Below are positions 1-64,000 of a stretch of DNA of 64,000 nucleotides, piece after piece; positions within the stretch are counted from its first letter, which is position 1; every line of letters starts with the position of its first letter. The notes beneath the pieces were generated by a model. That model made no database searches. It had not been told where the DNA came from and saw nothing but the letters and a program-made list of their open reading frames with translations. Made by a program: the position numbers and the translations under genes. Origin of the DNA: Phyllobacterium sophorae (GTDB lineage Bacteria > Pseudomonadota > Alphaproteobacteria > Rhizobiales > Rhizobiaceae); NCBI RefSeq assembly GCF_003010965.1, contig NZ_PGGM01000009.1, forward strand, positions 1-64,000. Direction: 5' to 3'.

Positions 1-1
1 C

Positions 2-493
2 GCAGCGGAGGCGGCGAACAGGGTTCTCCTTGCGATTGAGCAATCGCGCGACGCGATGGAACGTGCGGAGGCCGGCGACCGCAGTCCGGACAAAATGGCG
101 GCGCTTAGACAGGAGCTCGACTCGCGGTTCATTCAGGCTGCCGAGCTCGGCGCCAACGGCAACGGGCTCATAGGCGAAGTTGCCGAAGTTGACGAGGAAC
201 TGAACACCGTATTGCAGGCGGTGGAACGTCAGCGGCATAAGGCCAATCGCGAAAGAGCGTCAGCCAGTTCCGAGCGATCCGAGGCGGCACGCGATCCGGA
301 CGGGGGTTCGGCATCTCAAAGACGCAGCACAGAGCGACAGCCGACTGAACGACAGGATGCTGCTGCACACCGCGAAATCGGCGACAGCACACGTGGCGAC
401 CCCATCAAGCAGCATGTTCCCCGTCTGGAGGAACTGCAGCGGGAAGCTGATGAACAAAGAGCACACGATCGCGATGATCGCGGGGAGCGATAG
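2..493 (+). CDS. Unrecognised ORF, 5' end outside the window
   Basis: The reading frame is open from the window edge, so the start is probably upstream; the first internal ATG is at 56. The visible product is about 163 residues, very rich in Glu, Arg, Ala and Gln, with a heptad-like pattern that could form a coiled coil. No signal peptide, membrane segment or known motif is seen. The last 80 residues are a low-complexity Arg/Ser/Glu/Asp run that looks more like an out-of-frame read than a folded domain, so the gene may be broken. I do not recognise it. Confidence 0.3.
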   Translation, partial: AAEAANRVLLAIEQSRDAMERAEAGDRSPDKMAALRQELDSRFIQAAELGANGNGLIGEVAEVDEELNTVLQAVERQRHKANRERASASSERSEAARDPDGGSASQRRSTERQPTERQDAAAHREIGDSTRGDPIKQHVPRLEELQREADEQRAHDRDDRGER

Positions 494-1035
494 AATCGGA
501 GGCGGTGTGATGTCGAGAGATGAGCGGCGCATGACTGTCGTTGAAGACAATTCCAAGGCTAACTGCCGGGCTCGGACGCCAGGTTTTTTGTGGTATCCGC
601 CAGTCGACCCTTCGAAAGGAAACCTCGTTGGCCGCAACGGATATGTCGGTCTAGCCGACCCAGATCGTCCAATATCCCATTGGTAAACAACGAACAATTG
701 GCCATAGCAACTGCCGAGGGTCGTTCAATGAGATCTTGCGGCTTTCGCCGCGCCTGCGCACCCGCACCTTCGCACTGATCCAGTTGCCGGCGGAGGATGA
801 TGAAGATGGTGGCAACATGGCGGCGGCTGAACGATAGCTGCTAATAACGCGGGCCAACCCGTGCTGCACGCGCCCAAAGAAAAGGAGAGATGCAAAAAGG
901 CAATAACGGAAACGCGCTTTTCGAAGGGTGGCGCAATCTGGGGACCTTGCCACGCTCGGCGGTAGGGTTCAGCAGGCGACAAAGGGCGGAAAGGTTAAGC
1001 GCTGATAGGAATGTTCGGTCGCATGCCGTGAAAAT
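494..1035. other. Gene-poor, probably decayed region
   Basis: No ORF here has convincing protein character in any frame. At 721-837 on the plus strand a short frame reads like the region after sigma-2 of an ECF sigma factor: an N-E-x-L-x-R-L core, then R-T-x-x-L, then an acidic tail and a stop. It lacks a start and the rest of the domain. With the sigma remnant just downstream on the other strand, the stretch is best read as debris of rearranged genes. Confidence 0.35.
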
Positions 1036-1256
1036 TCAACCCAGCTGTTTGTCGAGGGCAGTGAAAGCACTGACATGGGCCTCCTGGGCTGTATCCTCGC
1101 TTCTCCGTCGTTACGAACGACGCCTCGGGCGATCGGGTAGAGTCTGCGGTTGTGGGTCTGCATGATCGTACGAAATGCATCGGCGTCGTGGGTGAGCAAG
1201 AATCCGTTCAACTGCTTCGGCCCCGAGCGGAATGTGCGTCGGGAACAGCTGCTCAC
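1036..1256 (-). pseudogene. ECF sigma factor remnant with a frameshift
   Basis: Reading leftwards from a GTG at 1256, the product shows the start of a sigma-70 region 2 of the extracytoplasmic-function type: an acidic D-A-D-A-F-R motif, then HNRRLYPIARG, then VVRNDGEA. In intact family members this runs straight into E-D-x-x-Q-E-A-x-V-x-A-F. Here that continuation (DTAQEAHVSAFTALD) is present but in another frame, the switch falling near 1095-1100. It ends at a TGA at 1036-1038. Region 4, which binds the -35 element, is absent. The frameshift and truncation are seen in the sequence; the sigma assignment rests on motif recognition. Confidence 0.6.
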
Positions 1257-1304
1257 TGATTCGTATCCAGCGGGTCCTGGCCGTTGCAGGTACCGCGACG
1301 TTGG

Positions 1305-1814
1305 CTATTTTTTTCCGGGGTGAGACTGCGTCGACCGCAGCAGATTGTCCCGTAGCCTCGTCACAGATTGCTGCACCGTTGCAAAGTCCTCTCCCAGGCC
1401 GGTGGCATCCACCAGCGACCCTGCAGGTTCAGTATCTAGAAGGGCGCGCCCGACGGGCGTCAGGCTTACTCGAACCTGCCTTTCGTCGGCGGGATCGCGC
1501 TGGCGCCGGATGTAGCCGATTGACTCGAGTTTCTTGAGAATGGGTGTGAGCGTGTTGGATTCAAGAAACAGCTTTTCGCCAAGCGCACCGACGGTCTGGT
1601 CATCCTGTTCAGTAAGAGCCACCATGGCGACATATTGAGTATACGTCAGACCAAGCTTATCGAGGATTGGCTTATACGCGCGACCAAAAGCAAGGTTGGC
1701 TGAATAGATCGCGAAGCAAAGAAAATTGGACAGCTTTCGCACCTCATTGGGGACCTCTGAGGAAACGCGCACCGACATATCCGGCGTCCGTGTTGTTTGG
1801 GTGGGCATGGGCAT
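1305..1814 (-). CDS. ohrR: OhrR, MarR-family organic peroxide sensor/repressor
   Basis: A 169-residue winged-helix regulator of the MarR/OhrR family, which represses ohr until organic hydroperoxide oxidises a reactive cysteine. Cys33 sits in the conserved LCFAIYS context near the N-terminus, and the recognition-helix segment L-T-P-I-L-K-K-L-E is followed by the D-P-A-D-E-R-Q wing. Cys33 is the only cysteine, so this is the one-Cys type, which needs an external thiol for full inactivation, rather than the two-Cys Xanthomonas type. About 12 extra residues precede the usual start. It is transcribed away from ohr, with paired operators between the two genes. Confidence 0.93.
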   Translation of the reverse strand: MPMPTQTTRTPDMSVRVSSEVPNEVRKLSNFLCFAIYSANLAFGRAYKPILDKLGLTYTQYVAMVALTEQDDQTVGALGEKLFLESNTLTPILKKLESIGYIRRQRDPADERQVRVSLTPVGRALLDTEPAGSLVDATGLGEDFATVQQSVTRLRDNLLRSTQSHPGKK

Positions 1815-1851
1815 TCCTATTCAAAATGACGTTTCATCGCGTCATATATAA

Positions 1852-1935
1852 ATCGTATCCGATTTAATCGCAATGCTATTGACATGGGTTTTCGCTAGAT
1901 GTATATGAAGCGCACACGATTAAATCGGACACGAT
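1852..1935. promoter_or_regulatory. ohrR-ohr operator pair and ohr promoter
   Basis: Two 19-bp copies face each other: ATCGTATCCGATTTAATCG at 1852-1870 and, on the opposite strand, ATCGTGTCCGATTTAATCG at 1917-1935, differing at one base. Each contains a CGATT-N-AATCG dyad. Between them lies a good promoter for ohr: TTGACA at 1879-1884, a 17-bp spacer and TATATG at 1902-1907. OhrR bound to both sites would bracket the promoter, and the copy at 1852-1870 lies near the ohrR start, which fits autoregulation. The repeats and promoter are seen; OhrR binding is inferred from position. Confidence 0.75.
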
Positions 1936-1963
1936 ATAAATCAACACAAAAGAGGAATTCATC

Positions 1964-2359
1964 ATGACTGAGAAGCTCATTTTTACCGGCAAGACCCATA
2001 ACATTGGCGGCCGTAACGGCGCCGCCCGCAGCAGCGACGGCCAGCTGGACATCAGGCTGCCGCAACCGCATCCCGCTGCCGAACAGCTCTTCGGTGCCGC
2101 CTGGTCGGCCTGCTACATGGGAGCGATCGAAGTCGCCGCCTCCCAGAGAAACATCAAGCTTCAGGCGGGCACCACGGTCGATGCCGAAATCGATCTGAAC
2201 GCCGATGACGGCTCCTACTTCCTGCGGGCGCGCCTCAATGTCAGCGTGCCAGGGGTCGATCCCGAGGTTGCGCGCGAACTACTCGCTGCGGCACATGGCA
2301 TCTGCCCCTACTCAAAGGCGGTTCACGGCAACATCGACGTTGCAACGAACCTTCTCTGA
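1964..2359 (+). CDS. ohr: Ohr, organic hydroperoxide resistance peroxiredoxin
   Basis: A 131-residue OsmC/Ohr-fold thiol peroxidase that reduces organic (fatty-acid type) hydroperoxides to alcohols in the cytoplasm, normally recycled by lipoylated proteins. The two catalytic cysteines are in their expected contexts: Cys50 in AAWSACYMGA (peroxidatic) and Cys114 in HGICPYS (resolving). The N-terminal T-G-K-T-H and G-G-R-N-G-A-A-R-S-S-D-G motifs are typical of Ohr rather than OsmC. The start follows an AGAGGA ribosome-binding site with 7 bases of spacing. It is divergent from ohrR. Confidence 0.96.
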   Translation: MTEKLIFTGKTHNIGGRNGAARSSDGQLDIRLPQPHPAAEQLFGAAWSACYMGAIEVAASQRNIKLQAGTTVDAEIDLNADDGSYFLRARLNVSVPGVDPEVARELLAAAHGICPYSKAVHGNIDVATNLL

Positions 2360-2495
2360 ACGAAAACGGTCGGGTCTGCCTGCTCTGGCTAGGCAGGCCC
2401 GACTCTGACCGAACGGGACACGTTGGGAATCTGCGCGACAACGGCAGAAAACGAAGTCAAATTTGCTGGTCGACGTTCATCTGGAGAAATACTCA

Positions 2496-3533
2496 ATGGT
2501 TGCGAACTATACCCACCAATCCCAAGTGCACAGTGAGTTTTCGTTTGTGCTTGACCCAGCCAGCTATGAGCCATTACCCGATGATTGGCTCATCGGGGTA
2601 ACGGATGTTGTTAACTCGACTGCAGCAATCAGGGCGGGGCGCTATGAAGACGTCAACTACGCCGGTGCGTCCATAATTGCCGCTCTTGGCAACGCCTGGG
2701 GCACATTTGATTTCCCGTTTGTATTTCGCGGGGATGGGGCTGCATTTGCTTTGCCGCCGAATGGGCTCATGACGGCGACTTCGGTATTGCGACAGGTCGC
2801 GGCCTTTGCAAGAACCGACCTTCATCTTGCTCTACGAACGGGGCTGGTGTCTGTCGCCGAAATACGCGCCAGCGGGCGCGACGTGAGAATCGCGCGATAC
2901 GCGGCGTCGGAAAATGCCACCTACGCAATGTTTGCCGGGGGAGGGCTCAAATGGGCGGAGCAGCAGATCAAGAAGGGGCGGTATTTGGTAAAGCCAGGCA
3001 AATACACGACGAAGCCGGACTTAACCGGACTTACGTGTGAATGGACACCTTTTCCTAGTCAGCAGGGCGAGATTCTATCGCTGTTGGTCGAGCCTTTTGA
3101 ACACACAGACCCCGAAGCCTTTGCTGCGCTGGCCAGGCGTGTGCTCGCCATTTTTGATGCTGCACCAAGTCGGTCTCATCCAGTTCCCAAGGATATCGCT
3201 ACCCCTAAGGACAACGATAGGTATCTCGATCCCAAAAGTTGGTCGGAAATAGTCTACAATTCGGATTTCCGTAAATATGATGATGGTTTGCGTCTGACGC
3301 TGGACAGCACACTCAAACAAATCGAAGCAGTTGAATCCATCCTTCTTGCGGCAAAATCACGTGGCGACATCAACTTCGGACTGCATAGACAGTCTCATGC
3401 ACTCATGACCTGTCTTGTGCCTTCAGGCAGACCGGATTCGCATTTGCATTTCTTGGACGGAATGGATGGTGGATACACCAGCGCGGCCGAAATGATGGAG
3501 GCAAGTGAACTTCCTTTGGCGTCATCGTCATAA
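2496..3533 (+). CDS. DUF3095 protein, nucleotide-cyclase-like
   Basis: A soluble protein of about 345 residues of the DUF3095 family, sometimes labelled adenylate cyclase because its N-terminal half resembles a class III cyclase fold. The family hallmarks are present: GVTDVVNSTAAI followed by G-R-Y-x-D-V-N, then FVFRGDGA with a G-D turn like the cyclase metal site. The C-terminal part ends with the conserved HFLDGMDGGY segment. A TTG at 2463 in the same frame would add 11 residues, but the ATG at 2496 has a GGAG site 9 bases upstream and is preferred. No membrane segment. Enzymatic activity of the family is not established. Confidence 0.75.
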   Translation: MVANYTHQSQVHSEFSFVLDPASYEPLPDDWLIGVTDVVNSTAAIRAGRYEDVNYAGASIIAALGNAWGTFDFPFVFRGDGAAFALPPNGLMTATSVLRQVAAFARTDLHLALRTGLVSVAEIRASGRDVRIARYAASENATYAMFAGGGLKWAEQQIKKGRYLVKPGKYTTKPDLTGLTCEWTPFPSQQGEILSLLVEPFEHTDPEAFAALARRVLAIFDAAPSRSHPVPKDIATPKDNDRYLDPKSWSEIVYNSDFRKYDDGLRLTLDSTLKQIEAVESILLAAKSRGDINFGLHRQSHALMTCLVPSGRPDSHLHFLDGMDGGYTSAAEMMEASELPLASSS

Positions 3534-3763
3534 CTGGCACGCAGCATGGCATGCCTTGCACTCCAGTACGTCGGACGCAAATTCATGGGGTTACAAGCGT
3601 TCCGCAGGACAATTCTCGACCGCCAAAGTCGCTTGGTTCAACATGCGGCAGCCGGTGGCTGTAAGGACGCCCACGTTGAACACTGGGTATTGGACTAAAC
3701 AATGGGTTCAACGGCAGCACGGCACGCTGTCCCCGTTCCGTTTATCCCAATCCTTCGATGAAG
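3534..3763. other. Intergenic stretch, convergent ends
   Basis: This lies between the DUF3095 gene and the convergently read glycoamylase-fold gene. The only open frame of note is about 50 codons from an ATG at 3546, with no ribosome-binding site and no recognisable motif. No clear terminator hairpin with a T-run was seen. Confidence 0.4.
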
Positions 3764-5056
3764 CTACGATAATTGCAGCCAACCACCGGTGAATCCCGCC
3801 TTTCGCAGACCCTCGACAATGAGCGGGCATTTCTTCATCAACCCCCAAAGAAATCCGGTGCGGTAGTTCTCGATCATCAACACGATCGGTCCTTGATCGA
3901 GTCCGTAATAGCCCTTCGATATCCAACCCGGCTTACTTTGATTTCCCGACTCGAAGGTGGGATTAAAGCTGCACTTGAAGCCGTACTTGCTGGTCACTTC
4001 GGGGTATACTTCATTGAAGTGCCGCAGCGCTGGGAAGACGATCTCGGGGGCGAAAGGTAGCGATGCAATCACGGCCCAGGGCGCGATGGTGCCATCGTCC
4101 GGACCATACGGGATGCCGCGCGCTGTGTAGTCAAAAAAGCAGCGATCAACGCCGTCGAACTTCATGCAGATTGGACCGGGACCATCACTCGCGGTGATGC
4201 CCCAGCAATGCTCGCTGTACCCCTTGTAGTCCATTGGATTGCGGATCGCGTATTGTTGTTGTGCATAGGTTGCACGGCGGCTGTTCTCGAAATAATCGAT
4301 CCCTTTCTCACGCATGAATTCGTCCTGAATGCCGCGAAAGTCGATCCATATGTGTGAAAGCTGATGAATGAATAGTGGGCCAGCATAGAGAAAATCCGTG
4401 TCGTAGAGCTGCTTCCAGCAGTAGGTCCGCGTTTGGGCCTTGTAGCTCTCGGCCGGAACTGGATGGGTCGGCGAAGCCAGTGCCAATGCGTAAAGAATCA
4501 GGGCTTCATTATAGCCCTCCCACCGATACGGCAGAAACCCGCACTCCGGCTTCCAACCCATCGATACGGTCTCGCCGGCGTTAAGCGCCCACTGCCAATC
4601 GACCCGGGCATAGAGCTCATCAGCCAGCGAACGTATTTCGCACTCGTCGGGCGCATCTCCATCAAAATACGCAGCGGAGGCCAGCATGCCAGCGAGTAGA
4701 AATGTCGAATCAATCGTCGATAACTCCGACTCCCAGGCGCGACGGCCCGTGTCCATGTATAGAAAGTGGTAATAAAAGCCCTTGTATCCGGTCGCATCCG
4801 CATCCTCGCTCTGCTCGCTCTCGCTGAAGAATCGTAGTGTCGCCAGTGTGCGTTTGATAGCTTCGGCGCGTGTGATAAAACCGCGCTCGACGCCGATCGT
4901 GTAAGCCGTCAGCGCAAACCCTATCGGAGCAATGCTGGCATGCGAGTCTTTGCGCGTATTATCGGGGACCATCCCATTGGCGCGATTGCTCTCTTTCAAG
5001 AAATATTCGAACGTAAGCCGTTGGAGTTTGTTCAACGTTGCCTCAATCTGACTCAT
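3764..5056 (-). CDS. Glycoamylase-fold protein (GH-type alpha/alpha barrel)
   Basis: A 430-residue protein of the glycoamylase-like family (PF10091 type), the domain found at the C-terminus of cyclic beta-glucan synthases and as free-standing proteins. Family features are the N-terminal LQRLTFEYFL, then SIAPIGFALTAY, the central IDSTFLLAGM, the GFLPYRWEGYNEA segment and the C-terminal YYGLDQGPIVLMIENYR, which carries conserved acidic residues. The frame is open 48 codons further upstream, but the ATG at 5056 has a GGAGGTG site 7 bases before it. From that start there is no signal peptide, so a cytoplasmic location is expected. The substrate is unknown; no transporter is adjacent. Confidence 0.8.
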   Translation of the reverse strand: MSQIEATLNKLQRLTFEYFLKESNRANGMVPDNTRKDSHASIAPIGFALTAYTIGVERGFITRAEAIKRTLATLRFFSESEQSEDADATGYKGFYYHFLYMDTGRRAWESELSTIDSTFLLAGMLASAAYFDGDAPDECEIRSLADELYARVDWQWALNAGETVSMGWKPECGFLPYRWEGYNEALILYALALASPTHPVPAESYKAQTRTYCWKQLYDTDFLYAGPLFIHQLSHIWIDFRGIQDEFMREKGIDYFENSRRATYAQQQYAIRNPMDYKGYSEHCWGITASDGPGPICMKFDGVDRCFFDYTARGIPYGPDDGTIAPWAVIASLPFAPEIVFPALRHFNEVYPEVTSKYGFKCSFNPTFESGNQSKPGWISKGYYGLDQGPIVLMIENYRTGFLWGLMKKCPLIVEGLRKAGFTGGWLQLS

Positions 5057-5479
5057 ATACGAACACCTCCATCTTGCCGTTTCAATGCGAAGTCTAAGAT
5101 GAATTAGACCTCCGCGACCGAATAATATTCTGACGCTGGTCCACAGGATGCGCAAACGACAGGTGCCGTGTGCCAATATTCCGGCTCGTCCACCTGTCAA
5201 AACAGTTCAATATCTTGGCTGCATGAAATGGGCTGAATAATGCCGCTTCAAGCGAATTGCGTCAAAGCTTGAGACTGAGCACTTTTTTCTCAATGGCAAG
5301 GATAACAGCAAAGTACTCGTGCCTTGCCCTGCTCACAGTTTGGCGCCAGCATCAATTTACCCGAAATACATTATTATCGGACCGCTGACCGCTGAAATCC
5401 GGCATGGTTAGATGCAGTGCGACGCCGGCCGTAACTTGCGTGACAACAAACAATATTCTTGTCCCGATTTCGGCCTAGC
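5057..5479. other. Intergenic region upstream of the glycoamylase-fold gene
   Basis: A 423-bp stretch between two minus-strand genes. It should hold the promoter of the glycoamylase-fold gene and the transcription end of the preceding operon. A short tandem repeat (CCGCTGA, twice) lies near 5383-5395. I see no gene or confident terminator. Confidence 0.4.
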
Positions 5480-5860
5480 TCAATTCCACGTATGCAAACA
5501 AGTCTTCCAAGAACCATCGGGTTGCCTCCGGAAGATGGTGACGATCGTGCCCTCAAAGCGCAAGGCCTTTCCGTCTTCGCCCGAACCGGTCGCCCACCAC
5601 TTGCCGCTGGAATAGGCCATGTCGCCGCCATCTTGGGCATCGAGCAGTTCGATACCATGTTCCCTGACTCCAGCCGATATGAAACCGGCCCAGAAATCGG
5701 CAATTGCGGCCGTTCCCTTCACGACGGCATGGGCGGGCGGCAATACAGTTCCATCCGACGTATAAAGCGCCGCCACCGCTGCTGCATCTCCGCCGTTGAA
5801 AGCTGCATTCCAGCGGTCCTGTGCTTCTTTCACGATCGTATTAATGTCTGATTCCAACAT
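5480..5860 (-). CDS. SnoaL/DUF4440-like small protein
   Basis: A 126-residue cone-shaped alpha+beta barrel of the NTF2-like superfamily (DUF4440, SgcJ/EcaC group). It shows W-N-A-A-F-N-G-G-D-A-A-A-V-A-A-L-Y followed by a G-T-V-L-P-P turn, and ends in the family-typical D-G-S-W-K-x-x-x-H-x-W-N. Members bind small hydrophobic ligands or act as isomerases; the ligand here is unknown. It starts at an ATG with a strong GGGAGGAG site, only 21 bp after the stop of the large cyclase gene, so the two are probably co-transcribed. Confidence 0.8.
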   Translation of the reverse strand: MLESDINTIVKEAQDRWNAAFNGGDAAAVAALYTSDGTVLPPAHAVVKGTAAIADFWAGFISAGVREHGIELLDAQDGGDMAYSSGKWWATGSGEDGKALRFEGTIVTIFRRQPDGSWKTCLHTWN

Positions 5861-5881
5861 GATCTCCTCCCAGTTCCTTGG

Positions 5882-8800
5882 CTATGCTGATCCCACTGTC
5901 GCTGCAAGCAATTGCGCGGCCTTCATGTCCGGCAACGTCGATCCTTCTGTGAAGCTCGAGAAAATCTCAGCAAGCTGCTTGCGTGCATTGATTTCGGAAC
6001 CGCCGGCGCGTACCAGTCCTATTGCCGCGCGAAGCTGCCAAAAGCGCGCATCCTGTGAACGTGCGGTGGTCAGAGCATCCCCCGCCTGTTCAGGCCCAAG
6101 CTGAAGCAGGGCCTCTCCCTGGAGACGAAACACCTCGGATGCGAACCAGCGCTCGTTAGTCTTTTCGATGACCTCTTGCGCCTCTTTGAGCAGCGTGAGT
6201 GCCGCTGCAGGATCGCCGGCTTTAAGCTCGATCTGCGCCAAGAGGGCAGCGAAGTAGGGCCACATGTATTGCGCGCCGGTGCTCCGCCACTCGCAGACAC
6301 CCCTGTGCAACTCGGCGCGGCCGCGCTCTGTTTCGCCTTCGGCCGCGACCACCCACGCCTGCAAAATCGTGGCTCCAGCCTGCCAGAACCGAAATCCGCC
6401 CTCTGCCGATATCTGCGCAAGTTCGGCGGCACGGAGCTTCACTCCGGTAGCATCGCCGAGGATTTGGCGCATCACACCCCCAAAGAACAGCGGCAGTGCG
6501 AGGCTGTTGCGGTGTCCGATTCTCCTGGCTTCTCCTGCTGCCTCCTCATTTGCCGCAAGTGCCTGGTCCGGCAGACCTAGGGCCAACAGCGCCCGCGCCA
6601 GATAGTCGAGACACACGACATGCGGGTCGAAAGCGTACACGAATGCCGGAGACCGGTGCTCCTGCGGATCATAAAGAGCCAGCGCTTCCGTCAGATGAGC
6701 GCGTGCGCGGGAAAATTCGCCAGCAGGCAGGGCGCTGACGCCGGCCGCGCGATGAGCGAAGAACGAAAGGCCGCGGTCATTGTTGCCATGGGCCAATTCA
6801 AGCAGTCTCTCCGCATCACGTCGTGCTTCGGCCAGTTGGGCGGCATAAAGATGAAAAAGGCAGAGGCCATAAACGACCGGAAAGAGTTGTTGTATCTCAC
6901 CCAGTTCCTCGCATAGTTCCTGTGCCCGCAGGTAAGCCGTACCAGTTTCGGGAGCGGCAAATCCGTGAAATGCTACTAACGTACTGCCTAGTGCCACCTG
7001 AATCGAAAGCTCACGCCGTGCACGCTCCTTTGATGGGGAAAGACCCTTCAATCCGGTTAGCGCATTCCCGAATCGAACAAGCGCTTCCGAAAGGGACGAA
7101 CGCGACAGGGCACGCCGTCCGGCTAGTTCGTGATACTCCGCGGCTTTTTCAACAAGCGAAGCTTGGCCGAAATGATGTGCAAGCAATTCAGGTTCCGTCG
7201 CAGTGATCTCGGGAAAGCGGTCTTCCAGTATGTGCGCGATGCGGGCGTGCAGTTGTTGTCGGCGGCTCAAAAGCAGGCTGCCGTATGCGGCATCCTGAAC
7301 CAGCGCGTGTTTGAAGGTGTAGCTGACCTGGCTCTCACCGCCTCGACGGAACACCAGGCCGGCTGTCACGAGCTGCTCTGTTGCCCGTTCAAGCTCGACT
7401 TCCGAAAAGCCGGAGGCAGCGGCGAGCAATTCGTGGCTAAAGTCCCGCCCGATTACGGCACCGATCTGGGCGACCTCCCTAACCGAGGCGAGCCGGTCGA
7501 GACGGGCCATCAAGGAGTCATGAAGGGTTGCGGGAACGGCAAGCGGGGGTAGCGGGCCCGACAATTTGTAGTCGTCACCGCTCTCGCTGAGCAGGCCAGA
7601 TTCCAGGATGACCTTGGTCAACTCCTCGATGAACAGCGGTACGCCTTCGGTCTTCGAAAGAATCTGGTCGAGAACGGACGACGGGAGTTGCTTTCCGCCC
7701 GTCATAACCGTGATGATGGAAGCCGCTTGGGCTCGGCTTAACCTGTTCAACGTCAGCACAGTCGCATGGGGAAATCCGTTCCAACGTAGAATTCCTTCCG
7801 GACGAGAGGTGGCAACAAGCATGATCGGGAGTCGCTGCATGCGGTCCACGATGACATCAAAGAGTTCCGCAGAAACCGGATCAAGATGGTGGGCGTCCTC
7901 AAGCAGCATGAGGACAGGCTTATTTCTTGCGAGCGCCTCGAGCTGTTCGATTAAAACCTCGAACGTCCGCGCTTTTTGCTTCTGAGGCATTAGGTCGAGC
8001 TTTGGATAGCGGTTGTCTGTGGGGATTGAAAGTAGGGCGGCAATTAGGGGAATGGCTTCATGTGGACTTTGCGCCGTTGAAAGTGCTTCCTCCAGGAACA
8101 TTAACTGCTTTTCTGGCGGGTCGGTTCGATTGATGTCCGCGGCCCGCAACAGTTGGTCTGCTACAGGATAAAGTGCGGTCTCGGTATGAAACGGTGAACA
8201 AAAGTAGCGCAGATATGTGATAGCCTCTTCTTTGAGGCGCTCACGAAGCTCCTGAAGAATGCGTGACTTGCCAATCCCCGCTTCTCCGAACAGCTCCACG
8301 ACTTGTCCTTCCCCAGATGCAGCAAGGTTCCATCTCTCGACCAGGAGGGCAATCTCCGGGTCGCGACCGGCCAGTGGCGCTGTACCTCCAACATGAAGAG
8401 CGTCGAAACGGCTTTCCGCCCGATTTTCTCCAATTACGAGGTACGAATTGGTAGGGGTGTCGAAGCCGTGCAACTTTTGAGGACGAATTCGCTTCACCTC
8501 GAAAAGCTTCCCCATCAATCGAAAAGTGAGTTCGGATATCAGGACTGTACCTGGTTCAGCGAGCGTCTGCAGACGGGCAGCGAGGTTGGGTGTCTCGCCA
8601 ACGACGGCGTTCTCCTGTGCGGCACCGGTGCCAATCAGCTCTCCGACGACAACCAGACCCGTTGCTATGCCAACCCGGACGGAAAGGTGCCGGCAGTTAT
8701 TCGCGGAAAGGCCTTTGACGGTTTCGACGACGGCAAGCCCTGCTCTGACGGCACGTTCCGCTTCGTCCTCATGGGCCTGGGGCCAACCGAAGTAAGCAAG

Positions 8801-9241
8801 CACCCCATCGCCCATCAGTTTCGCGACATAGCCGTCGAAACGGACAACGTCGCCCGCAACGGCATTTTGGAATTGGCGCAGGACCGCGCCCATTTCTTCG
8901 GGGTCGAGCTGGGTGGACAAACCTGTCGAGCCCACGAGATCGACAAACATTACAGTGAGCTGTCGTCTCTCGGCCTCACGAGGGCGATCCGCGAATGATT
9001 GGCGCCGGGCAGTGACTGCTTTTTTACCAGTTGAAGATTTCGACGGTGGGGCGTGCTGGTCGCTTTCGAGTGCGGCAATTGCTTCAAGAATCTTCTTTCG
9101 GTGGGCAAGAGCAGCGACCCCCAGCTCCTTGAGATCTTCGGCAGTCAACTTTGGCAGCGTCTCGGCGTCAATCGCATTACTATCGAAAGCCGTGGCATAT
9201 TGCCCAAGCCCCAAACTCTCCAGCCATGACGCAATGATCAT
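5882..9241 (-). CDS. SAM-cyclase-AAA-TPR signalling protein
   Basis: A 1119-residue cytoplasmic protein with four parts. Residues 1-60 form a SAM-like domain. Residues 93-270 form a class III adenylate/guanylate cyclase domain with metal aspartates Asp101 (FVDLVGST) and Asp145 (LMGDGVLAYFG), and catalytic Asn219 and Arg223 (PNLAAR), so it looks catalytically competent. Residues 290-560 hold an AAA/STAND ATPase with Walker A GEAGIGKS at 319-326. The remaining C-terminal half is helical TPR-like repeats. Proteins of this design are common in rhizobia; the signal and effector are unknown. It is followed by the SnoaL-like gene in a likely two-gene operon. Confidence 0.9.
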   Translation of the reverse strand: MIIASWLESLGLGQYATAFDSNAIDAETLPKLTAEDLKELGVAALAHRKKILEAIAALESDQHAPPSKSSTGKKAVTARRQSFADRPREAERRQLTVMFVDLVGSTGLSTQLDPEEMGAVLRQFQNAVAGDVVRFDGYVAKLMGDGVLAYFGWPQAHEDEAERAVRAGLAVVETVKGLSANNCRHLSVRVGIATGLVVVGELIGTGAAQENAVVGETPNLAARLQTLAEPGTVLISELTFRLMGKLFEVKRIRPQKLHGFDTPTNSYLVIGENRAESRFDALHVGGTAPLAGRDPEIALLVERWNLAASGEGQVVELFGEAGIGKSRILQELRERLKEEAITYLRYFCSPFHTETALYPVADQLLRAADINRTDPPEKQLMFLEEALSTAQSPHEAIPLIAALLSIPTDNRYPKLDLMPQKQKARTFEVLIEQLEALARNKPVLMLLEDAHHLDPVSAELFDVIVDRMQRLPIMLVATSRPEGILRWNGFPHATVLTLNRLSRAQAASIITVMTGGKQLPSSVLDQILSKTEGVPLFIEELTKVILESGLLSESGDDYKLSGPLPPLAVPATLHDSLMARLDRLASVREVAQIGAVIGRDFSHELLAAASGFSEVELERATEQLVTAGLVFRRGGESQVSYTFKHALVQDAAYGSLLLSRRQQLHARIAHILEDRFPEITATEPELLAHHFGQASLVEKAAEYHELAGRRALSRSSLSEALVRFGNALTGLKGLSPSKERARRELSIQVALGSTLVAFHGFAAPETGTAYLRAQELCEELGEIQQLFPVVYGLCLFHLYAAQLAEARRDAERLLELAHGNNDRGLSFFAHRAAGVSALPAGEFSRARAHLTEALALYDPQEHRSPAFVYAFDPHVVCLDYLARALLALGLPDQALAANEEAAGEARRIGHRNSLALPLFFGGVMRQILGDATGVKLRAAELAQISAEGGFRFWQAGATILQAWVVAAEGETERGRAELHRGVCEWRSTGAQYMWPYFAALLAQIELKAGDPAAALTLLKEAQEVIEKTNERWFASEVFRLQGEALLQLGPEQAGDALTTARSQDARFWQLRAAIGLVRAGGSEINARKQLAEIFSSFTEGSTLPDMKAAQLLAATVGSA

Positions 9242-9519
9242 CGGAGGCCCCTCTCAGAACGACCATCCTAAACCTACCAGTGTACATGATCCAAATGCAA
9301 AAATCACTGCATGGCGTTGCCGACTACTTCGATCGACTGTGCGCCAATTGCGGCGCTGTTTGTTCATGAATTGAAAACGTGTTCGATCGGGTCGGCCTCA
9401 CTTGTGCAAGAACCCAATGTCGAGATCGATCTTGGCTTGAAGATGCCTGAAGCGGCAGGAAATGCGTCCGATGCTCTAGTCACTCAGGAACGATCCTAAA
9501 CGCCTGCAAAGGTGATCCA
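9242..9519. other. Intergenic region
   Basis: This 278-bp gap lies upstream of the cyclase gene and downstream of the sugar ATPase gene, both on the minus strand. It should contain the cyclase promoter. A 62-codon plus-strand frame here (9311-9499) has no ribosome-binding site or recognisable sequence and is not called. Confidence 0.4.
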
Positions 9520-10308
9520 TCACCGCTCCACTCTTCTTGCTTCATCGGCCGTAAGCGCGCTCTCTCGCGTGCCGGAAACGATAATCTCCAAGACCTCATG
9601 TTCGTCGGTATTCTTGATGTAGCGGTCGCCGACGTACTCGCCTCGCTTAAGCACCATGACGCGATCGCCCACGGCGAAAATGTCGACGAGGCGGTGTGAG
9701 ATGATAATCTGGGCGACACCCTGCTTCTTTAGCTCAAGCATGGTTTCGAGGAGGCGCTCGGTCGCCATCACCGAAAGGTTGGCGGTGGGCTCGTCGAGGA
9801 TCACGACGCGCGGCTCGAACGAGATGGCGCGGGCGATGGCCACAGATTGCTGGCGGCCGCCCGACAGGCTTTCGACCTTCTGATACACGGAGTTCACATC
9901 GACTTTGAGCCGTTTGAGCACACGGTCAGCTTCCGCATACATCTTCCGCCGATTGACGAATGGCCCCTTGAGCGGCCAGCGGCCAAGAAAGATATTCTGG
10001 CCGACGTCCATGTTCCCGCACAGCGCAAAATCCTGGTAGATCATCTCGATACCGGCGTCTCGGCTCTCGTGCGGACTCTTGAAGTGGACCGGCTGCCCGG
10101 CCACGAAGATCTCGCCGCCGTCGCGTTGATAGGCGCCGGTCAGTATCTTCATCAGAGTCGACTTGCCGGCGGAGTTGTCGCCGACCAGGCCAAGAATCTC
10201 ACCAGGATAAAGCATGAGGTCGACCTTGCGGAGCGCTTGCACGGCCCCGAAAGCTTTTTCGATGTTCCGCATCTCGACGATGGGCTCGGGTGGTGTCGCA
10301 TCAGCCAT
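9520..10308 (-). CDS. Sugar ABC importer, ATP-binding protein (CUT2/FrcA type)
   Basis: A 262-residue single-domain ATPase energising a ribose/fructose-class importer. Walker A is GDNSAGKST (residues 43-51), the signature is LSGGRQQ (148-154) and Walker B is VVILDEPTAN (168-177). The GDN(S/G)AGKST form and the single ATPase domain resemble FrcA of the Sinorhizobium fructose importer rather than the duplicated RbsA type. Its start overlaps the end of the fused permease gene by 8 bp, so translation is coupled. The sugar cannot be told from sequence. Confidence 0.9.
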   Translation of the reverse strand: MADATPPEPIVEMRNIEKAFGAVQALRKVDLMLYPGEILGLVGDNSAGKSTLMKILTGAYQRDGGEIFVAGQPVHFKSPHESRDAGIEMIYQDFALCGNMDVGQNIFLGRWPLKGPFVNRRKMYAEADRVLKRLKVDVNSVYQKVESLSGGRQQSVAIARAISFEPRVVILDEPTANLSVMATERLLETMLELKKQGVAQIIISHRLVDIFAVGDRVMVLKRGEYVGDRYIKNTDEHEVLEIIVSGTRESALTADEARRVER

Positions 10309-12556
10309 GAACGGTTTCCGAGGTTCGTGCGCCTCTTGTGAGGCGGGTTCTCAGGCGTCCGAGAATGTTAGCCTGGCGCACCCAGATATCGACGAGCACC
10401 GCCACGATAAGGATGACGCCGATGAAAACATTGATCCAGTGCTGCGGCATGCTGAACCCTTGGACATTGAGCTGCAAGAGTGCCCGGACGAGCGTGATCA
10501 CGGCAGCGCCGGCAAGCGCGCCAATCACCGTGCCGTAACCACCAAAGATCGAGCCTCCGCCGATAATCACGGAGGCGATGGCGTCAAGCTCGCGGAACTG
10601 GCCGGCGACAGGGTTGAAGCTGCGAAAGTAAGCGACATTGATGATCCCTGCCATGGACGCGCAGAGGGCCGCCAACAACAGCGCGACGAACCGCATGCGA
10701 TTGGTGTTGATGCCGGCATAGGCTGCGGCTCGGACGTTGCCGCCGGTGGCGTAGACCTTCTGCCCGAACGGCGTGTAGGCAAGTACCACGCCAGCAATCA
10801 GCGCGACGATGAGCATCCAGACCGTCTGCACGCTCACCACCTGAGCAACTGAGCGGAGGACACCATCGGCCAGTGATATGCCGAAATGCAGGAGGATGTC
10901 GTTCACCTTGCGACCGAGCAGGTTGTAGCCTTCGGGCCAGCCAGTCAGTTGCTGACCAGCCACGAACCAGGCGGCGAGGCCTCGGGCGATATAGAACATG
11001 CCGAGCGTCGCGATGAAGGCCGGCAGCTTGAAGCCGACAGTGACGATAGCGTTGACGAGGCCAGCGGTCATCCCTGCGAGCAAGCCCATTGCCACGGCGG
11101 TGAAAGGGTCGGCGCCCAGCACCTTGAGGAAATAGGCGGCGGCGCTTCCGGCGAGAGCGAGGACCGCCCCGACTGAAAGATCGATGTCGCCGGCCGCAAT
11201 CACATAGGTGAGCCCGACCGCAATCAACGCCAGTTCCGTGTAGTTGAGCAGGATCGCGAAGGTATTGGACAGGTTCCACCAATAGTCGGGCCGCAGAATG
11301 AGGCCCGTCAACCACAGCAGCGCGGTCAAGAGGATGGCCAGTGCGTCGCGCCGGGCGAGGAACTTGCCGAGCCCCGTGGACGACAACGCCGTATCCGTTA
11401 TCATCGCCCCCTTGGTCTGGACACCCTCGACCGCGATACCGCCGATCTCGTAGGCGGGGGGCGGCGGCCGGCCGCGAAGCCATGCCCAGAGCCGCGCCGC
11501 GACCTGGCGACGAATGAGATAAGGCTCGATGAGCACGGCGAAGACTAGGAGGAGGCCAAGAAATACCAGCACTGCGCCGGCCGGTAGGGTGTACTTGGCG
11601 TTGACCGGGATGTTCTGACCGTCGATGACGATGATGCGGGTAATGGGCCAGCCTTCGCGCAATACCTTGTCGATCAGAACGACGAGTGCGGCGCCAAGAC
11701 ACGAACCCACGACACGGCCGCGGCCGCCAAGAATCGAGGCACCGCCGATGATGACGGATGCGATGACGGTGAGTTCCCAGTTCACGCCATATAGCGGGGT
11801 CACCCCCTTGTCTTGGGCGGCCGACAAAAGGGCTGCCAGGGTCGCGCAAAGCGAAGAGATCAGATATGCGCGAATGCGCACCCAGTTCGTCGCAATGCCC
11901 GCATAGATCGCTGCCTGTTCGTTACCGCCGGTAGCAAATGTCTCGTATCCCCAACGCGTCTTGGCGAGGACGTAAGCGCCGATCGCCATCACCACAATCG
12001 CGATCGGAATCTGATTGTTGAAGCCGAAAATGTTGGTTTCGCCGAGATGGAAGAAGAGCGGATGCGCCGCCGCTTTTTCGGAATAATAAATTGCCTGGCC
12101 ATGCGTAAGTGCGAGGACGAAGCCGCGGCCGATCAAGAGCGTCGTCAAGGTCGCGATGAACGCTGGTACCCTCAGGATGGTAATCAGCACCCCATTTGCC
12201 AATCCGATCCCGGCGCCTAGGAGGATGCACAGAACAACTGAAGTCGTGATGCCGAGATCAAGGAAGTTCGGGGCGAACAACCGGGCGAAAACGACGGCGA
12301 TCAAGCCGTAGATTGAGCCCACCGAAAGATCGAGATCCCTGTTGACGATGACGAAAGTCATTCCAACCGCAATAATCCCAACCCGGGATGTGTCGCGCAG
12401 AAGTGCATGAAGCGCCTCCGTTGAACCGAAGAAAGCCGGATTGACGAGCACCCCGCCGAGGTAGAGGAGGGCAAGGAATATGAGGAGTCCGATCTCCCAG
12501 CCGCCGGCGAGCTGGGGCGGCGCACGGCCGAGCGATGTGGTCGTGGTGATCGTCAT
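10301..12556 (-). CDS. Fused double permease of a CUT2 sugar ABC importer
   Basis: A 751-residue inner-membrane protein consisting of two complete RbsC/FrcB-like permeases in tandem. Each half carries the family signature: VNRDLDLSVGSIYG in the first half and AAGDIDLSVGAVLA in the second, each followed later by R-V-P-A-F-I-A-T-L or K-L-P-A-F-I-A-T-L and by A-S-V-I-I-G-G-A/G-S-I. A hydrophilic linker of about 60 residues joins them, near residues 345-400. CUT2 importers normally use two copies of one permease, so this is a covalent heterodimer. It lies 78 bp after the binding-protein gene and overlaps the ATPase gene. Confidence 0.93.
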   Translation of the reverse strand: MTITTTTSLGRAPPQLAGGWEIGLLIFLALLYLGGVLVNPAFFGSTEALHALLRDTSRVGIIAVGMTFVIVNRDLDLSVGSIYGLIAVVFARLFAPNFLDLGITTSVVLCILLGAGIGLANGVLITILRVPAFIATLTTLLIGRGFVLALTHGQAIYYSEKAAAHPLFFHLGETNIFGFNNQIPIAIVVMAIGAYVLAKTRWGYETFATGGNEQAAIYAGIATNWVRIRAYLISSLCATLAALLSAAQDKGVTPLYGVNWELTVIASVIIGGASILGGRGRVVGSCLGAALVVLIDKVLREGWPITRIIVIDGQNIPVNAKYTLPAGAVLVFLGLLLVFAVLIEPYLIRRQVAARLWAWLRGRPPPPAYEIGGIAVEGVQTKGAMITDTALSSTGLGKFLARRDALAILLTALLWLTGLILRPDYWWNLSNTFAILLNYTELALIAVGLTYVIAAGDIDLSVGAVLALAGSAAAYFLKVLGADPFTAVAMGLLAGMTAGLVNAIVTVGFKLPAFIATLGMFYIARGLAAWFVAGQQLTGWPEGYNLLGRKVNDILLHFGISLADGVLRSVAQVVSVQTVWMLIVALIAGVVLAYTPFGQKVYATGGNVRAAAYAGINTNRMRFVALLLAALCASMAGIINVAYFRSFNPVAGQFRELDAIASVIIGGGSIFGGYGTVIGALAGAAVITLVRALLQLNVQGFSMPQHWINVFIGVILIVAVLVDIWVRQANILGRLRTRLTRGARTSETVHG

Positions 12557-12586
12557 GGCGTTCTTCTGATCCCTGGCCGCCGCAAT

Positions 12587-12610
12587 GCGGGAGAACTCGC
12601 GCTCTCCCGC
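12587..12610 (-). promoter_or_regulatory. Hairpin between binding protein and permease genes
   Basis: An 8-bp perfect stem (GCGGGAGA with TCTCCCGC) closes an 8-base loop, 24 bp after the stop codon of the binding-protein gene. It has no following T-run, so it is more likely an mRNA-stabilising or partial-termination element than a full terminator. Confidence 0.55.
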
Positions 12611-12634
12611 GAATTTGAAGTGTTCCGAGCTACA

Positions 12635-13717
12635 TCAATTCTCGAAGCGCTTGCCGACATTCGCAACCGTTTCCTTCGTCACGAGTTGGGCGCGCGTATC
12701 AAGATTGGCGGCCGCAATGCCGCGGTCGATCTGCAGATAGAGCTGCATGACCGGCCAGAACCCCTGCAGGAATGGCTGCTGTCCCAGCGAACCGGTCAGG
12801 TTCCCCGCAGCGATACCTTCTTGCTGTGCTGGTCCGAGGTCAAAACCATAGGCGCAGAGCTTGCCGGTTTTCTTCATCTGTTCGACCGCTTTGACGAGCG
12901 GCGGCGTGAAGACGTTGTTGGCGGTGAAAGCACCGACCACATCACCACGCGACTCGAAGAGCGTAACAAGCGCGTTGACGGGGTCATTTGGGTTCGTGTC
13001 GATGCCCACGTTCTCCGGACCGGCGTCGACCTTGAATGCCTCGAGCTTGCCGGCGTCCTTCAACGTCTTGACAATTGCGTTGAAGGCGGCGGTCACACGA
13101 TTGTTCACCTCAATATTGCCCATTGCGGTAGAGGACGGCAGCACGATCGAGCCGCTGGTCGCGCCACTCGCGAGGACGCAATTGGCGAGCGCCTCACCTC
13201 CGATTGCCGCAGCCGACGCGTCCTGGCCGGTGTGGCTGATGGCGCTCCGGTGCAAGATGTTTGCGTCGAACGAATTAGTGGTGGCGACCGGGATACCATT
13301 TGCTTCGGCGGTTTTGACAATGTCGTTATAGGCGCCGACCTGTGGTGTGGTCATGATTATCCCGTCGATAGTCGGATCCTGCACGATCTGGTTCAGGATT
13401 TCGATTTCGCGTGCAGGATCATCTACTGGCGATTCCGAGCCAAGCAGCAGGATCTTGGCGCCGATCATGTTGCCGGCGACAGTTGCGCCAACATAGACGG
13501 GGTCAAAGAAGCCATTGCCGGCGGTGTGCGTTACAATCGCAAAGGTCAAATGACCGTCGGCCGAATGGAAATCCTTGGTACCGGGTGCCTCCTTTGCGGC
13601 TTCATTAAAATTATAGCCGCCAACTGCTTTCTCGACACTCCCGGATTGTGCGAAGGCGTGCGTGACGCCGAGCGATAACGCCGCGGCGCAAGCCGCGAGC
13701 AAGAAATTACGCCCCAT
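12635..13717 (-). CDS. Sugar ABC importer, periplasmic binding protein
   Basis: A 360-residue periplasmic binding protein of the ribose/galactose (type I, Peripla_BP_4) class. The signal peptide is clear: MGRNFLLAACAAALSL then a cut after AFA. The mature part shows the expected D-G-I-I-M-T-T-P-Q segment and the G-x-x-T-A-N-N segment facing the ligand cleft. The frame is open 51 codons further upstream, but the ATG at 13717 is preceded by a GGGAGGATC site and gives a proper signal peptide. It is first in the binding protein-permease-ATPase operon. The ligand is unknown. Confidence 0.88.
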   Translation of the reverse strand: MGRNFLLAACAAALSLGVTHAFAQSGSVEKAVGGYNFNEAAKEAPGTKDFHSADGHLTFAIVTHTAGNGFFDPVYVGATVAGNMIGAKILLLGSESPVDDPAREIEILNQIVQDPTIDGIIMTTPQVGAYNDIVKTAEANGIPVATTNSFDANILHRSAISHTGQDASAAAIGGEALANCVLASGATSGSIVLPSSTAMGNIEVNNRVTAAFNAIVKTLKDAGKLEAFKVDAGPENVGIDTNPNDPVNALVTLFESRGDVVGAFTANNVFTPPLVKAVEQMKKTGKLCAYGFDLGPAQQEGIAAGNLTGSLGQQPFLQGFWPVMQLYLQIDRGIAAANLDTRAQLVTKETVANVGKRFEN

Positions 13718-14043
13718 GACTGATCCTCCCTTTTCAACCAAGGGCGAAAGCCGTTCGGGCGCACTTATCGAGAGGGGTCCGAATGCTTCCTCCCACTTTG
13801 TTATATTCTGCGCAAATGCGGTCCAAGTAAATGGTGTACTTACTGTACCCGCGCATTTGTTCAACTGCACCTGCTATACGCTTGCTTTCCGGTAGAAAGT
13901 GCAATTCGACATTGGCGTCGTCTCAACCAAAGAACTATTTCATACTGTACTTAAACCAGGCGTGTTTTCGCTATTTCCAGCGCACGGCACGTGACGTTCA
14001 TGAGCTGACGAATGCCAGCGCCGAAACGACGCCTCTTCATGGT
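13718..14043. other. Promoter region of the CUT2 importer operon
   Basis: A 326-bp stretch without a gene. On the minus strand a TTGGAC (13826-13821) and a TATAAC (13805-13800), 15 bp apart, could form a promoter for the binding-protein gene, though the spacer is short. The downstream end of the adenylation-acyltransferase gene borders the region at 14044. No confident operator was recognised. Confidence 0.35.
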
Positions 14044-16626
14044 TTATCTGGGGCTGGTTGGATTCAACCACTGGCTCGCCCACGGCAGGCGGAACGGCTT
14101 GATCATCCACGCCCAACGCAACAGGTTCTTCAGAAATTCATTAGCCAACAAACCTGCGGCAACGCCGCCGAAGATCGATGCTGCAGTGAAAATCGACCAG
14201 GGCAGCATGCCTTCAAGTGGCGTTAGTATCAACTCAGGTACGAACCTATGGAAAAGATAGATATGGTAGCTTGCGGCGGAGATCGGAAGCACGAGATGGA
14301 CGATACGCCGCGGCAACGATACACGGGGAGCGGATAGCAGGGCAGCGAGAAGCGCGAACTGGAGCATATATTTGACCCAGGAGCCGATCCAGTTGCCACC
14401 GGAATAGGCAACCAGCGGAAAAATGGCTGCAGCAGCTGCCAGCACCAATAGCTTTCTGAAGAAATTGTCGGCAAAATATGCCAACCAACCAAAGGCTGCG
14501 AGATAAAGCACCCATGGCACCGTAAAAATTTGTCGGTCCCCGATCGGCCAGGCCAATGGCCCCATAAACCGAATTGCCAGCGCCGCTGCAAGAAATGACA
14601 TCCCAAAGGAATACGGACTTCTCGCGGCGGTATTCCGGATGGTTGGAATGGCGAATAGTCCAATCCAGATCAGCATCATCTGGACATAGGCTTCAACGAA
14701 CCAATACAGCAAGGGAACCATCGTTCCGTTGGCCGGATCGGCGAAACCGAAGTTGCCGACAAGGAGCACTGACGTCCACGGCACCTTGCCCCACGCAAGG
14801 CCGTAAACGGCAACAATCAGATAATAGGGCGCAAGGACAGTTATGATGGGCCGTGCAAAAGCAGTGAGATTACCGGAAAACAAATTGCCGCTCTGGAAGC
14901 GGGCGAGACCGTAGCCGATCAACATGACCATGGCGGCAGCACCGCCTGGAATTGGCCAAAGGGTTGCGTGTTGGACGACGACGCAAAGGATAGCCAACGT
15001 GCGGATCAGCAGATCCGTTCCTACGGTCTGCATCCCGGTCTTGGCCTGTCCCATGGTGGAGAGCTCAGCGATTGATCTGTTCTCCCAGTTCTCGGGCAGC
15101 TGGTGCAGGACTCGCTCGAGTTCCAAGGACAAGCGGACGTAGCGTAACGAGTCACCGCCCAGCGATACGAAGGTGTCATTGTCGGCGACGGTCAGCGGTA
15201 AGAACGCTTCCCTGAACGCTGTTCTCACGCTCAGCGTTTTGCGGGTCTGCTTCTGGCCAAAACGCATTCTCAACTGTTGATAGTCAACCTTGCCCGATGG
15301 AAGGCGAGGCAGTATTCCCTGCCGGCTGGCTTCGACGTGGAGGGCGGTCAGCCCGCTCGCCTGGACCAGCGCGTTGCGTACAGTATCTTCTGAATGCGAT
15401 GACGTATAAAAGGCAATGATTGATTGATCATCGCCCAAAACGGCTGCTTGGATCCCCTGCAGTGACAGTGCTTGTTCCAGCAAGTCGTGACCGATGCGCA
15501 ATCCTGCGATCTTCGATATACGACTGCGGCGACCGACAATGCGGTAAAATCCACGCTTGTCCCGTATCGCCAGATCTCCTGTTTTCAGTTCCGTCAGTTC
15601 CGCGCCGCGGCTCAAGTCGCTCCGGCTCGATGCGTAGCCCATCATGATATTGGGCCCGCTATAGATCAATTCACCGGGGGTTTCGGCTCCATGGATCACC
15701 ATCCCATATTCATCCGCCAGGCCCAGTTCCCCTCCCGGGATTGCAATCCCGATGCCGTGCGGGTTTTCCACCACCAGGTGAGGCGGAACATAAGCCATTC
15801 TCGCCGTGGCCTCGGTCTGCCCATACATGACAAAGAGTTCCTTGCCCTGCCGTGATAGGTGGCTGCCATAAAGACGCACCAGATCGGCGGGCAATCGTCC
15901 GCCGGCCACGGTCAACATCCTCAGGTTCGGCAGGTTTTCCTGGCGAAAACCGATCTGCTCGAATAGTTCGAAAGAATACGGAACTCCGGAAATGTTTGTA
16001 CAACGGCTCTCTCGCAGGTCCTCGACGAAACCGGTGTCGAGGATTGATTTGCGCGGAACAAAGACGCTGGCGTGCGCGGCCAGGTGGGAATTCAGAACCG
16101 AAAGGCCGTAAGAATAGTGAAGTGGCAGTATTAACGCGCTGCGGTCGTTGTATGTGAGATGGAGGAAATGAACAATAGAATCCGCATTGGCTTCTACGTT
16201 CCTTCCCGAAAGCCGCACGAACTTGCCCTGACCGGTGCTGCCGGATGTCGAGAGCAGCAAGGTGAGATCAGGATGCAGGGTTTCACACGATGGGTGAGCT
16301 GTGTGGTCGGTGAGCCAGCGGTCTCCAATTTTGCGAAAGCAGATATCAGGTCCGTATAATTTCTGAAAACTGGCAGCCGCACGCGTGTCGCCCGGCGGCA
16401 GCAGCGCGACGGCATGCCCGCCGGCAAGCGCCGCGAGATAGGCGATGATCGCGTGTTCGGAAAGACTGGCTTCTATGGCAATCAACCGCTTTTCGCCGCC
16501 AAACGACGTCGCCAAAGTCGCGACCCGCTGCGCAAGTTGATCATAGGTTATGACAGCCCGGCCGGGGAATATCAGGGCGGGCGATTGGCCGCCGTCGGAC
16601 AGGTGGCCGACAAAATTTGGAACCAT
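14044..16626 (-). CDS. Adenylation-carrier-membrane acyltransferase fusion enzyme
   Basis: An approximately 860-residue three-part enzyme; residue numbers here count from a TTG at 16656, ten codons before the ATG at 16626. The N-terminal part is an AMP-forming adenylation domain: STSGSTGQGK (136-145), YGQTE (278-282), TGDL (359-362) and catalytic Lys456 in PSGK. A carrier domain follows, with the phosphopantetheine serine at 503 (GGDSL). The C-terminal 320 residues are about ten membrane helices beginning with R-x10-H (Arg552, His563), the acyltransferase-3 signature. It should activate an acid, load it on its own carrier and hand it across or onto a membrane acceptor. Acid and acceptor are unknown. 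Both start codons lack a good ribosome-binding site. Confidence 0.85.
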   Translation of the reverse strand: MVPNFVGHLSDGGQSPALIFPGRAVITYDQLAQRVATLATSFGGEKRLIAIEASLSEHAIIAYLAALAGGHAVALLPPGDTRAAASFQKLYGPDICFRKIGDRWLTDHTAHPSCETLHPDLTLLLSTSGSTGQGKFVRLSGRNVEANADSIVHFLHLTYNDRSALILPLHYSYGLSVLNSHLAAHASVFVPRKSILDTGFVEDLRESRCTNISGVPYSFELFEQIGFRQENLPNLRMLTVAGGRLPADLVRLYGSHLSRQGKELFVMYGQTEATARMAYVPPHLVVENPHGIGIAIPGGELGLADEYGMVIHGAETPGELIYSGPNIMMGYASSRSDLSRGAELTELKTGDLAIRDKRGFYRIVGRRSRISKIAGLRIGHDLLEQALSLQGIQAAVLGDDQSIIAFYTSSHSEDTVRNALVQASGLTALHVEASRQGILPRLPSGKVDYQQLRMRFGQKQTRKTLSVRTAFREAFLPLTVADNDTFVSLGGDSLRYVRLSLELERVLHQLPENWENRSIAELSTMGQAKTGMQTVGTDLLIRTLAILCVVVQHATLWPIPGGAAAMVMLIGYGLARFQSGNLFSGNLTAFARPIITVLAPYYLIVAVYGLAWGKVPWTSVLLVGNFGFADPANGTMVPLLYWFVEAYVQMMLIWIGLFAIPTIRNTAARSPYSFGMSFLAAALAIRFMGPLAWPIGDRQIFTVPWVLYLAAFGWLAYFADNFFRKLLVLAAAAAIFPLVAYSGGNWIGSWVKYMLQFALLAALLSAPRVSLPRRIVHLVLPISAASYHIYLFHRFVPELILTPLEGMLPWSIFTAASIFGGVAAGLLANEFLKNLLRWAWMIKPFRLPWASQWLNPTSPR

Positions 16627-16656
16627 TGAAATGTCCGATCCCACCTTCCGAAACAA

Positions 16657-17264
16657 TACTGACGATATGAATGGATGGGCTGATACGTTTCTGGAGTGTA
16701 ATAGTCAATTTATGTTGCAGGTCACACACGCATTTGCTGCTTCGCTGTTGTCCTGCACCGGCAGCCTCGTCCTTATGCAAGCAAAATTCTGAAAGTGGTA
16801 CTAAGCACTTCTCCAGTTCTCCTGCGAATGAGCTAGTACTTTTTAACTACACAAGACTGATGGACAAAAAAGAAATTTGCAATGTCCGTGTAATGTTTAA
16901 AATAACGCTAATTCTTTATTTGACAATTAGTTCTCGAAATGACCTACTATCCTGTCAAATGAAACCTAGTCCTGCGTGGGGGAATATGCGCATCAATGGT
17001 AGGTTTGCCTCAAAATGGTTGCTTGGGACACTAAGCAGCGACGCGATCCCCGGATTTGATTTTCTTCACGCCGGCACTGGCAAAGGTGCGCTGAACTATG
17101 TCGTGGCCTACGCCGGTAACAATAATGATGTCATTTAGGCGCCCATCAGAGGTAAATGTAACTCTTGAAGACGTTCCGGGTCATCGGCGTTACTGCGGTC
17201 GACGCGGCGGAGTAGTGGCACTTTATTCTGATCGGTTCGTCGATACCGCGTTGAAAGTAAGCAG
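16657..17264. other. Long A+T-rich intergenic region between divergent genes
   Basis: About 600 bp, visibly richer in A+T than its surroundings, separate the adenylation-acyltransferase gene from speD. A plus-strand promoter candidate is TTGACA at 16920-16925 and TACTAT at 16945-16950 with a 19-bp spacer. A 155-codon plus-strand frame (16671-17138) is rejected as a gene because its sequence is of random character. The length allows for upstream regulation or a leader RNA, but no riboswitch class was recognised. Confidence 0.4.
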
Positions 17265-17771
17265 ATGAACTCGATGTCCAGGTTATATTCGGGACCATTC
17301 CCGTCGACTGCCGCTGATTTCTCCGCGCATAATGCTGTTGCTGGTATTTTTATCCCTCCGCTACCTGTGGCCAATCGGAAATTGAGTGAACACGTTGTCG
17401 CCGGCGGATTGCCGGGCCGCCACCTGATTGCAGACTTCTATGATGCGTCGGCTCTCGAGGACATAGCGCGAATCGAGTGTGGATTTCGGGACGCCATCAG
17501 CCAGTCGGGAGCGACGCTGCTCCATTTGCACTTCCATAGATTTGGCGGAGGAGGGGTTACCGGGGCTGCAATCCTTGCTGAGAGCCACATGACGGTTCAT
17601 ACATGGCCAGAGAAGAGCTTTTGCGCGATCGACATCTTCATGTGCGGCGCTTGCGATCCCCGAAGTTGCTTGCCCGCCATGGTCGGAGTGTTCAGCCCGC
17701 GCCGTATCGGCATAGTTCAGATGACGCGGGGCCTCTGCGTATGTGACGCCGGCGCAGGGTGTTCATCGTGA
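17265..17771 (+). CDS. speD: S-adenosylmethionine decarboxylase proenzyme
   Basis: A 168-residue pyruvoyl enzyme (prokaryotic class 1B, SpeH type) making decarboxylated AdoMet, the aminopropyl donor for polyamine synthesis. The self-cleavage site is Glu106-Ser107; His112 and Cys127 lie 5 and 20 residues later, exactly the spacing of Ser63/His68/Cys83 in the Thermotoga enzyme. The core begins at G-R-H-L-I-A-D-F-Y near residue 51, so there is an unusual 45-residue N-terminal extension; translation could begin later, but no better start with a ribosome-binding site was seen. Its stop overlaps the speE GTG start (GTGA). Confidence 0.93.
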   Translation: MNSMSRLYSGPFPSTAADFSAHNAVAGIFIPPLPVANRKLSEHVVAGGLPGRHLIADFYDASALEDIARIECGFRDAISQSGATLLHLHFHRFGGGGVTGAAILAESHMTVHTWPEKSFCAIDIFMCGACDPRSCLPAMVGVFSPRRIGIVQMTRGLCVCDAGAGCSS

Positions 17772-18868
17772 CTTGTTCGCCGCATGAGGCTACTCCATCG
17801 TCACCGGAGGACGGTGAGCGATCTTATTCTCTTCCGCCCCTGCCACCAGGTTATTTCTACGCCGATGCCGCTGCCTACCAATTGCCGCTCCGCGAAGGCA
17901 TGTATGTTGTCGAAATGGCTGATCCTGTTGATCGATATCACTATAGGGTCAAGTCGATTCTCTGCTCGCAAAAAACGGCTTTCCAGAGCGTCGTTATAGC
18001 AGACACGTACAACCACGGCGTTGCATTGTATCTGGATGGCGTGATTCAGAGTGCGGCTCACGATGAGGACCTCTACCACGAAATGCTCGTCCAGCCGGCG
18101 ATGCTGCTACACGAAAAGCCGGCGGACGTCTTAATCATTGGCGGCGGGGAAGGAGCTACTTTGCGCGAAGTCCTTGCGCATCGCACGGTTCGAAAGGCGG
18201 TTATGGTCGATATCGACCAAGAAGCTGTAGAACTCTGCCGACTGCACCTGACTGAATGGCATTGTGGCGCGTTCGAGGACCCGCGCGCGGAAATCCACTT
18301 TCGGGATGGACGTGAATTTATTGAGAACGATGATCGGCAATATGATGTCGTGATCGTGGATGTAGTCGATATGCTGGACAACGGCCCTGCCCAGCGACTC
18401 TACACACGGCAGTTTTATGAACTAATCAAAAAGCGGCTTCGCCCCGGCGGAATTTTGGCTATCCAAGGGCTTGAGTTCTCAATCAATCATTGGAAGGACC
18501 ACACCGCGTTGAGGCGCACTCTGCAGACAGTTTTTGCGAACGTCGGTAGCTATCATCTGAATATCCCGTCATTCCTCTGCTCGTGGGGCTTTCTGATGGC
18601 GTCGGATCGGATCGATGCCCTTGACCTTGTCTCTCCGTTGGACATCGAGGGTCGGATTTCTGCCAAGCTCGATCCTGATTGGCTGGATCATTTGACCGGA
18701 GAGCTTTTGCACGCAAGCTTCTGCAATTGTCGAGAATTGAAGCTTTATCTCTCGCTCCCTGGCCCGATTGTGGACGATGATGATCGATATGTGAGACTTC
18801 CGGACATACAGGAGGTTGATCCCACATGGGAGAGACTTCGATTGGTACGAGACGATTGGTGGCCGTAG
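17768..18868 (+). CDS. speE: Aminopropyltransferase, thermospermine-synthase-like
   Basis: A 366-residue polyamine synthase that transfers an aminopropyl group from decarboxylated AdoMet to a polyamine. The AdoMet site is IIGGGEGATLREV (about 123-135), VDID (147-150) and D-G-R-E-F-I (from 180). At the usual spermidine-synthase D-(S/T)-T-D position it has DVVD (198-201). The C-terminal half, with N-G-P-x-x-x-L-Y-T-x-x-F-Y, then IPSFLCSWGFLMASD and L-T-G-E-L, reads like plant ACL5-type thermospermine synthases and their bacterial relatives. GTG 17768 has an AGGG site and overlaps the speD stop; a GTG at 17759 is an alternative start. Confidence 0.85.
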   Translation: MTCSPHEATPSSPEDGERSYSLPPLPPGYFYADAAAYQLPLREGMYVVEMADPVDRYHYRVKSILCSQKTAFQSVVIADTYNHGVALYLDGVIQSAAHDEDLYHEMLVQPAMLLHEKPADVLIIGGGEGATLREVLAHRTVRKAVMVDIDQEAVELCRLHLTEWHCGAFEDPRAEIHFRDGREFIENDDRQYDVVIVDVVDMLDNGPAQRLYTRQFYELIKKRLRPGGILAIQGLEFSINHWKDHTALRRTLQTVFANVGSYHLNIPSFLCSWGFLMASDRIDALDLVSPLDIEGRISAKLDPDWLDHLTGELLHASFCNCRELKLYLSLPGPIVDDDDRYVRLPDIQEVDPTWERLRLVRDDWWP

Positions 18869-19698
18869 CTTCGCTCAAACCACGTGCGTGGCTGCTGACC
18901 TTTCGTTCCGGGTCATCGAAGAACGAGGGCGAAGAGATCAGGCTGGATCTGCCGGAGCCTGTCCTGGCCTTATTTGAAGAACTCCCGAATCCCGATTGCT
19001 TGCTTGACGGCGGGACGCTTCCATCGGTCACTACGCCGCCCTCGCACGATTGCGAGATTATCTTCCTGCCTGCAGGTTCCGCGACGCCGTTCCCACTGCA
19101 GAAGGCCGCTGAGGGTTGGATAGCTGAAGACCCATCCGGCACCGGCGCTCGGCAATCAGTAATTGAGATCTCATTTCAAGGAGCCCGCGTTTTACGCGCA
19201 GTAGGCAAGATCGTCATCGTTGGGGATCAGGATTGGCCGGTCAGGAAGGGAATCGCCCAATTTGAATGGATATGCAAACAACTATGTCGTCTGGAGGAGT
19301 GCATAGTAAACCAATGGGAAACTTCGGGCGAAGATGCAACCTTCTTCTACTTGAGCCGCGCTGGACGTTCTTTCCAGCAACGAGCAGGTGTTACCGCCGC
19401 CCAAACCAGTGCGGCAAAGTATTGGCTAATCCGCGCGGAGACGTTGCTCGATCGCTCTGATCTGATCGCGCCGCCAATTGCTCGACGCGTATTTCTTGAG
19501 CTGTGCTTGAGGACCGAGATTGCCGCGCGTATGAAGGCGGCAGAAAGAGCGGTCGACGCAATTCACTTGCTTTACGAACAAGCTTTTATGCGGCTAAGTG
19601 AAAAGCGGGAGGCTGGAAGAAGTCTCTTGATCGAAATCTTCATCCTGCTCGCAATCCTGGCCGAGGTCGCATTGTATGTCTGGGAGCTCTGGTTTTAA
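18826..19698 (+). CDS. Unknown protein with C-terminal membrane anchor, in speDE operon
   Basis: I do not recognise this 290-residue protein. It begins inside the 3' end of speE (43-bp overlap) behind a strong AGGAGGT site, so co-expression with speD-speE is clear. The first 220 residues are soluble, mixed alpha/beta then helical. Residues from about 225 are strongly helical, and the protein ends in one hydrophobic segment (about 266-285) with a short tail. That layout recalls the RMD1/DUF155 family, but this is not proven. By position it resembles the uncharacterised third gene after speD2-speE2 in Pseudomonas aeruginosa (PA4773-PA4775). Confidence 0.8.
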   Translation: MGETSIGTRRLVAVASLKPRAWLLTFRSGSSKNEGEEIRLDLPEPVLALFEELPNPDCLLDGGTLPSVTTPPSHDCEIIFLPAGSATPFPLQKAAEGWIAEDPSGTGARQSVIEISFQGARVLRAVGKIVIVGDQDWPVRKGIAQFEWICKQLCRLEECIVNQWETSGEDATFFYLSRAGRSFQQRAGVTAAQTSAAKYWLIRAETLLDRSDLIAPPIARRVFLELCLRTEIAARMKAAERAVDAIHLLYEQAFMRLSEKREAGRSLLIEIFILLAILAEVALYVWELWF

Positions 19699-19813
19699 TC
19701 TCTACCCCAGTATTTCATGGGTTTCATGACGGTAAATGTTGCGGGACTTCGCACTTCGCAAACGGCAGCCTGGAATCAAAATCCAGATCCTCGTTTAGCC
19801 TTGTTCACGAGAT

Positions 19814-20122
19814 CTAACACTTGCCGCTGTCCCAGGACGAGCGAGTATAGCCGAGGGATTGCGCCGCTCGCTTCTCGGCGGACGTAAGCTCCGACCAATC
19901 CTTGTTGGATGTCGGGGACTCACGGTTTCCGTCCCACAGCCTTTGCGAGTAGCCGAGGACCTCCCAAGCAGACTTCTCGACCGGGCTGAGTTCCGCCCAA
20001 TCATAGTCCTTGTACTCGCAGACGTTTGCCGCATGGCCTGGTGTTGGCACCAAAGTGAAAATGAAAGCGACGGAAATAGCGATGGACAGAAATACTGACT
20101 TTGCTCGACCAGTGTGAAACAT
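19814..20122 (-). CDS. Small secreted protein with two W-x-x-L...LGY...W repeats
   Basis: A 102-residue exported protein. A signal peptide ends at about residue 31 (P-G-H-A/A). The mature 71 residues hold two related units, YDWAELSPVEKSAWEVLGYS-QRLWDG and KDWSELTSAEKRAAQSLGYT-RSSWDSG, joined by a short Ser/Asn linker. Two cysteines lie at the ends of the mature chain (35 and 102) and could form a disulfide. Similar single W-x-x-L-x-x-x-x-x-x-A-A-x-x-L-G-Y-x-x-x-x-W-D units occur in algal and bacterial proteins of unknown role. It is convergent with the speDE operon. Function unknown. Confidence 0.75.
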   Translation of the reverse strand: MFHTGRAKSVFLSIAISVAFIFTLVPTPGHAANVCEYKDYDWAELSPVEKSAWEVLGYSQRLWDGNRESPTSNKDWSELTSAEKRAAQSLGYTRSSWDSGKC

Positions 20123-20453
20123 CAGACTTTCCTATCTCAAGAATGAAAGGGTCACGCCTTGTCGACTCTACCTGGCAACATTTGATCGTCAATAGCGAAG
20201 TTAATTTGAAGTGGCCTTCAGCGAAGGCGTTTATCCTTGGGTTTCACCTAAAAGTAAGGACGAATACACGATGGACGGCTCAACAAAGTGGTAACTCGCA
20301 TCCTGATCATTACTGTGCCGCCGCTATCCCAATTGCGCTTAACGCTCAGCGCAACCAGCCTGTGCATTGCCGTGATTAGAATTTGTGTATTGCCAAAAAA
20401 AGCGGCAAATTTGATTGGTGAACTTTTGGCTCAGGAGAATTGGAGGGGAGAAT
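20123..20453. other. Intergenic region between divergent genes
   Basis: This 331-bp stretch separates the small secreted protein from the NCS1 transporter and should hold both promoters. It is A+T-richer than the genes. No operator, riboswitch or gene was recognised. Confidence 0.4.
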
Positions 20454-21908
20454 ATGGCAGCAGTCAGCGATCCGTCACCTTCGTTGTACAACGAGGACTT
20501 GGCGCCCGCCAAGGAAAGAAAGTGGGGTGCCTTCAGCATCTTCAATGTCTGGACATCGGACGTCCATAGTCTATGGGGCTATTACCTCGCCGCCAGTCTT
20601 TTCCTGCTCTGCGGCAGCTTCATCAATTTTGTGATCGCCATCGGCCTGGGCTCATTGGTAATCTTTTTTCTCATGAGTCTGGTTGGCAATGCCGGCGTCA
20701 AAACGGGTGTGCCGTTTCCGGTGCTGGCGCGTGCGTCCTTCGGCACATTCGGTGCCAATGTGCCGGCACTGGTGCGTGCCGTCGTCGCCTGCTTCTGGTA
20801 TGGCGCGCAGACGGCCGCCGCTTCGGGCGCCATTGTCGCGCTGCTGATCCGTAACGACGGCTTGCTTGCTTTTCATCAAAACAGCCACATGCTCGGTCAT
20901 TCGACGCTGGAGGTGATCTGCTATGTGATCATATGGGCGCTGCAATTGTTGATCATTCAGCGCGGCATGGAAACGGTGCGGAAATTCCAGGATTGGGCTG
21001 GGCCGGCGGTCTGGATCATGATGCTGATTTTGGCGATCTATCTGGTCGTCAAGGCCGGGACGTTCTCGTTCGGCAGCGAAATTCCGCGTGACGTGCTACT
21101 GGAAAAGACAAAGGACGCCGGCGTGCCGGGCGAGCCAGGCTCATTTGCTGCGCTCGCTGCGGTGGCTGCGACGTGGATCACCTATTTCGCTGCACTCTAT
21201 CTGAATTTCTGCGATTTCTCACGGTATGCGAAGGACGTGAAAACTCTTCGGAGAGGCAATCTTTGGGGCCTGCCGATCAACCTGCTCGCCTTCTGCCTCG
21301 TCGCCGGCGTCACCACCACTGCGGCCTTCACAGTCTATGGCGAGGTGCTGCTGCATCCCGATGCCATTTCAGCGAAGTTCGACAGCTGGTTCCTGGCATT
21401 GCTCGCAGCACTCACCTTTGCGGTGGCGACACTCGGCATCAATGTCGTGGCGAATTTCGTTTCGCCGGCGTTTGATTTTTCGAACGTCTTTCCACGACAG
21501 ATCAGCTTCAAGCGCGGCGGCTATATCGCCGCATTGATTGCGCTGGTGCTCTATCCATTCGCGCCATGGGAGACGGGTGCCGCCCACTTCGTCAACTTTA
21601 TCGGCTCGACGATGGGTCCGATCTTTGGGGTAATGATGGTCGATTACTACCTGATCCGCAAAGGCGCTTTGGACGTGCACGCGCTTTATCAGGAAGACGG
21701 AGAGTTCCGCTTCCAGGGCGGTTGGCATGCAAATGCCTTCATTGCCTTTGCGATGGGGGTTCTGTTCTCGTCAATCCTGCCGACCTTTACCACCGTCCTG
21801 CCAGCTTGGTGGGGTACTTACGGATGGTTCTTCGGTGTGGCCATCGGTGGAGCCGCCTATTTCATGTTACGGATGGGTGCGCGTCGCAAACTGGCTTTTG
21901 CTACCTGA
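20454..21908 (+). CDS. NCS1-family nucleobase/hydantoin:cation symporter
   Basis: A 484-residue inner-membrane transporter with about 12 hydrophobic segments. The family signature is plain: L-Y-N-E-D-L-A-P near the N-terminus, then FNVWTSDVHSLWGYY, later GVPFPVLARASFGTFGANVPALVRA and, in helix 6, YLNFCDFSRYAKD. Family members import uracil, cytosine, allantoin, thiamine or benzyl-hydantoin with H+ or Na+. The ATG at 20454 follows a GGAGGGGAG site; an earlier in-frame start at 20415 has none. There is no adjacent catabolic gene, so the substrate is undetermined. Confidence 0.92.
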   Translation: MAAVSDPSPSLYNEDLAPAKERKWGAFSIFNVWTSDVHSLWGYYLAASLFLLCGSFINFVIAIGLGSLVIFFLMSLVGNAGVKTGVPFPVLARASFGTFGANVPALVRAVVACFWYGAQTAAASGAIVALLIRNDGLLAFHQNSHMLGHSTLEVICYVIIWALQLLIIQRGMETVRKFQDWAGPAVWIMMLILAIYLVVKAGTFSFGSEIPRDVLLEKTKDAGVPGEPGSFAALAAVAATWITYFAALYLNFCDFSRYAKDVKTLRRGNLWGLPINLLAFCLVAGVTTTAAFTVYGEVLLHPDAISAKFDSWFLALLAALTFAVATLGINVVANFVSPAFDFSNVFPRQISFKRGGYIAALIALVLYPFAPWETGAAHFVNFIGSTMGPIFGVMMVDYYLIRKGALDVHALYQEDGEFRFQGGWHANAFIAFAMGVLFSSILPTFTTVLPAWWGTYGWFFGVAIGGAAYFMLRMGARRKLAFAT

Positions 21909-21925
21909 CTTGCGTAATAGCTCTT

Positions 21926-21945
21926 GCCCGGCCGAAGCGCCGGGC
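21926..21945 (+). terminator. Possible terminator after the NCS1 gene
   Basis: A perfect 7-bp stem, GCCCGGC with GCCGGGC around a 6-base loop, begins 17 bp after the transporter stop. No T-run follows, so intrinsic termination would be weak. Confidence 0.35.
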
Positions 21946-22148
21946 ACCTCCCTTCGCCGGCTGCTATCTCTGCTCTGTTGCTCGACGCATTACCAAGTTG
22001 ATCGTTCGCGCTGGCTGCGAGCGCGACGTGGCAATCGCGCAGGCTGGAGCTATCCTTCCCCTCATGCTAGGGAAGCTCATTGTGCACCCCGAAGGAGGGC
22101 GGATCTGGGCGGCCATCAATTAAACCTGCCAGGAAAAATGGATATCCC

Positions 22149-22802
22149 GTGAGCGAACTCCTTACTGCAGAAGCACTTTCAGCTCTCCTTCAAGTCATCA
22201 TGATGGATCTGGTCCTGGCGGGCGACAACGCGATCGTTATCGGTCTTGCGGCTGCCGGCCTCCCGCGCGAACAGCGAAACAAGGCTATTTTCATCGGGAT
22301 CATCGCCGCAACCGTGCTCCGCATTATCTTTGCGGCCGCTGCAAGCCAGATCCTGCAAATTATAGGCCTCTTGCTTGCTGGCGGTGTACTTCTGCTTTGG
22401 GTCTGCTGGAAAATGTGGAGAGAGCTAAGCGTTAGCCGCGCCGAGGAAGCGGAGGCGAGCGATGCACTGGAAGATCAGAATTTCGACGTTAACGAAAAAA
22501 TGGCACCGCGCAAAACCTTTGCCCAGGCCGCCTGGCAGATCGTTGTCGCGGACGTGTCGATGTCCCTGGACAACGTACTGGCCGTAGCAGGAGCTGCGCG
22601 CGATCATCTGGCCGTGTTGGTGTTCGGCCTGATCCTCTCGATTGCGCTCATGGGCATAGCTGCAAGCTTTATCGCCCGATTGCTTCAGCGGCATCGCTGG
22701 ATTGCCTATGTGGGCCTTGCGATCATTCTCTACGTTGCGCTGGAGATGATTTACCGTGGGTCCATTGAGCTCATCGCTTATGCGAGCACTATGCCGGGTT
22801 GA
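22149..22802 (+). CDS. TerC-family membrane protein
   Basis: A 217-residue integral membrane protein of the TerC family (YjbE-like short form), linked in several bacteria to manganese export or metalation of exported proteins. The two paired acidic motifs are present: D-L-V-L-A-G-D-N-A in the first helix bundle and D-V-S-M-S-L-D-N-V in the second, separated by a cytoplasmic loop of about 45 charged residues. The start is a GTG overlapping the stop of a tiny upstream frame (ATG at 22138, four codons) that has its own AGGA site. A TTG 23 codons upstream is less likely. No yybP-ykoY riboswitch was recognised upstream. Confidence 0.88.
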   Translation: MSELLTAEALSALLQVIMMDLVLAGDNAIVIGLAAAGLPREQRNKAIFIGIIAATVLRIIFAAAASQILQIIGLLLAGGVLLLWVCWKMWRELSVSRAEEAEASDALEDQNFDVNEKMAPRKTFAQAAWQIVVADVSMSLDNVLAVAGAARDHLAVLVFGLILSIALMGIAASFIARLLQRHRWIAYVGLAIILYVALEMIYRGSIELIAYASTMPG

Positions 22803-22928
22803 TCCACATTTACCGGAGTCGGCCTTCTGGCCGCACCTGGCAATGCCGTGGTTTGCATTCTAGAGAGGAGGTGACGTTGAGATCGATGATGCCGTCGCGC
22901 CGGAACAGATTCGAATGATGGAGCAGCT

Positions 22929-23570
22929 ATGAACGGTCCAGATCCTCACAACAAGCATCCAATGGATGGATTTCCGCAGGTTTGTTTCATCAGGAACACA
23001 GTCACCAATCCCAATATCATCGTTGGCGACTACACATATTACGATGATCCCGAAGACTCTGAGAATTTTGAACGCAATGTCCTGTACCATTTCCCCTTCA
23101 TCGGCGACAAACTGGTGATCGGTAAATTCTGTGCACTTGCACGGGGTGTTCGCTTCATCATGAATGGAGCAAACCACAAGCTCTCCGGTATCTCGACGTA
23201 CCCCTTCCAGATATTTGGCAATGGTTGGGAGGAAGTCATGCCTGGGGCCGGCGAATTGCCGTACAAGGGTGACACAGTTGTCGGGAACGATGTCTGGATA
23301 GGCTATGAGGCATTGATCATGCCGGGCGTTAAAATTGGCAATGGTGCCATTGTGTCTTCGCGTTCGGTTGTCACAGCCGATGTGCCGCCGTACACCATTG
23401 TTGGAGGCAATCCCGCCAAACCCGTCAAAGCGCGCTTTGAGCCGGATGTTGTAAGGCGGTTGGAAGCCTTGGCCTGGTGGGACTGGCCAATTGAAACAAT
23501 CACGCGCAATCTGAGGCATATTGTTTCAGCCGATGTAGACGCCCTCAGCAATTGTAAGACTGACGGCTGA
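22929..23570 (+). CDS. Vat/CatB-type xenobiotic O-acetyltransferase
   Basis: A 213-residue left-handed beta-helix acetyltransferase of the virginiamycin/chloramphenicol (XAT) family. It has the conserved Y-D-D-P-E-x-x-E-x-F-x-x-N-V-L-Y-H stretch, the catalytic histidine in FIMNGANHK, and hexapeptide repeats in VVGNDVWIGYEALIMPGVKIG. The C-terminus carries the family P-x-W-D-W-like segment (WWDWP). It transfers acetyl from acetyl-CoA to a hydroxyl. Enzymes this close to Vat occur in many environmental bacteria without proven resistance, so streptogramin or chloramphenicol modification is only a possibility. A GGAG site precedes the ATG. Confidence 0.88.
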   Translation: MNGPDPHNKHPMDGFPQVCFIRNTVTNPNIIVGDYTYYDDPEDSENFERNVLYHFPFIGDKLVIGKFCALARGVRFIMNGANHKLSGISTYPFQIFGNGWEEVMPGAGELPYKGDTVVGNDVWIGYEALIMPGVKIGNGAIVSSRSVVTADVPPYTIVGGNPAKPVKARFEPDVVRRLEALAWWDWPIETITRNLRHIVSADVDALSNCKTDG

Positions 23571-23592
23571 TCCTGGTCGGTTTACCCATCCC

Positions 23593-24609
23593 TCAATTGC
23601 CTGCTTCCTGCCGCACGGCCACCACAGCGACACAGTCACCCGGCTTGACCAACCCGGGAAAATGCCGGGCGGCGAGAAGCCCGGCAAGTTTTGCCCGAAT
23701 TTCAGCAGGCGCAGTGCCGGTCCGGCCGATAGAATGAATCCGGGCGATCACTTGTCCGTCTTTGACTGGATCGCCGAGATCGACCATTGTTTCGATCATC
23801 CCGTCATCTTCCGCAAAAGCAAAACAGTCCCCTGAAGGCATATCGAGCCAGTGCGTTTCCCGGTGCTCGATTTCACCACTCACGATGCCTGCATGTCGCA
23901 GAACGTTCATCACGCCGCGCTTGGCGATGGCTACGGTTTGCGCACGGGCCGTGCCGCCCCCGCCAAGTTCGGTAGTGACGAAAACCTTGCCCATTTCCTC
24001 CGCGGTCGTGTCATACATGCCGACCGCATCAATCTCGAGCATTCGCATCGACCACGGGGCGGAGAACGCCTTGACTGCGTCGAAGCCTTTGGCCTCCTGC
24101 GCCTTGTCGGGCAGAATATGCGCAGCAGCAAATGGCACGAAATCGAGGGTTTTGCCGCCCGAATGGAAATCCAGCACCACGTCGGAGCGCGGCAGCAGCT
24201 CGCGGGTAAAATAATCGGCGATTTTCTGGGTTACCGTCCCGTCGGGCCTGCCGGGATAACTCCGGTTCATATTACCCTTGTCGATGGGTGAGGTGCGGGT
24301 GCCGGCGCGAAACGCCGGGTAGTTCATTGCTGGAACAATAATTACCGCTCCGCTGACGCTGCCGACATCGAGTGTGCGGGCAAGATCGAACAGCGCAATC
24401 GGTCCTTCATACTCGTCACCATGATTGCCGCCAGTCAGGAGAGCGGTTGGCCCTTCGCCATTGCGAAAAACCGCAATTGGGGTCATGACCGATCCCCAGG
24501 CCGACTCATCGCGGCTATAGGGCAGTCGCAAAAAGCCGTGCTGCACACCATGCCTGTCGAGATCGATAGTTGGTGTCACGGGCGAGGGCCCGAATATTTC
24601 AGATCGCAT
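23593..24609 (-). CDS. doeB: N-alpha-acetyl-L-2,4-diaminobutyrate deacetylase (EutE/DoeB)
   Basis: A 338-residue zinc enzyme of the succinylglutamate desuccinylase/aspartoacylase family. In ectoine breakdown it removes acetate from N-alpha-acetyl-diaminobutyrate, the product of DoeA. The zinc motif G-G-N-H-G-D-E-Y-E-G-P (H-x2-E) is followed by N-M-N-R-S-Y-P-G-R-P and the third ligand in DFHSGGK. The ATG at 24609 lies just after the doeA stop with a GAGG site overlapping that stop; an upstream start at 24663 would overlap doeA by 47 bp without need. It is the last gene of the ehu-eut operon. Confidence 0.92.
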   Translation of the reverse strand: MRSEIFGPSPVTPTIDLDRHGVQHGFLRLPYSRDESAWGSVMTPIAVFRNGEGPTALLTGGNHGDEYEGPIALFDLARTLDVGSVSGAVIIVPAMNYPAFRAGTRTSPIDKGNMNRSYPGRPDGTVTQKIADYFTRELLPRSDVVLDFHSGGKTLDFVPFAAAHILPDKAQEAKGFDAVKAFSAPWSMRMLEIDAVGMYDTTAEEMGKVFVTTELGGGGTARAQTVAIAKRGVMNVLRHAGIVSGEIEHRETHWLDMPSGDCFAFAEDDGMIETMVDLGDPVKDGQVIARIHSIGRTGTAPAEIRAKLAGLLAARHFPGLVKPGDCVAVVAVRQEAGN

Positions 24610-24616
24610 GGCAGCC

Positions 24617-25798
24617 TCAGTTCTTGACGAAAAGCTTACGCGGGACATTGGCAAGGCATTCAACGCCGGTTTCTGTGATCAGGATACTTTCGGTGATCTC
24701 AAGGCCCATCGTCTCGAGCCACAAGCCGGTCATGAAATGGAAGGTCATGCCTGGCTTAAGCTCGGTCCTGTCACCCGGACGCAGGCTCATCGTCCGTTCG
24801 CCCCAGTCCGGCGGATAGGAAATGCCGATCGGATAGCCCGTGCGGTTATCCTTGACGATGCCGTACTTTTTCAGAACCGCGAAGAACGCATTGGCGATAT
24901 CCTCGCAGGCATTGCCCGGCTTCGCCGCAGCGAGGCCCGCATCCATCCCCTCCAGCGTTGCCTTTTCTGCATCGAGAAACTCTTGGGTGGGATTGCCTAG
25001 AAACACTGTGCGCGACAGGGGAACGTGGTAGCGGTTATAGCATCCGGCGATCTCGAAAAAAGTACCTTCGCCGACCTTCATCGGCTTGTCGTCCCACGTA
25101 AGGTGGGGTGCCGAGGCGTCTGCACCAGATGGAAGCAATGGCACGATAGCAGGATAATCACCGCCGAAGCTTTCGGTTCCGCGGATACCCGCGTCGTAGA
25201 TCTCTGCCACAAGATCGCATTTGCGCATGCCGGGTTCGACCTTGTCCACGATACGCTGGTGCATGACTTCAACGATGCGGGCCGCTCTGCGCATGTAGTC
25301 GAGTTCTGTCGGGCTTTTCACCGCGCGTTGCCAGTTGACAAGTGCCGTCCCGTCAACAAAGCGGGCATTGGGCAAATGCTTCTGCAAGGATGCGAATGCG
25401 GCGGCAGAAAACCAGTAATTATCCATCTCCACAGCGATCGTCAGCTTGTCCCAGCCCCGTTCTGCAATAATCTTCGACAGAAAATCCATGGGATGGCGCT
25501 CTGTCGACTGAACATAGTGATCCGGATAGCCGATGATATTGTCATGCGCCAAATACGCTGTGCGCTTCGCGCCGTTTGCGTCCTGTCCACGGCCGTACCA
25601 GATCGGCTCGCCCTCCGGCGGTACAATGACGGCCTGGTGCACATAGAATGACCAGCCATCATAACCCGTTAGCCACGCCATGTTGGAAGGATCGCTGCAG
25701 ATGAGAAGGTCGATGCCGCGCTTGTGCATGGCAGCGCGGGTTTTCTTCAATCTTTCAGCGAATTCCTGTCGCGTGAATTTCAGATTTGGCTCGGTCAT
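24617..25798 (-). CDS. doeA: Ectoine hydrolase (EutD/DoeA), M24 family
   Basis: A 393-residue pita-bread-fold (M24/creatinase-like) protein that opens the ectoine ring, yielding mainly N-alpha-acetyl-L-2,4-diaminobutyrate. Typical segments are WLTGYDGWSFYVHQ near the N-terminus, RGTESFGGDYPAIVPLLPSG, the H-L-T-W-D-D segment and GISYPPDWGERTMSLRPGD near the C-terminus. The start has a GAGGAA site. It lies between eutC and doeB on one strand, with a 33-bp gap to eutC. Confidence 0.95.
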   Translation of the reverse strand: MTEPNLKFTRQEFAERLKKTRAAMHKRGIDLLICSDPSNMAWLTGYDGWSFYVHQAVIVPPEGEPIWYGRGQDANGAKRTAYLAHDNIIGYPDHYVQSTERHPMDFLSKIIAERGWDKLTIAVEMDNYWFSAAAFASLQKHLPNARFVDGTALVNWQRAVKSPTELDYMRRAARIVEVMHQRIVDKVEPGMRKCDLVAEIYDAGIRGTESFGGDYPAIVPLLPSGADASAPHLTWDDKPMKVGEGTFFEIAGCYNRYHVPLSRTVFLGNPTQEFLDAEKATLEGMDAGLAAAKPGNACEDIANAFFAVLKKYGIVKDNRTGYPIGISYPPDWGERTMSLRPGDRTELKPGMTFHFMTGLWLETMGLEITESILITETGVECLANVPRKLFVKN

Positions 25799-25831
25799 GG
25801 TTGTTTCCTCATGCTTGGGCCGAAGCCCGTG

Positions 25832-26824
25832 TCAACTTTCGAAATTCGTCCCGGCATTCGCCCGAATGGCGCGATCCCGGGCAAACGTGGCGATGGCGGT
25901 GTCCTGCACCCCTGTACCCGTCAGGTCGGCGATGGTGATTGCGTCGGGCGATGGCCGGCCTCGTGCCGATCCAGCGATCACTGAGCCAAGTTCGGAAAAT
26001 CCCGTGTCAGCCTCTACCAATCCGGCTTCGATGGCATGATGAAGCTCACCGAGACGGCGTGTCTGTTTGAGGCTATCGGCGACATAGAGATCAGCATTCG
26101 CGATCATGGCAGGATCGAGCTCGTTCTTGTGCTCGGCGTCCGATCCCATGGCGGTGATGTGCTGGCCTGGCTGCAGCCAGGTTGATTGCAGGATTGGTTC
26201 GGTTGAGGGTGTCGTCGTCACGACGATATCCGCATCGCGGATTGCCTCTTTAGCATCGCTTACGCCGCTGACAGCAATTCCGAGCTTATCGGTCAATTCG
26301 CGTGCGGCTTGCTGCGCCTTGGCGGTGTCACGGGCCCAAATGCGGGCGTGCGTCATGGGGCGGACGAGGGTCAGGGCTTCAAGCTGCAGGCGGGCCTGTA
26401 CGCCGGCTCCAAAGATCGCAGCAACGCGTGATTCCGGCCGGGACAGATGTCGAGCTGCCACGGCACCCGCAGCCGCCGTACGTACGTCGGTCAAATAGCC
26501 GTTATCGAGCAGCAACGCTTCGACCAGACCCGTCCGGCTGCTCAGCAGAACCATCATGCCGTTGACGCTCGGAAGGCCGAGCTTGGGATTGTCGAAGAAT
26601 CCCGGACTGATCTTGATGGCAAAACCATCGATGCCGGGCACATAGGCGGTCTTGACATCGACTTCACCGCGATATTCCGGAATGTCGAGCCTCAGGATGG
26701 GTGGCATGGCCACCGCTCTGGTCGCGAGCGCTTCGAAGGCGGCCTCCATGCAAGCGACGGCATCGAGATCAAGTGACACGATCGTGCGCAAATCCGCTTC
26801 GGTCAGGATTGTCATGCGGGACAT
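25832..26824 (-). CDS. eutC: EutC, ornithine cyclodeaminase-family protein
   Basis: A 330-residue Rossmann-fold protein of the ornithine cyclodeaminase/mu-crystallin family. In ectoine clusters EutC, with EutA and EutB, is proposed to convert 5-hydroxyectoine to ectoine. Visible features are the substrate-site K-I-S-P-G-F segment, the nucleotide-binding IFGAGVQARLQLEAL, and D-I-V-V-T-T-T-P-S. Its ATG, with an AAGGA site, overlaps the end of eutB by 13 bp, showing tight coupling. The reaction is inferred from the published pathway, not from sequence. Confidence 0.92.
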   Translation of the reverse strand: MSRMTILTEADLRTIVSLDLDAVACMEAAFEALATRAVAMPPILRLDIPEYRGEVDVKTAYVPGIDGFAIKISPGFFDNPKLGLPSVNGMMVLLSSRTGLVEALLLDNGYLTDVRTAAAGAVAARHLSRPESRVAAIFGAGVQARLQLEALTLVRPMTHARIWARDTAKAQQAARELTDKLGIAVSGVSDAKEAIRDADIVVTTTPSTEPILQSTWLQPGQHITAMGSDAEHKNELDPAMIANADLYVADSLKQTRRLGELHHAIEAGLVEADTGFSELGSVIAGSARGRPSPDAITIADLTGTGVQDTAIATFARDRAIRANAGTNFES

Positions 26825-27816
26825 GGCGCAGTCCTTTCGCTCTGGTTGGTTGCGCAGACAATGTGCCGGTGCTGATCCATATCCACATTGCGGCCGGAAA
26901 GAATAACGACGACCGTTCCTTTTGCCTGCACCTTTCCCGCAAGCAGGGCGCCGATACCGACAGCAGCGGCGCCCTCGATGACCTCGCGCTCCTGTGCATA
27001 GGCATGTGACATGCCCGCAGCTATCTCGCTTTCGGAGAGCAGGATTACGTCGTCGACCAGATCCCGCACCATTGCGAAGGTGAGTCGATTATCGAGCCCG
27101 ATGCCGCCGCCAAGCGAATCCGCCAGACTTTCGCTTTCTGGAACGGCCACCGGCTTTCCGGCATCGAGACTGGCGCGCATCGCAGCGCCCCGGTTCATCG
27201 AAACGCCGATGATCGTCGTCGAAGCCCGCAAGCCCTTGATGGCGGCCGAAACCCCCGACGCGAGGCCCCCGCCCGAAACGGGAACAAGGACGGTATCGGC
27301 GTCAGGAACGTCTTCGACAATCTCCAGGCCAAGCGTGCCTTGACCGGCGATGATGGCTGCATTGTCGAATGGCGGCACCATGGTGAGCCCGCTGTCGCGA
27401 ACCAGACGATCGACTTCTTCCTGTGCGTCATCCTGCGATCTTCCGATAATGCGGATCTCGGCACCGAGACGGCGGATTTCCTCGACCTTGTTGTGTGGAA
27501 CCAGGCTGGACATGCAGATGACCGCGTGAATACCTTCAAGACCCGCGGCATAAGCAAGCGCGCGTCCGTGATTGCCGGTAGAGGCTGCCACGACACCGCG
27601 CTGCTTTTCTGCTGCCTTCAAATTGCCAAGGGCATTTGTTGCGCCACGCAGTTTAAAGCTGCCAGTGGTTTGGCGGTGTTCCAGCTTCAGGAACACCGGC
27701 ACCCCCAGTCTTTCCGACAGGGCAACTGATTGAACGGCCGGGGTGCGCACCACCTTGCCTTCAAGCCTCCTGCGGGCTTGCTCGATATCGGCAAGAGTTA
27801 CAAAATTGTAAGTCAT
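26812..27816 (-). CDS. eutB: EutB, threonine-dehydratase-like PLP enzyme
   Basis: A 334-residue fold-type II PLP enzyme like serine/threonine dehydratases. The PLP lysine lies in TGSFKLRGA, and the phosphate-binding Gly-rich loop is PVSGGGLASG. EutB is thought to act on 5-hydroxyectoine as the first dehydratase step toward ectoine. Start candidates are a GTG at 27819 and the adjacent ATG at 27816; the gap to the eutA stop is only 3 bp. It overlaps eutC downstream. Confidence 0.92.
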   Translation of the reverse strand: MTYNFVTLADIEQARRRLEGKVVRTPAVQSVALSERLGVPVFLKLEHRQTTGSFKLRGATNALGNLKAAEKQRGVVAASTGNHGRALAYAAGLEGIHAVICMSSLVPHNKVEEIRRLGAEIRIIGRSQDDAQEEVDRLVRDSGLTMVPPFDNAAIIAGQGTLGLEIVEDVPDADTVLVPVSGGGLASGVSAAIKGLRASTTIIGVSMNRGAAMRASLDAGKPVAVPESESLADSLGGGIGLDNRLTFAMVRDLVDDVILLSESEIAAGMSHAYAQEREVIEGAAAVGIGALLAGKVQAKGTVVVILSGRNVDMDQHRHIVCATNQSERTAPCPA

Positions 27817-27819
27817 CAC

Positions 27820-28599
27820 TTACCAACTGGCCATGGGCTGTGCCATCAGGCTCCCCAGTTCCGGACGAGGGGCGTCGTCATCACAGATACGTAGCGTAGC
27901 CCACGCGGTCGCCAGATTGCTGCTGACAACCGGCCTTCCGATTGCTTGCTCGATCTGCGGCACGACGCCGGCAGCGCGCACCGCCGTACAGGAAATGAAC
28001 AGCGCATCTGCATCTTTTGCGGTTGCCTCGCGGGCTGCGGAAACCAGTGACGGCAAGTTGATCCGCGCCATTTCGCGATCATCTTCGAGGCCAAGGCAGG
28101 TAAAGGTGGCGATTTCAAAGCCTTTGGCGGTGAAATAATGCGCCATCGGGGTGCTGGTTTCGACCGTGTAGGGTGTGAGAATGCTGATGCGCCGCGCACC
28201 GAGGGCCTGCAATCCCCTGACTGCGGCCAGCGGGGGCGTGACCACCGGAACAGCCGGTTTGGCACGGTTGATCGCAGTTTCGATTTCGTCGTCGCCAATG
28301 ACAACCGAGGCGGAGGTGCAGGAATAACAGATCACGTCCAGATCCTCATCCGGAAGGATCAGTCCGGCGCCCTCCGTGAGCGAAGGCTGCATGCGCCGGA
28401 GGTTATCCGGGGTCGTCGGATTGGCATAGGGAATGCGCGCCGTATAGACACCGATACGGGCGCTGGCGACCATGCGCTGGAAATCCGGTTCGGTCGTGTG
28501 ATCTGTCGCGAGAATGACGAGCCCGGCGCGTTTTGCGAGCGGGCGATCGTCGAAATGAAGCGGCATCGCGGTTTGCCGGATTGTCGGAAAGGCATCCAT
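27820..28599 (-). CDS. eutA: EutA, Asp/Glu racemase/maleate isomerase-like
   Basis: A 259-residue protein of the aspartate/glutamate racemase superfamily (maleate cis-trans isomerase branch). The two catalytic cysteines appear in CYSCTSASV and ISCTAVRAAG. In hydroxyectoine use it is proposed to work with EutB and EutC. The second ATG at 28599 sits 7 bases after an AGGAG site that overlaps the ehuD stop; ATG 28605 is only one base from that site and so is less likely. Confidence 0.9.
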   Translation of the reverse strand: MDAFPTIRQTAMPLHFDDRPLAKRAGLVILATDHTTEPDFQRMVASARIGVYTARIPYANPTTPDNLRRMQPSLTEGAGLILPDEDLDVICYSCTSASVVIGDDEIETAINRAKPAVPVVTPPLAAVRGLQALGARRISILTPYTVETSTPMAHYFTAKGFEIATFTCLGLEDDREMARINLPSLVSAAREATAKDADALFISCTAVRAAGVVPQIEQAIGRPVVSSNLATAWATLRICDDDAPRPELGSLMAQPMASW

Positions 28600-28610
28600 G
28601 ATCATGCTCC

Positions 28611-29267
28611 TCAATCAATCCTGCCATAGCGGCGTTCAAGCCAGCGCAGTCCCACCACCGAGACCAGGCTGATGATCAGGAAAAATGCGCCGACCAGGGT
28701 GATTGGTTCAATATAGCGATAGTTGTAGTTTGCGATGCTGCGCGCCTGGTTCATGAGTTCAAGCACGGTGATTGCCGATAACAGCGGCGTCTCCTTGAAC
28801 ATGGCGATGAAGTAGTTGGCGAGGGCAGGGATCATCGGCGGCAAAGCCTGCGGCAGGATGATCTGCGTCCATGTTTGTATCGAACTGAGATTGCAGGCTT
28901 TGGCTGCTTCCCATTGGCCGCGAGCAACATTATCAATACCGGCGCGATAGACCTCCGCCGTATAGGTCCCGTAGTGCAAGCCAAGACCAATCACGCCCGC
29001 AACGAGTGGCGAAAGGGTAATTCCGAGATCCGGCAGTACGTAGAAGATGAAATAGAGCTGGACCAGCAGTGGCGTACCGCGAATGAACTCGGCGACAAAG
29101 CCCATGGGGATGGATACGATCCGGTTCTTCGACCGCCTGACAATGGCGATGACGAGGCCTATTGCGGCGGCAACGATCGAGCCGAGGAGGGTTGCAAGAA
29201 TAGTGATCTTCACACCCTCGAAAAGGGTCGGAAGAATTTGAATGACGAAGGCCCAATCCCATTCCAT
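28611..29267 (-). CDS. ehuD: Ectoine/hydroxyectoine ABC importer permease EhuD
   Basis: A 218-residue inner-membrane permease of the polar amino acid (HisMQ) class with about five helices. The cytoplasmic EAA loop contacting EhuA reads EAAKACNLSSIQTWTQIILPQA. It pairs with EhuC in a binding-protein-dependent importer of ectoine and 5-hydroxyectoine. It is 9 bp after ehuC and its stop is 9 bp before the eutA start, so transport and catabolic genes form one operon. Confidence 0.93.
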   Translation of the reverse strand: MEWDWAFVIQILPTLFEGVKITILATLLGSIVAAAIGLVIAIVRRSKNRIVSIPMGFVAEFIRGTPLLVQLYFIFYVLPDLGITLSPLVAGVIGLGLHYGTYTAEVYRAGIDNVARGQWEAAKACNLSSIQTWTQIILPQALPPMIPALANYFIAMFKETPLLSAITVLELMNQARSIANYNYRYIEPITLVGAFFLIISLVSVVGLRWLERRYGRID

Positions 29268-29276
29268 TGCCGCCTC

Positions 29277-29936
29277 CTATGACCTGATACCGTCGAGGCC
29301 GCGCGTCAGATGACGTTCAAGGCCTCGAATGGCGAAGGTGATGACGCAGGCGATGGCAAAATAGAGCACCAGAATGGTGAGGAATGGAACAAGCGTGTTT
29401 CCGGTTTGCGCACGTACCACCTGGGCCTGAAATGTCATGTCGGTCAGCGAAATAAGGGACACCACGGCCGAAGCTTTCAAAAGTTCTATCGCATTGTTGC
29501 CAAAGGTCGGCAGCATCAGCACGAATGCCTGGGGCAGGATGATGTAACGAAGGCCTTGCCAGCGGTTGAAGTTGAGCGCGGTGCAGGCCTCGTATTGCTC
29601 CTTGCCGATCGACTTGATGGCGCCGCGCACCACCTCGGCTCCATAGGCCCCCACATTGAGGCCAAGCGCGAGGACGCCCGCCTGCAACGGGGTCAGCGAA
29701 AAGCCGAACAGCGGCAGGACGAAATAGGCCCAGAATAATTGCACGAAGATCGAGGTTCCGCGGAAGAACTCTATATAAGCAGTTGCGAGCCACCGCACCG
29801 GCGCGAAACGAGACAGCCGGCCAAGACCCGCGAGGAAGGCCATGACAAGCGCTAGTGCCGAACCCATCAGCGTCAGCTGAATGGTGACAATCGCACCGTC
29901 AAGAATGAGTTGCAGATAGCCGGCCCATTGGCCCAT
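29277..29936 (-). CDS. ehuC: Ectoine/hydroxyectoine ABC importer permease EhuC
   Basis: A 219-residue HisMQ-class permease. The conserved EFFRGTSIFVQLFW segment and the EAA loop EACTALNFNRWQGLRYIILPQ are visible, with about five hydrophobic helices. It would form the channel heterodimer with EhuD. The gap to ehuB is 71 bp and contains a strong hairpin. Confidence 0.93.
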   Translation of the reverse strand: MGQWAGYLQLILDGAIVTIQLTLMGSALALVMAFLAGLGRLSRFAPVRWLATAYIEFFRGTSIFVQLFWAYFVLPLFGFSLTPLQAGVLALGLNVGAYGAEVVRGAIKSIGKEQYEACTALNFNRWQGLRYIILPQAFVLMLPTFGNNAIELLKASAVVSLISLTDMTFQAQVVRAQTGNTLVPFLTILVLYFAIACVITFAIRGLERHLTRGLDGIRS

Positions 29937-29966
29937 CGCTTACAAACCTTTGCTGGAACTACTGGA

Positions 29967-29994
29967 GACCGCTCCGCGGTAAGGCGGAGCGGTC
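29967..29994 (-). promoter_or_regulatory. Hairpin between ehuB and ehuC
   Basis: A perfect 11-bp GC-rich stem (GACCGCTCCGC with GCGGAGCGGTC) around a 6-base loop lies 13 bp after the ehuB stop. There is no T-run after it. It probably protects ehuB mRNA from 3' decay or reduces read-through to the permease genes. Confidence 0.65.
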
Positions 29995-30007
29995 GCGAGC
30001 CAGGCGG

Positions 30008-30856
30008 TTACTTGGCCGCGCAGAGCTTTTCGCGTGTGGTGGACATTGCCGCCTGAGCCGAAAATCCATAGGGCTCCACGATCTTGGCGAATTCGCCAGA
30101 TGTTTTCATCTCGGCCAGAACCTTGTCGAACTCATCGCGGAGCGCAGTATCGCCTTTGCGGAAGGCCGCGCCGTCGCAATAGACGGGAGCGCCCTGAACC
30201 GGGGCGATCACTTCGAGGTTCGGGTCGTTGGCCTTCTTGACGAGATCGTTGATCGACAGGACGGGCAAGGAATATGTGTCGATTCGGCCATCTTGCAGCA
30301 TCTTCAGGCCGCTCTGGCCATCCGGCACGACGATGACACGGTCACGCGGCACGCCGGCTTCCAGCGCGAGACGTTCTTCAGTGCCGCCCCCCGGTGCTCC
30401 GATCGTGGCCTTTTCGTCCTTGGCGATATCGGCATAGCTCTTGAAACCTTTCGGATTGCCTTTTTTCACCAGGAATGCTTCTGCGTCGCAAAGGATCGGT
30501 TCCGAATAGGAAACGGCGTTGCAGCGCTCGGGCTTCATGAAGAGACCGGCGGTTACGACATCATGCCGGCCGGCCTGAAGTCCCGGAATCATCGCGCCAT
30601 ATTCCGAAATCGACGCGACAACATCATTCACGCCGAGCTTCTTGAAGACAGCACGCGCTACATCCGGCGCAGCGCCAGAAACGGTTCCATCGGCCTTCAC
30701 TGCCGTAAACGGCGGTTCGTTGGCGATGGCGATGCGGGCAAAGCCCTGTGCCTTCAATTTGTCCAATGCTTCATCTGCCTTGGCCGGCATGGATGATGCC
30801 AGTGCCGCAAGTGCGGCGGCCGCTAAAATTGTGCTTATTGTTTTTTGTTCGATCAT
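30008..30856 (-). CDS. ehuB: Ectoine/hydroxyectoine-binding protein EhuB
   Basis: A 282-residue periplasmic binding protein (type II, SBP family 3). The signal peptide is M-I-E-Q-K followed by an alanine-rich core cut after P-A-K-A. Ligand-site elements typical of EhuB are NEPPFTAV, then GLFMKPERC and GAPGGGTEERLALEAGV. An earlier frame start at 30916 would place 20 charged residues before the signal; the ATG at 30856 has a GGAG site and is preferred. Confidence 0.93.
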   Translation of the reverse strand: MIEQKTISTILAAAALAALASSMPAKADEALDKLKAQGFARIAIANEPPFTAVKADGTVSGAAPDVARAVFKKLGVNDVVASISEYGAMIPGLQAGRHDVVTAGLFMKPERCNAVSYSEPILCDAEAFLVKKGNPKGFKSYADIAKDEKATIGAPGGGTEERLALEAGVPRDRVIVVPDGQSGLKMLQDGRIDTYSLPVLSINDLVKKANDPNLEVIAPVQGAPVYCDGAAFRKGDTALRDEFDKVLAEMKTSGEFAKIVEPYGFSAQAAMSTTREKLCAAK

Positions 30857-30908
30857 GTTCCCAGCTCCTTTGGTTCTCTTGTGTGCCCAACTCGTCGCGG
30901 CCGCGTCT

Positions 30909-31706
30909 TCAAACACGGTGACCGGCGGCGATGATCTTTTTCAGGAAAGCCTGTGTCCGTTCCTGCTTCGGATGTCTGAATATTTCGTCTGGCTTGCCAT
31001 CCTCGACGATACGGCCGCGATCGAAGAACAGGACGCGATCAGCAAAATCATGGGCAAAGCCCATCTCATGGGTCACGAGCAGCATCGTCATGTCCGTCTC
31101 GCGGCAAAGCTTCCAAAGGACATTCAGCACTTCCTCCACGAGCTCAGGATCCAGTGCTGACGTGACTTCGTCAAAAAGCATGATCTTGGGCTTCAGAGCG
31201 AGGGCTCGCGCAATGGCGACACGCTGCTTTTGGCCCCCCGACAACTGCGATGGCATCGACTTCGCCTTGTCGGCAAGTCCAACCATTTCGAGCAATTCCA
31301 TCGCATGCCGTTCGGCATCCTTGCGTGCAACGCCCTTGGTCAGCATGGGTGCGAGGGTAACGTTGTCGAGAACGCACTTATGCGGAAACAGGTTGAACAA
31401 CTGAAACACCATGCCGATCTTCTCGCGCATCTTGTGAAGGTGCGCTTCGTCCGCCGGCTGCAACTTGCCGTTGCGTTGCATCTTGTAAAGATCATCGCCG
31501 TCGACCTTGATATCGCCGCCGTCGATGCCTTCCAATGTCATCAGGATCCGCAGAATCGTGGTCTTGCCCGAACCGGACGGACCAATCAGAGCCAGCTTCT
31601 CGCCAGGCGCAACACTGAACGACAGATCGTTCAGAACCTTGAACGCGCCAAAGCTCTTGCTGATGCCGTTGATCTCAATGATTGGCGGACTGTTTAGTGC
31701 GGGCAT
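30909..31706 (-). CDS. ehuA: Ectoine/hydroxyectoine ABC importer ATPase EhuA
   Basis: A 265-residue ATPase of the polar amino acid importer class. Walker A is GPSGSGKT (42-49), the signature LSGGQKQR, and Walker B I-M-L-F-D-E. Usual members have D-E-P-T or D-E-V-T at the Walker B end; this has D-E-V-T-S-A-L-D-P. It is the first gene of the ehuABCD-eutABC-doeAB operon and lies 125 bp after enuR, with a repeat element in that gap. Confidence 0.94.
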   Translation of the reverse strand: MPALNSPPIIEINGISKSFGAFKVLNDLSFSVAPGEKLALIGPSGSGKTTILRILMTLEGIDGGDIKVDGDDLYKMQRNGKLQPADEAHLHKMREKIGMVFQLFNLFPHKCVLDNVTLAPMLTKGVARKDAERHAMELLEMVGLADKAKSMPSQLSGGQKQRVAIARALALKPKIMLFDEVTSALDPELVEEVLNVLWKLCRETDMTMLLVTHEMGFAHDFADRVLFFDRGRIVEDGKPDEIFRHPKQERTQAFLKKIIAAGHRV

Positions 31707-31761
31707 GCGTGTCTCCTCCTGGTTGAGACAACCTCATGCACATAACGATGGGAGACTTATC

Positions 31762-31798
31762 AAATCATGTCAATTGTAAAAATTAAATCATGACAATT
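31762..31798. promoter_or_regulatory. Direct repeats upstream of ehuA, candidate EnuR operator
   Basis: Two 14-bp copies, AAATCATGTCAATT (31762-31775) and AAATCATGACAATT (31785-31798), differ at one base and start 23 bp apart, about two helix turns. They lie in a strongly A+T-rich stretch between enuR and ehuA. The 9-mer CAATTGACA (minus strand here, 31776-31768) recurs at 33243-33251 in the enuR-asnC gap. MocR regulators often bind direct repeats, so both gaps are likely EnuR targets; binding is inferred. Confidence 0.55.
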
Positions 31799-31831
31799 TA
31801 GGCGATCGTGATGAAATTTGAGGCGAAGCGG

Positions 31832-33217
31832 TTAAATCGCAAGCAACAGATGTTCCTGGTCGCCGTGTAGCAGGTTGGCCACGACGCCAAGTCCGGTGCG
31901 TAATTCAGTCTCGGTTGTGGAGCCGAGAGAAATGCGAACGGCGGGATGCCATTGTTCCTGCGAAATCCGGAAAGACGCGCCGGGCGCTATGGCCACACCT
32001 TGCAGCCGCGCATGGGCGACAAAGGCTTCTTCAGTCCGTTCTCCGATCAATGGCAACCAGACATGGAGGCTTTGAGGATGCGAGAGAAATGGAATGCCGG
32101 CCAGAACTTCCGATGCAGTGGTGTGTCTGGTTCGCAGCGCTTCCCGTTGCCAATTGACGAGTTCCATTGCGGTCCCGTCGGACACCCAGCGGGTTGCAAT
32201 CTCAGCAATAATCGGCGTTGCCATCCAGTTGGAAACAAGGTGCCGATTGGCGACAGCAGCCACATAGCGATCCGGCGCAACGAGGTATCCAATACGCAGT
32301 CCAGGGACCACGATCTTGGTAAAACTGGTGAAATAAAGGGTGCGTTCCGGTGCCAGTGCTGCGATCGGAGGGGGGCGATCCTCCACGAGTGGACCGAGCA
32401 CGTCGCTCTCGATGATCGCAATGTCGTGCCGTCGGGCGACTTCGACGAGAGCCGCGCGCCGCTCCAAACCCATGAGCGTTGCGGTCGGGTTGATCACCGA
32501 TGGTTGCACGAAAACCGCACGAATACCGTGCTCTTGGCAGCATTCATCCAGAGCTTCCGGAATGATGCCCTGTTCGTCGATCGCAAGTCCTTGGAGCGTC
32601 AGGCCGAGGTAGGAGGCAAGCGGCGTGAGCGTATGGTGCCCGATGCCCTCGGTCGCAACCTTGGATCCGGGCGGCGCAGCGCTCATCAGCGCAACCGTCA
32701 TTGCAGCAGTCGCGCCGTTCGTCAGGCTGATGTTCGATGCCGGGACATCAAGCCCACAGGTGCGCAGCCACTCAACAGCGACGGCGCGATGACGTGGAAA
32801 TACGACATTGGGCCGGAAGGACAGCGCCGAGCTTGCAGGCAGATTTTCCGCCAGCCAGCCAAGGGCTTTCTTCATGCGCTCAAGATGCATTGGCTCGCAG
32901 ACTGGTTTCAGGATTGAAAGGTCGATGACTTCGCCGAGCCGCTCGGGCAGGTAGGGCGGGTCCGGCTCGCGTCGCAATGAACGCACGAAAGTACCGCGTC
33001 CGGTTTCACCGGAAATCAGATTGCGCCGGATGAGTTCCTCATAGGCCCGGCTGACGGTTTGTACGGAGAGGCGTAGTTCGTCGGCCATCTGTCGATGCGT
33101 CTGGAGACGTGTACCGCTTTCAAGTTTGCCATCGGCGATTGCACGTGCAATCTGTTCGGCCAAAGCCAGATAGGCTGGACGGCGAAGTGTACTTGGATCT
33201 GGACGCCATAATGTCAT
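31832..33217 (-). CDS. enuR: EnuR, MocR/GabR-type regulator of ectoine use
   Basis: A 461-residue MocR regulator: an N-terminal GntR winged helix (about 10-80, with H-R-Q-M-A-D-E-L-R-L-S-V-Q-T-V-S-R-A-Y) joined to an aminotransferase-like domain. The PLP lysine is Lys301 in SFTKIVVPGLR. In characterised ectoine degraders EnuR represses the cluster, and N-acetyl-diaminobutyrate or diaminobutyrate bound through the PLP relieves repression. It is upstream of ehuA on the same strand and divergent from the asnC gene. Confidence 0.92.
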   Translation of the reverse strand: MTLWRPDPSTLRRPAYLALAEQIARAIADGKLESGTRLQTHRQMADELRLSVQTVSRAYEELIRRNLISGETGRGTFVRSLRREPDPPYLPERLGEVIDLSILKPVCEPMHLERMKKALGWLAENLPASSALSFRPNVVFPRHRAVAVEWLRTCGLDVPASNISLTNGATAAMTVALMSAAPPGSKVATEGIGHHTLTPLASYLGLTLQGLAIDEQGIIPEALDECCQEHGIRAVFVQPSVINPTATLMGLERRAALVEVARRHDIAIIESDVLGPLVEDRPPPIAALAPERTLYFTSFTKIVVPGLRIGYLVAPDRYVAAVANRHLVSNWMATPIIAEIATRWVSDGTAMELVNWQREALRTRHTTASEVLAGIPFLSHPQSLHVWLPLIGERTEEAFVAHARLQGVAIAPGASFRISQEQWHPAVRISLGSTTETELRTGLGVVANLLHGDQEHLLLAI

Positions 33218-33300
33218 GATTTATAAGTGATCCAAGTCAGTGCAATTGACAATCGAAAAATCACAACGTCATGGTTATTGGGCACAAAAGTAGGCAGGAA
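33218..33300. promoter_or_regulatory. enuR-asnC divergent promoter region
   Basis: An 83-bp gap between divergent starts. It contains CAATTGACA at 33243-33251, the same 9-mer found inside the repeats before ehuA, directly followed by ATCG. The shared element suggests a common regulator for both transcription units. Confidence 0.45.
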
Positions 33301-33798
33301 ATGACATCGCTAAAGCTCGATCCGATTGATATTCGCATCCTTGACGAAATCCAGCGTGAGGGCCGGATCACCAAGCTTGCCTTGGCCGAACGGGTTGGAA
33401 TATCGCCAACTCCGTGCTGGACGCGCCTGCGACGGCTGGAGAAGGCGGGGATCATTACCGGCTACCACGCCCGGCTTGCCTTGCGGCTTGTGACGCCCGT
33501 AACCACTGTGCTGATGGAAGTAACGCTCGGAGCCCATCGCCAGGCGGATTTTGACCGATTTGAACGGGCAATCAAGACGATACCCGAAGTTGTGACATGC
33601 TGGTCGGTCGGGGGTGGCGTCGACTATGTCCTGAAGGTCATGGCGCGTGACATCGATTCCTATCAGCGCCTGGTCGACAGCCTCCTGCAGCGCGAAATCG
33701 GCATCGACCGCTATTTCACCTATATCGTCACCAAGACCGTCAAGGATGAGGTAGTGCTCCCCGTCGCGGATCTGATAACCGCGGCTGAGCCAAATTAG
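33301..33798 (+). CDS. asnC: Lrp/AsnC-family regulator of the ectoine locus
   Basis: A 165-residue feast/famine regulator. The N-terminal helix-turn-helix follows the pattern L-D-x-x-D-I-R-I-L-D-E-I-Q-x-x-G-R-I, with recognition helix V-G-I-S-P-T-P-C-W-T-R-L. The C-terminal RAM ligand domain includes VVTCWSVGGGVDYVLKV. AsnC/DoeX-type activators accompany ectoine catabolic genes in many proteobacteria. A start at 33271 is possible, but the ATG at 33301 with AGGCAGGA upstream fits the family N-terminus. It is the first gene of the asnC-doeC-doeD-oxidoreductase unit. Confidence 0.9.
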   Translation: MTSLKLDPIDIRILDEIQREGRITKLALAERVGISPTPCWTRLRRLEKAGIITGYHARLALRLVTPVTTVLMEVTLGAHRQADFDRFERAIKTIPEVVTCWSVGGGVDYVLKVMARDIDSYQRLVDSLLQREIGIDRYFTYIVTKTVKDEVVLPVADLITAAEPN

Positions 33799-33918
33799 TC
33801 GATTTCTCCGCATACCTGCCCCCATGAAGACCATCTCTCTTCGATAGCGGCGGGAAACAGTCTCTCTCTCCTCTCCTTCATGCGAGCCTTGTAACCGAGT
33901 ATTCTTCGGGAGAGCCGC

Positions 33919-35412
33919 ATGTCCGCCCATTTTGCACGACCAGACCGCCATCCGGCCCTCGACGGCCTGCAAGACCGCCGCATGCTGCGCGAACTCGCCT
34001 ATGTCGATGGGCAATGGCGGGCCGGTGATGCGGGTCAAACGTTCGAGGTCAATGACCCGGCGTCCAGCGAAGCGATTGGCTGGGTGTCCAAGCTCAATTC
34101 CGGCCAGACGAACCTTGCGATCGACGCTGCGGCCAGAGCCTTCCCATTGTGGCGGGATCTACTGCCCCAGGAGCGCGCGGCCAAACTGCGCCGCTGGTAC
34201 GAGCTGATCCTGCAAGCCAAAGAAGATTTGGCTCTCATCATGACGCTGGAGCAGGGCAAACCGCTCGAAGAATCGCGCGGCGAGATCGACTATGCGGCGT
34301 CCTTCGTCGAATGGTACGCGGAAGAAGCCAAGCGCCTTAACGCTGAAGGCGTGACCGGTCATCTTGTAGGCGCCGAGATGATGGTCCGGCGCGAACCCCT
34401 GGGCGTTGTCGGTGTCGTTACCCCGTGGAACTTTCCATCGGCTATGCTGACACGAAAGGCTGCGGCGGCTTTGGCGGCGGGTTGCACGGTCGTCGCTCAT
34501 CCATCGTCGGAAACGCCGCTGTCTGCATTGGCATTGGCCGAACTTGCCGACCGTGCGGGAATTCCGGCAGGCGTTTTCAACATTGTCACCGGCGACGCCG
34601 CAACCATTGTCGGGCGGCTTTGCGCAGATGCGCGCGTCCGCGCGCTGAGCTTCACGGGGTCGACGGAAATTGGCCGTTTGATCGCTGCGCAATGCGCGCC
34701 AACGATGAAAAACCTGATCATGGAGCTCGGCGGCCACGCACCACTGATCATCTTCGCCGACGCCGATATCGGCCGCGCCGTCGATATCGCCATCAATGCC
34801 AAGTTCGCAACGTCAGGGCAGGATTGCCTCGCCGCCAATCGAATCTATGTCGAAGGCCCGATCCACAATGACTTTGCTGCAGCCTTTGCGAGGAGAGTTT
34901 CTGCGCTCAAAGTCGCGTCCGGATTAACCCCCGATGCTGACATTGGTCCCTTGATGCATGAGCGCGCAATAAGAAAGGTGGAGGAACAGGTCGCCGACGC
35001 CTTGGCCCGAGGCGCTCGCTGCATTGTCGGCGGCAAGCGTGACGGGGCAGGGGAGCTGTTTTATCAGCCAACCGTTCTGACCGATGTCCCGGATGATGCG
35101 CTGATCATGCGCGAGGAAACATTTGGACCGGTAGCGGCCATCAGCACGTTTCATTCCGAGGACGAGGTTGTCGCACGGGCCAATGCCATCGAATATGGAC
35201 TTGTCGCTTATGTCGTGACGAGAGATGGCGCGCGCATGCTGCGGCTTGGCCGCCGCCTCGAATACGGCATGGTGGCGATAAATCGCGTCAAGATCACCGG
35301 CGCGCCGGTTCCCTTTGGCGGCATCAAGCAGTCCGGCCTGGGCCGTGAGGGCTCGCGCCATGGAATCGAGGCGTTCACCGAACTCAAATATCTTTGCATC
35401 GACACGCAGTAA
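33919..35412 (+). CDS. doeC: Semialdehyde dehydrogenase (DoeC/Ssd)
   Basis: A 497-residue NAD(P)-dependent aldehyde dehydrogenase, expected to oxidise aspartate semialdehyde made by DoeD to aspartate. The catalytic residues are Asn171 (T-P-W-N-F-P), Glu269 (M-E-L-G-G) and Cys303 (S-G-Q-D-C). At the position where most family members have the cofactor-ribose-binding lysine of V-x-K-P, this protein has A-H-P (His194), so cofactor binding may differ. It lies 120 bp after asnC and 27 bp before doeD. Confidence 0.88.
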   Translation: MSAHFARPDRHPALDGLQDRRMLRELAYVDGQWRAGDAGQTFEVNDPASSEAIGWVSKLNSGQTNLAIDAAARAFPLWRDLLPQERAAKLRRWYELILQAKEDLALIMTLEQGKPLEESRGEIDYAASFVEWYAEEAKRLNAEGVTGHLVGAEMMVRREPLGVVGVVTPWNFPSAMLTRKAAAALAAGCTVVAHPSSETPLSALALAELADRAGIPAGVFNIVTGDAATIVGRLCADARVRALSFTGSTEIGRLIAAQCAPTMKNLIMELGGHAPLIIFADADIGRAVDIAINAKFATSGQDCLAANRIYVEGPIHNDFAAAFARRVSALKVASGLTPDADIGPLMHERAIRKVEEQVADALARGARCIVGGKRDGAGELFYQPTVLTDVPDDALIMREETFGPVAAISTFHSEDEVVARANAIEYGLVAYVVTRDGARMLRLGRRLEYGMVAINRVKITGAPVPFGGIKQSGLGREGSRHGIEAFTELKYLCIDTQ

Positions 35413-35439
35413 TTTTGACTGAGAACAAGGAATTCAATC

Positions 35440-36819
35440 ATGCTTGACCGCTCGAACGAACTGAACGCCTGGGATCGCGACCACTTCTTCCACCCTTCGA
35501 CGCATATGGGCACCCATGCCCGGGGCGAAACACCGGCACGCATCATCAAGGGCGGCGAGGGCGTTCACATCACCGACAGCACAGGACGGACGAGCATCGA
35601 TGCGTTTGCCGGGCTCTATTGCGTCAATGTCGGCTATGGGCGGACAGAAATTGCTGAAGCAATTGCCAAGCAGGCCAGGGAGCTCGCTTACTACCACGCC
35701 TATGTCGGCCATGGCACGGATGCCTCGATCACCTTGGCCAAAATGATCATCGATCGCGCGCCAAAGGGGATGAGCCGCGTCTATTTCGGTCTGTCCGGTT
35801 CGGATGCGAATGAAACCAATATCAAGCTGGTTTGGTACTACAATAATGTACTTGGGCGTCCCGAGAAGAAGAAGATCATCTCGCGCTGGCGCGGCTATCA
35901 TGGCTCGGGAGTCATGACCGGCAGTCTGACTGGCCTCGAACTGTTTCACAACGCTTTCGATTTGCCGCTCGCACCAATCTTGCACACCGAAGCGCCCTAC
36001 TATTTCCGCCGCGAAGATCGCGCGATGAGCGAGGAGCAGTTCTCACAGCTGTGCGCGGACAAGCTGGAAGAGATGATTTTGGCGGAGGGTCCTGAGACGA
36101 TCGCCGCCTTCATCGGCGAGCCGATCCTTGGCACGGGAGGTATCGTTCCGCCCCCAGCGCATTATTGGAAGCATATCCAGGCGGTCCTCAATAAATACGA
36201 CATCCTTTTGATCGCTGATGAGGTCGTGACCGGGTTTGGCCGTCTTGGTACCATGTTCGGTTCCGATCACTACGGGATCCAACCGGATCTGATCACCATC
36301 GCTAAGGGATTGACTTCCGCCTACGCGCCGCTTTCCGGTGTGATCGTATCGGATAAGGTCTGGCAGGTGCTGGTGAAAGGCTCCGACATGCTCGGTGCGC
36401 TCGGACATGGCTGGACCTATTCGGCCCATCCAATCTGCGCCGCAGCCGGTGTTGCCAATCTCGAATTGATCGACAAGCTCGATCTCGTCACCAACGCCGG
36501 TGAAACCGGCGCGTATTTCCGGGAGCAACTGACGCAAGCGCTCGCCAGTCATCCCATCGTCGGTGATGTCCGCGGTGATGGCATGCTGGCAGCGGTCGAA
36601 TTTGTTGCCGACAAGGATGATCGCAAGTTCTTCGATCCGGCATTGAAAGTCGGTCCGCGCATCGCTGCCGCATTGGCGGAACGCGGTGTCATTGGCCGGG
36701 CCATGCCGCAGGGCGATATACTCGGTTTCGCGCCGCCACTCTGTCTGACGCCTGCCGAGGCGGACATTGTCGTCAAAGCCGCAGCCGATGCTGTTGAATC
36801 GGTAGCCAGGACACTCTGA
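35440..36819 (+). CDS. doeD: Diaminobutyrate aminotransferase (DoeD/Atf)
   Basis: A 459-residue class III PLP aminotransferase. Lys289 in TIAKGLTSAYAPLSG binds PLP and Asp260 (I-A-D-E-V) contacts its ring nitrogen; GLSGSDANETNIKL binds the phosphate. In the pathway it transaminates L-2,4-diaminobutyrate to aspartate semialdehyde, the substrate of the preceding gene. Omega-amino acid:pyruvate transaminases share this sequence type, so the assignment leans on context. Confidence 0.88.
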   Translation: MLDRSNELNAWDRDHFFHPSTHMGTHARGETPARIIKGGEGVHITDSTGRTSIDAFAGLYCVNVGYGRTEIAEAIAKQARELAYYHAYVGHGTDASITLAKMIIDRAPKGMSRVYFGLSGSDANETNIKLVWYYNNVLGRPEKKKIISRWRGYHGSGVMTGSLTGLELFHNAFDLPLAPILHTEAPYYFRREDRAMSEEQFSQLCADKLEEMILAEGPETIAAFIGEPILGTGGIVPPPAHYWKHIQAVLNKYDILLIADEVVTGFGRLGTMFGSDHYGIQPDLITIAKGLTSAYAPLSGVIVSDKVWQVLVKGSDMLGALGHGWTYSAHPICAAAGVANLELIDKLDLVTNAGETGAYFREQLTQALASHPIVGDVRGDGMLAAVEFVADKDDRKFFDPALKVGPRIAAALAERGVIGRAMPQGDILGFAPPLCLTPAEADIVVKAAADAVESVARTL

Positions 36820-36833
36820 GGATAATAGCGGCG

Positions 36834-37916
36834 ATGCATGAGAAGTTTCCAAAGACCATGGCCGCGGTTCAACTCGTTGGCCACGGCGGTCTCGACAAGC
36901 TCGTCTACAGCCAAGACGTACTCGTCCCGGCACCGGCAGCTGGTGAAGTGTTGATAGCAATCACGGCCTGCGGCATGAACAATACCGATGTCTGGGTGCG
37001 CGAAGGCGCCTATGGCACCGAGGAAGATGCAGGTGCAGTTTCAACCTGGCGCCGGCAGGAACCGACACTCAGCTTTCCGCGGATCCAGGGTACGGACATC
37101 GTCGGCAACATCGCAGCGGCTGGCGAAGGCGTGCCGCAAGACCGCATCGGCCAACGCGTGATGGTAGACTTCTCGATCTATAATCGCGACGACGACAGTT
37201 TGGCCGATATCGACTACATCGGGCATGGCCGCGATGGCGGTTATGCTGAGTATGTCACGGTCCCCGCGGAAAACGCCCACTTTGTCGACAGCGCGATGAG
37301 CGATGTCGAGCTTGCCACGTTCTGTTGTGCGTACCTTACGGGCGAACAGATGCTGGAGCGCGCTGATCTTAAGACCGGTGAGCGAATACTTGTGACTGGC
37401 GCGTCCGGCGGCGTCGGATCCGGTATTGTCCAGCTGGCCAGGGCGCGCGGGGCTATTCCATACGCGATCGTTGGTCCCGGCAAGGAACAGGCGCTCAAGG
37501 ATATTGGCGCCGAGGCAGTAATCACCCGCGGAACGCAAGATCTTGTCGCGGCCGTCAATAGTGCCACCGGCGGCAGGCCGATCGATGTCGTTGCCGATCT
37601 TGTAGGTGGCGCGATATTCAATGACCTGTTGCGTATCCTGCGCGCCGAGGGGCGTTACACCACGGCTGGTGCGATTGGCGGACCGGTTGTGCAACTCGAC
37701 CTGCGCACGATGTATCTCAAGCAGCTCGCCCTGCATGGATCTTCACAGGGGACGCGAGGCGATTTCCGCCGCATAGTCCGCTATATTGAGGAAGGCAAGA
37801 TCAGGCCGCTTGTCGGTGGCGTCTACCGGCTGTCCGAGTTCCATAAGGCGCAGACCGATTTCATGGCAAAAAACTTTGTCGGCAAGCTGGTTGTGGTTCC
37901 CGATTCTCAATACTGA
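36834..37916 (+). CDS. Quinone oxidoreductase-like MDR enzyme
   Basis: A 360-residue medium-chain dehydrogenase/reductase. The NADPH site is VTGASGGVGSGIVQLARARG (near residue 190), and the structural-zinc cysteine cluster of alcohol dehydrogenases is missing, so it groups with zinc-free quinone or enoyl reductases. It follows doeD by 14 bp, which makes it part of the ectoine transcription unit. It has no assigned step in the known pathway; a role in disposing of an aldehyde or unsaturated by-product is possible but untested. Confidence 0.8.
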   Translation: MHEKFPKTMAAVQLVGHGGLDKLVYSQDVLVPAPAAGEVLIAITACGMNNTDVWVREGAYGTEEDAGAVSTWRRQEPTLSFPRIQGTDIVGNIAAAGEGVPQDRIGQRVMVDFSIYNRDDDSLADIDYIGHGRDGGYAEYVTVPAENAHFVDSAMSDVELATFCCAYLTGEQMLERADLKTGERILVTGASGGVGSGIVQLARARGAIPYAIVGPGKEQALKDIGAEAVITRGTQDLVAAVNSATGGRPIDVVADLVGGAIFNDLLRILRAEGRYTTAGAIGGPVVQLDLRTMYLKQLALHGSSQGTRGDFRRIVRYIEEGKIRPLVGGVYRLSEFHKAQTDFMAKNFVGKLVVVPDSQY

Positions 37917-38032
37917 GCCTTGATCGGCGCGGCAAGACACTAGGCGACGATCACCGCCCCGGCAGTTGAGCCCGGCCTGTCGGGTCAAGGCGAGAGAGCG
38001 GTGCCATGTTGAGAATGACACCGCTGTTTGAG

Positions 38033-39391
38033 CTATTTTGCCCTTGCCCAGGCGGGCAGCCATTCGCCGTGAGAGGCGAGAAGGTCATCGACAAGCGACC
38101 ATATCTGGTCAAGATCGAGCTCTGCCGCGGTATGCGGGTCCATCATGGCGGCATGATAGATGTGATCACGGTTTTCCGTCATCAGGGCTTGAACGGTCAG
38201 TTCCTGCACGTTGATGTTGGTCCGGATCAAAGCGGTTAGTTGCGGCGGCAGCGGACCAACGTAGGTTGGTTGGATGCCCGATGCGTCGACAAGGCAGGGC
38301 ACTTCCACCGCGCAATCGGCAGGCAGAGAGGTGACGCAGCCATTATTGCGTACATTGCCGTAAATCACGGACGGTTCGCCGGTCCACACGGAATGCATGA
38401 TGGATGATGCATATTCGTGACTCTCACAGACCTCTATCGTGTCGGCCTTCGCAAAGCTCTCCGCCTGACCCTTCCAGCGTTCAATCTGCTCGATGCAGCG
38501 TTTCGGGTATTCATCCAGCGGAATACCGAACTTTTCAATCAAATCATCACGGCCATCCTTGATGAAATAGGGCGTGTATTCGGCAAAATGCTCGGAGCTT
38601 TCCGTCACGAAATAGCCGAGCCGCGTCAGCATCTCATACCGCACCTTGTTGGGGCAGCGTTGATTCCAGTCGCTGGGCTTTGGCAAACGGCCCTCGCGAT
38701 AACCGCGCACCAGATCCGGATAAAGATTGCGATAAGTGCCGTCCGGCAACCGGTGCTCGAATTGCAGGTAGAACGCCATATGGTTGATGCCGGCCGCGCG
38801 ATAGCGAATCTCCGCAACGGGAATGTCGAGATCGCGAGCAAGCTCGCCGGCGGTTCCCTGAACCGAATGGCACAGGCCAACCTGCCGGATGGCCGGGTAT
38901 TTTTCCGCAATCGCCCAGGTGTTGATCGCCATCGGATTCACATATTGCAAGAGAATGGCCCGAGGGCAGACGGCGAGCATATCCTCGCAGATTTTCCATA
39001 GATGCGGAACCGTACGCAGGCCTCGCATTATGCCACCGACACCGAGCGTATCAGCAATGGTCTGGCGCAAGCCATACTTCTTTGGGACCTCGAAATCGGT
39101 GACCGTACAAGGTTCATAGCCGCCGATCTGGAATGCAACAACGACGAAGTCGGCATCCTGGAGAGCCCGGCGCTGGTCGGAATAGGTTTCTATGGCCGCG
39201 TTGGCGCCAAGCGTCCGAGCAAGCTTGCCCGCAACTATTTCGCTTTCCGCAAGGCGCTGCGGGTTGATGTCCATCAGCGCGATCGTTGCGCCCGACAAAG
39301 CGGGGCGCTGCAGCACATCGCCGATGATGTTTTTCATGAAGACCGTCGATCCGGCTCCGATGAAGGTAATTTTGGGTTGTTGTCTTGGCAT
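38033..39391 (-). CDS. melA: GH4 alpha-galactosidase (MelA type)
   Basis: A 452-residue family 4 glycosidase, which uses NAD+ and a divalent metal in a redox-elimination mechanism in the cytoplasm. The NAD site is FIGAGSTVFMKN; the metal/catalytic elements C-N-P-M-type loop (here YVNPMAINTWA), GLCHSVQG and the G-I-N-H motif are intact. Length and order match MelA at the end of the Sinorhizobium agp operon, where it cleaves melibiose and raffinose. It is 17 bp after the importer ATPase gene. Confidence 0.88.
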   Translation of the reverse strand: MPRQQPKITFIGAGSTVFMKNIIGDVLQRPALSGATIALMDINPQRLAESEIVAGKLARTLGANAAIETYSDQRRALQDADFVVVAFQIGGYEPCTVTDFEVPKKYGLRQTIADTLGVGGIMRGLRTVPHLWKICEDMLAVCPRAILLQYVNPMAINTWAIAEKYPAIRQVGLCHSVQGTAGELARDLDIPVAEIRYRAAGINHMAFYLQFEHRLPDGTYRNLYPDLVRGYREGRLPKPSDWNQRCPNKVRYEMLTRLGYFVTESSEHFAEYTPYFIKDGRDDLIEKFGIPLDEYPKRCIEQIERWKGQAESFAKADTIEVCESHEYASSIMHSVWTGEPSVIYGNVRNNGCVTSLPADCAVEVPCLVDASGIQPTYVGPLPPQLTALIRTNINVQELTVQALMTENRDHIYHAAMMDPHTAAELDLDQIWSLVDDLLASHGEWLPAWARAK

Positions 39392-39408
39392 GGCAGTCTC
39401 CGGGAGGA

Positions 39409-41079
39409 TTATGCGGCTACCTCGAATGCGGCTTTGACGAGCCGTTCGGTGTAGGCGGTCTTGGGTTGGGAGAGGACTTCGTCAACGGGGCCCTCCTCGA
39501 CGATCTTGCCGTGTTGCATCACCATCACGCGATGGCACAGGGCACGGACGACTTTCAGATCGTGGGAAATGAACAGGTAACTCAGGCCGCCGTCGTCCTG
39601 CAGCTTGCGCAACAGGTCGATGATCTGCGCCTGGACCGACAGATCGAGCGCCGATGTCGGCTCGTCGAGAAGGATGAATTCCGGCTCGAGCACAATAGCG
39701 CGGGCAATGGCGATGCGTTGGCGTTGACCGCCGGAGAATTCATGGGGAAAGCGCGAGAGAATATTGTGAGGCATGCCTGCGCAGGTCAAAGCCTCCTGCA
39801 CACGTTCAAGGCGCTCTGCACGGTTCTGGCCAATCCTGTTGATGATAAGCCCTTCCTCGATAATCTGCCCCACGGACATGCGCGGATTGAGTGAGGCAAA
39901 GGGATCCTGGAACACGATTTGCATGCGCGATCGCAGCGGCCGCATCTCCTGCCGGGTTTTCCTGTGGATCGGCTGGCGATCGAAATAGATCTCACCGCTG
40001 TCCGTGTTGATGAGCCGGACAAGTGCCTGACCGAATGTCGTTTTGCCCGAGCCGGATTCACCGACGATGCCCAACGTTTCGTGCCGGTGAAGCTTAAGAT
40101 TGAGGCTGTCGACGGCTACAAGTTCGTGCAGCTGCGGCTTGAAGAAGCCGCCGCGCTTCAACATATAGGAAACCCGTACGGCCTTGCCTTCCAGAATAGC
40201 CTCGCAATTTGCCGGCATCGGATTGGCTTGTCCCGTCGGTTCCGAACCGAGCAGGTGACGGGTGTAGGGGTGACGCGGGTTTTCGAAAAGCGCTGCCGTC
40301 GTATTGTGTTCCCGCACTTCGCCGTTCTGCATGACATAGACATAGTCGGAAAACTGCCGGACGACAGTTAGATCATGGGTGATGAGGATAACCGCCATTC
40401 CGAGCCGCTTTTGCAAATCCCGGATGAGATTGAGAATCTGGGCCTGGACTGTGACATCCAGTGCTGTCGTCGGCTCATCGGCGATAAGTACGTCAGGATT
40501 GTTGGCGAGCGCCATGGCAATCATTACGCGCTGGCGCTGACCTCCTGAGAGCTGGTGCGGATACTGGTTGAGCCGGGATTCCGGATCAGGAATTTGCACC
40601 TGTACCAGCAGCTCGAGCGCACGCTTTTGCGCCTCGCGCCGGCTGACGCGACGATGCACGCGAATGGCCTCGACGATCTGACTGCCGATCGTATAGATCG
40701 GATTGAGGGAACTCATCGGTTCCTGAAAAATCATGGACATGCGGTCACCACGCAGTTTGCGCCGCTCGCGATCCGAGAATTTCAACACGTTTTTGCCGTC
40801 ATAGTCGATCTTCGCCGTCCCGGAGACTACGGCCCGCTTTGTCAGAAGACCCATGATCGTGCGGGCAGTTACGGATTTGCCGGACCCAGACTCGCCGACA
40901 ATGGCAATGGTTTCGCCTCGGTAGAGCTGGAAGGAAACGTCTTTGACGGCATCGACGATTCCACCTTCGACCTTGAATTTTACAGCGATATTGCTGGCGC
41001 TGATGATCGGCGCGTCGCTGTGTGCCGCGTGGTCTTGCCGCTGGCCCGGAGCAATCGTTCTGAGATCGGAAATCTGCAT
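39409..41079 (-). CDS. Alpha-galactoside ABC importer, double ATPase (AgpD-like)
   Basis: A 556-residue protein with two complete oligopeptide-class ATPase domains (OppD-like and OppF-like) in one chain. Each has a Walker A (GESGSGKS and GESGSGKT), a signature (LSGGQRQRV and FSGGQRQRI) and D-E-P-T after Walker B. Two oligopeptide-type C-terminal HPYT/TAYT segments are present. A TTG frame start at 41094 is open, but ATG 41079 has an upstream GAGG. It follows the second permease gene directly. Confidence 0.9.
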
Positions 41080-41090
41080 CGCTTCAAGCC

Positions 41091-42218
41091 TCAATAAGGG
41101 TCAACGGCATCGCGCAAACCATCGCCGAGCGCGTTGAACGCAAAGACGGTGAGGAGCACGAAGGCAACGGGGGTGAGTATCCACGGATAGGAACCGATGA
41201 CCGAGTAGGTAGCGGTATCCTGCAGCATCAGTCCCCAGGAAATCAGCGGCGGTTTGACGGCAAATCCGAGAAAGCCAAGAAAGGATTCCAGAAGCACCAC
41301 GTGCGGGATCGCGAGTGTGACGGCAACGATCACATGGCTCAGCACGTTGGGGAAAATATGCTGGAAGATGATGCGCCGGTCGGTAGCGCCCACGGCCATG
41401 GCGGCACGGACATATTCGATCCGTGCAAGGGCCAGCGTCTTGCCGCGTACTTCGCGCGACATCTGTGCCCAGCCGAGCGCCGACATGACGATAATGACGA
41501 AGGCAAGGAAGACATTCGTCGGTGCAGTCACAGGGATAAGCGAGCTCAAGGCGAGATAGAGTGGCAATTGCGGGAATGCCAGAACCAGCTCAACGAAGCG
41601 CTGGGTCCACGAATCGAACCGCCCGCCGAAATAGCCGGAGACCAGACCCACCGTTGTACCGACCACGGTGACGATAAACACCACGATCAGCGCAATCATC
41701 AGCGAGATGCGTGAGCCATAAATGGCACGCGACAGGACATCACGCCCGAATTTGTCCGTCCCGAGGAAATGCACCGGCTTTCCATCGAGCGTTCCGAAGA
41801 AATGACGGTCTGTGGGAATAATGCCGAAGAGCCGGTATTCGAAGCCTCGTACAAAAAATCCAAGCAAGCGGGGATTGTCATAGTCGGGTCCGACGATTGG
41901 CTGGAAGGTAACCGGGTCCAGCTCTTCGGTTTCTGCTATGGGATAGGTCCGGGGGCGCAATGCAAAATTGCCGTCCTTGTCAAAGAAGCGGACGGCTTCC
42001 GGTGGTGCAAATCCGATATCGGTCTGCTTTGGATCAGCCGGTGCGAAAAAGCCGGCGAAGATTGCCATGACGAGCAGGAGGCAGACAAGAACGAGACCGG
42101 TCATGCCTGTCCAGGATCGCTTCAAGCGCCGCCACACGAGCGCGATGTAGCTTTCATTGCCGCGTTTGTTATCAATGACTTCCGCCACATGTGCGCGGGA
42201 TTGGACGTGCATCTGCAT
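41091..42218 (-). CDS. Alpha-galactoside ABC importer permease (AgpC-like)
   Basis: A 375-residue DppC-class permease. After a first helix (about 37-57) comes an unusually long periplasmic insertion of about 95 residues, then the G-T-D-K-F-G-R-D-V-L-S-R motif and five more helices. The EAA loop includes YVRAAMAVGATDRRIIFQHIFPN. The ATG overlaps the agpB stop as TGATG behind a GGGGAGG site; an open frame 45 codons upstream lies within agpB and is not used. Confidence 0.9.
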   Translation of the reverse strand: MQMHVQSRAHVAEVIDNKRGNESYIALVWRRLKRSWTGMTGLVLVCLLLVMAIFAGFFAPADPKQTDIGFAPPEAVRFFDKDGNFALRPRTYPIAETEELDPVTFQPIVGPDYDNPRLLGFFVRGFEYRLFGIIPTDRHFFGTLDGKPVHFLGTDKFGRDVLSRAIYGSRISLMIALIVVFIVTVVGTTVGLVSGYFGGRFDSWTQRFVELVLAFPQLPLYLALSSLIPVTAPTNVFLAFVIIVMSALGWAQMSREVRGKTLALARIEYVRAAMAVGATDRRIIFQHIFPNVLSHVIVAVTLAIPHVVLLESFLGFLGFAVKPPLISWGLMLQDTATYSVIGSYPWILTPVAFVLLTVFAFNALGDGLRDAVDPY

Positions 42219-43240
42219 CAGCTTGCCTCCCCATATTGCCGGACGCGCGGATCCATCAGGGCGAGCAGCAGGTCGGCAATGATATTGCCCACGATCAATG
42301 TCGCTGAAAGCACGAGCATGAAGGTTGCGGTGACATAGACATCGCCCACCCACATCGATCCGACGATGGCTGGACCAACGGTCGGCAGGGCAAAGATAAT
42401 GGCAGTCTCGATCTCACCGGTCAGCATGTAGGGCAAGACCACGCCCTGATACATGATCAACGGATGCATCGCGTTGGGAACAGCGTGCCGCATGATAACC
42501 GCACCCTCGCTCAGGCCCTTGGCGCGGGCGGTTTCGACATATTGGGCATTGAGCGTATCGAGCAGATTGCCGCGCATCACGCGCATATTGTAGGCAAGCC
42601 CGCCAAATGTGGCGATGGCGACAACCGGCCAGACGTGCTGGACAAGATCGACGAATTTGCCCCATGACCACGGCGCGCCGCCGTAACGTGCCGAATGGAA
42701 ACTACCGATCTCCGAGACGTTGAAATGAAACACAAGTATGTAGACGATGATCAGTGCCATCAGAAAGCGCGGCACCGTCATGCCGAGAAACGATATTCCC
42801 GACAACAGGCTGTCGACCCAGGAATATTGCCGTGTTGCCGCCAATATTCCAAAGCTGATGCCGATAACTGACGCCAGGATGTGACAGGTAAGTGCCAGCA
42901 GCAGGGTGCGCGGCAGCCGCTCGCCGACCACGTCGGCCACCGGTTTGTTGTAAAAAAGGCTGTGGCCGAAATCGCCGCGTGTCACCATGCCGACGACCCA
43001 ATTGACGTACTGGACGGGCAGGGGCTTGTCGAGGCCATTGGCGACACGATAGGCCTGTGCCTGGGCGTCGGCAGCCTCGAAGGAAGCACCGCCCTGATTG
43101 ATCAATTGCGAGCGGATGTAATCGGAATAGTCGCCAGGGGGCGCCTGGATGATGGCGAAGGTCACTACACTCAGGACGAACAGCACCGGAATGGCAGATG
43201 CAATACGCACAAGCAGGAATCGTAACATGGGCCGGTTCAC
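42218..43240 (-). CDS. Alpha-galactoside ABC importer permease (AgpB-like)
   Basis: A 340-residue DppB-class permease with six hydrophobic segments. Conserved parts are the N-terminal LVRIASAIPVLFVLSVVTFAI, the G-D-F-G-H-S-L motif after the long first loop, and the EAA loop YVETARAKGLSEGAVIMRHAVPN. The annotated start is a GTG at 43240; an ATG four codons in (43228) is an alternative. It is coupled to the next permease by a TGATG overlap. Confidence 0.9.
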   Translation of the reverse strand: MNRPMLRFLLVRIASAIPVLFVLSVVTFAIIQAPPGDYSDYIRSQLINQGGASFEAADAQAQAYRVANGLDKPLPVQYVNWVVGMVTRGDFGHSLFYNKPVADVVGERLPRTLLLALTCHILASVIGISFGILAATRQYSWVDSLLSGISFLGMTVPRFLMALIIVYILVFHFNVSEIGSFHSARYGGAPWSWGKFVDLVQHVWPVVAIATFGGLAYNMRVMRGNLLDTLNAQYVETARAKGLSEGAVIMRHAVPNAMHPLIMYQGVVLPYMLTGEIETAIIFALPTVGPAIVGSMWVGDVYVTATFMLVLSATLIVGNIIADLLLALMDPRVRQYGEAS

Positions 43241-43285
43241 TTCTCTGTGTTTGCCTGGTTCAAAATCAACGCAATCGCGGCACCC

Positions 43286-43311
43286 TCCGGCCGCACCCGG
43301 GTGCGGCCGGA
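43286..43311 (-). promoter_or_regulatory. 26-bp perfect palindrome after the agpA-like gene
   Basis: A perfect GC-rich palindrome whose left arm is TCCGGCCGCACCC, 18 bp after the binding-protein stop and 45 bp before the permease start. In RNA it would fold into a very stable hairpin with a few unpaired bases at the tip. No T-run follows. Likely mRNA stabiliser or partial terminator. Confidence 0.65.
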
Positions 43312-43329
43312 AAGTCAGGCTTGGGAGGC

Positions 43330-45405
43330 TCAGTTCATAGGACCATTGCCGCCCGGCTTTCCCGGCAGCTGTTCGGGGAACAATTCATAATCACCCTGTT
43401 TGTCGGCCTTGACGAAAACACGCTCGCGAATGATCGTATCTTCCGCCCAGTTGAACATGAAGATCGGAGCGCCGGATGGTATATTGGAAAAGCGCTTGTT
43501 GATGATCAGGGCGCCGGAATATTCGGTCAGGCCAATCGTGTTGACATTGGCGGTGTAGATCTTCTGGTACTGCTTCATCAGTTCCGCACGTTCGTCCTTG
43601 TCCTGGCTTGAAATGAACTTGTTCACGACGTCGACGAGTTGCTGCTCGAAGGGCATCAAATCGAGCTGACCACCCTCAGGTGCGCGGTGATGCCAGCTGG
43701 TGCGCGGGCCGGTTGGTGCCAGCTGTTCCGTATTCTGCACGACCGATGCAAGTTCCGCATGATGGCGCATGATCATCCAGTCGAAACGCCCGCCATAATT
43801 TGCGGCATCGCGCTGATTGCTGTCGAGGGCATTGATGATGACGCGCAGACCAAGTTTTTCCAGCTGGCCAATGACTCCTTCGGCAAGGTTTTTGTCGGTG
43901 TTGTAGCCATTGTTGACGAGAAGCGTGATCTCGACATCCTTTCCGCCCGCCTTGTCAGCCGGAAAATTCACAATGCCGTTGCCGTCCGTATCCTTCAGTC
44001 CCGCGTTTGCAACTTCCGCCTTGGCGCCTTCCAGGTCGAACGGATAGTAGACCGTGGATTGCCGGTCGTAGAAGCTTGTGCCAGAGGAAATGCCGCCCGG
44101 ATAGATCGCCGTGAACGGTCCCTTGACCAGTGACTCCGAAAGCCGCTTCCTGTCGATCGCCATTGTCACCGCCTTGCGGAAGTGCTCGTTGCGATTGAGC
44201 TCGCGAATGGCCTGGCCGCGTGCGTCGGGCTGGCCCCAGCCGTTGCCGGAAAAATTCATGTAGAGATTGTAGCCGATGAGGCGAGGCCCGAACGCCAGAC
44301 GGGCCGGAGCATTGTCCTGGGCGGCGCGCTTGAGGGATTCCACGAAATTCTCTGGCTGCTCGAGGTTGGAAAAATCGCCCGAACCGGCCACGGCCTGCAC
44401 ATCGCGATCGCCCCAGGTGGACAATTTGTAGTGCAGTTCGTTGATGTAAGGCAGCTGATTACCGTCTTCGTCCACCTTCCAGTAGTAAGGGTTGCGGCGC
44501 AGCACGATAATGTCATCGGGCCGGTATTCCACGGGAACCCAGGCGCCCATGACCGGAATATTCATATACTCGGGAGGGAAGCCGTTCTTGTACTGGTCGT
44601 AGGTTGTTTGCGCATATTTGGGATGTTTTGTCTTCAGGATGTGCGAAGGCCCGGGGCAGAACGTGCCATAGGCCATGGCGTAGAGATACTGACGGGGAAA
44701 AGCCTCTTTGAAAGTCCACTCAACAGTGTAGGCATCGATCTTCGTGAGTGTCGTCCCTGGGCCAAAACTCTCCTGTGTTGCTCCATTCAACGGTGAAACA
44801 TTCGGATCGAGAACATTGTCTTCCCAGAAGAACATGACGTCATCGGCATCGAATGCATCTCCATCGGACCATTTCGCACCTTCGATAAGATGCATCGTAA
44901 GTTTATGGCCATCCGCCGACCACTCCCAAGCCTTCGCAAGGTTCGGCAACGGCTCTATATCCTTGGCCTCCACCTGGAAAAGTGGAGCAGTGCGGGTAAG
45001 GCATTCCGACATGGCGATGTCGATACCGCCCCAGCCCTGGGATTGACCGGCACTGTAGTTCCAGCCTTCGGGACGCCCGCCAATGACATGACGAAGTGTG
45101 TCGCCATAAACGCCGATTCCGTCAGGCATGTTTCCGGTCTTGAAGACCAGGGGCTTCTTGGGGAGGCGGTCTTTGACGGACGGAAGCCCGCCCGTTTTGA
45201 CAAATTTCTCCGTCACCCATTCCGGCTCGTGGTACTCGGGAAGACTCTTGAATTCGAGAATTGAATCGCGCGGAACATAGGTGATAGGGGCCTGCGCCTT
45301 GAATTCCGCTGGCTCTGGCGGAACGGTGGGCTCTGATGCAAGGGCCGGAAAGGCCAGCATCGACACGCCAACGGCTAATTTGCTCCAATAGCGAAAATGG
45401 CTCAT
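43330..45405 (-). CDS. Alpha-galactoside-binding protein (AgpA-like, SBP family 5)
   Basis: A 691-residue periplasmic binding protein of the oligopeptide (family 5) class, unusual for sugar uptake but exactly the type used by the Sinorhizobium agp importer. The signal peptide is cut after F-P-A-L-A. The family core appears as L-A-K-A-W-E-W-S-A-D-G-H-K-L-T, then G-A-K-W-S-D-G-D-A-F-D-A-D-D-V and FRKAVTMAIDRKRL. It exceeds typical family 5 length (about 530) by an N-terminal stretch of about 90 residues and loop insertions. Peptide uptake is the alternative, but flanking GH4 genes favour galactosides. Confidence 0.87.
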   Translation of the reverse strand: MSHFRYWSKLAVGVSMLAFPALASEPTVPPEPAEFKAQAPITYVPRDSILEFKSLPEYHEPEWVTEKFVKTGGLPSVKDRLPKKPLVFKTGNMPDGIGVYGDTLRHVIGGRPEGWNYSAGQSQGWGGIDIAMSECLTRTAPLFQVEAKDIEPLPNLAKAWEWSADGHKLTMHLIEGAKWSDGDAFDADDVMFFWEDNVLDPNVSPLNGATQESFGPGTTLTKIDAYTVEWTFKEAFPRQYLYAMAYGTFCPGPSHILKTKHPKYAQTTYDQYKNGFPPEYMNIPVMGAWVPVEYRPDDIIVLRRNPYYWKVDEDGNQLPYINELHYKLSTWGDRDVQAVAGSGDFSNLEQPENFVESLKRAAQDNAPARLAFGPRLIGYNLYMNFSGNGWGQPDARGQAIRELNRNEHFRKAVTMAIDRKRLSESLVKGPFTAIYPGGISSGTSFYDRQSTVYYPFDLEGAKAEVANAGLKDTDGNGIVNFPADKAGGKDVEITLLVNNGYNTDKNLAEGVIGQLEKLGLRVIINALDSNQRDAANYGGRFDWMIMRHHAELASVVQNTEQLAPTGPRTSWHHRAPEGGQLDLMPFEQQLVDVVNKFISSQDKDERAELMKQYQKIYTANVNTIGLTEYSGALIINKRFSNIPSGAPIFMFNWAEDTIIRERVFVKADKQGDYELFPEQLPGKPGGNGPMN

Positions 45406-45525
45406 CGTCTCTCCCTCTGTGCTTCTGGCCGGTTTTCACCGGACCACTCCTCCCGGCAGCATTCGCCGCCGCTTCTCTGCATTCCGGCGCGTCTCCTCCA
45501 AGACGGGGAAAACAGACTGGCGGTC

Positions 45526-46998
45526 CTAGCCCGCCGCCTGTTTCGCGGTCGCCTTTTCTGCTCTCAATTCTTCAATGGAACGCACTGAACGGCTGGCTAC
45601 GCCCGTCCATTCGCGCGTCGCGACGGTCTTGTGGCGCAGGCGCTCCTTTGCACCGTCGATTGCGTGCGCATATTGTGGCAGCCACTGTGCCTGGGCGACG
45701 ATCATCTCATCGACCATCTGCCAGACTTCCTCCGGTGTGCACACCGCGCCAGCCAGCGGATCATGCAGGACAGCGAGTTTAAGGAGATCAATATCGCCCT
45801 CGACTGCGGCGTGCACCGCCATGCGCTGCACATTTATGGATGAAATGCACGTTGCGGCGCACGCTTCCGGCAGCGTGATACCGGAGACCATATTGATACC
45901 GAAACGGTCGACAAAGCCCGGCGATTCAATGATCGCATCGGCGGGCAGATTGGTGATGATGCCAGTGTTCTTCGTGTTGAAATGGCCGCGATAGATCCGT
46001 CCGGTTTCCAGTGCCTCCAGAATATGGCTTGCATGTTCGTTGGAGCGGCGGCCCGGATCGATGGGTTTGGCGGCAGCTTCAAGAAACTGCGGAAATTCGG
46101 TTTCAAACCAGTTGCGAGTTTCGGTCGAGTAGCGCAGATAGCCGCCCGTCTCGCCATGGATCCAGTCGGACATGTCGATCCATTTGGCGATTTCTTCCGG
46201 CCGCTTGCGGTACCAGGGAAGGTATTCCGAAAGATGGCCGTTGCTCTCGGTGGAATAGACGCCGAAACGCTTCAGTACATCGATGCGCAGCTTTTCCTGC
46301 TGGGAATAGACGGGGTGGGCCTCGAATGCCGCGACAAGTTCATCCTTGCCAATTTTGCGGCCGCGCAGCCGCAGATCGACAAACCATGTCTGATGATTGA
46401 TGCCGGAACAGATGTAGTCGAGTTCCTCTTTCGACTGTGCGCCGAGAATATTGGCGATCTGCTCTGCACCGTGCTGGACGCCGTGGCAGAGGCCGACCGT
46501 ATCGACTTTGCCGTATTCAATGGCAGCCCAGGTATTCATGGCCATGGGATTGGCATAATTGAGCAACCTCGCGCCAGGCTCCGCCACTTCGCGGATATCC
46601 TTGCAGAAGTCGAGGATGACGGGGATATTGCGCTGCCCGTAGAGGATCCCGCCGGCACAGATCGTGTCACCCACGCATTGGTCGATGCCGTATTTCAAAG
46701 GGATGCGGATATCGTCGGCATAGGCTTCAAGTCCGCCTACGCGCACGCAGCTGATGATATAGCGCGCGCCTTCGATCGCCTTGCGCCGGTTTGTCGTCGC
46801 GGTAACCCGCGTCGGCAGCTTGTTTGCCTCGACGATGCGATCCAGGATGGCCTTGATCATCTTGAGGTTATGTTCGCTCAGGTCGGTCAAGGCGAATTCG
46901 ATATCCTGGAACTCAGGCACGCACAGAATGTCAGTGAACAGCTTCTTTGTGAAACCCACGCTGCCTGCGCCAATGATGGCGATCTTGAAACTGCTCAT
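45526..46998 (-). CDS. GH4 alpha-glycosidase, first gene of the agp-type operon
   Basis: A 490-residue family 4 glycosidase, NAD+ and metal dependent. The NAD site is IIGAGSVGFTKK; L-N-Y-A-N-P-M-A-M-N-T-W-A, GLCHGVQHG and the S-G-I-N-H-Q motif form the active site. It is about 40 residues longer than the MelA-type gene at the other end of the operon and differs throughout, so it probably cleaves another linkage (alpha-galactoside or alpha-glucoside). The ATG at 46998 follows a GAGGT site; a start five codons earlier is less likely. A 120-bp gap leads to the binding-protein gene. Confidence 0.87.
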   Translation of the reverse strand: MSSFKIAIIGAGSVGFTKKLFTDILCVPEFQDIEFALTDLSEHNLKMIKAILDRIVEANKLPTRVTATTNRRKAIEGARYIISCVRVGGLEAYADDIRIPLKYGIDQCVGDTICAGGILYGQRNIPVILDFCKDIREVAEPGARLLNYANPMAMNTWAAIEYGKVDTVGLCHGVQHGAEQIANILGAQSKEELDYICSGINHQTWFVDLRLRGRKIGKDELVAAFEAHPVYSQQEKLRIDVLKRFGVYSTESNGHLSEYLPWYRKRPEEIAKWIDMSDWIHGETGGYLRYSTETRNWFETEFPQFLEAAAKPIDPGRRSNEHASHILEALETGRIYRGHFNTKNTGIITNLPADAIIESPGFVDRFGINMVSGITLPEACAATCISSINVQRMAVHAAVEGDIDLLKLAVLHDPLAGAVCTPEEVWQMVDEMIVAQAQWLPQYAHAIDGAKERLRHKTVATREWTGVASRSVRSIEELRAEKATAKQAAG

Positions 46999-47206
46999 GC
47001 TGACCTCGATCATCTGGAACCGGCCGGAGCAGTGAGAAAGGCATGCCCTGGACGCCGTAACGCCAAGCCATTCGAAAGATCAGGATTCTCCTGTCTTCCC
47101 CTCCTTTGACACTTCTCGCTGACAGTTCATTTGCTGTTCTTTGCCGGTATTATGCGTATATTCCCCTGACCGAATAGAGAGGGATTATGCTTTTGAGGGT
47201 AATTTT

Positions 47207-48112
47207 GTGCTGCAGAAATTAATTGCTGCCGGACCGGTCATGAAGACCGTATCACTGCCGCGCGGGCGTCATTCGCTGCATACAATGCCCACCAGTACGG
47301 GTTATGAGGTCCGCCAGGATGAGACATATGACTGGGATGGGCGCAAGCGCGGCCAGACGCCCTTTACGGTCTTGCAGCACACGATCAGCGGCGCAGGCAA
47401 TCTGCGTTATGAAAATCGCAATTACAAAGTGCGCGAGGGTGAAACTCTGCTGGTTCTGGTGCCGCACAATCATCGCTATTGGCTGCCGCAGGGCGGTCAC
47501 TGGGAATATTTCTGGATTTCTATGAACGGCGAAGAAGCGTTGCGTATTCATCGCTCCGTCCTTGCGGCTCAAGGGCCAGTTCTGAGATTGCCGGCAGAGA
47601 CCATAGAACATCTTGCCGATTGCAGTTTGCGGCTGATCGAGAATGCGGAGACGGCCGGCCGGGCTTCGTCCATCGCCTACGAGGCTGCCATGGCGCTCTA
47701 CGATGGAGTGTTCGGTTCTCACCCTGTCGCACAACATGAGCGGACGGCCATGCAGCCGGTTATTGACCATATCAGTGCCAACCTCGACAAACCGCTTCCC
47801 GTTGACGAACTGGCGGGCGTCTCGGGTTTGAGCCGCGCACATTTTTCACGGGTCTTTGCGGAAAGCGAGGGGCTGCCGCCCGCCGAATTCGTTCTGCAGA
47901 AGCGGATGCAAAGAGCAACCAAGCTTTTGACCAACGCCGCGTTTCTGCCGGTCAAGGAGGTCGCAATCATGACAGGCTTTGACGACGCCAATTATTTTTC
48001 AAAAGTATTCAGGCGCGTCTACGGTGCCAGCCCGACCGAGTTTCGTACCACGGGCATGTATGCCAGCGTCAAAAGCCGGACCAGCCCGGACGATAATTCG
48101 CGGCCGGACTGA
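47207..48112 (+). CDS. AraC-family regulator of the alpha-galactoside operon
   Basis: A 301-residue activator with an N-terminal cupin-like sugar-sensing domain and C-terminal double helix-turn-helix: V-D-E-L-A-G-V-S-G-L-S-R-A-H-F-S-R-V-F, then EVAIMTGFDDANYFSKVFR. It reads away from the GH4-agp operon, the same arrangement as AgpT in Sinorhizobium, so it likely activates that operon on raffinose or melibiose. The GTG at 47207 has a GAGGG site 6 bases upstream; a TTG at 47141 in the same frame has none. Confidence 0.85.
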   Translation: MLQKLIAAGPVMKTVSLPRGRHSLHTMPTSTGYEVRQDETYDWDGRKRGQTPFTVLQHTISGAGNLRYENRNYKVREGETLLVLVPHNHRYWLPQGGHWEYFWISMNGEEALRIHRSVLAAQGPVLRLPAETIEHLADCSLRLIENAETAGRASSIAYEAAMALYDGVFGSHPVAQHERTAMQPVIDHISANLDKPLPVDELAGVSGLSRAHFSRVFAESEGLPPAEFVLQKRMQRATKLLTNAAFLPVKEVAIMTGFDDANYFSKVFRRVYGASPTEFRTTGMYASVKSRTSPDDNSRPD

Positions 48113-48129
48113 TTCGCTATGCGAATGCT

Positions 48130-50136
48130 CTAACCTTCCAGCCATTTCACCTGATCTGGCGTGAGTTTGATATCGAGAGCCGACAGACTGTCTTCGAGCT
48201 CACCCAGCGTGCGCGGCCCGATGAGCGGAATGACCGGGAAAGGCTGGGCGAGTACATAGGCAAGCGCGATGTGAATTGGATTGCGGCCAAGTTTCGTGGC
48301 GAGTTCAATCGCCCTGTCACGCCGCCCGAAATTCTTCTCCGAATACCAGACGCGCACCAGTTCTTCATCGTCCCGCTTGTCGCGGCCAGCACGGTCCGTA
48401 AAAAACCCGCGGCCCTGGCTTGACCAGGCGAAGTTCGGTATCTGGCCGCTGTTGAGCCATGCCTTCCACCGGTCATCCGACGCTGCCACACAGCCAGCCC
48501 AGATCGGATCGAGCATTTCGGCCAGCGAAAAATTATTCGATAGTGCACCCGGTGGCGTTTTCCCGGTTTTTTCAGCATAGGCGATTGCCTCATCCATACG
48601 TTCGCGCGTCCAGTTCGAACCGCCAAACGGTCCCCGGATGCGGCCGGCCCTGACTTCGGCATCGATGGCGTCAACAAATTCACCGGCCGGAATGTCGGTA
48701 TTGTCGCGGTGCATGAAATAAAGATCCACGTAGTCGGTCTTGAGGCGGTCAAGCGACCGGGACAATTGCTTGCCAATCACATCCGGATAGCAAAGCGGCG
48801 AATGGGCACCTTTGCCGATGAGGACGAGCTCCTTGCGCGGAACATTGCGGCTGGTGTGCCAAGCGCCGAATATCTCCTCGGTCTTTCCTCCAGCGTAAAT
48901 GTAAGCCGTATCGAACAGATTGCCGCCTGCCTCGTAAAAGGAATCAAGGGTCAACGAAGCCGCCGCAAAATTCGGGAAAAACTCAAAGCCCAGCGCGACA
49001 ACAGAGGCGGATGTTGCAAGGCCGGGAATGCTCCTCTTTGGAACGCCATTGCCCGGCTTGAGCGTGTCTCCTGAAATCGTCCTGGTGCGAAATGCCGCTT
49101 TTTCAACCGTATATTCGAGCCCTATCGCGGCCCGCCATTGGTCGAGCACGCGCAGATTGCCGGTGGAGTCAGCCCAGTTCATGCCGGGGGCGGCAAACTC
49201 CTGCCGTCCTTCGCGGATGGCGTCGCCCGCAGCATCGACTTCAAAGGAATAGAGCCATCGGCTTTCCTCGACTTCGATTGTTTCATGCTTCCCACCGGAT
49301 CCGAACAGTTCGAGCTTGCCCACGCCCCCTTTGTGGCCGGATGCAAACCAGAAATCCTTGACCTCGATCCGTCCTTGCGAGCCGATGATGCGAAGTGTGT
49401 TATCCTGCTCCGCCATGATCGAGCAGGATACTTCGGCGACGATGCCATTCGGAAATTTGAGGACAGCTGAAGCCCACTCGTCCACACCCGTTTGACCGAG
49501 ATGACCTGCCCCCGACACGAATTCTGGCTCAAGAAAGGGCTTTCCGTCGACACTGCCAGCTATAAGCCGCGCCATGGACACTGGATAACCGCCGACATCG
49601 AGAATGCCGCCGCCCGCGGTTTCATTGGAAAAGAGCCGGTGGTCGGGCTTGACGCTGCCCATGTTGAAGCCAAAGCTCGACCGGATGATCCGGATATCGC
49701 CAATGACACCGCTCTTGATCAGCTCGACCAGTTTGACGGTCTGCGGATGAACGCGGTACATGAAGGCTTCGCCGGCGAACCTGCCCGCTTTCCTCGCCTC
49801 ATGAAAGATGGCTTCCGCAGCAAAGGCGCTGAGGCCGATTGGCTTTTCGACGAGGACATGCTTGCCGGCGCGGAGCGCCTTGATAGCCCACTCGGCGTGA
49901 GCCGTATGCGGTGTCGCAATGTAGATGGCATCCACTTCCGTATCGTCCAGCAGAGCCTCATAGCCACTGACGATGCGTGCGTCTGGAAAATGATCGGCAA
50001 GGCCGGGCCGGTCCGGATTGCGCGAAGCAACGGCAACCAGCTTGCCGGTCCGGGAATGGGCAATGCCATCGGCAAAAGTCCGGGCGATGGTCCCGGGGCC
50101 AATGATGCCCCAGCGGATCGATGTCGTTTCGTTCAT
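48130..50136 (-). CDS. Gfo/Idh/MocA oxidoreductase fused to aldo/keto reductase
   Basis: A 668-residue two-enzyme fusion. Residues 1-350 are a Gfo/Idh/MocA dehydrogenase: the Rossmann loop GIIGPGTIA, the E-K-P-I-G motif, and GGGILDVGGYPVSMAR. Residues about 370-668 are an aldo/keto reductase with the D-T-A-Y-I-Y, G-K-G-A-H and M-H-R-D segments giving the Asp-Tyr-Lys-His tetrad. Both halves look complete and there is no frameshift. The ATG at 50136 has an AGAGGA site. It ends the sugar-importer operon, so it probably oxidises and reduces an imported sugar or cyclitol derivative. Confidence 0.88.
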   Translation of the reverse strand: MNETTSIRWGIIGPGTIARTFADGIAHSRTGKLVAVASRNPDRPGLADHFPDARIVSGYEALLDDTEVDAIYIATPHTAHAEWAIKALRAGKHVLVEKPIGLSAFAAEAIFHEARKAGRFAGEAFMYRVHPQTVKLVELIKSGVIGDIRIIRSSFGFNMGSVKPDHRLFSNETAGGGILDVGGYPVSMARLIAGSVDGKPFLEPEFVSGAGHLGQTGVDEWASAVLKFPNGIVAEVSCSIMAEQDNTLRIIGSQGRIEVKDFWFASGHKGGVGKLELFGSGGKHETIEVEESRWLYSFEVDAAGDAIREGRQEFAAPGMNWADSTGNLRVLDQWRAAIGLEYTVEKAAFRTRTISGDTLKPGNGVPKRSIPGLATSASVVALGFEFFPNFAAASLTLDSFYEAGGNLFDTAYIYAGGKTEEIFGAWHTSRNVPRKELVLIGKGAHSPLCYPDVIGKQLSRSLDRLKTDYVDLYFMHRDNTDIPAGEFVDAIDAEVRAGRIRGPFGGSNWTRERMDEAIAYAEKTGKTPPGALSNNFSLAEMLDPIWAGCVAASDDRWKAWLNSGQIPNFAWSSQGRGFFTDRAGRDKRDDEELVRVWYSEKNFGRRDRAIELATKLGRNPIHIALAYVLAQPFPVIPLIGPRTLGELEDSLSALDIKLTPDQVKWLEG

Positions 50137-50196
50137 GGATATGTCCTCTTTGGATTGGTTCTCGTCCACTGGGAGGGTGGCCGAACCGGATGTTGA

Positions 50197-51285
<1,089 letters not shown>

Positions 51286-51299
51286 GCGGCGTTCTCCGG

Positions 51300-52136
51300 T
51301 TATTTGATCGCGCCGGCGGCGATGCCGGCAATGAAGTGGCGCTGCAAGAGGATGAAGACGACAAGGATCGGCGCGGTGAGCAATACCGCCCCTGCCATGA
51401 TGCCGCCCCAGGAAACCTTGGTGAGACCGATGAGCGTTCCGAGCGCGACTGGTGCCGTCATCATGCCGGGCCGCGAATTGATCAGCAGCGGCCAGAGATA
51501 GTTGTTCCAGGAATGGAGAAAGAGGATGATGGCCAGTGCAGCCATGGTCGGCCGGGCCAGCGGCAGCGCAATGCGCAGGAAGATCTGCCATTCCTTGACA
51601 CCTTCGACGCGCGCGGCATCAAACAGCTCTGACGGCATCATCGAAAAGGCTTGCCGCATGAACAATACGCCGAGCGAGTTGAACAATGGCGGCACGATGA
51701 GCGCAACCCAGGTATTGGCCAGTCTGAATTCACGCGCCACCATGATGAATTGCGGGATGACCACGACAAAATAGGGCAGGGTGATGGTGCCGAGGATGAT
51801 GCCGATGACCAGTGACTTGCCGAGGAACTGGTAGCGTGCGAGTGCCCAGCCGGCCATCGCTGTAAGCAGGACCGACAGGAACGTGTAGATCATCGCGACG
51901 CTAAGGGAGATCATCAGTGCGCGTATGAAGTCGGTATCCGCCTGAAGGTTGCCGAGATTCTCGGCGAAATGCGTCGACGGCAGCAGTTCGATGTGCGGGC
52001 TGAAAATGCCGTAGTCGGGCATTGTCGCAAACACGAACATCATCCACAGTGGAAACAGCCAGATGATCGCCAGCGGAATAAGCACGGCATGCAATGACAG
52101 CGAACGGATGAATGCTGATCTGGATTTCGATTTCAT
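51300..52136 (-). CDS. Sugar ABC importer permease (MalG type)
   Basis: A 278-residue CUT1-class permease with six helices. The EAA loop reads E-L-F-D-A-A-R-V-E-G-V-K-E-W-Q-I-F and the protein ends in the usual R-H-F-I-A-G-I-A-A-G-A-I-K. Its ATG overlaps the stop of the preceding permease (ATGA), so translation is coupled; the longer upstream frame is discounted. Confidence 0.92.
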   Translation of the reverse strand: MKSKSRSAFIRSLSLHAVLIPLAIIWLFPLWMMFVFATMPDYGIFSPHIELLPSTHFAENLGNLQADTDFIRALMISLSVAMIYTFLSVLLTAMAGWALARYQFLGKSLVIGIILGTITLPYFVVVIPQFIMVAREFRLANTWVALIVPPLFNSLGVLFMRQAFSMMPSELFDAARVEGVKEWQIFLRIALPLARPTMAALAIILFLHSWNNYLWPLLINSRPGMMTAPVALGTLIGLTKVSWGGIMAGAVLLTAPILVVFILLQRHFIAGIAAGAIK

Positions 52137-52996
52137 TTCGGTTCGCGCCCCACCCAGAGATTGAGAAGTGAAATTGCAATCGCCAGGGCCGCCATCGTAT
52201 AGGCAATGGCGGAGGCGTAGCCGAAGTTGAGCGAGGCAAAACCTTGCCGGTAGAGGAAGAGGCCTAGCGTTTCCGTTCCGCCGCCGGGACCGCCGCGATT
52301 GGTGATCAGGAACGGCTCGGTGAAGAGCTGCATGGAACCGATGATCGACAGCACGACACAAAAGAGAATGATGGGCCTGAGCAACGGCAATGTAATGTAG
52401 ATGAACTGCTTCAACTTGCTGACGCGGTCGAGCGTTGCAGCCTCGTAAACATCATCGGGGATTGACTGAAGTCCGGCGAGTATGATGATGGCGTTGTATC
52501 CGGCCCAGCGCCAGGTCACGGCGATGATCAGCAGCGCCATTGCCGCCGGGGCTTCGGCAAACCATGAGATGGACGGGATGCCGGCGGCATTCAACAGCTT
52601 GTTGACGATGCCGAAATCGAGATTGAACATGAGCCGGAACACCGCGGCGTAGGCGACTTCGCCCACAACGACTGGCGCGAAAAAGGCGAAGCGGAACAGG
52701 CCCTTTGCCTTCAGCAGCGGGGAATTGAGCAGCACTGCCATGATCGTTGCAAGCGTAATCATCACCGGCACCTGAATGACCAGGATGATCATCGTGTTCT
52801 TCAGCGCATTGTAGAAAGCCGGATCCGAGAACAGCCGGCCCCAGTTCGCGCCGGGGCTGAAGGTCCACGGGTTGATGCGCGTATTTTGAAACGACATCAC
52901 AAATGAACTGATGATCGGCCAAATCCAGAAGACGGCAAAGATCAACAGATAGGGGGCAAGAAACCCGTAGGCGGCCCGGTTGCGCGACGATTGCAT
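52133..52996 (-). CDS. Sugar ABC importer permease (MalF type)
   Basis: A 287-residue CUT1-class permease with six helices, starting with A-A-Y-G-F-L-A-P-Y-L-L-I-F. The EAA loop is DVYEAATLDRVSKLKQFIYITLPLL. It lies 68 bp after the binding-protein gene and forms a heterodimer with the next permease. Confidence 0.92.
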   Translation of the reverse strand: MQSSRNRAAYGFLAPYLLIFAVFWIWPIISSFVMSFQNTRINPWTFSPGANWGRLFSDPAFYNALKNTMIILVIQVPVMITLATIMAVLLNSPLLKAKGLFRFAFFAPVVVGEVAYAAVFRLMFNLDFGIVNKLLNAAGIPSISWFAEAPAAMALLIIAVTWRWAGYNAIIILAGLQSIPDDVYEAATLDRVSKLKQFIYITLPLLRPIILFCVVLSIIGSMQLFTEPFLITNRGGPGGGTETLGLFLYRQGFASLNFGYASAIAYTMAALAIAISLLNLWVGREPK

Positions 52997-53027
52997 CAGT
53001 TCTTCTCCTCAGTGCGAAAGGCCGGGT

Positions 53028-53059
53028 AAACCGGACACGCCGTGTCGCGTGTCCGGTTT
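53028..53059 (-). promoter_or_regulatory. Hairpin between binding protein and permease genes
   Basis: A perfect 13-bp stem (AAACCGGACACGC with GCGTGTCCGGTTT) and a 6-base loop, only 5 bp after the binding-protein stop. It is the longest looped stem in the window. No long T-run follows, so partial termination or mRNA protection is more likely than full termination. Confidence 0.65.
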
Positions 53060-53064
53060 GAGGG

Positions 53065-54345
53065 TCATTCGGCAATGGGAAGGCCAGTGGCCGATGCGAT
53101 CTGGTTGGCGGCGTCATCCAGGGCGGCTTTGGCGTCGGGGTAGCCGCCTGCGAAATATTTCGTTTGTGTCGCCTTAAAAATTTCGTTGGCGTCACTCTGG
53201 AATGCCGTACCGCGGCTCGGCACGATCTTTGGCAAGGTTCCGAGGATTTCCGACCATACGGCTTGTCCACCCCAATAGGGCTGCGGCTCCAGAACAAACG
53301 GGTCCTTGACCGCGCCAAGCAAAGACGGCACCAGGCCGAAGCTCTTGAGCATGGCAATCTGTCCCTCGTTCGTGCCAAGCGCATAGTTCAGGTAGGTCCA
53401 GGCAGCTTCCTTGTTCTGGGAGCCGTTGCTGATGGCGAGCGAGGATCCGCCGAGATTGGCCGCATGCGGGCCGCCGGCGGTGAGGCTTGGCATGAGATAG
53501 ACGCCCCATTTGCCTTCCAGCTTGGGCGAATTGGAGCGGATGGAGCCTTCGTACCAGCCGCCATAAAGCTGGCTTGCCACGGTTCCTGCCGTATTGGACT
53601 GTATTTTCTCATCCCAGATGGCGGCCGTCAGCGTGCCGGCATCCTTCATCTGTTTTATCTTTTCCAGCGCAGCAGCGCATGCGGGCTGGTTGATGGTGAT
53701 CGACTGGCCATCGGTGGCGAAGTATCCGCATCCCTGCTCGTTGGAAATCATGCGGAACCATTCACTGTCGCCATTGAAATCGGCTTGCGCCATGACGACA
53801 CCCGGATTGGCCGAAGCGATTTTCTTGCCCGCGGCAATGAAATCGTCCCAGGTCTTGATCGTTGCCGAATCAACGCCGGCTTTCTCATAGAAGTCACGGC
53901 GGTAGAAAACGGCGACCGGGCCGGAATCCCACGGCATCGCATAGGCAACATCCCCGACTTCCAGCTCGGTACGCTTGAATTCGGGAAATTTGGCCTGAAT
54001 TTCGGGCGTATATCCGAGATCCTTGAGATTGGCGAAGCATTCGGGGAAACGATTCCAGAATATTTCAGCTTCGAAGTTCTCGATGGTGACGATGTCAGGC
54101 AGGCCATCCCCACCCGCTGCGCAAGCCGCGAGCGTCTTGTCGAAAACCTGGTGATTGCCAAGATCGATTACGTTGACCTTGATATCGGGAAACTGTTTGT
54201 TGAAACCTTCCAACGTCGACTTCAGCGATGAAGCAGCGACATTCCAGCTCCAGATGGTCAGTTCGCCCGATTGGGCAAATGCCGGTAAGGAGCTCAGGCT
54301 CAGTGTTACGGCGAGCGCTGTCGCGCCAAGAGATATAAAGCGCAT
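53065..54345 (-). CDS. Sugar ABC importer binding protein (SBP family 1)
   Basis: A 426-residue periplasmic binding protein of the maltose class. The signal peptide is cut after L-P-A-F-A. Mature features include L-T-I-W-S-W-N near the N-terminus, A-M-P-W-D-S-G-P-V-A-V-F-Y-R-R-D-F-Y-E-K-A-G, and K-T-W-D-D-F-I-A-A-G-K-K-I-A. It heads a five-gene operon (binding protein, two permeases, ATPase, fusion dehydrogenase) and is divergent from an AraC regulator. The ligand is not identifiable from sequence. Confidence 0.9.
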   Translation of the reverse strand: MRFISLGATALAVTLSLSSLPAFAQSGELTIWSWNVAASSLKSTLEGFNKQFPDIKVNVIDLGNHQVFDKTLAACAAGGDGLPDIVTIENFEAEIFWNRFPECFANLKDLGYTPEIQAKFPEFKRTELEVGDVAYAMPWDSGPVAVFYRRDFYEKAGVDSATIKTWDDFIAAGKKIASANPGVVMAQADFNGDSEWFRMISNEQGCGYFATDGQSITINQPACAAALEKIKQMKDAGTLTAAIWDEKIQSNTAGTVASQLYGGWYEGSIRSNSPKLEGKWGVYLMPSLTAGGPHAANLGGSSLAISNGSQNKEAAWTYLNYALGTNEGQIAMLKSFGLVPSLLGAVKDPFVLEPQPYWGGQAVWSEILGTLPKIVPSRGTAFQSDANEIFKATQTKYFAGGYPDAKAALDDAANQIASATGLPIAE

Positions 54346-54431
54346 TGAAAATCCTCCCTTTTCAATTGCTCGTTCTTTGCGAACGTGGCTAGACTAACCA
54401 CAAGGGAGCGTCTGTCTCCTACAAAGGGAAC
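54346..54431. promoter_or_regulatory. Divergent promoter region with short inverted repeats
   Basis: This 86-bp gap separates the binding-protein gene from the AraC gene. It contains CGTTC-TTTGC-GAACG (54371-54385) and directly after it an imperfect dyad, TGGCTAG-A-CTAACCA (54386-54400). Either could be an AraC-family operator; this rests on position and symmetry only. Confidence 0.4.
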
Positions 54432-55352
54432 ATGAAATGGGCGGAAAGTAAGATGGGTGAACGGCCGATTTACCAGCCGGGTGCAAGCAGCGTCGAGGGG
54501 ATGCCAACTGCCTTGCAGATGTTTCATAACCACCCGCCGGTGATGGCCATGCCGCATTGGCATGCCCAGGTGGAAGTCAATTATATCGTCCGCGGCTCCG
54601 TTCATTATCGCATGAACGACCACGCGATTCGCCTGAACGCTGGAGATATGTGCCTGTTCTGGGGCGGCCAGCCGCATCAGATGGACGATTCTTCCGACGA
54701 TTCGATCTATGCCGGGGCGCATCTGCCGCTCGTCCATTTCTTCCGCATGCGTTTGCCGGAGACGGTGCCGAGCCGCCTGATGCAGGGACAGACATTGGTG
54801 ACCTCGGCCACCGACGCGGCAGACGCCGAAAATTTTGCCCGATGGTTCCGTTACGTCCGCTCCGGTGATCCGGCCAAGGTCGAGCATGCGGTGAGCGAGT
54901 TGCTGCTTCGCATCGAACGTGTGTGTTTCGAGCCGTTTCACATGGTCCCCGAAAGCAGGGACACGCCCTGCATCGATCAGTCAAGCCAGCAATCGTCGCG
55001 CGCGGTTGCCCGCATGTGCGATTTCATCGCGGCCAACTTCTTGCAGGAGATTGATTCGGCAGACATATCGCTATCGGTCAATCTGCATCCCAAATATGCA
55101 ATGAGCGTTTTCAAGAAATCAACCGGCATGACACTCAACAGCTATGTGAGTCTGCTGCGCCTCTCCTATGCCCAGGCGATGCTGCTCAAAGATGAAGTCA
55201 ATGTGCTGCAGGTGGCCATGGACAGCGGATTTGGTTCGCTCAGCGCTTTCAACAAGTCATTTCGCAATATTGCCGGCATGTCGCCATCCGACTTCCGCCG
55301 CGACATGCGCAATGTGCTGCAGCCGGGTCGAACGTCAACCGTTTCCCTCTAG
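54432..55352 (+). CDS. AraC-family regulator (MelR-like)
   Basis: A 306-residue regulator. An N-terminal cupin domain, with M-P-H-W-H-A-Q-V-E-V-N-Y and L-N-A-G-D-M-C-L-F-W-G-G-Q-P-H, resembles MelR. The C-terminal double helix-turn-helix includes H-P-K-Y-A-M-S-V-F-K-K and AMDSGFGSLSAFNKSFR. It is divergent from the CUT1 importer operon and probably controls it. ATG 54453 is an alternative start. Confidence 0.87.
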   Translation: MKWAESKMGERPIYQPGASSVEGMPTALQMFHNHPPVMAMPHWHAQVEVNYIVRGSVHYRMNDHAIRLNAGDMCLFWGGQPHQMDDSSDDSIYAGAHLPLVHFFRMRLPETVPSRLMQGQTLVTSATDAADAENFARWFRYVRSGDPAKVEHAVSELLLRIERVCFEPFHMVPESRDTPCIDQSSQQSSRAVARMCDFIAANFLQEIDSADISLSVNLHPKYAMSVFKKSTGMTLNSYVSLLRLSYAQAMLLKDEVNVLQVAMDSGFGSLSAFNKSFRNIAGMSPSDFRRDMRNVLQPGRTSTVSL

Positions 55353-55361
55353 GAATTGCCA

Positions 55362-56822
55362 TCATAGTTTGGGCCCGACATGTGGCGGAATGGGGCACTG
55401 GTAGGGCCGGCCTTCGGTTTTCTCTAGCCACTCGGCCTTGGCGCTTGCCAAAAGTTCGGGATTGAGGATGAGATCGAGACCTGTGGCTGCCAGCGATTTT
55501 GCCGCGTGGGCAAAGGCCTTGTGTGCCGCCGGGCTCTTACCCTGCGCAACCACCTGCCATGTGTGCGGCGCAGTGCCGATGGCCCATGCCGGCGCCCAGC
55601 ACTGCGCTGTTGGTGTGACCCAGCTCACATCGCCGACATCGGTCGATCCGGCACGGAAATGCGATTCACCTTCGAAGTCACGCAGGCCCAGATGCAGCGG
55701 CGTTGATCCATCCGCCTTGCTGTTGAGGAAGACGTCGGATTTGACCTGGTAAAGTTTCACGCTGCTCTTGATGGCTTCCTGCGTCAGCGTATCCTGGATC
55801 TGCTTTGCGAAGGCGATATCCGCCTTATCGAAGGGTACGGGCCCAAGTTGCACCATATTGGCGTGGATCGCGCTTTCGAGTGCGATATTCGGCAGAAGGT
55901 TGGTGGCTGCGCGGTCGAAGACAATCTCAACTTGCGTATCGGTCATCATTGCAGCGCCCTTGGCGATGCGATCGACGCGGCTTGCGAGTTCCAGCGCTGT
56001 CGGCATTTCCGGCGCGCGTACCAGGTAAAGCGCTTCCGTACGCGATTGCACGACATTTGCCGCCTTGCCTCCCGCATCGGTGATTGCATAGTGCACACGG
56101 CAATCCTGCGGCATGTGCTCCCGCAGGAAATTGACGCCAACATTCATCAGTTCAAGTGCATCAAGCGCGCTGCGGCCGAGATGCGCGCCGTTGGAGGCAT
56201 GGGCGGCGATTCCCTTGAAGCGGTAGTAGATTTCAAGGACCGCGAGATTATTGGTTGAGCGCACGCCATTGAACGGCGCTGGATGCCAGGTCAGAGCCGT
56301 ATCGACGTCGTCGAAGGCGCCTGCGCGGGCCATAAATGTCTTGCCTGATCCGCCTTCTTCGCCCGGGCAGCCGTAGTAGCGTATGGTGCCTGGTAGATTG
56401 TTGGCCTTGAGGTGGCCAGCAAGCGCCACGGCCGCCAGCATCGAACCAGTCCCGAGCAGATTGTGCCCGCAGCCATGGCCGGTTGCACCTGGAGTTACCG
56501 GTGCTTCCTGGGCGATCCCGGCTTGCTGGCTAAGGCCGGCCAGGGCGTCGAATTCACCCAGGAAGGCAATGACCGGCTTGCCGCTGCCGGCCTCGCCGAT
56601 AAAGGCAGTCTCAATATCCGCCACGTTGCGTTGAATACCAAAGCCGTGGTGTTCCAGCATTGAAATCTGTGTCTTCGCGGATTGGTGCTCGGCAAAACTC
56701 AGCTCCGCATAGTCCCAGATCGCGTCGCTCATCGCAGCAAATTCGGGCTGCAGCCGGTCGACGGCCGCAGCGATGGCTGCAACGGATGGCTTGATATGCA
56801 TCATTTTTTCCTTCTTGGGCAT
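55362..56822 (-). CDS. M20 amidohydrolase (AbgB-like)
   Basis: A 486-residue metallo-amidohydrolase of the M20D group, nearest in layout to AbgB, a subunit of p-aminobenzoyl-glutamate hydrolase. Metal-site elements are G-A-T-G-H-G-C-G-H-N-L-L-G, Y-G-C-P-G-E-E-G-G-S-G-K and the C-terminal G-T-A-P-H-T-W. The dimerisation insert begins near H-A-S-N-G-A-H. Starts at 56822 and 56804 both have ribosome-binding sites. It is last in a peptide-type importer operon, so it likely cleaves an imported amide, for example an N-acyl amino acid or aminobenzoyl-glutamate. Confidence 0.87.
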   Translation of the reverse strand: MPKKEKMMHIKPSVAAIAAAVDRLQPEFAAMSDAIWDYAELSFAEHQSAKTQISMLEHHGFGIQRNVADIETAFIGEAGSGKPVIAFLGEFDALAGLSQQAGIAQEAPVTPGATGHGCGHNLLGTGSMLAAVALAGHLKANNLPGTIRYYGCPGEEGGSGKTFMARAGAFDDVDTALTWHPAPFNGVRSTNNLAVLEIYYRFKGIAAHASNGAHLGRSALDALELMNVGVNFLREHMPQDCRVHYAITDAGGKAANVVQSRTEALYLVRAPEMPTALELASRVDRIAKGAAMMTDTQVEIVFDRAATNLLPNIALESAIHANMVQLGPVPFDKADIAFAKQIQDTLTQEAIKSSVKLYQVKSDVFLNSKADGSTPLHLGLRDFEGESHFRAGSTDVGDVSWVTPTAQCWAPAWAIGTAPHTWQVVAQGKSPAAHKAFAHAAKSLAATGLDLILNPELLASAKAEWLEKTEGRPYQCPIPPHVGPKL

Positions 56823-56826
56823 GGTT

Positions 56827-56851
56827 CTCCCGCGCTTGCTCGGCCCGGGAG
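56827..56851 (-). promoter_or_regulatory. Short hairpin after the family 5 binding-protein gene
   Basis: A 6-bp stem (CTCCCG with CGGGAG), extendable by G-T pairs, around a GC-rich 13-base loop, in the 42-bp gap between the binding-protein stop and the amidohydrolase start. It is weaker than the other hairpins of this kind in the window and overlaps the region just before the next ribosome-binding site. Confidence 0.4.
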
Positions 56852-56864
56852 GAATGCTTGCCTG

Positions 56865-58409
56865 TTAATTGTCGAGAGAAACTTCCCAAACGCGTACATT
56901 CGATTGCCACACGGGCGTGCCATGCAGCTTCTTCGATGCGCCCCAGATGTCGATGAGGTCGTACAGGAAGATGCCGGGCACATCTTCGAGCATCAATTCG
57001 TGGAACTGGTCGAAGATCGCCTGGCGCTTGCTCTGGTCGGCTTCCTTGTAGGCGGATTCCATCAGTTCGATCGCCTTTGGATTGTCCCACATCAGCGAGG
57101 CATTCTTGTCCTTGCTGCCGACGTAGAAGCTATACATCAGCGCGGGGTCGAGGCGAGGGGTAACCGACTGGGATATCACCTGGTACTTGCCGCTGCGGCG
57201 GCGATCCACCTGTGTTGCGTAATCGAGAACCTCGATCTGCACATTGAGGCCGACCTGCTGCATCATTGCTTGGGCAACCACAGCGGCCGGATAGCTTGGT
57301 ACATTGCCGCGCTTGTTGGCGATGATCGTGATCGGCTCGCCGTTGTAGCCGGATTCGGCCAGGTCTGCCTTGGCCTTTTCCAGGTCCGTGGTGATCTTTT
57401 TCTTCTGGACGTCCGAGTAGTAGATGGAGTCCATTGAAACCATCGAGGGATTCACAGCGCCGGTTCCGTTCGACACTGCCGCGACAAGCTGGTCGAGGTC
57501 GAGCGCCTCAGCCATGGCGCGGCGCACGCCGGGCTTGCTCAGGACCGGATCGCGGGTCTGGATGTAGAGAAGATTTTTGCCATTGTTGCGCTGCATGATC
57601 AGCTGAACGGCCGCATTGTCCTTGAATTCGGCCACCAGGTCCGCCGACACTTCGGCAGCGTCGAGCGCACCGGACTGGAGGCCGGCCTTGACGGTCGATG
57701 CATCCGGAATCGCGGAAAACTTGACGCCGTCCACCAGTGGCCGCTTGGATCCCACCATGCCGTCGGGCTTGCCATCATTGGGCGGCGACACATAGTCGTC
57801 AAACTTGATCAAGCGGACGTACTCCCCGCGTTTCCACTCACCCCATTTAAAGGGGCCGGTGCCAATGGGGGCGATGAAGGTGCCATCCGCCGCGATGGAT
57901 TTCGGACTGATGATGCCGGTGTAGCCGCATTCCGGACGAGCCATGAGGCCCAGGAAAACGGCGGAAGGTGCAGTGATCTTCATGGTCAGCGTGCGGACAT
58001 CGGTTGCTTCAATACCGGTCACCTTCACCGCCCGGCTGCCGTCAAAATCGGCACGGCAGGTCCATTTGGTGTCTTCCGCCATATAGCGGTTCCAGTTCCA
58101 GACCACATCTTCAGCGGTCAGTGCAGCGCCATTGTGGAATTTGACGTTGTCGCGCAGCTTGAATGTGTAAGTGAGCCCGTCTTCCGAGACTGCTACGGAC
58201 TCGGCGAGGAGCGGCTTGACATCGCCGTTTTCGGTGTAGCCCACGAGACCTTCGACGAGATGAAAGATCACGGAGTCCGTATTGCCGTCACGGTTGACGC
58301 CGGGCACATTGCTGCGGATATCGGAGCTCTGCGCGACATTGATCTCACGCGCTTCGGCAATACCGAGAGCCGTCATGACGATCGTTCCTGCGAGAAGTAT
58401 TTTTTTCAT
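56865..58409 (-). CDS. Peptide-class ABC binding protein (SBP family 5)
   Basis: A 514-residue periplasmic protein. The signal peptide, M-K-K-I-L-L-A-G-T-I-V-M-T-A-L-G-I, is cut after A-E-A. Family elements are L-A-E-S-V-A-V-S-E-D-G-L-T-Y-T-F-K-L-R, F-H-N-G-A-A-L-T-A-E-D-V and V-R-R-A-M-A-E-A-L-D-L-D. ATG 58409 overlaps the end of the double-ATPase gene (ATGA type), so it is placed after, not before, the membrane genes, an unusual order for these importers. The open frame to 58469 is discounted. Confidence 0.9.
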   Translation of the reverse strand: MKKILLAGTIVMTALGIAEAREINVAQSSDIRSNVPGVNRDGNTDSVIFHLVEGLVGYTENGDVKPLLAESVAVSEDGLTYTFKLRDNVKFHNGAALTAEDVVWNWNRYMAEDTKWTCRADFDGSRAVKVTGIEATDVRTLTMKITAPSAVFLGLMARPECGYTGIISPKSIAADGTFIAPIGTGPFKWGEWKRGEYVRLIKFDDYVSPPNDGKPDGMVGSKRPLVDGVKFSAIPDASTVKAGLQSGALDAAEVSADLVAEFKDNAAVQLIMQRNNGKNLLYIQTRDPVLSKPGVRRAMAEALDLDQLVAAVSNGTGAVNPSMVSMDSIYYSDVQKKKITTDLEKAKADLAESGYNGEPITIIANKRGNVPSYPAAVVAQAMMQQVGLNVQIEVLDYATQVDRRRSGKYQVISQSVTPRLDPALMYSFYVGSKDKNASLMWDNPKAIELMESAYKEADQSKRQAIFDQFHELMLEDVPGIFLYDLIDIWGASKKLHGTPVWQSNVRVWEVSLDN

Positions 58410-60085
58410 GGTTCCACTCTTCTTGTTTGGTTGTTCGGAATTTCGTCGTCTCGGGGGTCGAGACGCCATTTCAGCGCGACGCCGCCGCTGCCGTTGAGAT
58501 CGAGCGCCGGAATCGCCGAGAGCAGTTTGCGCGTATAGGCGTTCTTCGGATTGTCGAAGATCGTGTCGCGATCACCCTGTTCAACGATCCGGCCGTCCTG
58601 CATGACAATCACGCGGTCGGAGACCTGTTCGACCACGCCAAGATCATGGCTGATGAACAGGCAGGAGAAACCGTAACGCTTCTGCAGATTCGAAAAGAGC
58701 TCCAGCACTTGCGCCCGCACGGTGACGTCGAGGGCGGAGACCGGCTCGTCGGCAATCAGGAATTTGGGCCGGCGGGCGATCGCACGGGCGATTGCCACAC
58801 GCTGGCGCTGGCCTCCGGACAACTGATGCGGATAGCGATCGGCAAAATTACCGCCGAGCCCCACTTCTTCGAGTGTATCGAGCGCGCGCTTCTTCTTTTC
58901 CGTGGCGGTAAGATCAGGAACAAGCCGCAAGGCTTCCTCCACGAGCGCGAAGATAGTCATGCGCGGATCAAGCGAGGAATAGGGGTCCTGGAACACCATC
59001 TGGCAGTTCATGCGATAGTCGAACCAGTCGCTCTTGCGGCTCTTGCCCTGGAAGAGAATTTCACCGCTGCTTTCCTGCACCAGCCCGGCGATTGTGCGCC
59101 CAAGCGTCGTTTTGCCGGAACCCGAGCCGCCAACCAGAGCGACCACTTCGCCGACGTGGATATCGACACTGACGCCATGCAATGCCCGCTTGGCCAAGCC
59201 CTTCTTGAACAGGCTTTTGCGTCCGGGAAAATCGACGATGATATCCCGGGCCGAGACCATCGGCGCCTTCACCTTGTCGATGCAACGCACATCGCCGCGG
59301 AAAGGCAGGGAAGACAGGAGCTTGCGCGTATAGGGATGTGCGGGCCTGGTGAGGATTTCCCCTGTCGTACCCTGCTCGACGACAACGCCGCGTTCCATCA
59401 CGACGAAGCGGTTGGTGTAGCGGGCAACCATGGGCAGGTCGTGACTGATCAGCAGAACCGCAGTGCCTTCGGCACGGGTCAGTTCCACCATCAACTCCAT
59501 GACATCGCGCTGGATTACCGCGTCAAGGGCGGTGGTTGGTTCATCCGCGATCAGCAAGGCTGGCTTCAAAAGCATGACCGACGCCAGCATGATCCGCTGC
59601 CGCATGCCGCCCGAAAACTCATGCGGATAGGCGGCCAGCGCACCAGCAGGGTCCTTGAGGCCGACACGGGTCAACATGCGAAGAATGTTCTCCCGGCGCT
59701 CGGAGGGGCCCTGCTTCTTGTGGAGGACAAGTCCTTCTTCGAGCTGCCGGCCAATTGTCATCGATGGGTTGAGCGATGTCATCGGCTCCTGGAAGACCAC
59801 ACCGATTTCGCCGCCGCGCAATTGACGCAGCGCTCCATCCTTGGCCTTGAGGACATCCTTTCCCTTGTAGAATATGGAGCCGCCCGCATGACGGATGCCG
59901 GGGGGAATGAGGGCAATGATGGCGCGCGTCGCCAGCGTCTTGCCCGAACCGGATTCACCGACGATCCCGACGATTTCACCCGGTGCGACGTCGAAGCTGA
60001 CGTTCTTGACGACAGAGGTTCCGCTATGGGCGACGCTGAGCGAAAGATCGCGAACGCTGAGGAGCTGCTGCTTTTGATCGCTCAT
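58406..60085 (-). CDS. Peptide-class ABC importer, double ATPase (GsiA-like)
   Basis: A 559-residue chain with two DppD/DppF-type ATPase domains: Walker A GESGSGKT and GGSGSGKT, signatures FSGGMRQRI and LSGGQRQRV, and D-E-P-T and D-E-P-V after Walker B. The first domain ends in the typical HPYTRKLL. It drives the DppBC-type permeases upstream and overlaps both neighbours by 4 bp. Confidence 0.93.
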   Translation of the reverse strand: MSDQKQQLLSVRDLSLSVAHSGTSVVKNVSFDVAPGEIVGIVGESGSGKTLATRAIIALIPPGIRHAGGSIFYKGKDVLKAKDGALRQLRGGEIGVVFQEPMTSLNPSMTIGRQLEEGLVLHKKQGPSERRENILRMLTRVGLKDPAGALAAYPHEFSGGMRQRIMLASVMLLKPALLIADEPTTALDAVIQRDVMELMVELTRAEGTAVLLISHDLPMVARYTNRFVVMERGVVVEQGTTGEILTRPAHPYTRKLLSSLPFRGDVRCIDKVKAPMVSARDIIVDFPGRKSLFKKGLAKRALHGVSVDIHVGEVVALVGGSGSGKTTLGRTIAGLVQESSGEILFQGKSRKSDWFDYRMNCQMVFQDPYSSLDPRMTIFALVEEALRLVPDLTATEKKKRALDTLEEVGLGGNFADRYPHQLSGGQRQRVAIARAIARRPKFLIADEPVSALDVTVRAQVLELFSNLQKRYGFSCLFISHDLGVVEQVSDRVIVMQDGRIVEQGDRDTIFDNPKNAYTRKLLSAIPALDLNGSGGVALKWRLDPRDDEIPNNQTRRVEP

Positions 60086-60900
60086 TTCAGACCTTTCATG
60101 CGGGGATCGAGCTTGTCACGCAGCGCATCGCCAAGCAGGTTGATGCCGAGGAGGGTCAAGGCAATGCAGAGGCCTGGAAAGAAGCCCAGCCAGGCAGCCT
60201 GCTCGATGAACGGCCGGCCCGCGGCAAGCATATTGCCCCATGTCGGCGCAGGAGGTGGTACGCCAAGGCCAAGGAAACTCAGGGCGCTTTCCGACAGGAT
60301 CGCCCAGCCGAACATGGATGTGCCAAGCACGGTGATCGGCGCGAGGCAGTTGGGCAGGACATGGCGGAACATCGTGTAAAATTCGCTGTTGCCCATGATT
60401 TTCGACGCTTCGATGAATTCCTTTTCGCGCAGCGACAGCACGGCACCACGCACGATGCGTGCCATGGAGGGCGTGTAGGCGATGCCCAGTGCGAAGATGA
60501 TGCCATACTGGTTTGCACCGAAAACTGCGAGAAGACCAAGCGCCAGGAGAATTCCGGGGAAGGCAAGCAGCGCATTGTTGAACGCCATGATGACGCTGTC
60601 GATCCAGCCTCGGGCATAGCCGCTGAGCAGGCCGATCAATGTGCCGGCGACAACGGCAAAGCATACCGTGGCCACGCCGATCCATACGCTGGCCCTGGCG
60701 CCCACCATGATACGGCTCAAAACGTCACGGCCGAACTCGTCGGTTCCCAGCAGATGCAACCCGCTTGGCGGCGCGAGCCTGGCTGTGAAGCTCAGCGTCA
60801 TCGGGTCGAACGGCGTCCACAACAGGCCGGTGGCCGCGACCACGAACAGCAGGGCGATGATGGTGCCGCCGATGACACCGTTGAATGTGAAGCGGTTCAT
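60082..60900 (-). CDS. Peptide-class ABC importer permease (DppC type)
   Basis: A 272-residue DppC-class permease with G-T-D-E-F-G-R-D-V-L-S-R and an EAA loop E-F-I-E-A-S-K-I-M-G-N-S-E-F-Y. It ends in the family D-P-R-M-K. ATG 60900 overlaps the stop of the DppB-type gene (ATGA); the upstream frame to 61161 is inside that gene and not used. Confidence 0.92.
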   Translation of the reverse strand: MNRFTFNGVIGGTIIALLFVVAATGLLWTPFDPMTLSFTARLAPPSGLHLLGTDEFGRDVLSRIMVGARASVWIGVATVCFAVVAGTLIGLLSGYARGWIDSVIMAFNNALLAFPGILLALGLLAVFGANQYGIIFALGIAYTPSMARIVRGAVLSLREKEFIEASKIMGNSEFYTMFRHVLPNCLAPITVLGTSMFGWAILSESALSFLGLGVPPPAPTWGNMLAAGRPFIEQAAWLGFFPGLCIALTLLGINLLGDALRDKLDPRMKGLK

Positions 60901-61874
60901 TCTGCTGTCACTCGCGGATCGAAGAGTGGATACAGAAGGTCGACCATCAGATTGACCAGTACATAGGCGAAGGCGACAAGCAGCAGGCAGCCTTGAATAA
61001 CCGGGTAGTCCCGCTGAAAGATGCTGTCGACGAGAAGCCTGCCAAGGCCGGGGATCGAGAACACGGTCTCGATGACCGCGATGCCGCCGAGCAGATTGCC
61101 GAGGATCAGGCCGATCATCGTCCAGGTGGGACCAAATGCGTTCTTGAAGGCGTGACGCCACAGCACAGCCTGTTCGGAAAGCCCCTTGGCGCGGGCATGG
61201 GTGATATAGTCGAGCCGCAGCACTTCGAGCGTGGAGGCGCGCGCCATGCGAATGAGCACACCCATTTCATGGATGAACAGCGTCGCGACCGGCAGCGCCA
61301 TGTAGATGAGCCCGGCTTTCCAGTCGGTTGTCACCGAAACATAGCCAAGGACAGGTACCCAGCCGAGCTTCAAACCGAAAAACAGCAATAGCAGCAGGCC
61401 GAGCCAGAAGGTTGGAATGGAGAGAAGCACAGTCGCGGTACCGACAAGCGCAAGATCGGTCAGGCTGTTCTGCTTCCAGGCGGCAATGACGCCGGCCGGT
61501 ACGGCAACAAGGCTGGCGATAAAAACTGCAAGCACGACGATCTGGGCGCTGATTGCGAACCGCGACAGCACGAGATGCAGGACGGGCTCACCCGTGACGA
61601 TCGACTTGCCGAAATCGCCTGAGAACAGATTGCCGGCCCAGATCATGAACTGGACCGGGATACTCTGATCGAGACCCAATGACGAGCGCAACGCCGCGAC
61701 CTGCTGCGGCTCCGCCAGGTCACCGAGCATCAGTGCTGCCGGATCACCTGGTATGAGCCGGATAAGTGTGAAAACCGTGATTGCCACGATGACGATTGTC
61801 GGCACGGCCATCAGCATTCTGCTGAGAATGAATTTTAACACCGGGTTCCCAATCTGCTCTTTTGAACGGCGCAT
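60897..61874 (-). CDS. Peptide-class ABC importer permease (DppB type)
   Basis: A 325-residue DppB-class permease: L-I-R-L-I-P-G-D-P-A-A in the first loop, G-D-F-G-K-S-I, and the EAA loop Y-I-T-H-A-R-A-K-G-L-S-E-Q-A-V-L. It is the first gene of the dppB-dppC-ATPase-binding protein-amidohydrolase operon. An ATG at about residue 20 could shorten the N-terminus. Confidence 0.92.
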   Translation of the reverse strand: MRRSKEQIGNPVLKFILSRMLMAVPTIVIVAITVFTLIRLIPGDPAALMLGDLAEPQQVAALRSSLGLDQSIPVQFMIWAGNLFSGDFGKSIVTGEPVLHLVLSRFAISAQIVVLAVFIASLVAVPAGVIAAWKQNSLTDLALVGTATVLLSIPTFWLGLLLLLFFGLKLGWVPVLGYVSVTTDWKAGLIYMALPVATLFIHEMGVLIRMARASTLEVLRLDYITHARAKGLSEQAVLWRHAFKNAFGPTWTMIGLILGNLLGGIAVIETVFSIPGLGRLLVDSIFQRDYPVIQGCLLLVAFAYVLVNLMVDLLYPLFDPRVTAE

Positions 61875-62047
61875 CTCATTGTCGTGAGCAGCGCCGCCGC
61901 TTGGCCTGTTTGAGCCCTATCTATGAGCATATGTGAGAAGATCGCGCAATATTATGAGTAAACGTCATAGGAGTATGCGCGTAGGTTCTGACAAGCGGCG
62001 CAGGGAGTGGCATCCCACGGGCCGCGTCTCGCGCCTGCCCTTATCCG

Positions 62048-62956
62048 TCAGGCGGTATCGTGTTCCATGGAAATCAGCATTTGTTTCAAACGCTTGATCA
62101 AAGCATCCGCTGCAATGGAGAGCGGAACACCAGCAGCCTTGGCGAGACCGAACTCCTGTGTCAGGGGCGGGTCAAAGGGCCGGACGACCACTTCAGGGTC
62201 CTTGCTGAGATTGGCAAAGAAGCTGCTGATGATCGCAACACCAAGACCATGTGCCGCAAAGGCAAAGGCTGAATTGTTGCTGTGCGTTTCGATCTTCACA
62301 TTCTGCGGTACGCCCGCACGCCGGAAAACTTCATCCAGTTTCATGCGGTTTGGCCGGTTGCGACCGATAAGGATCAGGGGAACGCCACGCAAATCCTTTG
62401 GCGTGATCGTTGCGAGGTCCGCCAGAGCGTGCCATTTGGGAATGACACAGACTTTGCGTCCGCTCGCAATCTTGTCCAGTTCAACCCCGGCGCTTTGCGG
62501 ACCCTCGTAACGCAGGAAGCCGAAATCGACTGTTCGCTGCTCCACCAGGCGGGTAATGCGCATGGAGGTGTCGAAAAAAGTCTCGATGCGCACCCGCGGA
62601 AAAGCCTTGTCGAAGTCGGCGAGCAGTGCCGGCGTCAGATGGTCGGCAAGGCTGTGAGGCAAGGCGATACGCACGGATTCCGGACCGACCGCCCCGCTGC
62701 GCAGGTCCTGTGCGAGGTTGCTGAAACGATCGATGCTGGCGAGGACAAGATCGGCATCATAGGCCAGTTTTTCCGCTTCCGGCGTTGGGATGAGCCGGCC
62801 CTTGTCCCGCGCGAACAATTGCAGCGACAAATCGGATTCAAGCTGCTGCAGCAGGCGGCTGACACCTGACTGGCTGAGACCCATCGCCCGTGCCGTTGCC
62901 GTCGTCGAGCCGGTGACGAGCAGGGTCCGGAGAACTTCGAGTTGTCTGAAATTCAT
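62048..62956 (-). CDS. LysR-family regulator
   Basis: A 302-residue LysR regulator. The N-terminal winged helix runs M-N-F-R-Q-L-E-V-L-R-T-L-L, then A-M-G-L-S-Q-S-G-V-S-R-L-L-Q-Q-L-E, followed by a substrate-binding-type effector domain with I-A-L-P-H-S-L-A-D-H-L. ATG 62956 has an AAGGAAA site; the frame start at 62989 has none. It lies upstream of the peptide-class importer operon on the same strand (173-bp gap) and may control it. Confidence 0.9.
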   Translation of the reverse strand: MNFRQLEVLRTLLVTGSTTATARAMGLSQSGVSRLLQQLESDLSLQLFARDKGRLIPTPEAEKLAYDADLVLASIDRFSNLAQDLRSGAVGPESVRIALPHSLADHLTPALLADFDKAFPRVRIETFFDTSMRITRLVEQRTVDFGFLRYEGPQSAGVELDKIASGRKVCVIPKWHALADLATITPKDLRGVPLILIGRNRPNRMKLDEVFRRAGVPQNVKIETHSNNSAFAFAAHGLGVAIISSFFANLSKDPEVVVRPFDPPLTQEFGLAKAAGVPLSIAADALIKRLKQMLISMEHDTA

Positions 62957-63173
62957 GGGTTTCCTTTTTGATGATTGAATTTCGATCATCCACTGCAGCT
63001 TCCGAGAGCTAGCGCATTACCTCGGGAATCGAAATCGATTTTTGCAAAGGATTTTGCGGAAGCTCAAATCGCCGGTACGCTCCAAATCGCGCCCGAAGGC
63101 AGCGTCCGGCGTTATATGCGGAAAAGATTGGGCCGGGCTCGACAGTCTCCCGGAAGCAAAATATCTATAAAAC
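62957..63173. other. Divergent region between LysR and GntR genes
   Basis: A 217-bp gap that must contain the promoters of both regulators. I see no gene and no operator clear enough to name. Confidence 0.4.
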
Positions 63174-63842
63174 ATGACCGCAACGAATGAAGATACAATC
63201 GCCAGCCGCATCAGCCGCATCCTTGCTGACAGGATCGTAACCGGGCAACTGGAACCGGGGACGAAACTGCGCCAGGATCACATCGCCGAGGAGTTCGGAG
63301 CGAGCCATGTGCCCGTCCGCGAGGCGTTCCGCAAGCTTGAAGCGCAAGGGCTGGCGGTCAGCGAACCGCGCCGCGGCGTACGCGTCGCTTCCTTCGACCT
63401 GAAGCAAGTGCGGGAAGTTGCGCTCATGCGTGCGGAGCTCGAAGGACTTGCACTAAGACAGGCGGCGCCGCATTTGACGGCGTCGATTCTGGATGAGGCC
63501 GAAGAAGCAACTGTTGCCGGGGACAATTCGCGGGATGTGCGCTCCTGGGAGGACGCGAACCGGCGCTTTCACCGGTTGATCCTTGTTCCATGTGCAATGC
63601 CGCGTTTGCTTGCGGCGATCGATGATCTGCATTCGGTCAGCGCGCGCTTCCTGTTTTCGGCCTGGCGTTCCGATTGGGAAGTGCGCACGGATCACGACCA
63701 TCGCGCGATCCTGGGTTTTCTGCGCCAGGGCAATATTGACAATGCCGTCGTAGTGCTCGAACGCCACGTCCAATGGATCGGGCAAAAACCTGTCAAAAGC
63801 GCCACAGGATCGACACGGGACGCTTTTGCTATCGTCGGTTGA
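63174..63842 (+). CDS. GntR-family regulator with FCD domain
   Basis: A 222-residue FadR-subfamily regulator. The winged helix includes L-R-Q-D-H-I-A-E-E-F-G-A-S-H-V-P-V-R-E-A, which is the GntR signature. The FCD domain has the conserved R-R-F-H-R-L-I and D-H-D-H-R-A-I-L histidines that usually bind a metal with the acid ligand. It is divergent from the LysR gene; target genes are not evident within the window. Confidence 0.9.
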   Translation: MTATNEDTIASRISRILADRIVTGQLEPGTKLRQDHIAEEFGASHVPVREAFRKLEAQGLAVSEPRRGVRVASFDLKQVREVALMRAELEGLALRQAAPHLTASILDEAEEATVAGDNSRDVRSWEDANRRFHRLILVPCAMPRLLAAIDDLHSVSARFLFSAWRSDWEVRTDHDHRAILGFLRQGNIDNAVVVLERHVQWIGQKPVKSATGSTRDAFAIVG

Positions 63843-64000
63843 CGGCCGCCTGCGGGTGAGAAGGCCAGGTGCGGGATTATTCGCTACCCGCCCTCGCGCA
63901 ATTTCCAGCACGAAGCAAGAGCCAGGATGCTGAAATCGTTTTCTTCCCACGGGTGAAAGTAAGGGCCGGCGCTGTCGGCGTCAGCCCGTTTTCCAAAGAA
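63843..64000. other. Window end, no gene seen
   Basis: Nothing with protein character is visible in the last 158 bases; a gene could begin beyond the edge. Confidence 0.35.

Follow-up and report, generated by a model that had tools for sequence, protein, structure and literature searches.

The gene at 14044..16626 (− strand) of the window, by which the whole analysed stretch of 64,000 nucleotides from Phyllobacterium sophorae is meant, encodes an adenylation domain, a carrier and an acyltransferase-3 (AT3)-like membrane domain on one chain, and it probably belongs to an uncharacterised iron-acquisition route, not to cell-surface decoration, since its relatives in two phyla carry putative iron-starvation switches and are often located beside a ferric-iron importer. 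We lean towards an enzyme of iron starvation, which would load a non-amino carboxylic acid onto its own carrier, hand it over, by way of the AT3 pore, to an acceptor outside the cytoplasm and thereby make or modify an iron ligand.

Domain architecture

The open reading frame extends from the ATG at 16626 to the stop codon at 14044 (− strand; 860 amino acids, stop included in the coordinates) and is real and conserved, with full-length homologs. Three modules were assigned: the adenylation domain at 15247..16590 (− strand, residues about 13–460) by a PF00501 match (E = 1.2e-34), conservation counts and fold; the carrier domain at 15043..15213 (− strand, residues about 472–528; Ser493 in LGGDSL, codon 15148–15150) by PF00550, whose 20.5 bits lie just below the cut-off of 20.8; and the AT3-like membrane domain at 14107..15018 (− strand, residues about 537–840) by motif counts, the structural model and PF01757, which scores the window protein itself at 11.5 bits (E = 0.15), below the cut-off of 31. 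In the alignment A2, comprising 36 sequences with the window protein among them, PF00501 matches 36, PF00550 32 and PF01757 31 at E ≤ 0.01 (best PF01757 value 8.3e-14, window protein outside the 31). Since most of these relatives match the carrier and acyltransferase profiles, the weak scores of the window protein look like divergence rather than absence of the domains. At locus L076 the C-terminal part matches PF01757 at 7.5e-22; an NCBIfam search with the membrane part of six members gave no match above chance.

The whole protein was modelled by AlphaFold2 as confident separate modules (mean pLDDT 86.8), with a pTM of 0.53, so that the placement of the modules relative to each other is uncertain; the membrane part alone reached a pLDDT of 90.6 and a pTM of 0.88. 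By Foldseek, the soluble part folds like ANL adenylating enzymes. The membrane-part model had no PDB match at E ≤ 0.001, and its AT3 assignment thus rests on sequence motifs and Pfam; against the viral library BFVD it matched one unnamed 637-aa model (TMq 0.61, E = 2.1e-3). The preliminary description of this DNA had recognised adenylation, carrier and membrane acyltransferase parts in one protein, which is confirmed by the conserved reading frame, the domain matches and the modelled modules. It had named Lys456 and Ser503 as key residues: the residues are right, and the numbering, counted from an upstream TTG, is 10 too high, the frame 14044..16626 giving Lys446 and Ser493. Both are invariant across A2, as are Arg and His of R542-x10-H553 in helix 1 (36/36), the acyltransferase-3 mark that had also been pointed out. 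The domains support the proposal that a single chain may combine what is needed to activate an acyl group, to carry it and to transfer it to the other side of the membrane.

Membrane-domain motifs and acyl donor

Passages of PMC12423673 give as AT3 motifs Rx10H in helix 1, a conserved Gly in helices 2 and 6 and the Tyr of SxxxY in helix 9, and assign the DxxR, FxxxxG and RxxR residues to the acyl-CoA site of AT3 enzymes. G571, G713 and Y790 are invariant in the 36 A2 sequences, and Ser786 of the helix 9 SxxxY, to which Tyr790 belongs, is present in 26. In L027, which lies outside A2, Lys replaces the Arg of Rx10H. The Asp of DxxR was found in 0/36 A2 sequences versus 18/31 ordinary AT3 controls, Phe at the aligned FxxxxG position (566) in 0/36, a loose [FY]xxxxG pattern anywhere in 18/36 versus 23/31, and RxxR in 7/36 versus 27/31, the control rates being rough, since five or more of the 31 control ORFs appear to be misread and four of these had been counted as RxxR. 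With acyl-CoA-site residues missing (DxxR Asp) or rare (RxxR), the donor may be a carrier-bound acyl group instead of acyl-CoA. Acetyl-CoA is reported as donor for CmmA, TmaT and OatA in passages of an AT3 review that argues against ACP (PMC9558356), and these donors count against a carrier-fed reading.

Adenylation pocket

In NRPS adenylation domains the A4 Asp binds the amino group of the substrate. This Asp is absent here, position 172 (aligned to an Asp in 3wvn) being Ser in 36 and Cys in 23 of 59 adenylation rows, with the window counted twice; the pocket is accordingly not a standard NRPS one, as had been stated before. T349-G350-D351 and K446 are present in 59/59 of these rows, again with the window counted twice, and Arg276 is invariant in all aligned rows. 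In a PDB sequence comparison, the top matches to the adenylation domain included 3wvn (1.1e-24) and 5ie0 (7.6e-19), which places 3wvn/3wv4, presumably VinN, and oxalyl/malonyl-type adenylating enzymes close to the family; the Asp of 3wvn is replaced by Ser or Cys, and the substrate is not readable from the pocket. Naming the acid from pocket residues was not possible, given Ser/Cys at 172 and these PDB matches.

Distribution and adenylation-only relatives

A survey of other genomes for the same fusion, as had been suggested, recovered many examples: of the 105 loci examined, 64 have all three domains on one ORF, mainly in Alphaproteobacteria and Actinobacteria. Counts refer to 67 fusion loci and 37 adenylation-only loci; loci shorter than 18 kb account for 13 of the 66 retrieved fusion loci and for 11 of the 37 adenylation-only ones. 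The architecture adenylation–carrier–AT3 was not named in the open-licence literature searched by titles, abstract starts and passages, a depth that does not establish absence from print; bacterial AT3 fusions named in such passages are those to SGNH and alanine racemase. In a tree of adenylation domains (59 fusion and 32 stand-alone rows), the deepest fork, itself weak, grouped 54 fusion rows with the two cut fusions and the other five (L052, L065, L071, L076, L080) with the stand-alone rows, and a single origin of the fusion was not supported.

The adenylation-only relatives lie in surface-glycan clusters, a setting that would fit a glycan acceptor. The 34 adenylation-only loci examined in this respect include L081 and L085, which are probably cut fusions. 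A LuxE/LuxC-like ORF was located nearby in 27 of the 34, and an SDR, a DegT-type aminotransferase or NeuB in others (one example per family scanned). Naming the substrate through these relatives was also tried, and the neighbours listed fix no acid.

Iron-box-like sites upstream

IdeR/DtxR-type boxes, defined as sites with at least 14/19 agreement to a consensus, stand directly upstream of the fusion, or of the transporter gene that comes first, in 28 of 31 actinobacterial loci (all except L037, L054 and L083), at distances up to about 200 bp. Such sites numbered 33 in 600,721 bases versus 0 and 1 in two Markov simulations; one IdeR-like site occurred in 29 non-actinobacterial fusion loci. For RirA, a passage of PMC10510648 gives the fhuA box as TGACTAAAATAATCAT. 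Of 35 other upstream regions, 14 contain the RirA-type box TGA-N9-TCA within their final 150 bases, where shuffling predicts 0.89, and 13 of the 14 read TTGAC-N8-TCA; in 21 of the 35, the window's among them, no TGA-N9-TCA was found near the start. Upstream of its gene, at 16693..16707 (− strand), the window has a RirA-like box one base off, TGA-N9-TCC, which overlaps a TTGAC element; the stretch with this box seems to have been lost from strain A18/5-2. A candidate operator-like iron site at the promoter is therefore a feature of the family, the window copy being one base off. Single TGA-N9-TCA boxes prove little, as in 15 of these loci they also precede 24 of 152 other ORFs, and five occur in the 13-kb stretch examined for the ferric transporter of the window's own genome.

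SMc00592 is the Sinorhizobium meliloti ortholog by gene order. Table 2 of PMC2848241 includes it in a 36-gene set, up to 17 of which are counted by the authors as iron genes; according to the passages concerned, it responds together with haem and siderophore genes, under swarming conditions and not defined iron starvation.

Linkage to a ferric transporter

Of the 67 fusion loci, 19 have a complete FbpABC-type ferric transporter next to the fusion, versus 0 of the 37 adenylation-only loci, and a partial one was found at two further fusion loci (L041 and L082). Four of the 19 (L020, L036, L037 and L039) supplied the transporter search profiles, so that 15 are independent. At six loci the reading frames of the ATPase and the fusion share 4 bases, and 21 aligned binding proteins have a common Tyr-Tyr pair; the binding protein of L036 matched three ferric-binding-type PDB chains at 2.2e-136 to 7.7e-135. 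At 34 of 37 non-actinobacterial fusion loci (window included) and at 12 of 31 actinobacterial loci, the fusion has no such transporter beside it. The genome of the window has a ferric transporter which is preceded by TGA-N9-TCA and whose binding protein is 85% identical to a fusion-adjoining one in Pararhizobium, as well as three PF01648 phosphopantetheinyl-transferase matches.

ORFs within 8 kb of the fusions were clustered, and families common to at least 4 of 45 groups were kept. The seven families obtained were an ABC ATPase (PF00005; 16 groups), the ferric binding protein (7 groups), the permease (6 groups), a protein annotated as ABC-F-like (6 groups), two GGDEF-type signalling proteins (5 and 4 groups) and an SDR (4 groups), the latter also common in background loci. 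Apart from the transporter parts none of them looks specific to the fusion, and no outer-membrane receptor was among these recurring neighbours. An absence of conserved neighbours had been named as one observation that would refute the idea; what was found is a recurring ferric-iron ABC transporter, with iron-box-like sites upstream.

Proposed function and alternatives

The sequence itself shows the domains, the invariant residues, the box-like sites and the linkage to the transporter; beyond this, repressor binding, donor, direction of transfer, acceptor and product may be pictured as follows. When iron is short, RirA in rhizobia or an IdeR/DtxR-type repressor in actinobacteria would release the promoter and the gene would be expressed. 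The cytoplasmic adenylation domain would activate a small carboxylic acid other than an ordinary amino acid, Arg276 possibly holding a second acidic or polar group, and load it onto Ser493 of the built-in carrier, which would be held by a short linker at the cytosolic entrance of this pore. The acyl-phosphopantetheine arm would enter the AT3 pore at the site that serves acyl-CoA in other AT3 enzymes, and with the help of Arg542, His553 and Tyr790 the acyl group would be transferred to an acceptor at the outer side. The product would be, or join, an extracytoplasmic ferric-iron ligand, the iron being imported by the FbpABC-type transporter; going by the gene context, the enzyme may act as a siderophore synthetase that makes a secreted Fe(III)-binding molecule. 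More tentatively, and with some doubt on our part, a further siderophore route could exist beside the multi-enzyme NRPS and NIS routes, in which one membrane protein would activate and tether an acid and, with an AT3 pore adapted to a carrier-bound donor in place of acyl-CoA, set free or present a simple ferric ligand on the cell exterior for FbpABC.

The same regulation might instead serve the envelope: a surface glycan, peptidoglycan or lipid head group would be acylated, changing surface charge or gathering Fe(III) near FbpA with no diffusible ligand. AT3 enzymes usually acylate extracytoplasmic sugars, according to passages of PMC9558356, and the glycan clusters of the adenylation-only relatives agree with this; the recurring neighbour of the fusions is, however, a ferric ABC transporter, no glycan enzyme is among the families common to at least 4 groups within 8 kb, and we regard envelope modification as unlikely. 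Acyl tails are added to amphiphilic siderophores, and the enzyme could tailor a siderophore made by other, unlinked genes, for which the iron-box-like sites and the lack of a shared operon partner in four rhizobial records examined would speak. No siderophore synthesis gene is among the neighbour families common to at least 4 groups, though, and the binding protein found in linkage belongs to the ferric FbpA/SfuA type, which makes such tailoring rather improbable.

In the window the gene is flanked by the divergent genes of an S-adenosylmethionine decarboxylase (17265–17771, + strand) and a spermidine-synthase-like protein (17759–18868, + strand), and the acid could be attached to their polyamine. 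This we consider very improbable and the link was rejected: among 105 loci searched, the window and the near-identical L018 (96% identical) are the only ones with polyamine genes next to the fusion, unlike L023–L025 of the same genus, and the polyamine genes are probably not part of the system. With a ferric transporter and iron-box-like sites recurring and the polyamine genes not conserved, the earlier proposal of an acid attached to a surface glycan, lipid or polyamine is not supported, a glycan or lipid acceptor at the surface being unlikely rather than refuted. We give least credence to an iron-sparing or stress-response enzyme that lowers the iron need indirectly, a role suggested for AimS, an AT3 protein of Acinetobacter. 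Metal limitation induces AimS, and its action does not depend on the metal content of the cell, according to parts of a preprint (PMC13345540). AimS is described as stand-alone, whereas here the enzyme is paired with a ferric importer, which argues for uptake. The iron-ligand enzyme described above remains our preferred reading.

Comparison with known systems

The Dlt system, with D-Ala as substrate, has DltA for adenylation, DltC as carrier and the MBOAT protein DltB for membrane transfer as separate proteins. The fusion shares the order of adenylation, phosphopantetheine carrier and membrane acyl transfer, and DltA (3e7w) was a Foldseek match; unlike Dlt, it is one chain with AT3 motifs and not an MBOAT domain, its pocket lacks the amino-acid Asp and iron-box-like sites lie upstream, so that Dlt membership was rejected. 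EntE/EntB of NRPS-type siderophore synthesis combine adenylation, carrier and iron regulation, the EntE-EntB fusion 3rg2 also being among the Foldseek matches of the soluble part, and epsilon-poly-lysine synthetase has the one-chain adenylation–carrier–membrane layout; in contrast to both, no condensation domain was found in the fusion, and the final step is assigned to the putative AT3 pore.

With the AT3/TmAT superfamily (OafB, OatA, HGSNAT) the fusion shares Rx10H of helix 1, the Gly of helices 2 and 6 and the SxxxY Tyr of helix 9; it differs in lacking the DxxR Asp, the FxxxxG Phe and a conserved RxxR, and its AT3 domain sits behind its own adenylation and carrier domains. To our knowledge no earlier AT3 enzyme is fed by its own carrier; if the reading is true, this fusion would be the first, and AT3 research would gain a case with donor and transferase covalently joined. 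The binding protein of L036 belongs with FbpABC/SfuABC/YfuA (sfuA chain 2.2e-135, YfuA 7.7e-135, FbpA 3.5e-56), and we know of no adenylation–carrier–acyltransferase enzyme that belongs to such systems. In the usual picture, importers of the FbpABC type have no dedicated siderophore for the iron that they take up; a widespread enzyme under iron control and linked to these importers would supply them with a ligand, and its one-protein chemistry would join the iron acquisition of soil, symbiotic and actinobacterial species.

Domain architecture and neighbouring genes

The reverse-strand gene at 16626..14044 encodes a single-chain enzyme of 860 residues in three parts: an AMP-forming adenylation domain (AMP-binding; residues about 13–460), a carrier domain (PP-binding; about 472–528) with Ser493, and an acyltransferase-3 (AT3)-like membrane domain (Acyl_transf_3; about 537–840) with the motif residues R542 and H553. 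The window protein alone scored 20.5 bits for PP-binding (cut-off 20.8) and 11.5 bits for Acyl_transf_3 (cut-off 31). These weak scores are offset by the full-length family alignment (36 members, window included), in which AMP-binding was matched in 36/36, PP-binding in 32/36 and Acyl_transf_3 in 31/36 at E ≤ 0.01; the one-chain architecture proposed in the preliminary description is thereby settled. The catalytic lysine and carrier serine named there as Lys456 and Ser503 are real, but the coordinates given there place them 10 positions lower, at K446 and S493. AlphaFold2 modelled the individual modules well and their relative placement poorly.

Nearby, 10301–12556 (reverse strand) encodes an ABC permease of 751 residues whose single chain contains two BPD_transp_2 stretches; its neighbours are a periplasmic binding protein (12635–13870) and an ABC-ATPase-like ORF (9520–10308, read by eye). 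The forward-strand region 17759–19698 holds two genes. The first encodes a spermidine-synthase-like protein that does not reach the cut-off of any speE-type NCBIfam model, the second a 290-residue protein without Pfam or NCBIfam match; both stand beside the fusion only in the window and in locus L018 of Phyllobacterium sp. A18/5-2.

Distribution

The closest relative that turned up, at 95.7% identity, sits on a plasmid of Phyllobacterium sp. A18/5-2. Using the window's carrier–membrane part as query, matches were obtained in 5 of 59 near genomes and in 9 of 398 genomes drawn phylum-wide, own genome included in both; one of the nine (G295) is a weak match with an internal stop. An order-level profile search at E ≤ 1e-100 retrieved 14/397 genomes, own included, one of them (G669) with the adenylation part only. 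A plasmid collection yielded 85 rhizobial, roseobacterial and actinobacterial records at E ≤ 1e-60, many near-identical and some chromosome-sized, of which 80 cover at least 80% of the query. From a scan of 84,980 species the best 80 of 518 related stretches were taken, so that this sample is the best-scoring end of the relatives.

Among 105 loci examined (window and L018–L121), adenylation and carrier domains share one ORF in 67 and all three parts do so in 64 by family-built profiles; the genome survey proposed in the preliminary description thus finds the same fusion in many genomes. The family AT3 profile missed the C-terminal part of the adenylation–carrier protein of L080 (9953–12589) and that of L076 (9935–12748), yet the latter matched PF01757 at 7.5e-22. 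The adenylation domain of L098 is partial, and L024 and L042 are one record. The 59 fusions recognised at the grouping stage fell into 45 groups at 75% identity. L019 (CP090106.1), pSymB by title, is probably mislabelled, as it measures 3.7 Mb and includes chromosome-like genes such as lpt, ndk and uvrC.

Adenylation pocket and membrane domain

The pocket had been described as not standard NRPS-like, and this holds: the A4 aspartate is missing, and 59/59 adenylation rows (58 different loci, the window counted twice) carry Ser or Cys at position 172, where PDB chain 3wvn (VinN) has Asp. Arg276 is invariant in these rows and in 34 adenylation-only rows, which include L081 and L085, probably cut fusions. 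As it falls at the pocket position of PheA 331, Arg276 might bind a further acidic or polar group of the acid. The stand-alone adenylation relatives (L040 and L084–L121 except L085, L096 and L098), with Arg276 invariant in the aligned rows, often lie near LuxE/LuxC-like, SDR, DegT-type aminotransferase or NeuB genes, which suggests that this family activates acids for the synthesis of surface glycans.

Five residues of the membrane domain (R542, H553, G571, G713 and Y790) do not vary across the 36 sequences. At their aligned positions, the DxxR Asp and the FxxxxG Phe are absent in 36/36, and RxxR occurs in 7/36 fusions versus 27/31 ordinary AT3 proteins, at least five of whose ORFs look misread. 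PMC12423673 assigns the DxxR, FxxxxG and RxxR residues to the acyl-CoA site and reports that OacB, an AT3 protein, can do without the DxxR Asp. The loss of acyl-CoA-site residues and the retention of Rx10H and the Tyr would be consistent with a donor held on the built-in carrier.

Linkage to a ferric transporter

Profiles built from the annotated transporters of L020, L036, L037 and L039 located a complete binding protein–permease–ATPase set adjoining 19/67 fusion loci (15 without the four profile sources) and partial sets in L041 and L082; in L081 the transporter is present and the fusion is cut by the contig end. The transporter thus accompanies 19/31 actinobacterial loci (L081 and partial L082 counted), 3/37 non-actinobacterial loci (L020, L030 and, in part, L041) and 0/37 adenylation-only loci, 11 of these being shorter than 18 kb. 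In six loci (L055, L057, L063, L067, L069, L070) the ATPase gene and the fusion overlap by four bases. The binding protein of L036 matched PDB chains of sfuA (2.2e-135), YfuA (7.7e-135) and FbpA (3.5e-56), and a Tyr-Tyr pair, in FbpA the ferric ligands, is kept in 21 aligned binding proteins. Since none of the NCBIfam matches to the six transporter proteins scanned reached its cut-off (phosphonate, polyamine, thiamine and other families, among them a ferric ATPase), the ferric assignment draws on the Tyr-Tyr pair, the PDB matches and record annotations. No ferric transporter lies next to the window's fusion; contig 22 of the same genome carries one whose binding protein shares 85% identity with that adjoining the Pararhizobium fusion, in the order ATPase–binding protein–permease, with TTGACAAATCTTATCA about 160 bases upstream and five TGA-N9-TCA in all in the surrounding 13-kb stretch.

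Iron-box-like sites and expression

The RirA-type pattern TGA-N9-TCA, which the published fhuA box TGACTAAAATAATCAT fits (PMC10510648), occurs in the last 150 bases of 14/35 upstream regions other than the actinobacterial ones (L019–L022, L028–L030, L035, L043–L048; 0.89 expected from shuffles), 13 of them with the form TTGAC-N8-TCA. A harsher control drew on 15 of these loci, where the pattern preceded 24/152 of the remaining ORFs. In the window and in L023–L025 the site reads TGA-N9-TCC and so departs from the pattern by one base; in L018 (strain A18/5-2), upstream of 10001, the stretch with the RirA-like box seems missing by eye compared with the window.

IdeR-type sites, called at ≥14/19 positions of an IdeR consensus, were found in 28/31 actinobacterial loci (none in L037, L054, L083), always a short way before either the fusion or the first transporter gene; 33 occurred in 600,721 bases, against counts of 0 and 1 when Markov sequences were simulated twice. 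Among 29 non-actinobacterial fusion loci one site was found, in L019. Seven of eight actinobacterial adenylation-only loci lack it; in the eighth, L085, it directly precedes a gene running to the end of its stretch which groups with actinobacterial fusions, so L085 probably represents a cut fusion.

Counting from ndk in S. meliloti Ak57, the fusion lies three genes before and uvrC seven genes after. With ndk as SMc00595 (PMC2912261) and uvrC as SMc00602 (PMC12542648) in strain 1021, the fusion would by gene order be SMc00592. In PMC2848241 this 'hypothetical, transmembrane protein' is among 36 swarming-specific genes, up to 17 iron-related by the authors' count, with values of 1.47 and 1.30 resembling those of hmuT (1.49 and 1.39); this expression evidence is indirect.

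Interpretation and comparison with known systems

The best-supported reading is an iron-starvation enzyme that would acylate an extracytoplasmic acceptor, thereby making or modifying an iron ligand used with FbpABC, the ferric ABC transporter; its chief competitor is a modification of the cell surface under iron control. IdeR does not belong to the RirA-like family, and the putative sites of two regulators from different families, before one gene family in two phyla, provide the strongest single argument for the iron-starvation enzyme. Architecture, conservation, box-like sites and transporter linkage are direct observations; donor, acceptor, product and direction of acyl transfer we infer.

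Bacterial AT3 fusion partners named in the accessible text of PMC9558356 and PMC9833829 are SGNH and alanine racemase domains, an adenylation–carrier fusion not being among them. An NRPS-type siderophore enzyme would be partly similar in working, but the fusion lacks the amino-acid A4 feature, and no condensation domain was found in it. The fusion would work like a one-chain Dlt system built on another membrane enzyme; as a single chain with AT3 motifs it is not itself the Dlt system, with which the preliminary description had contrasted it.
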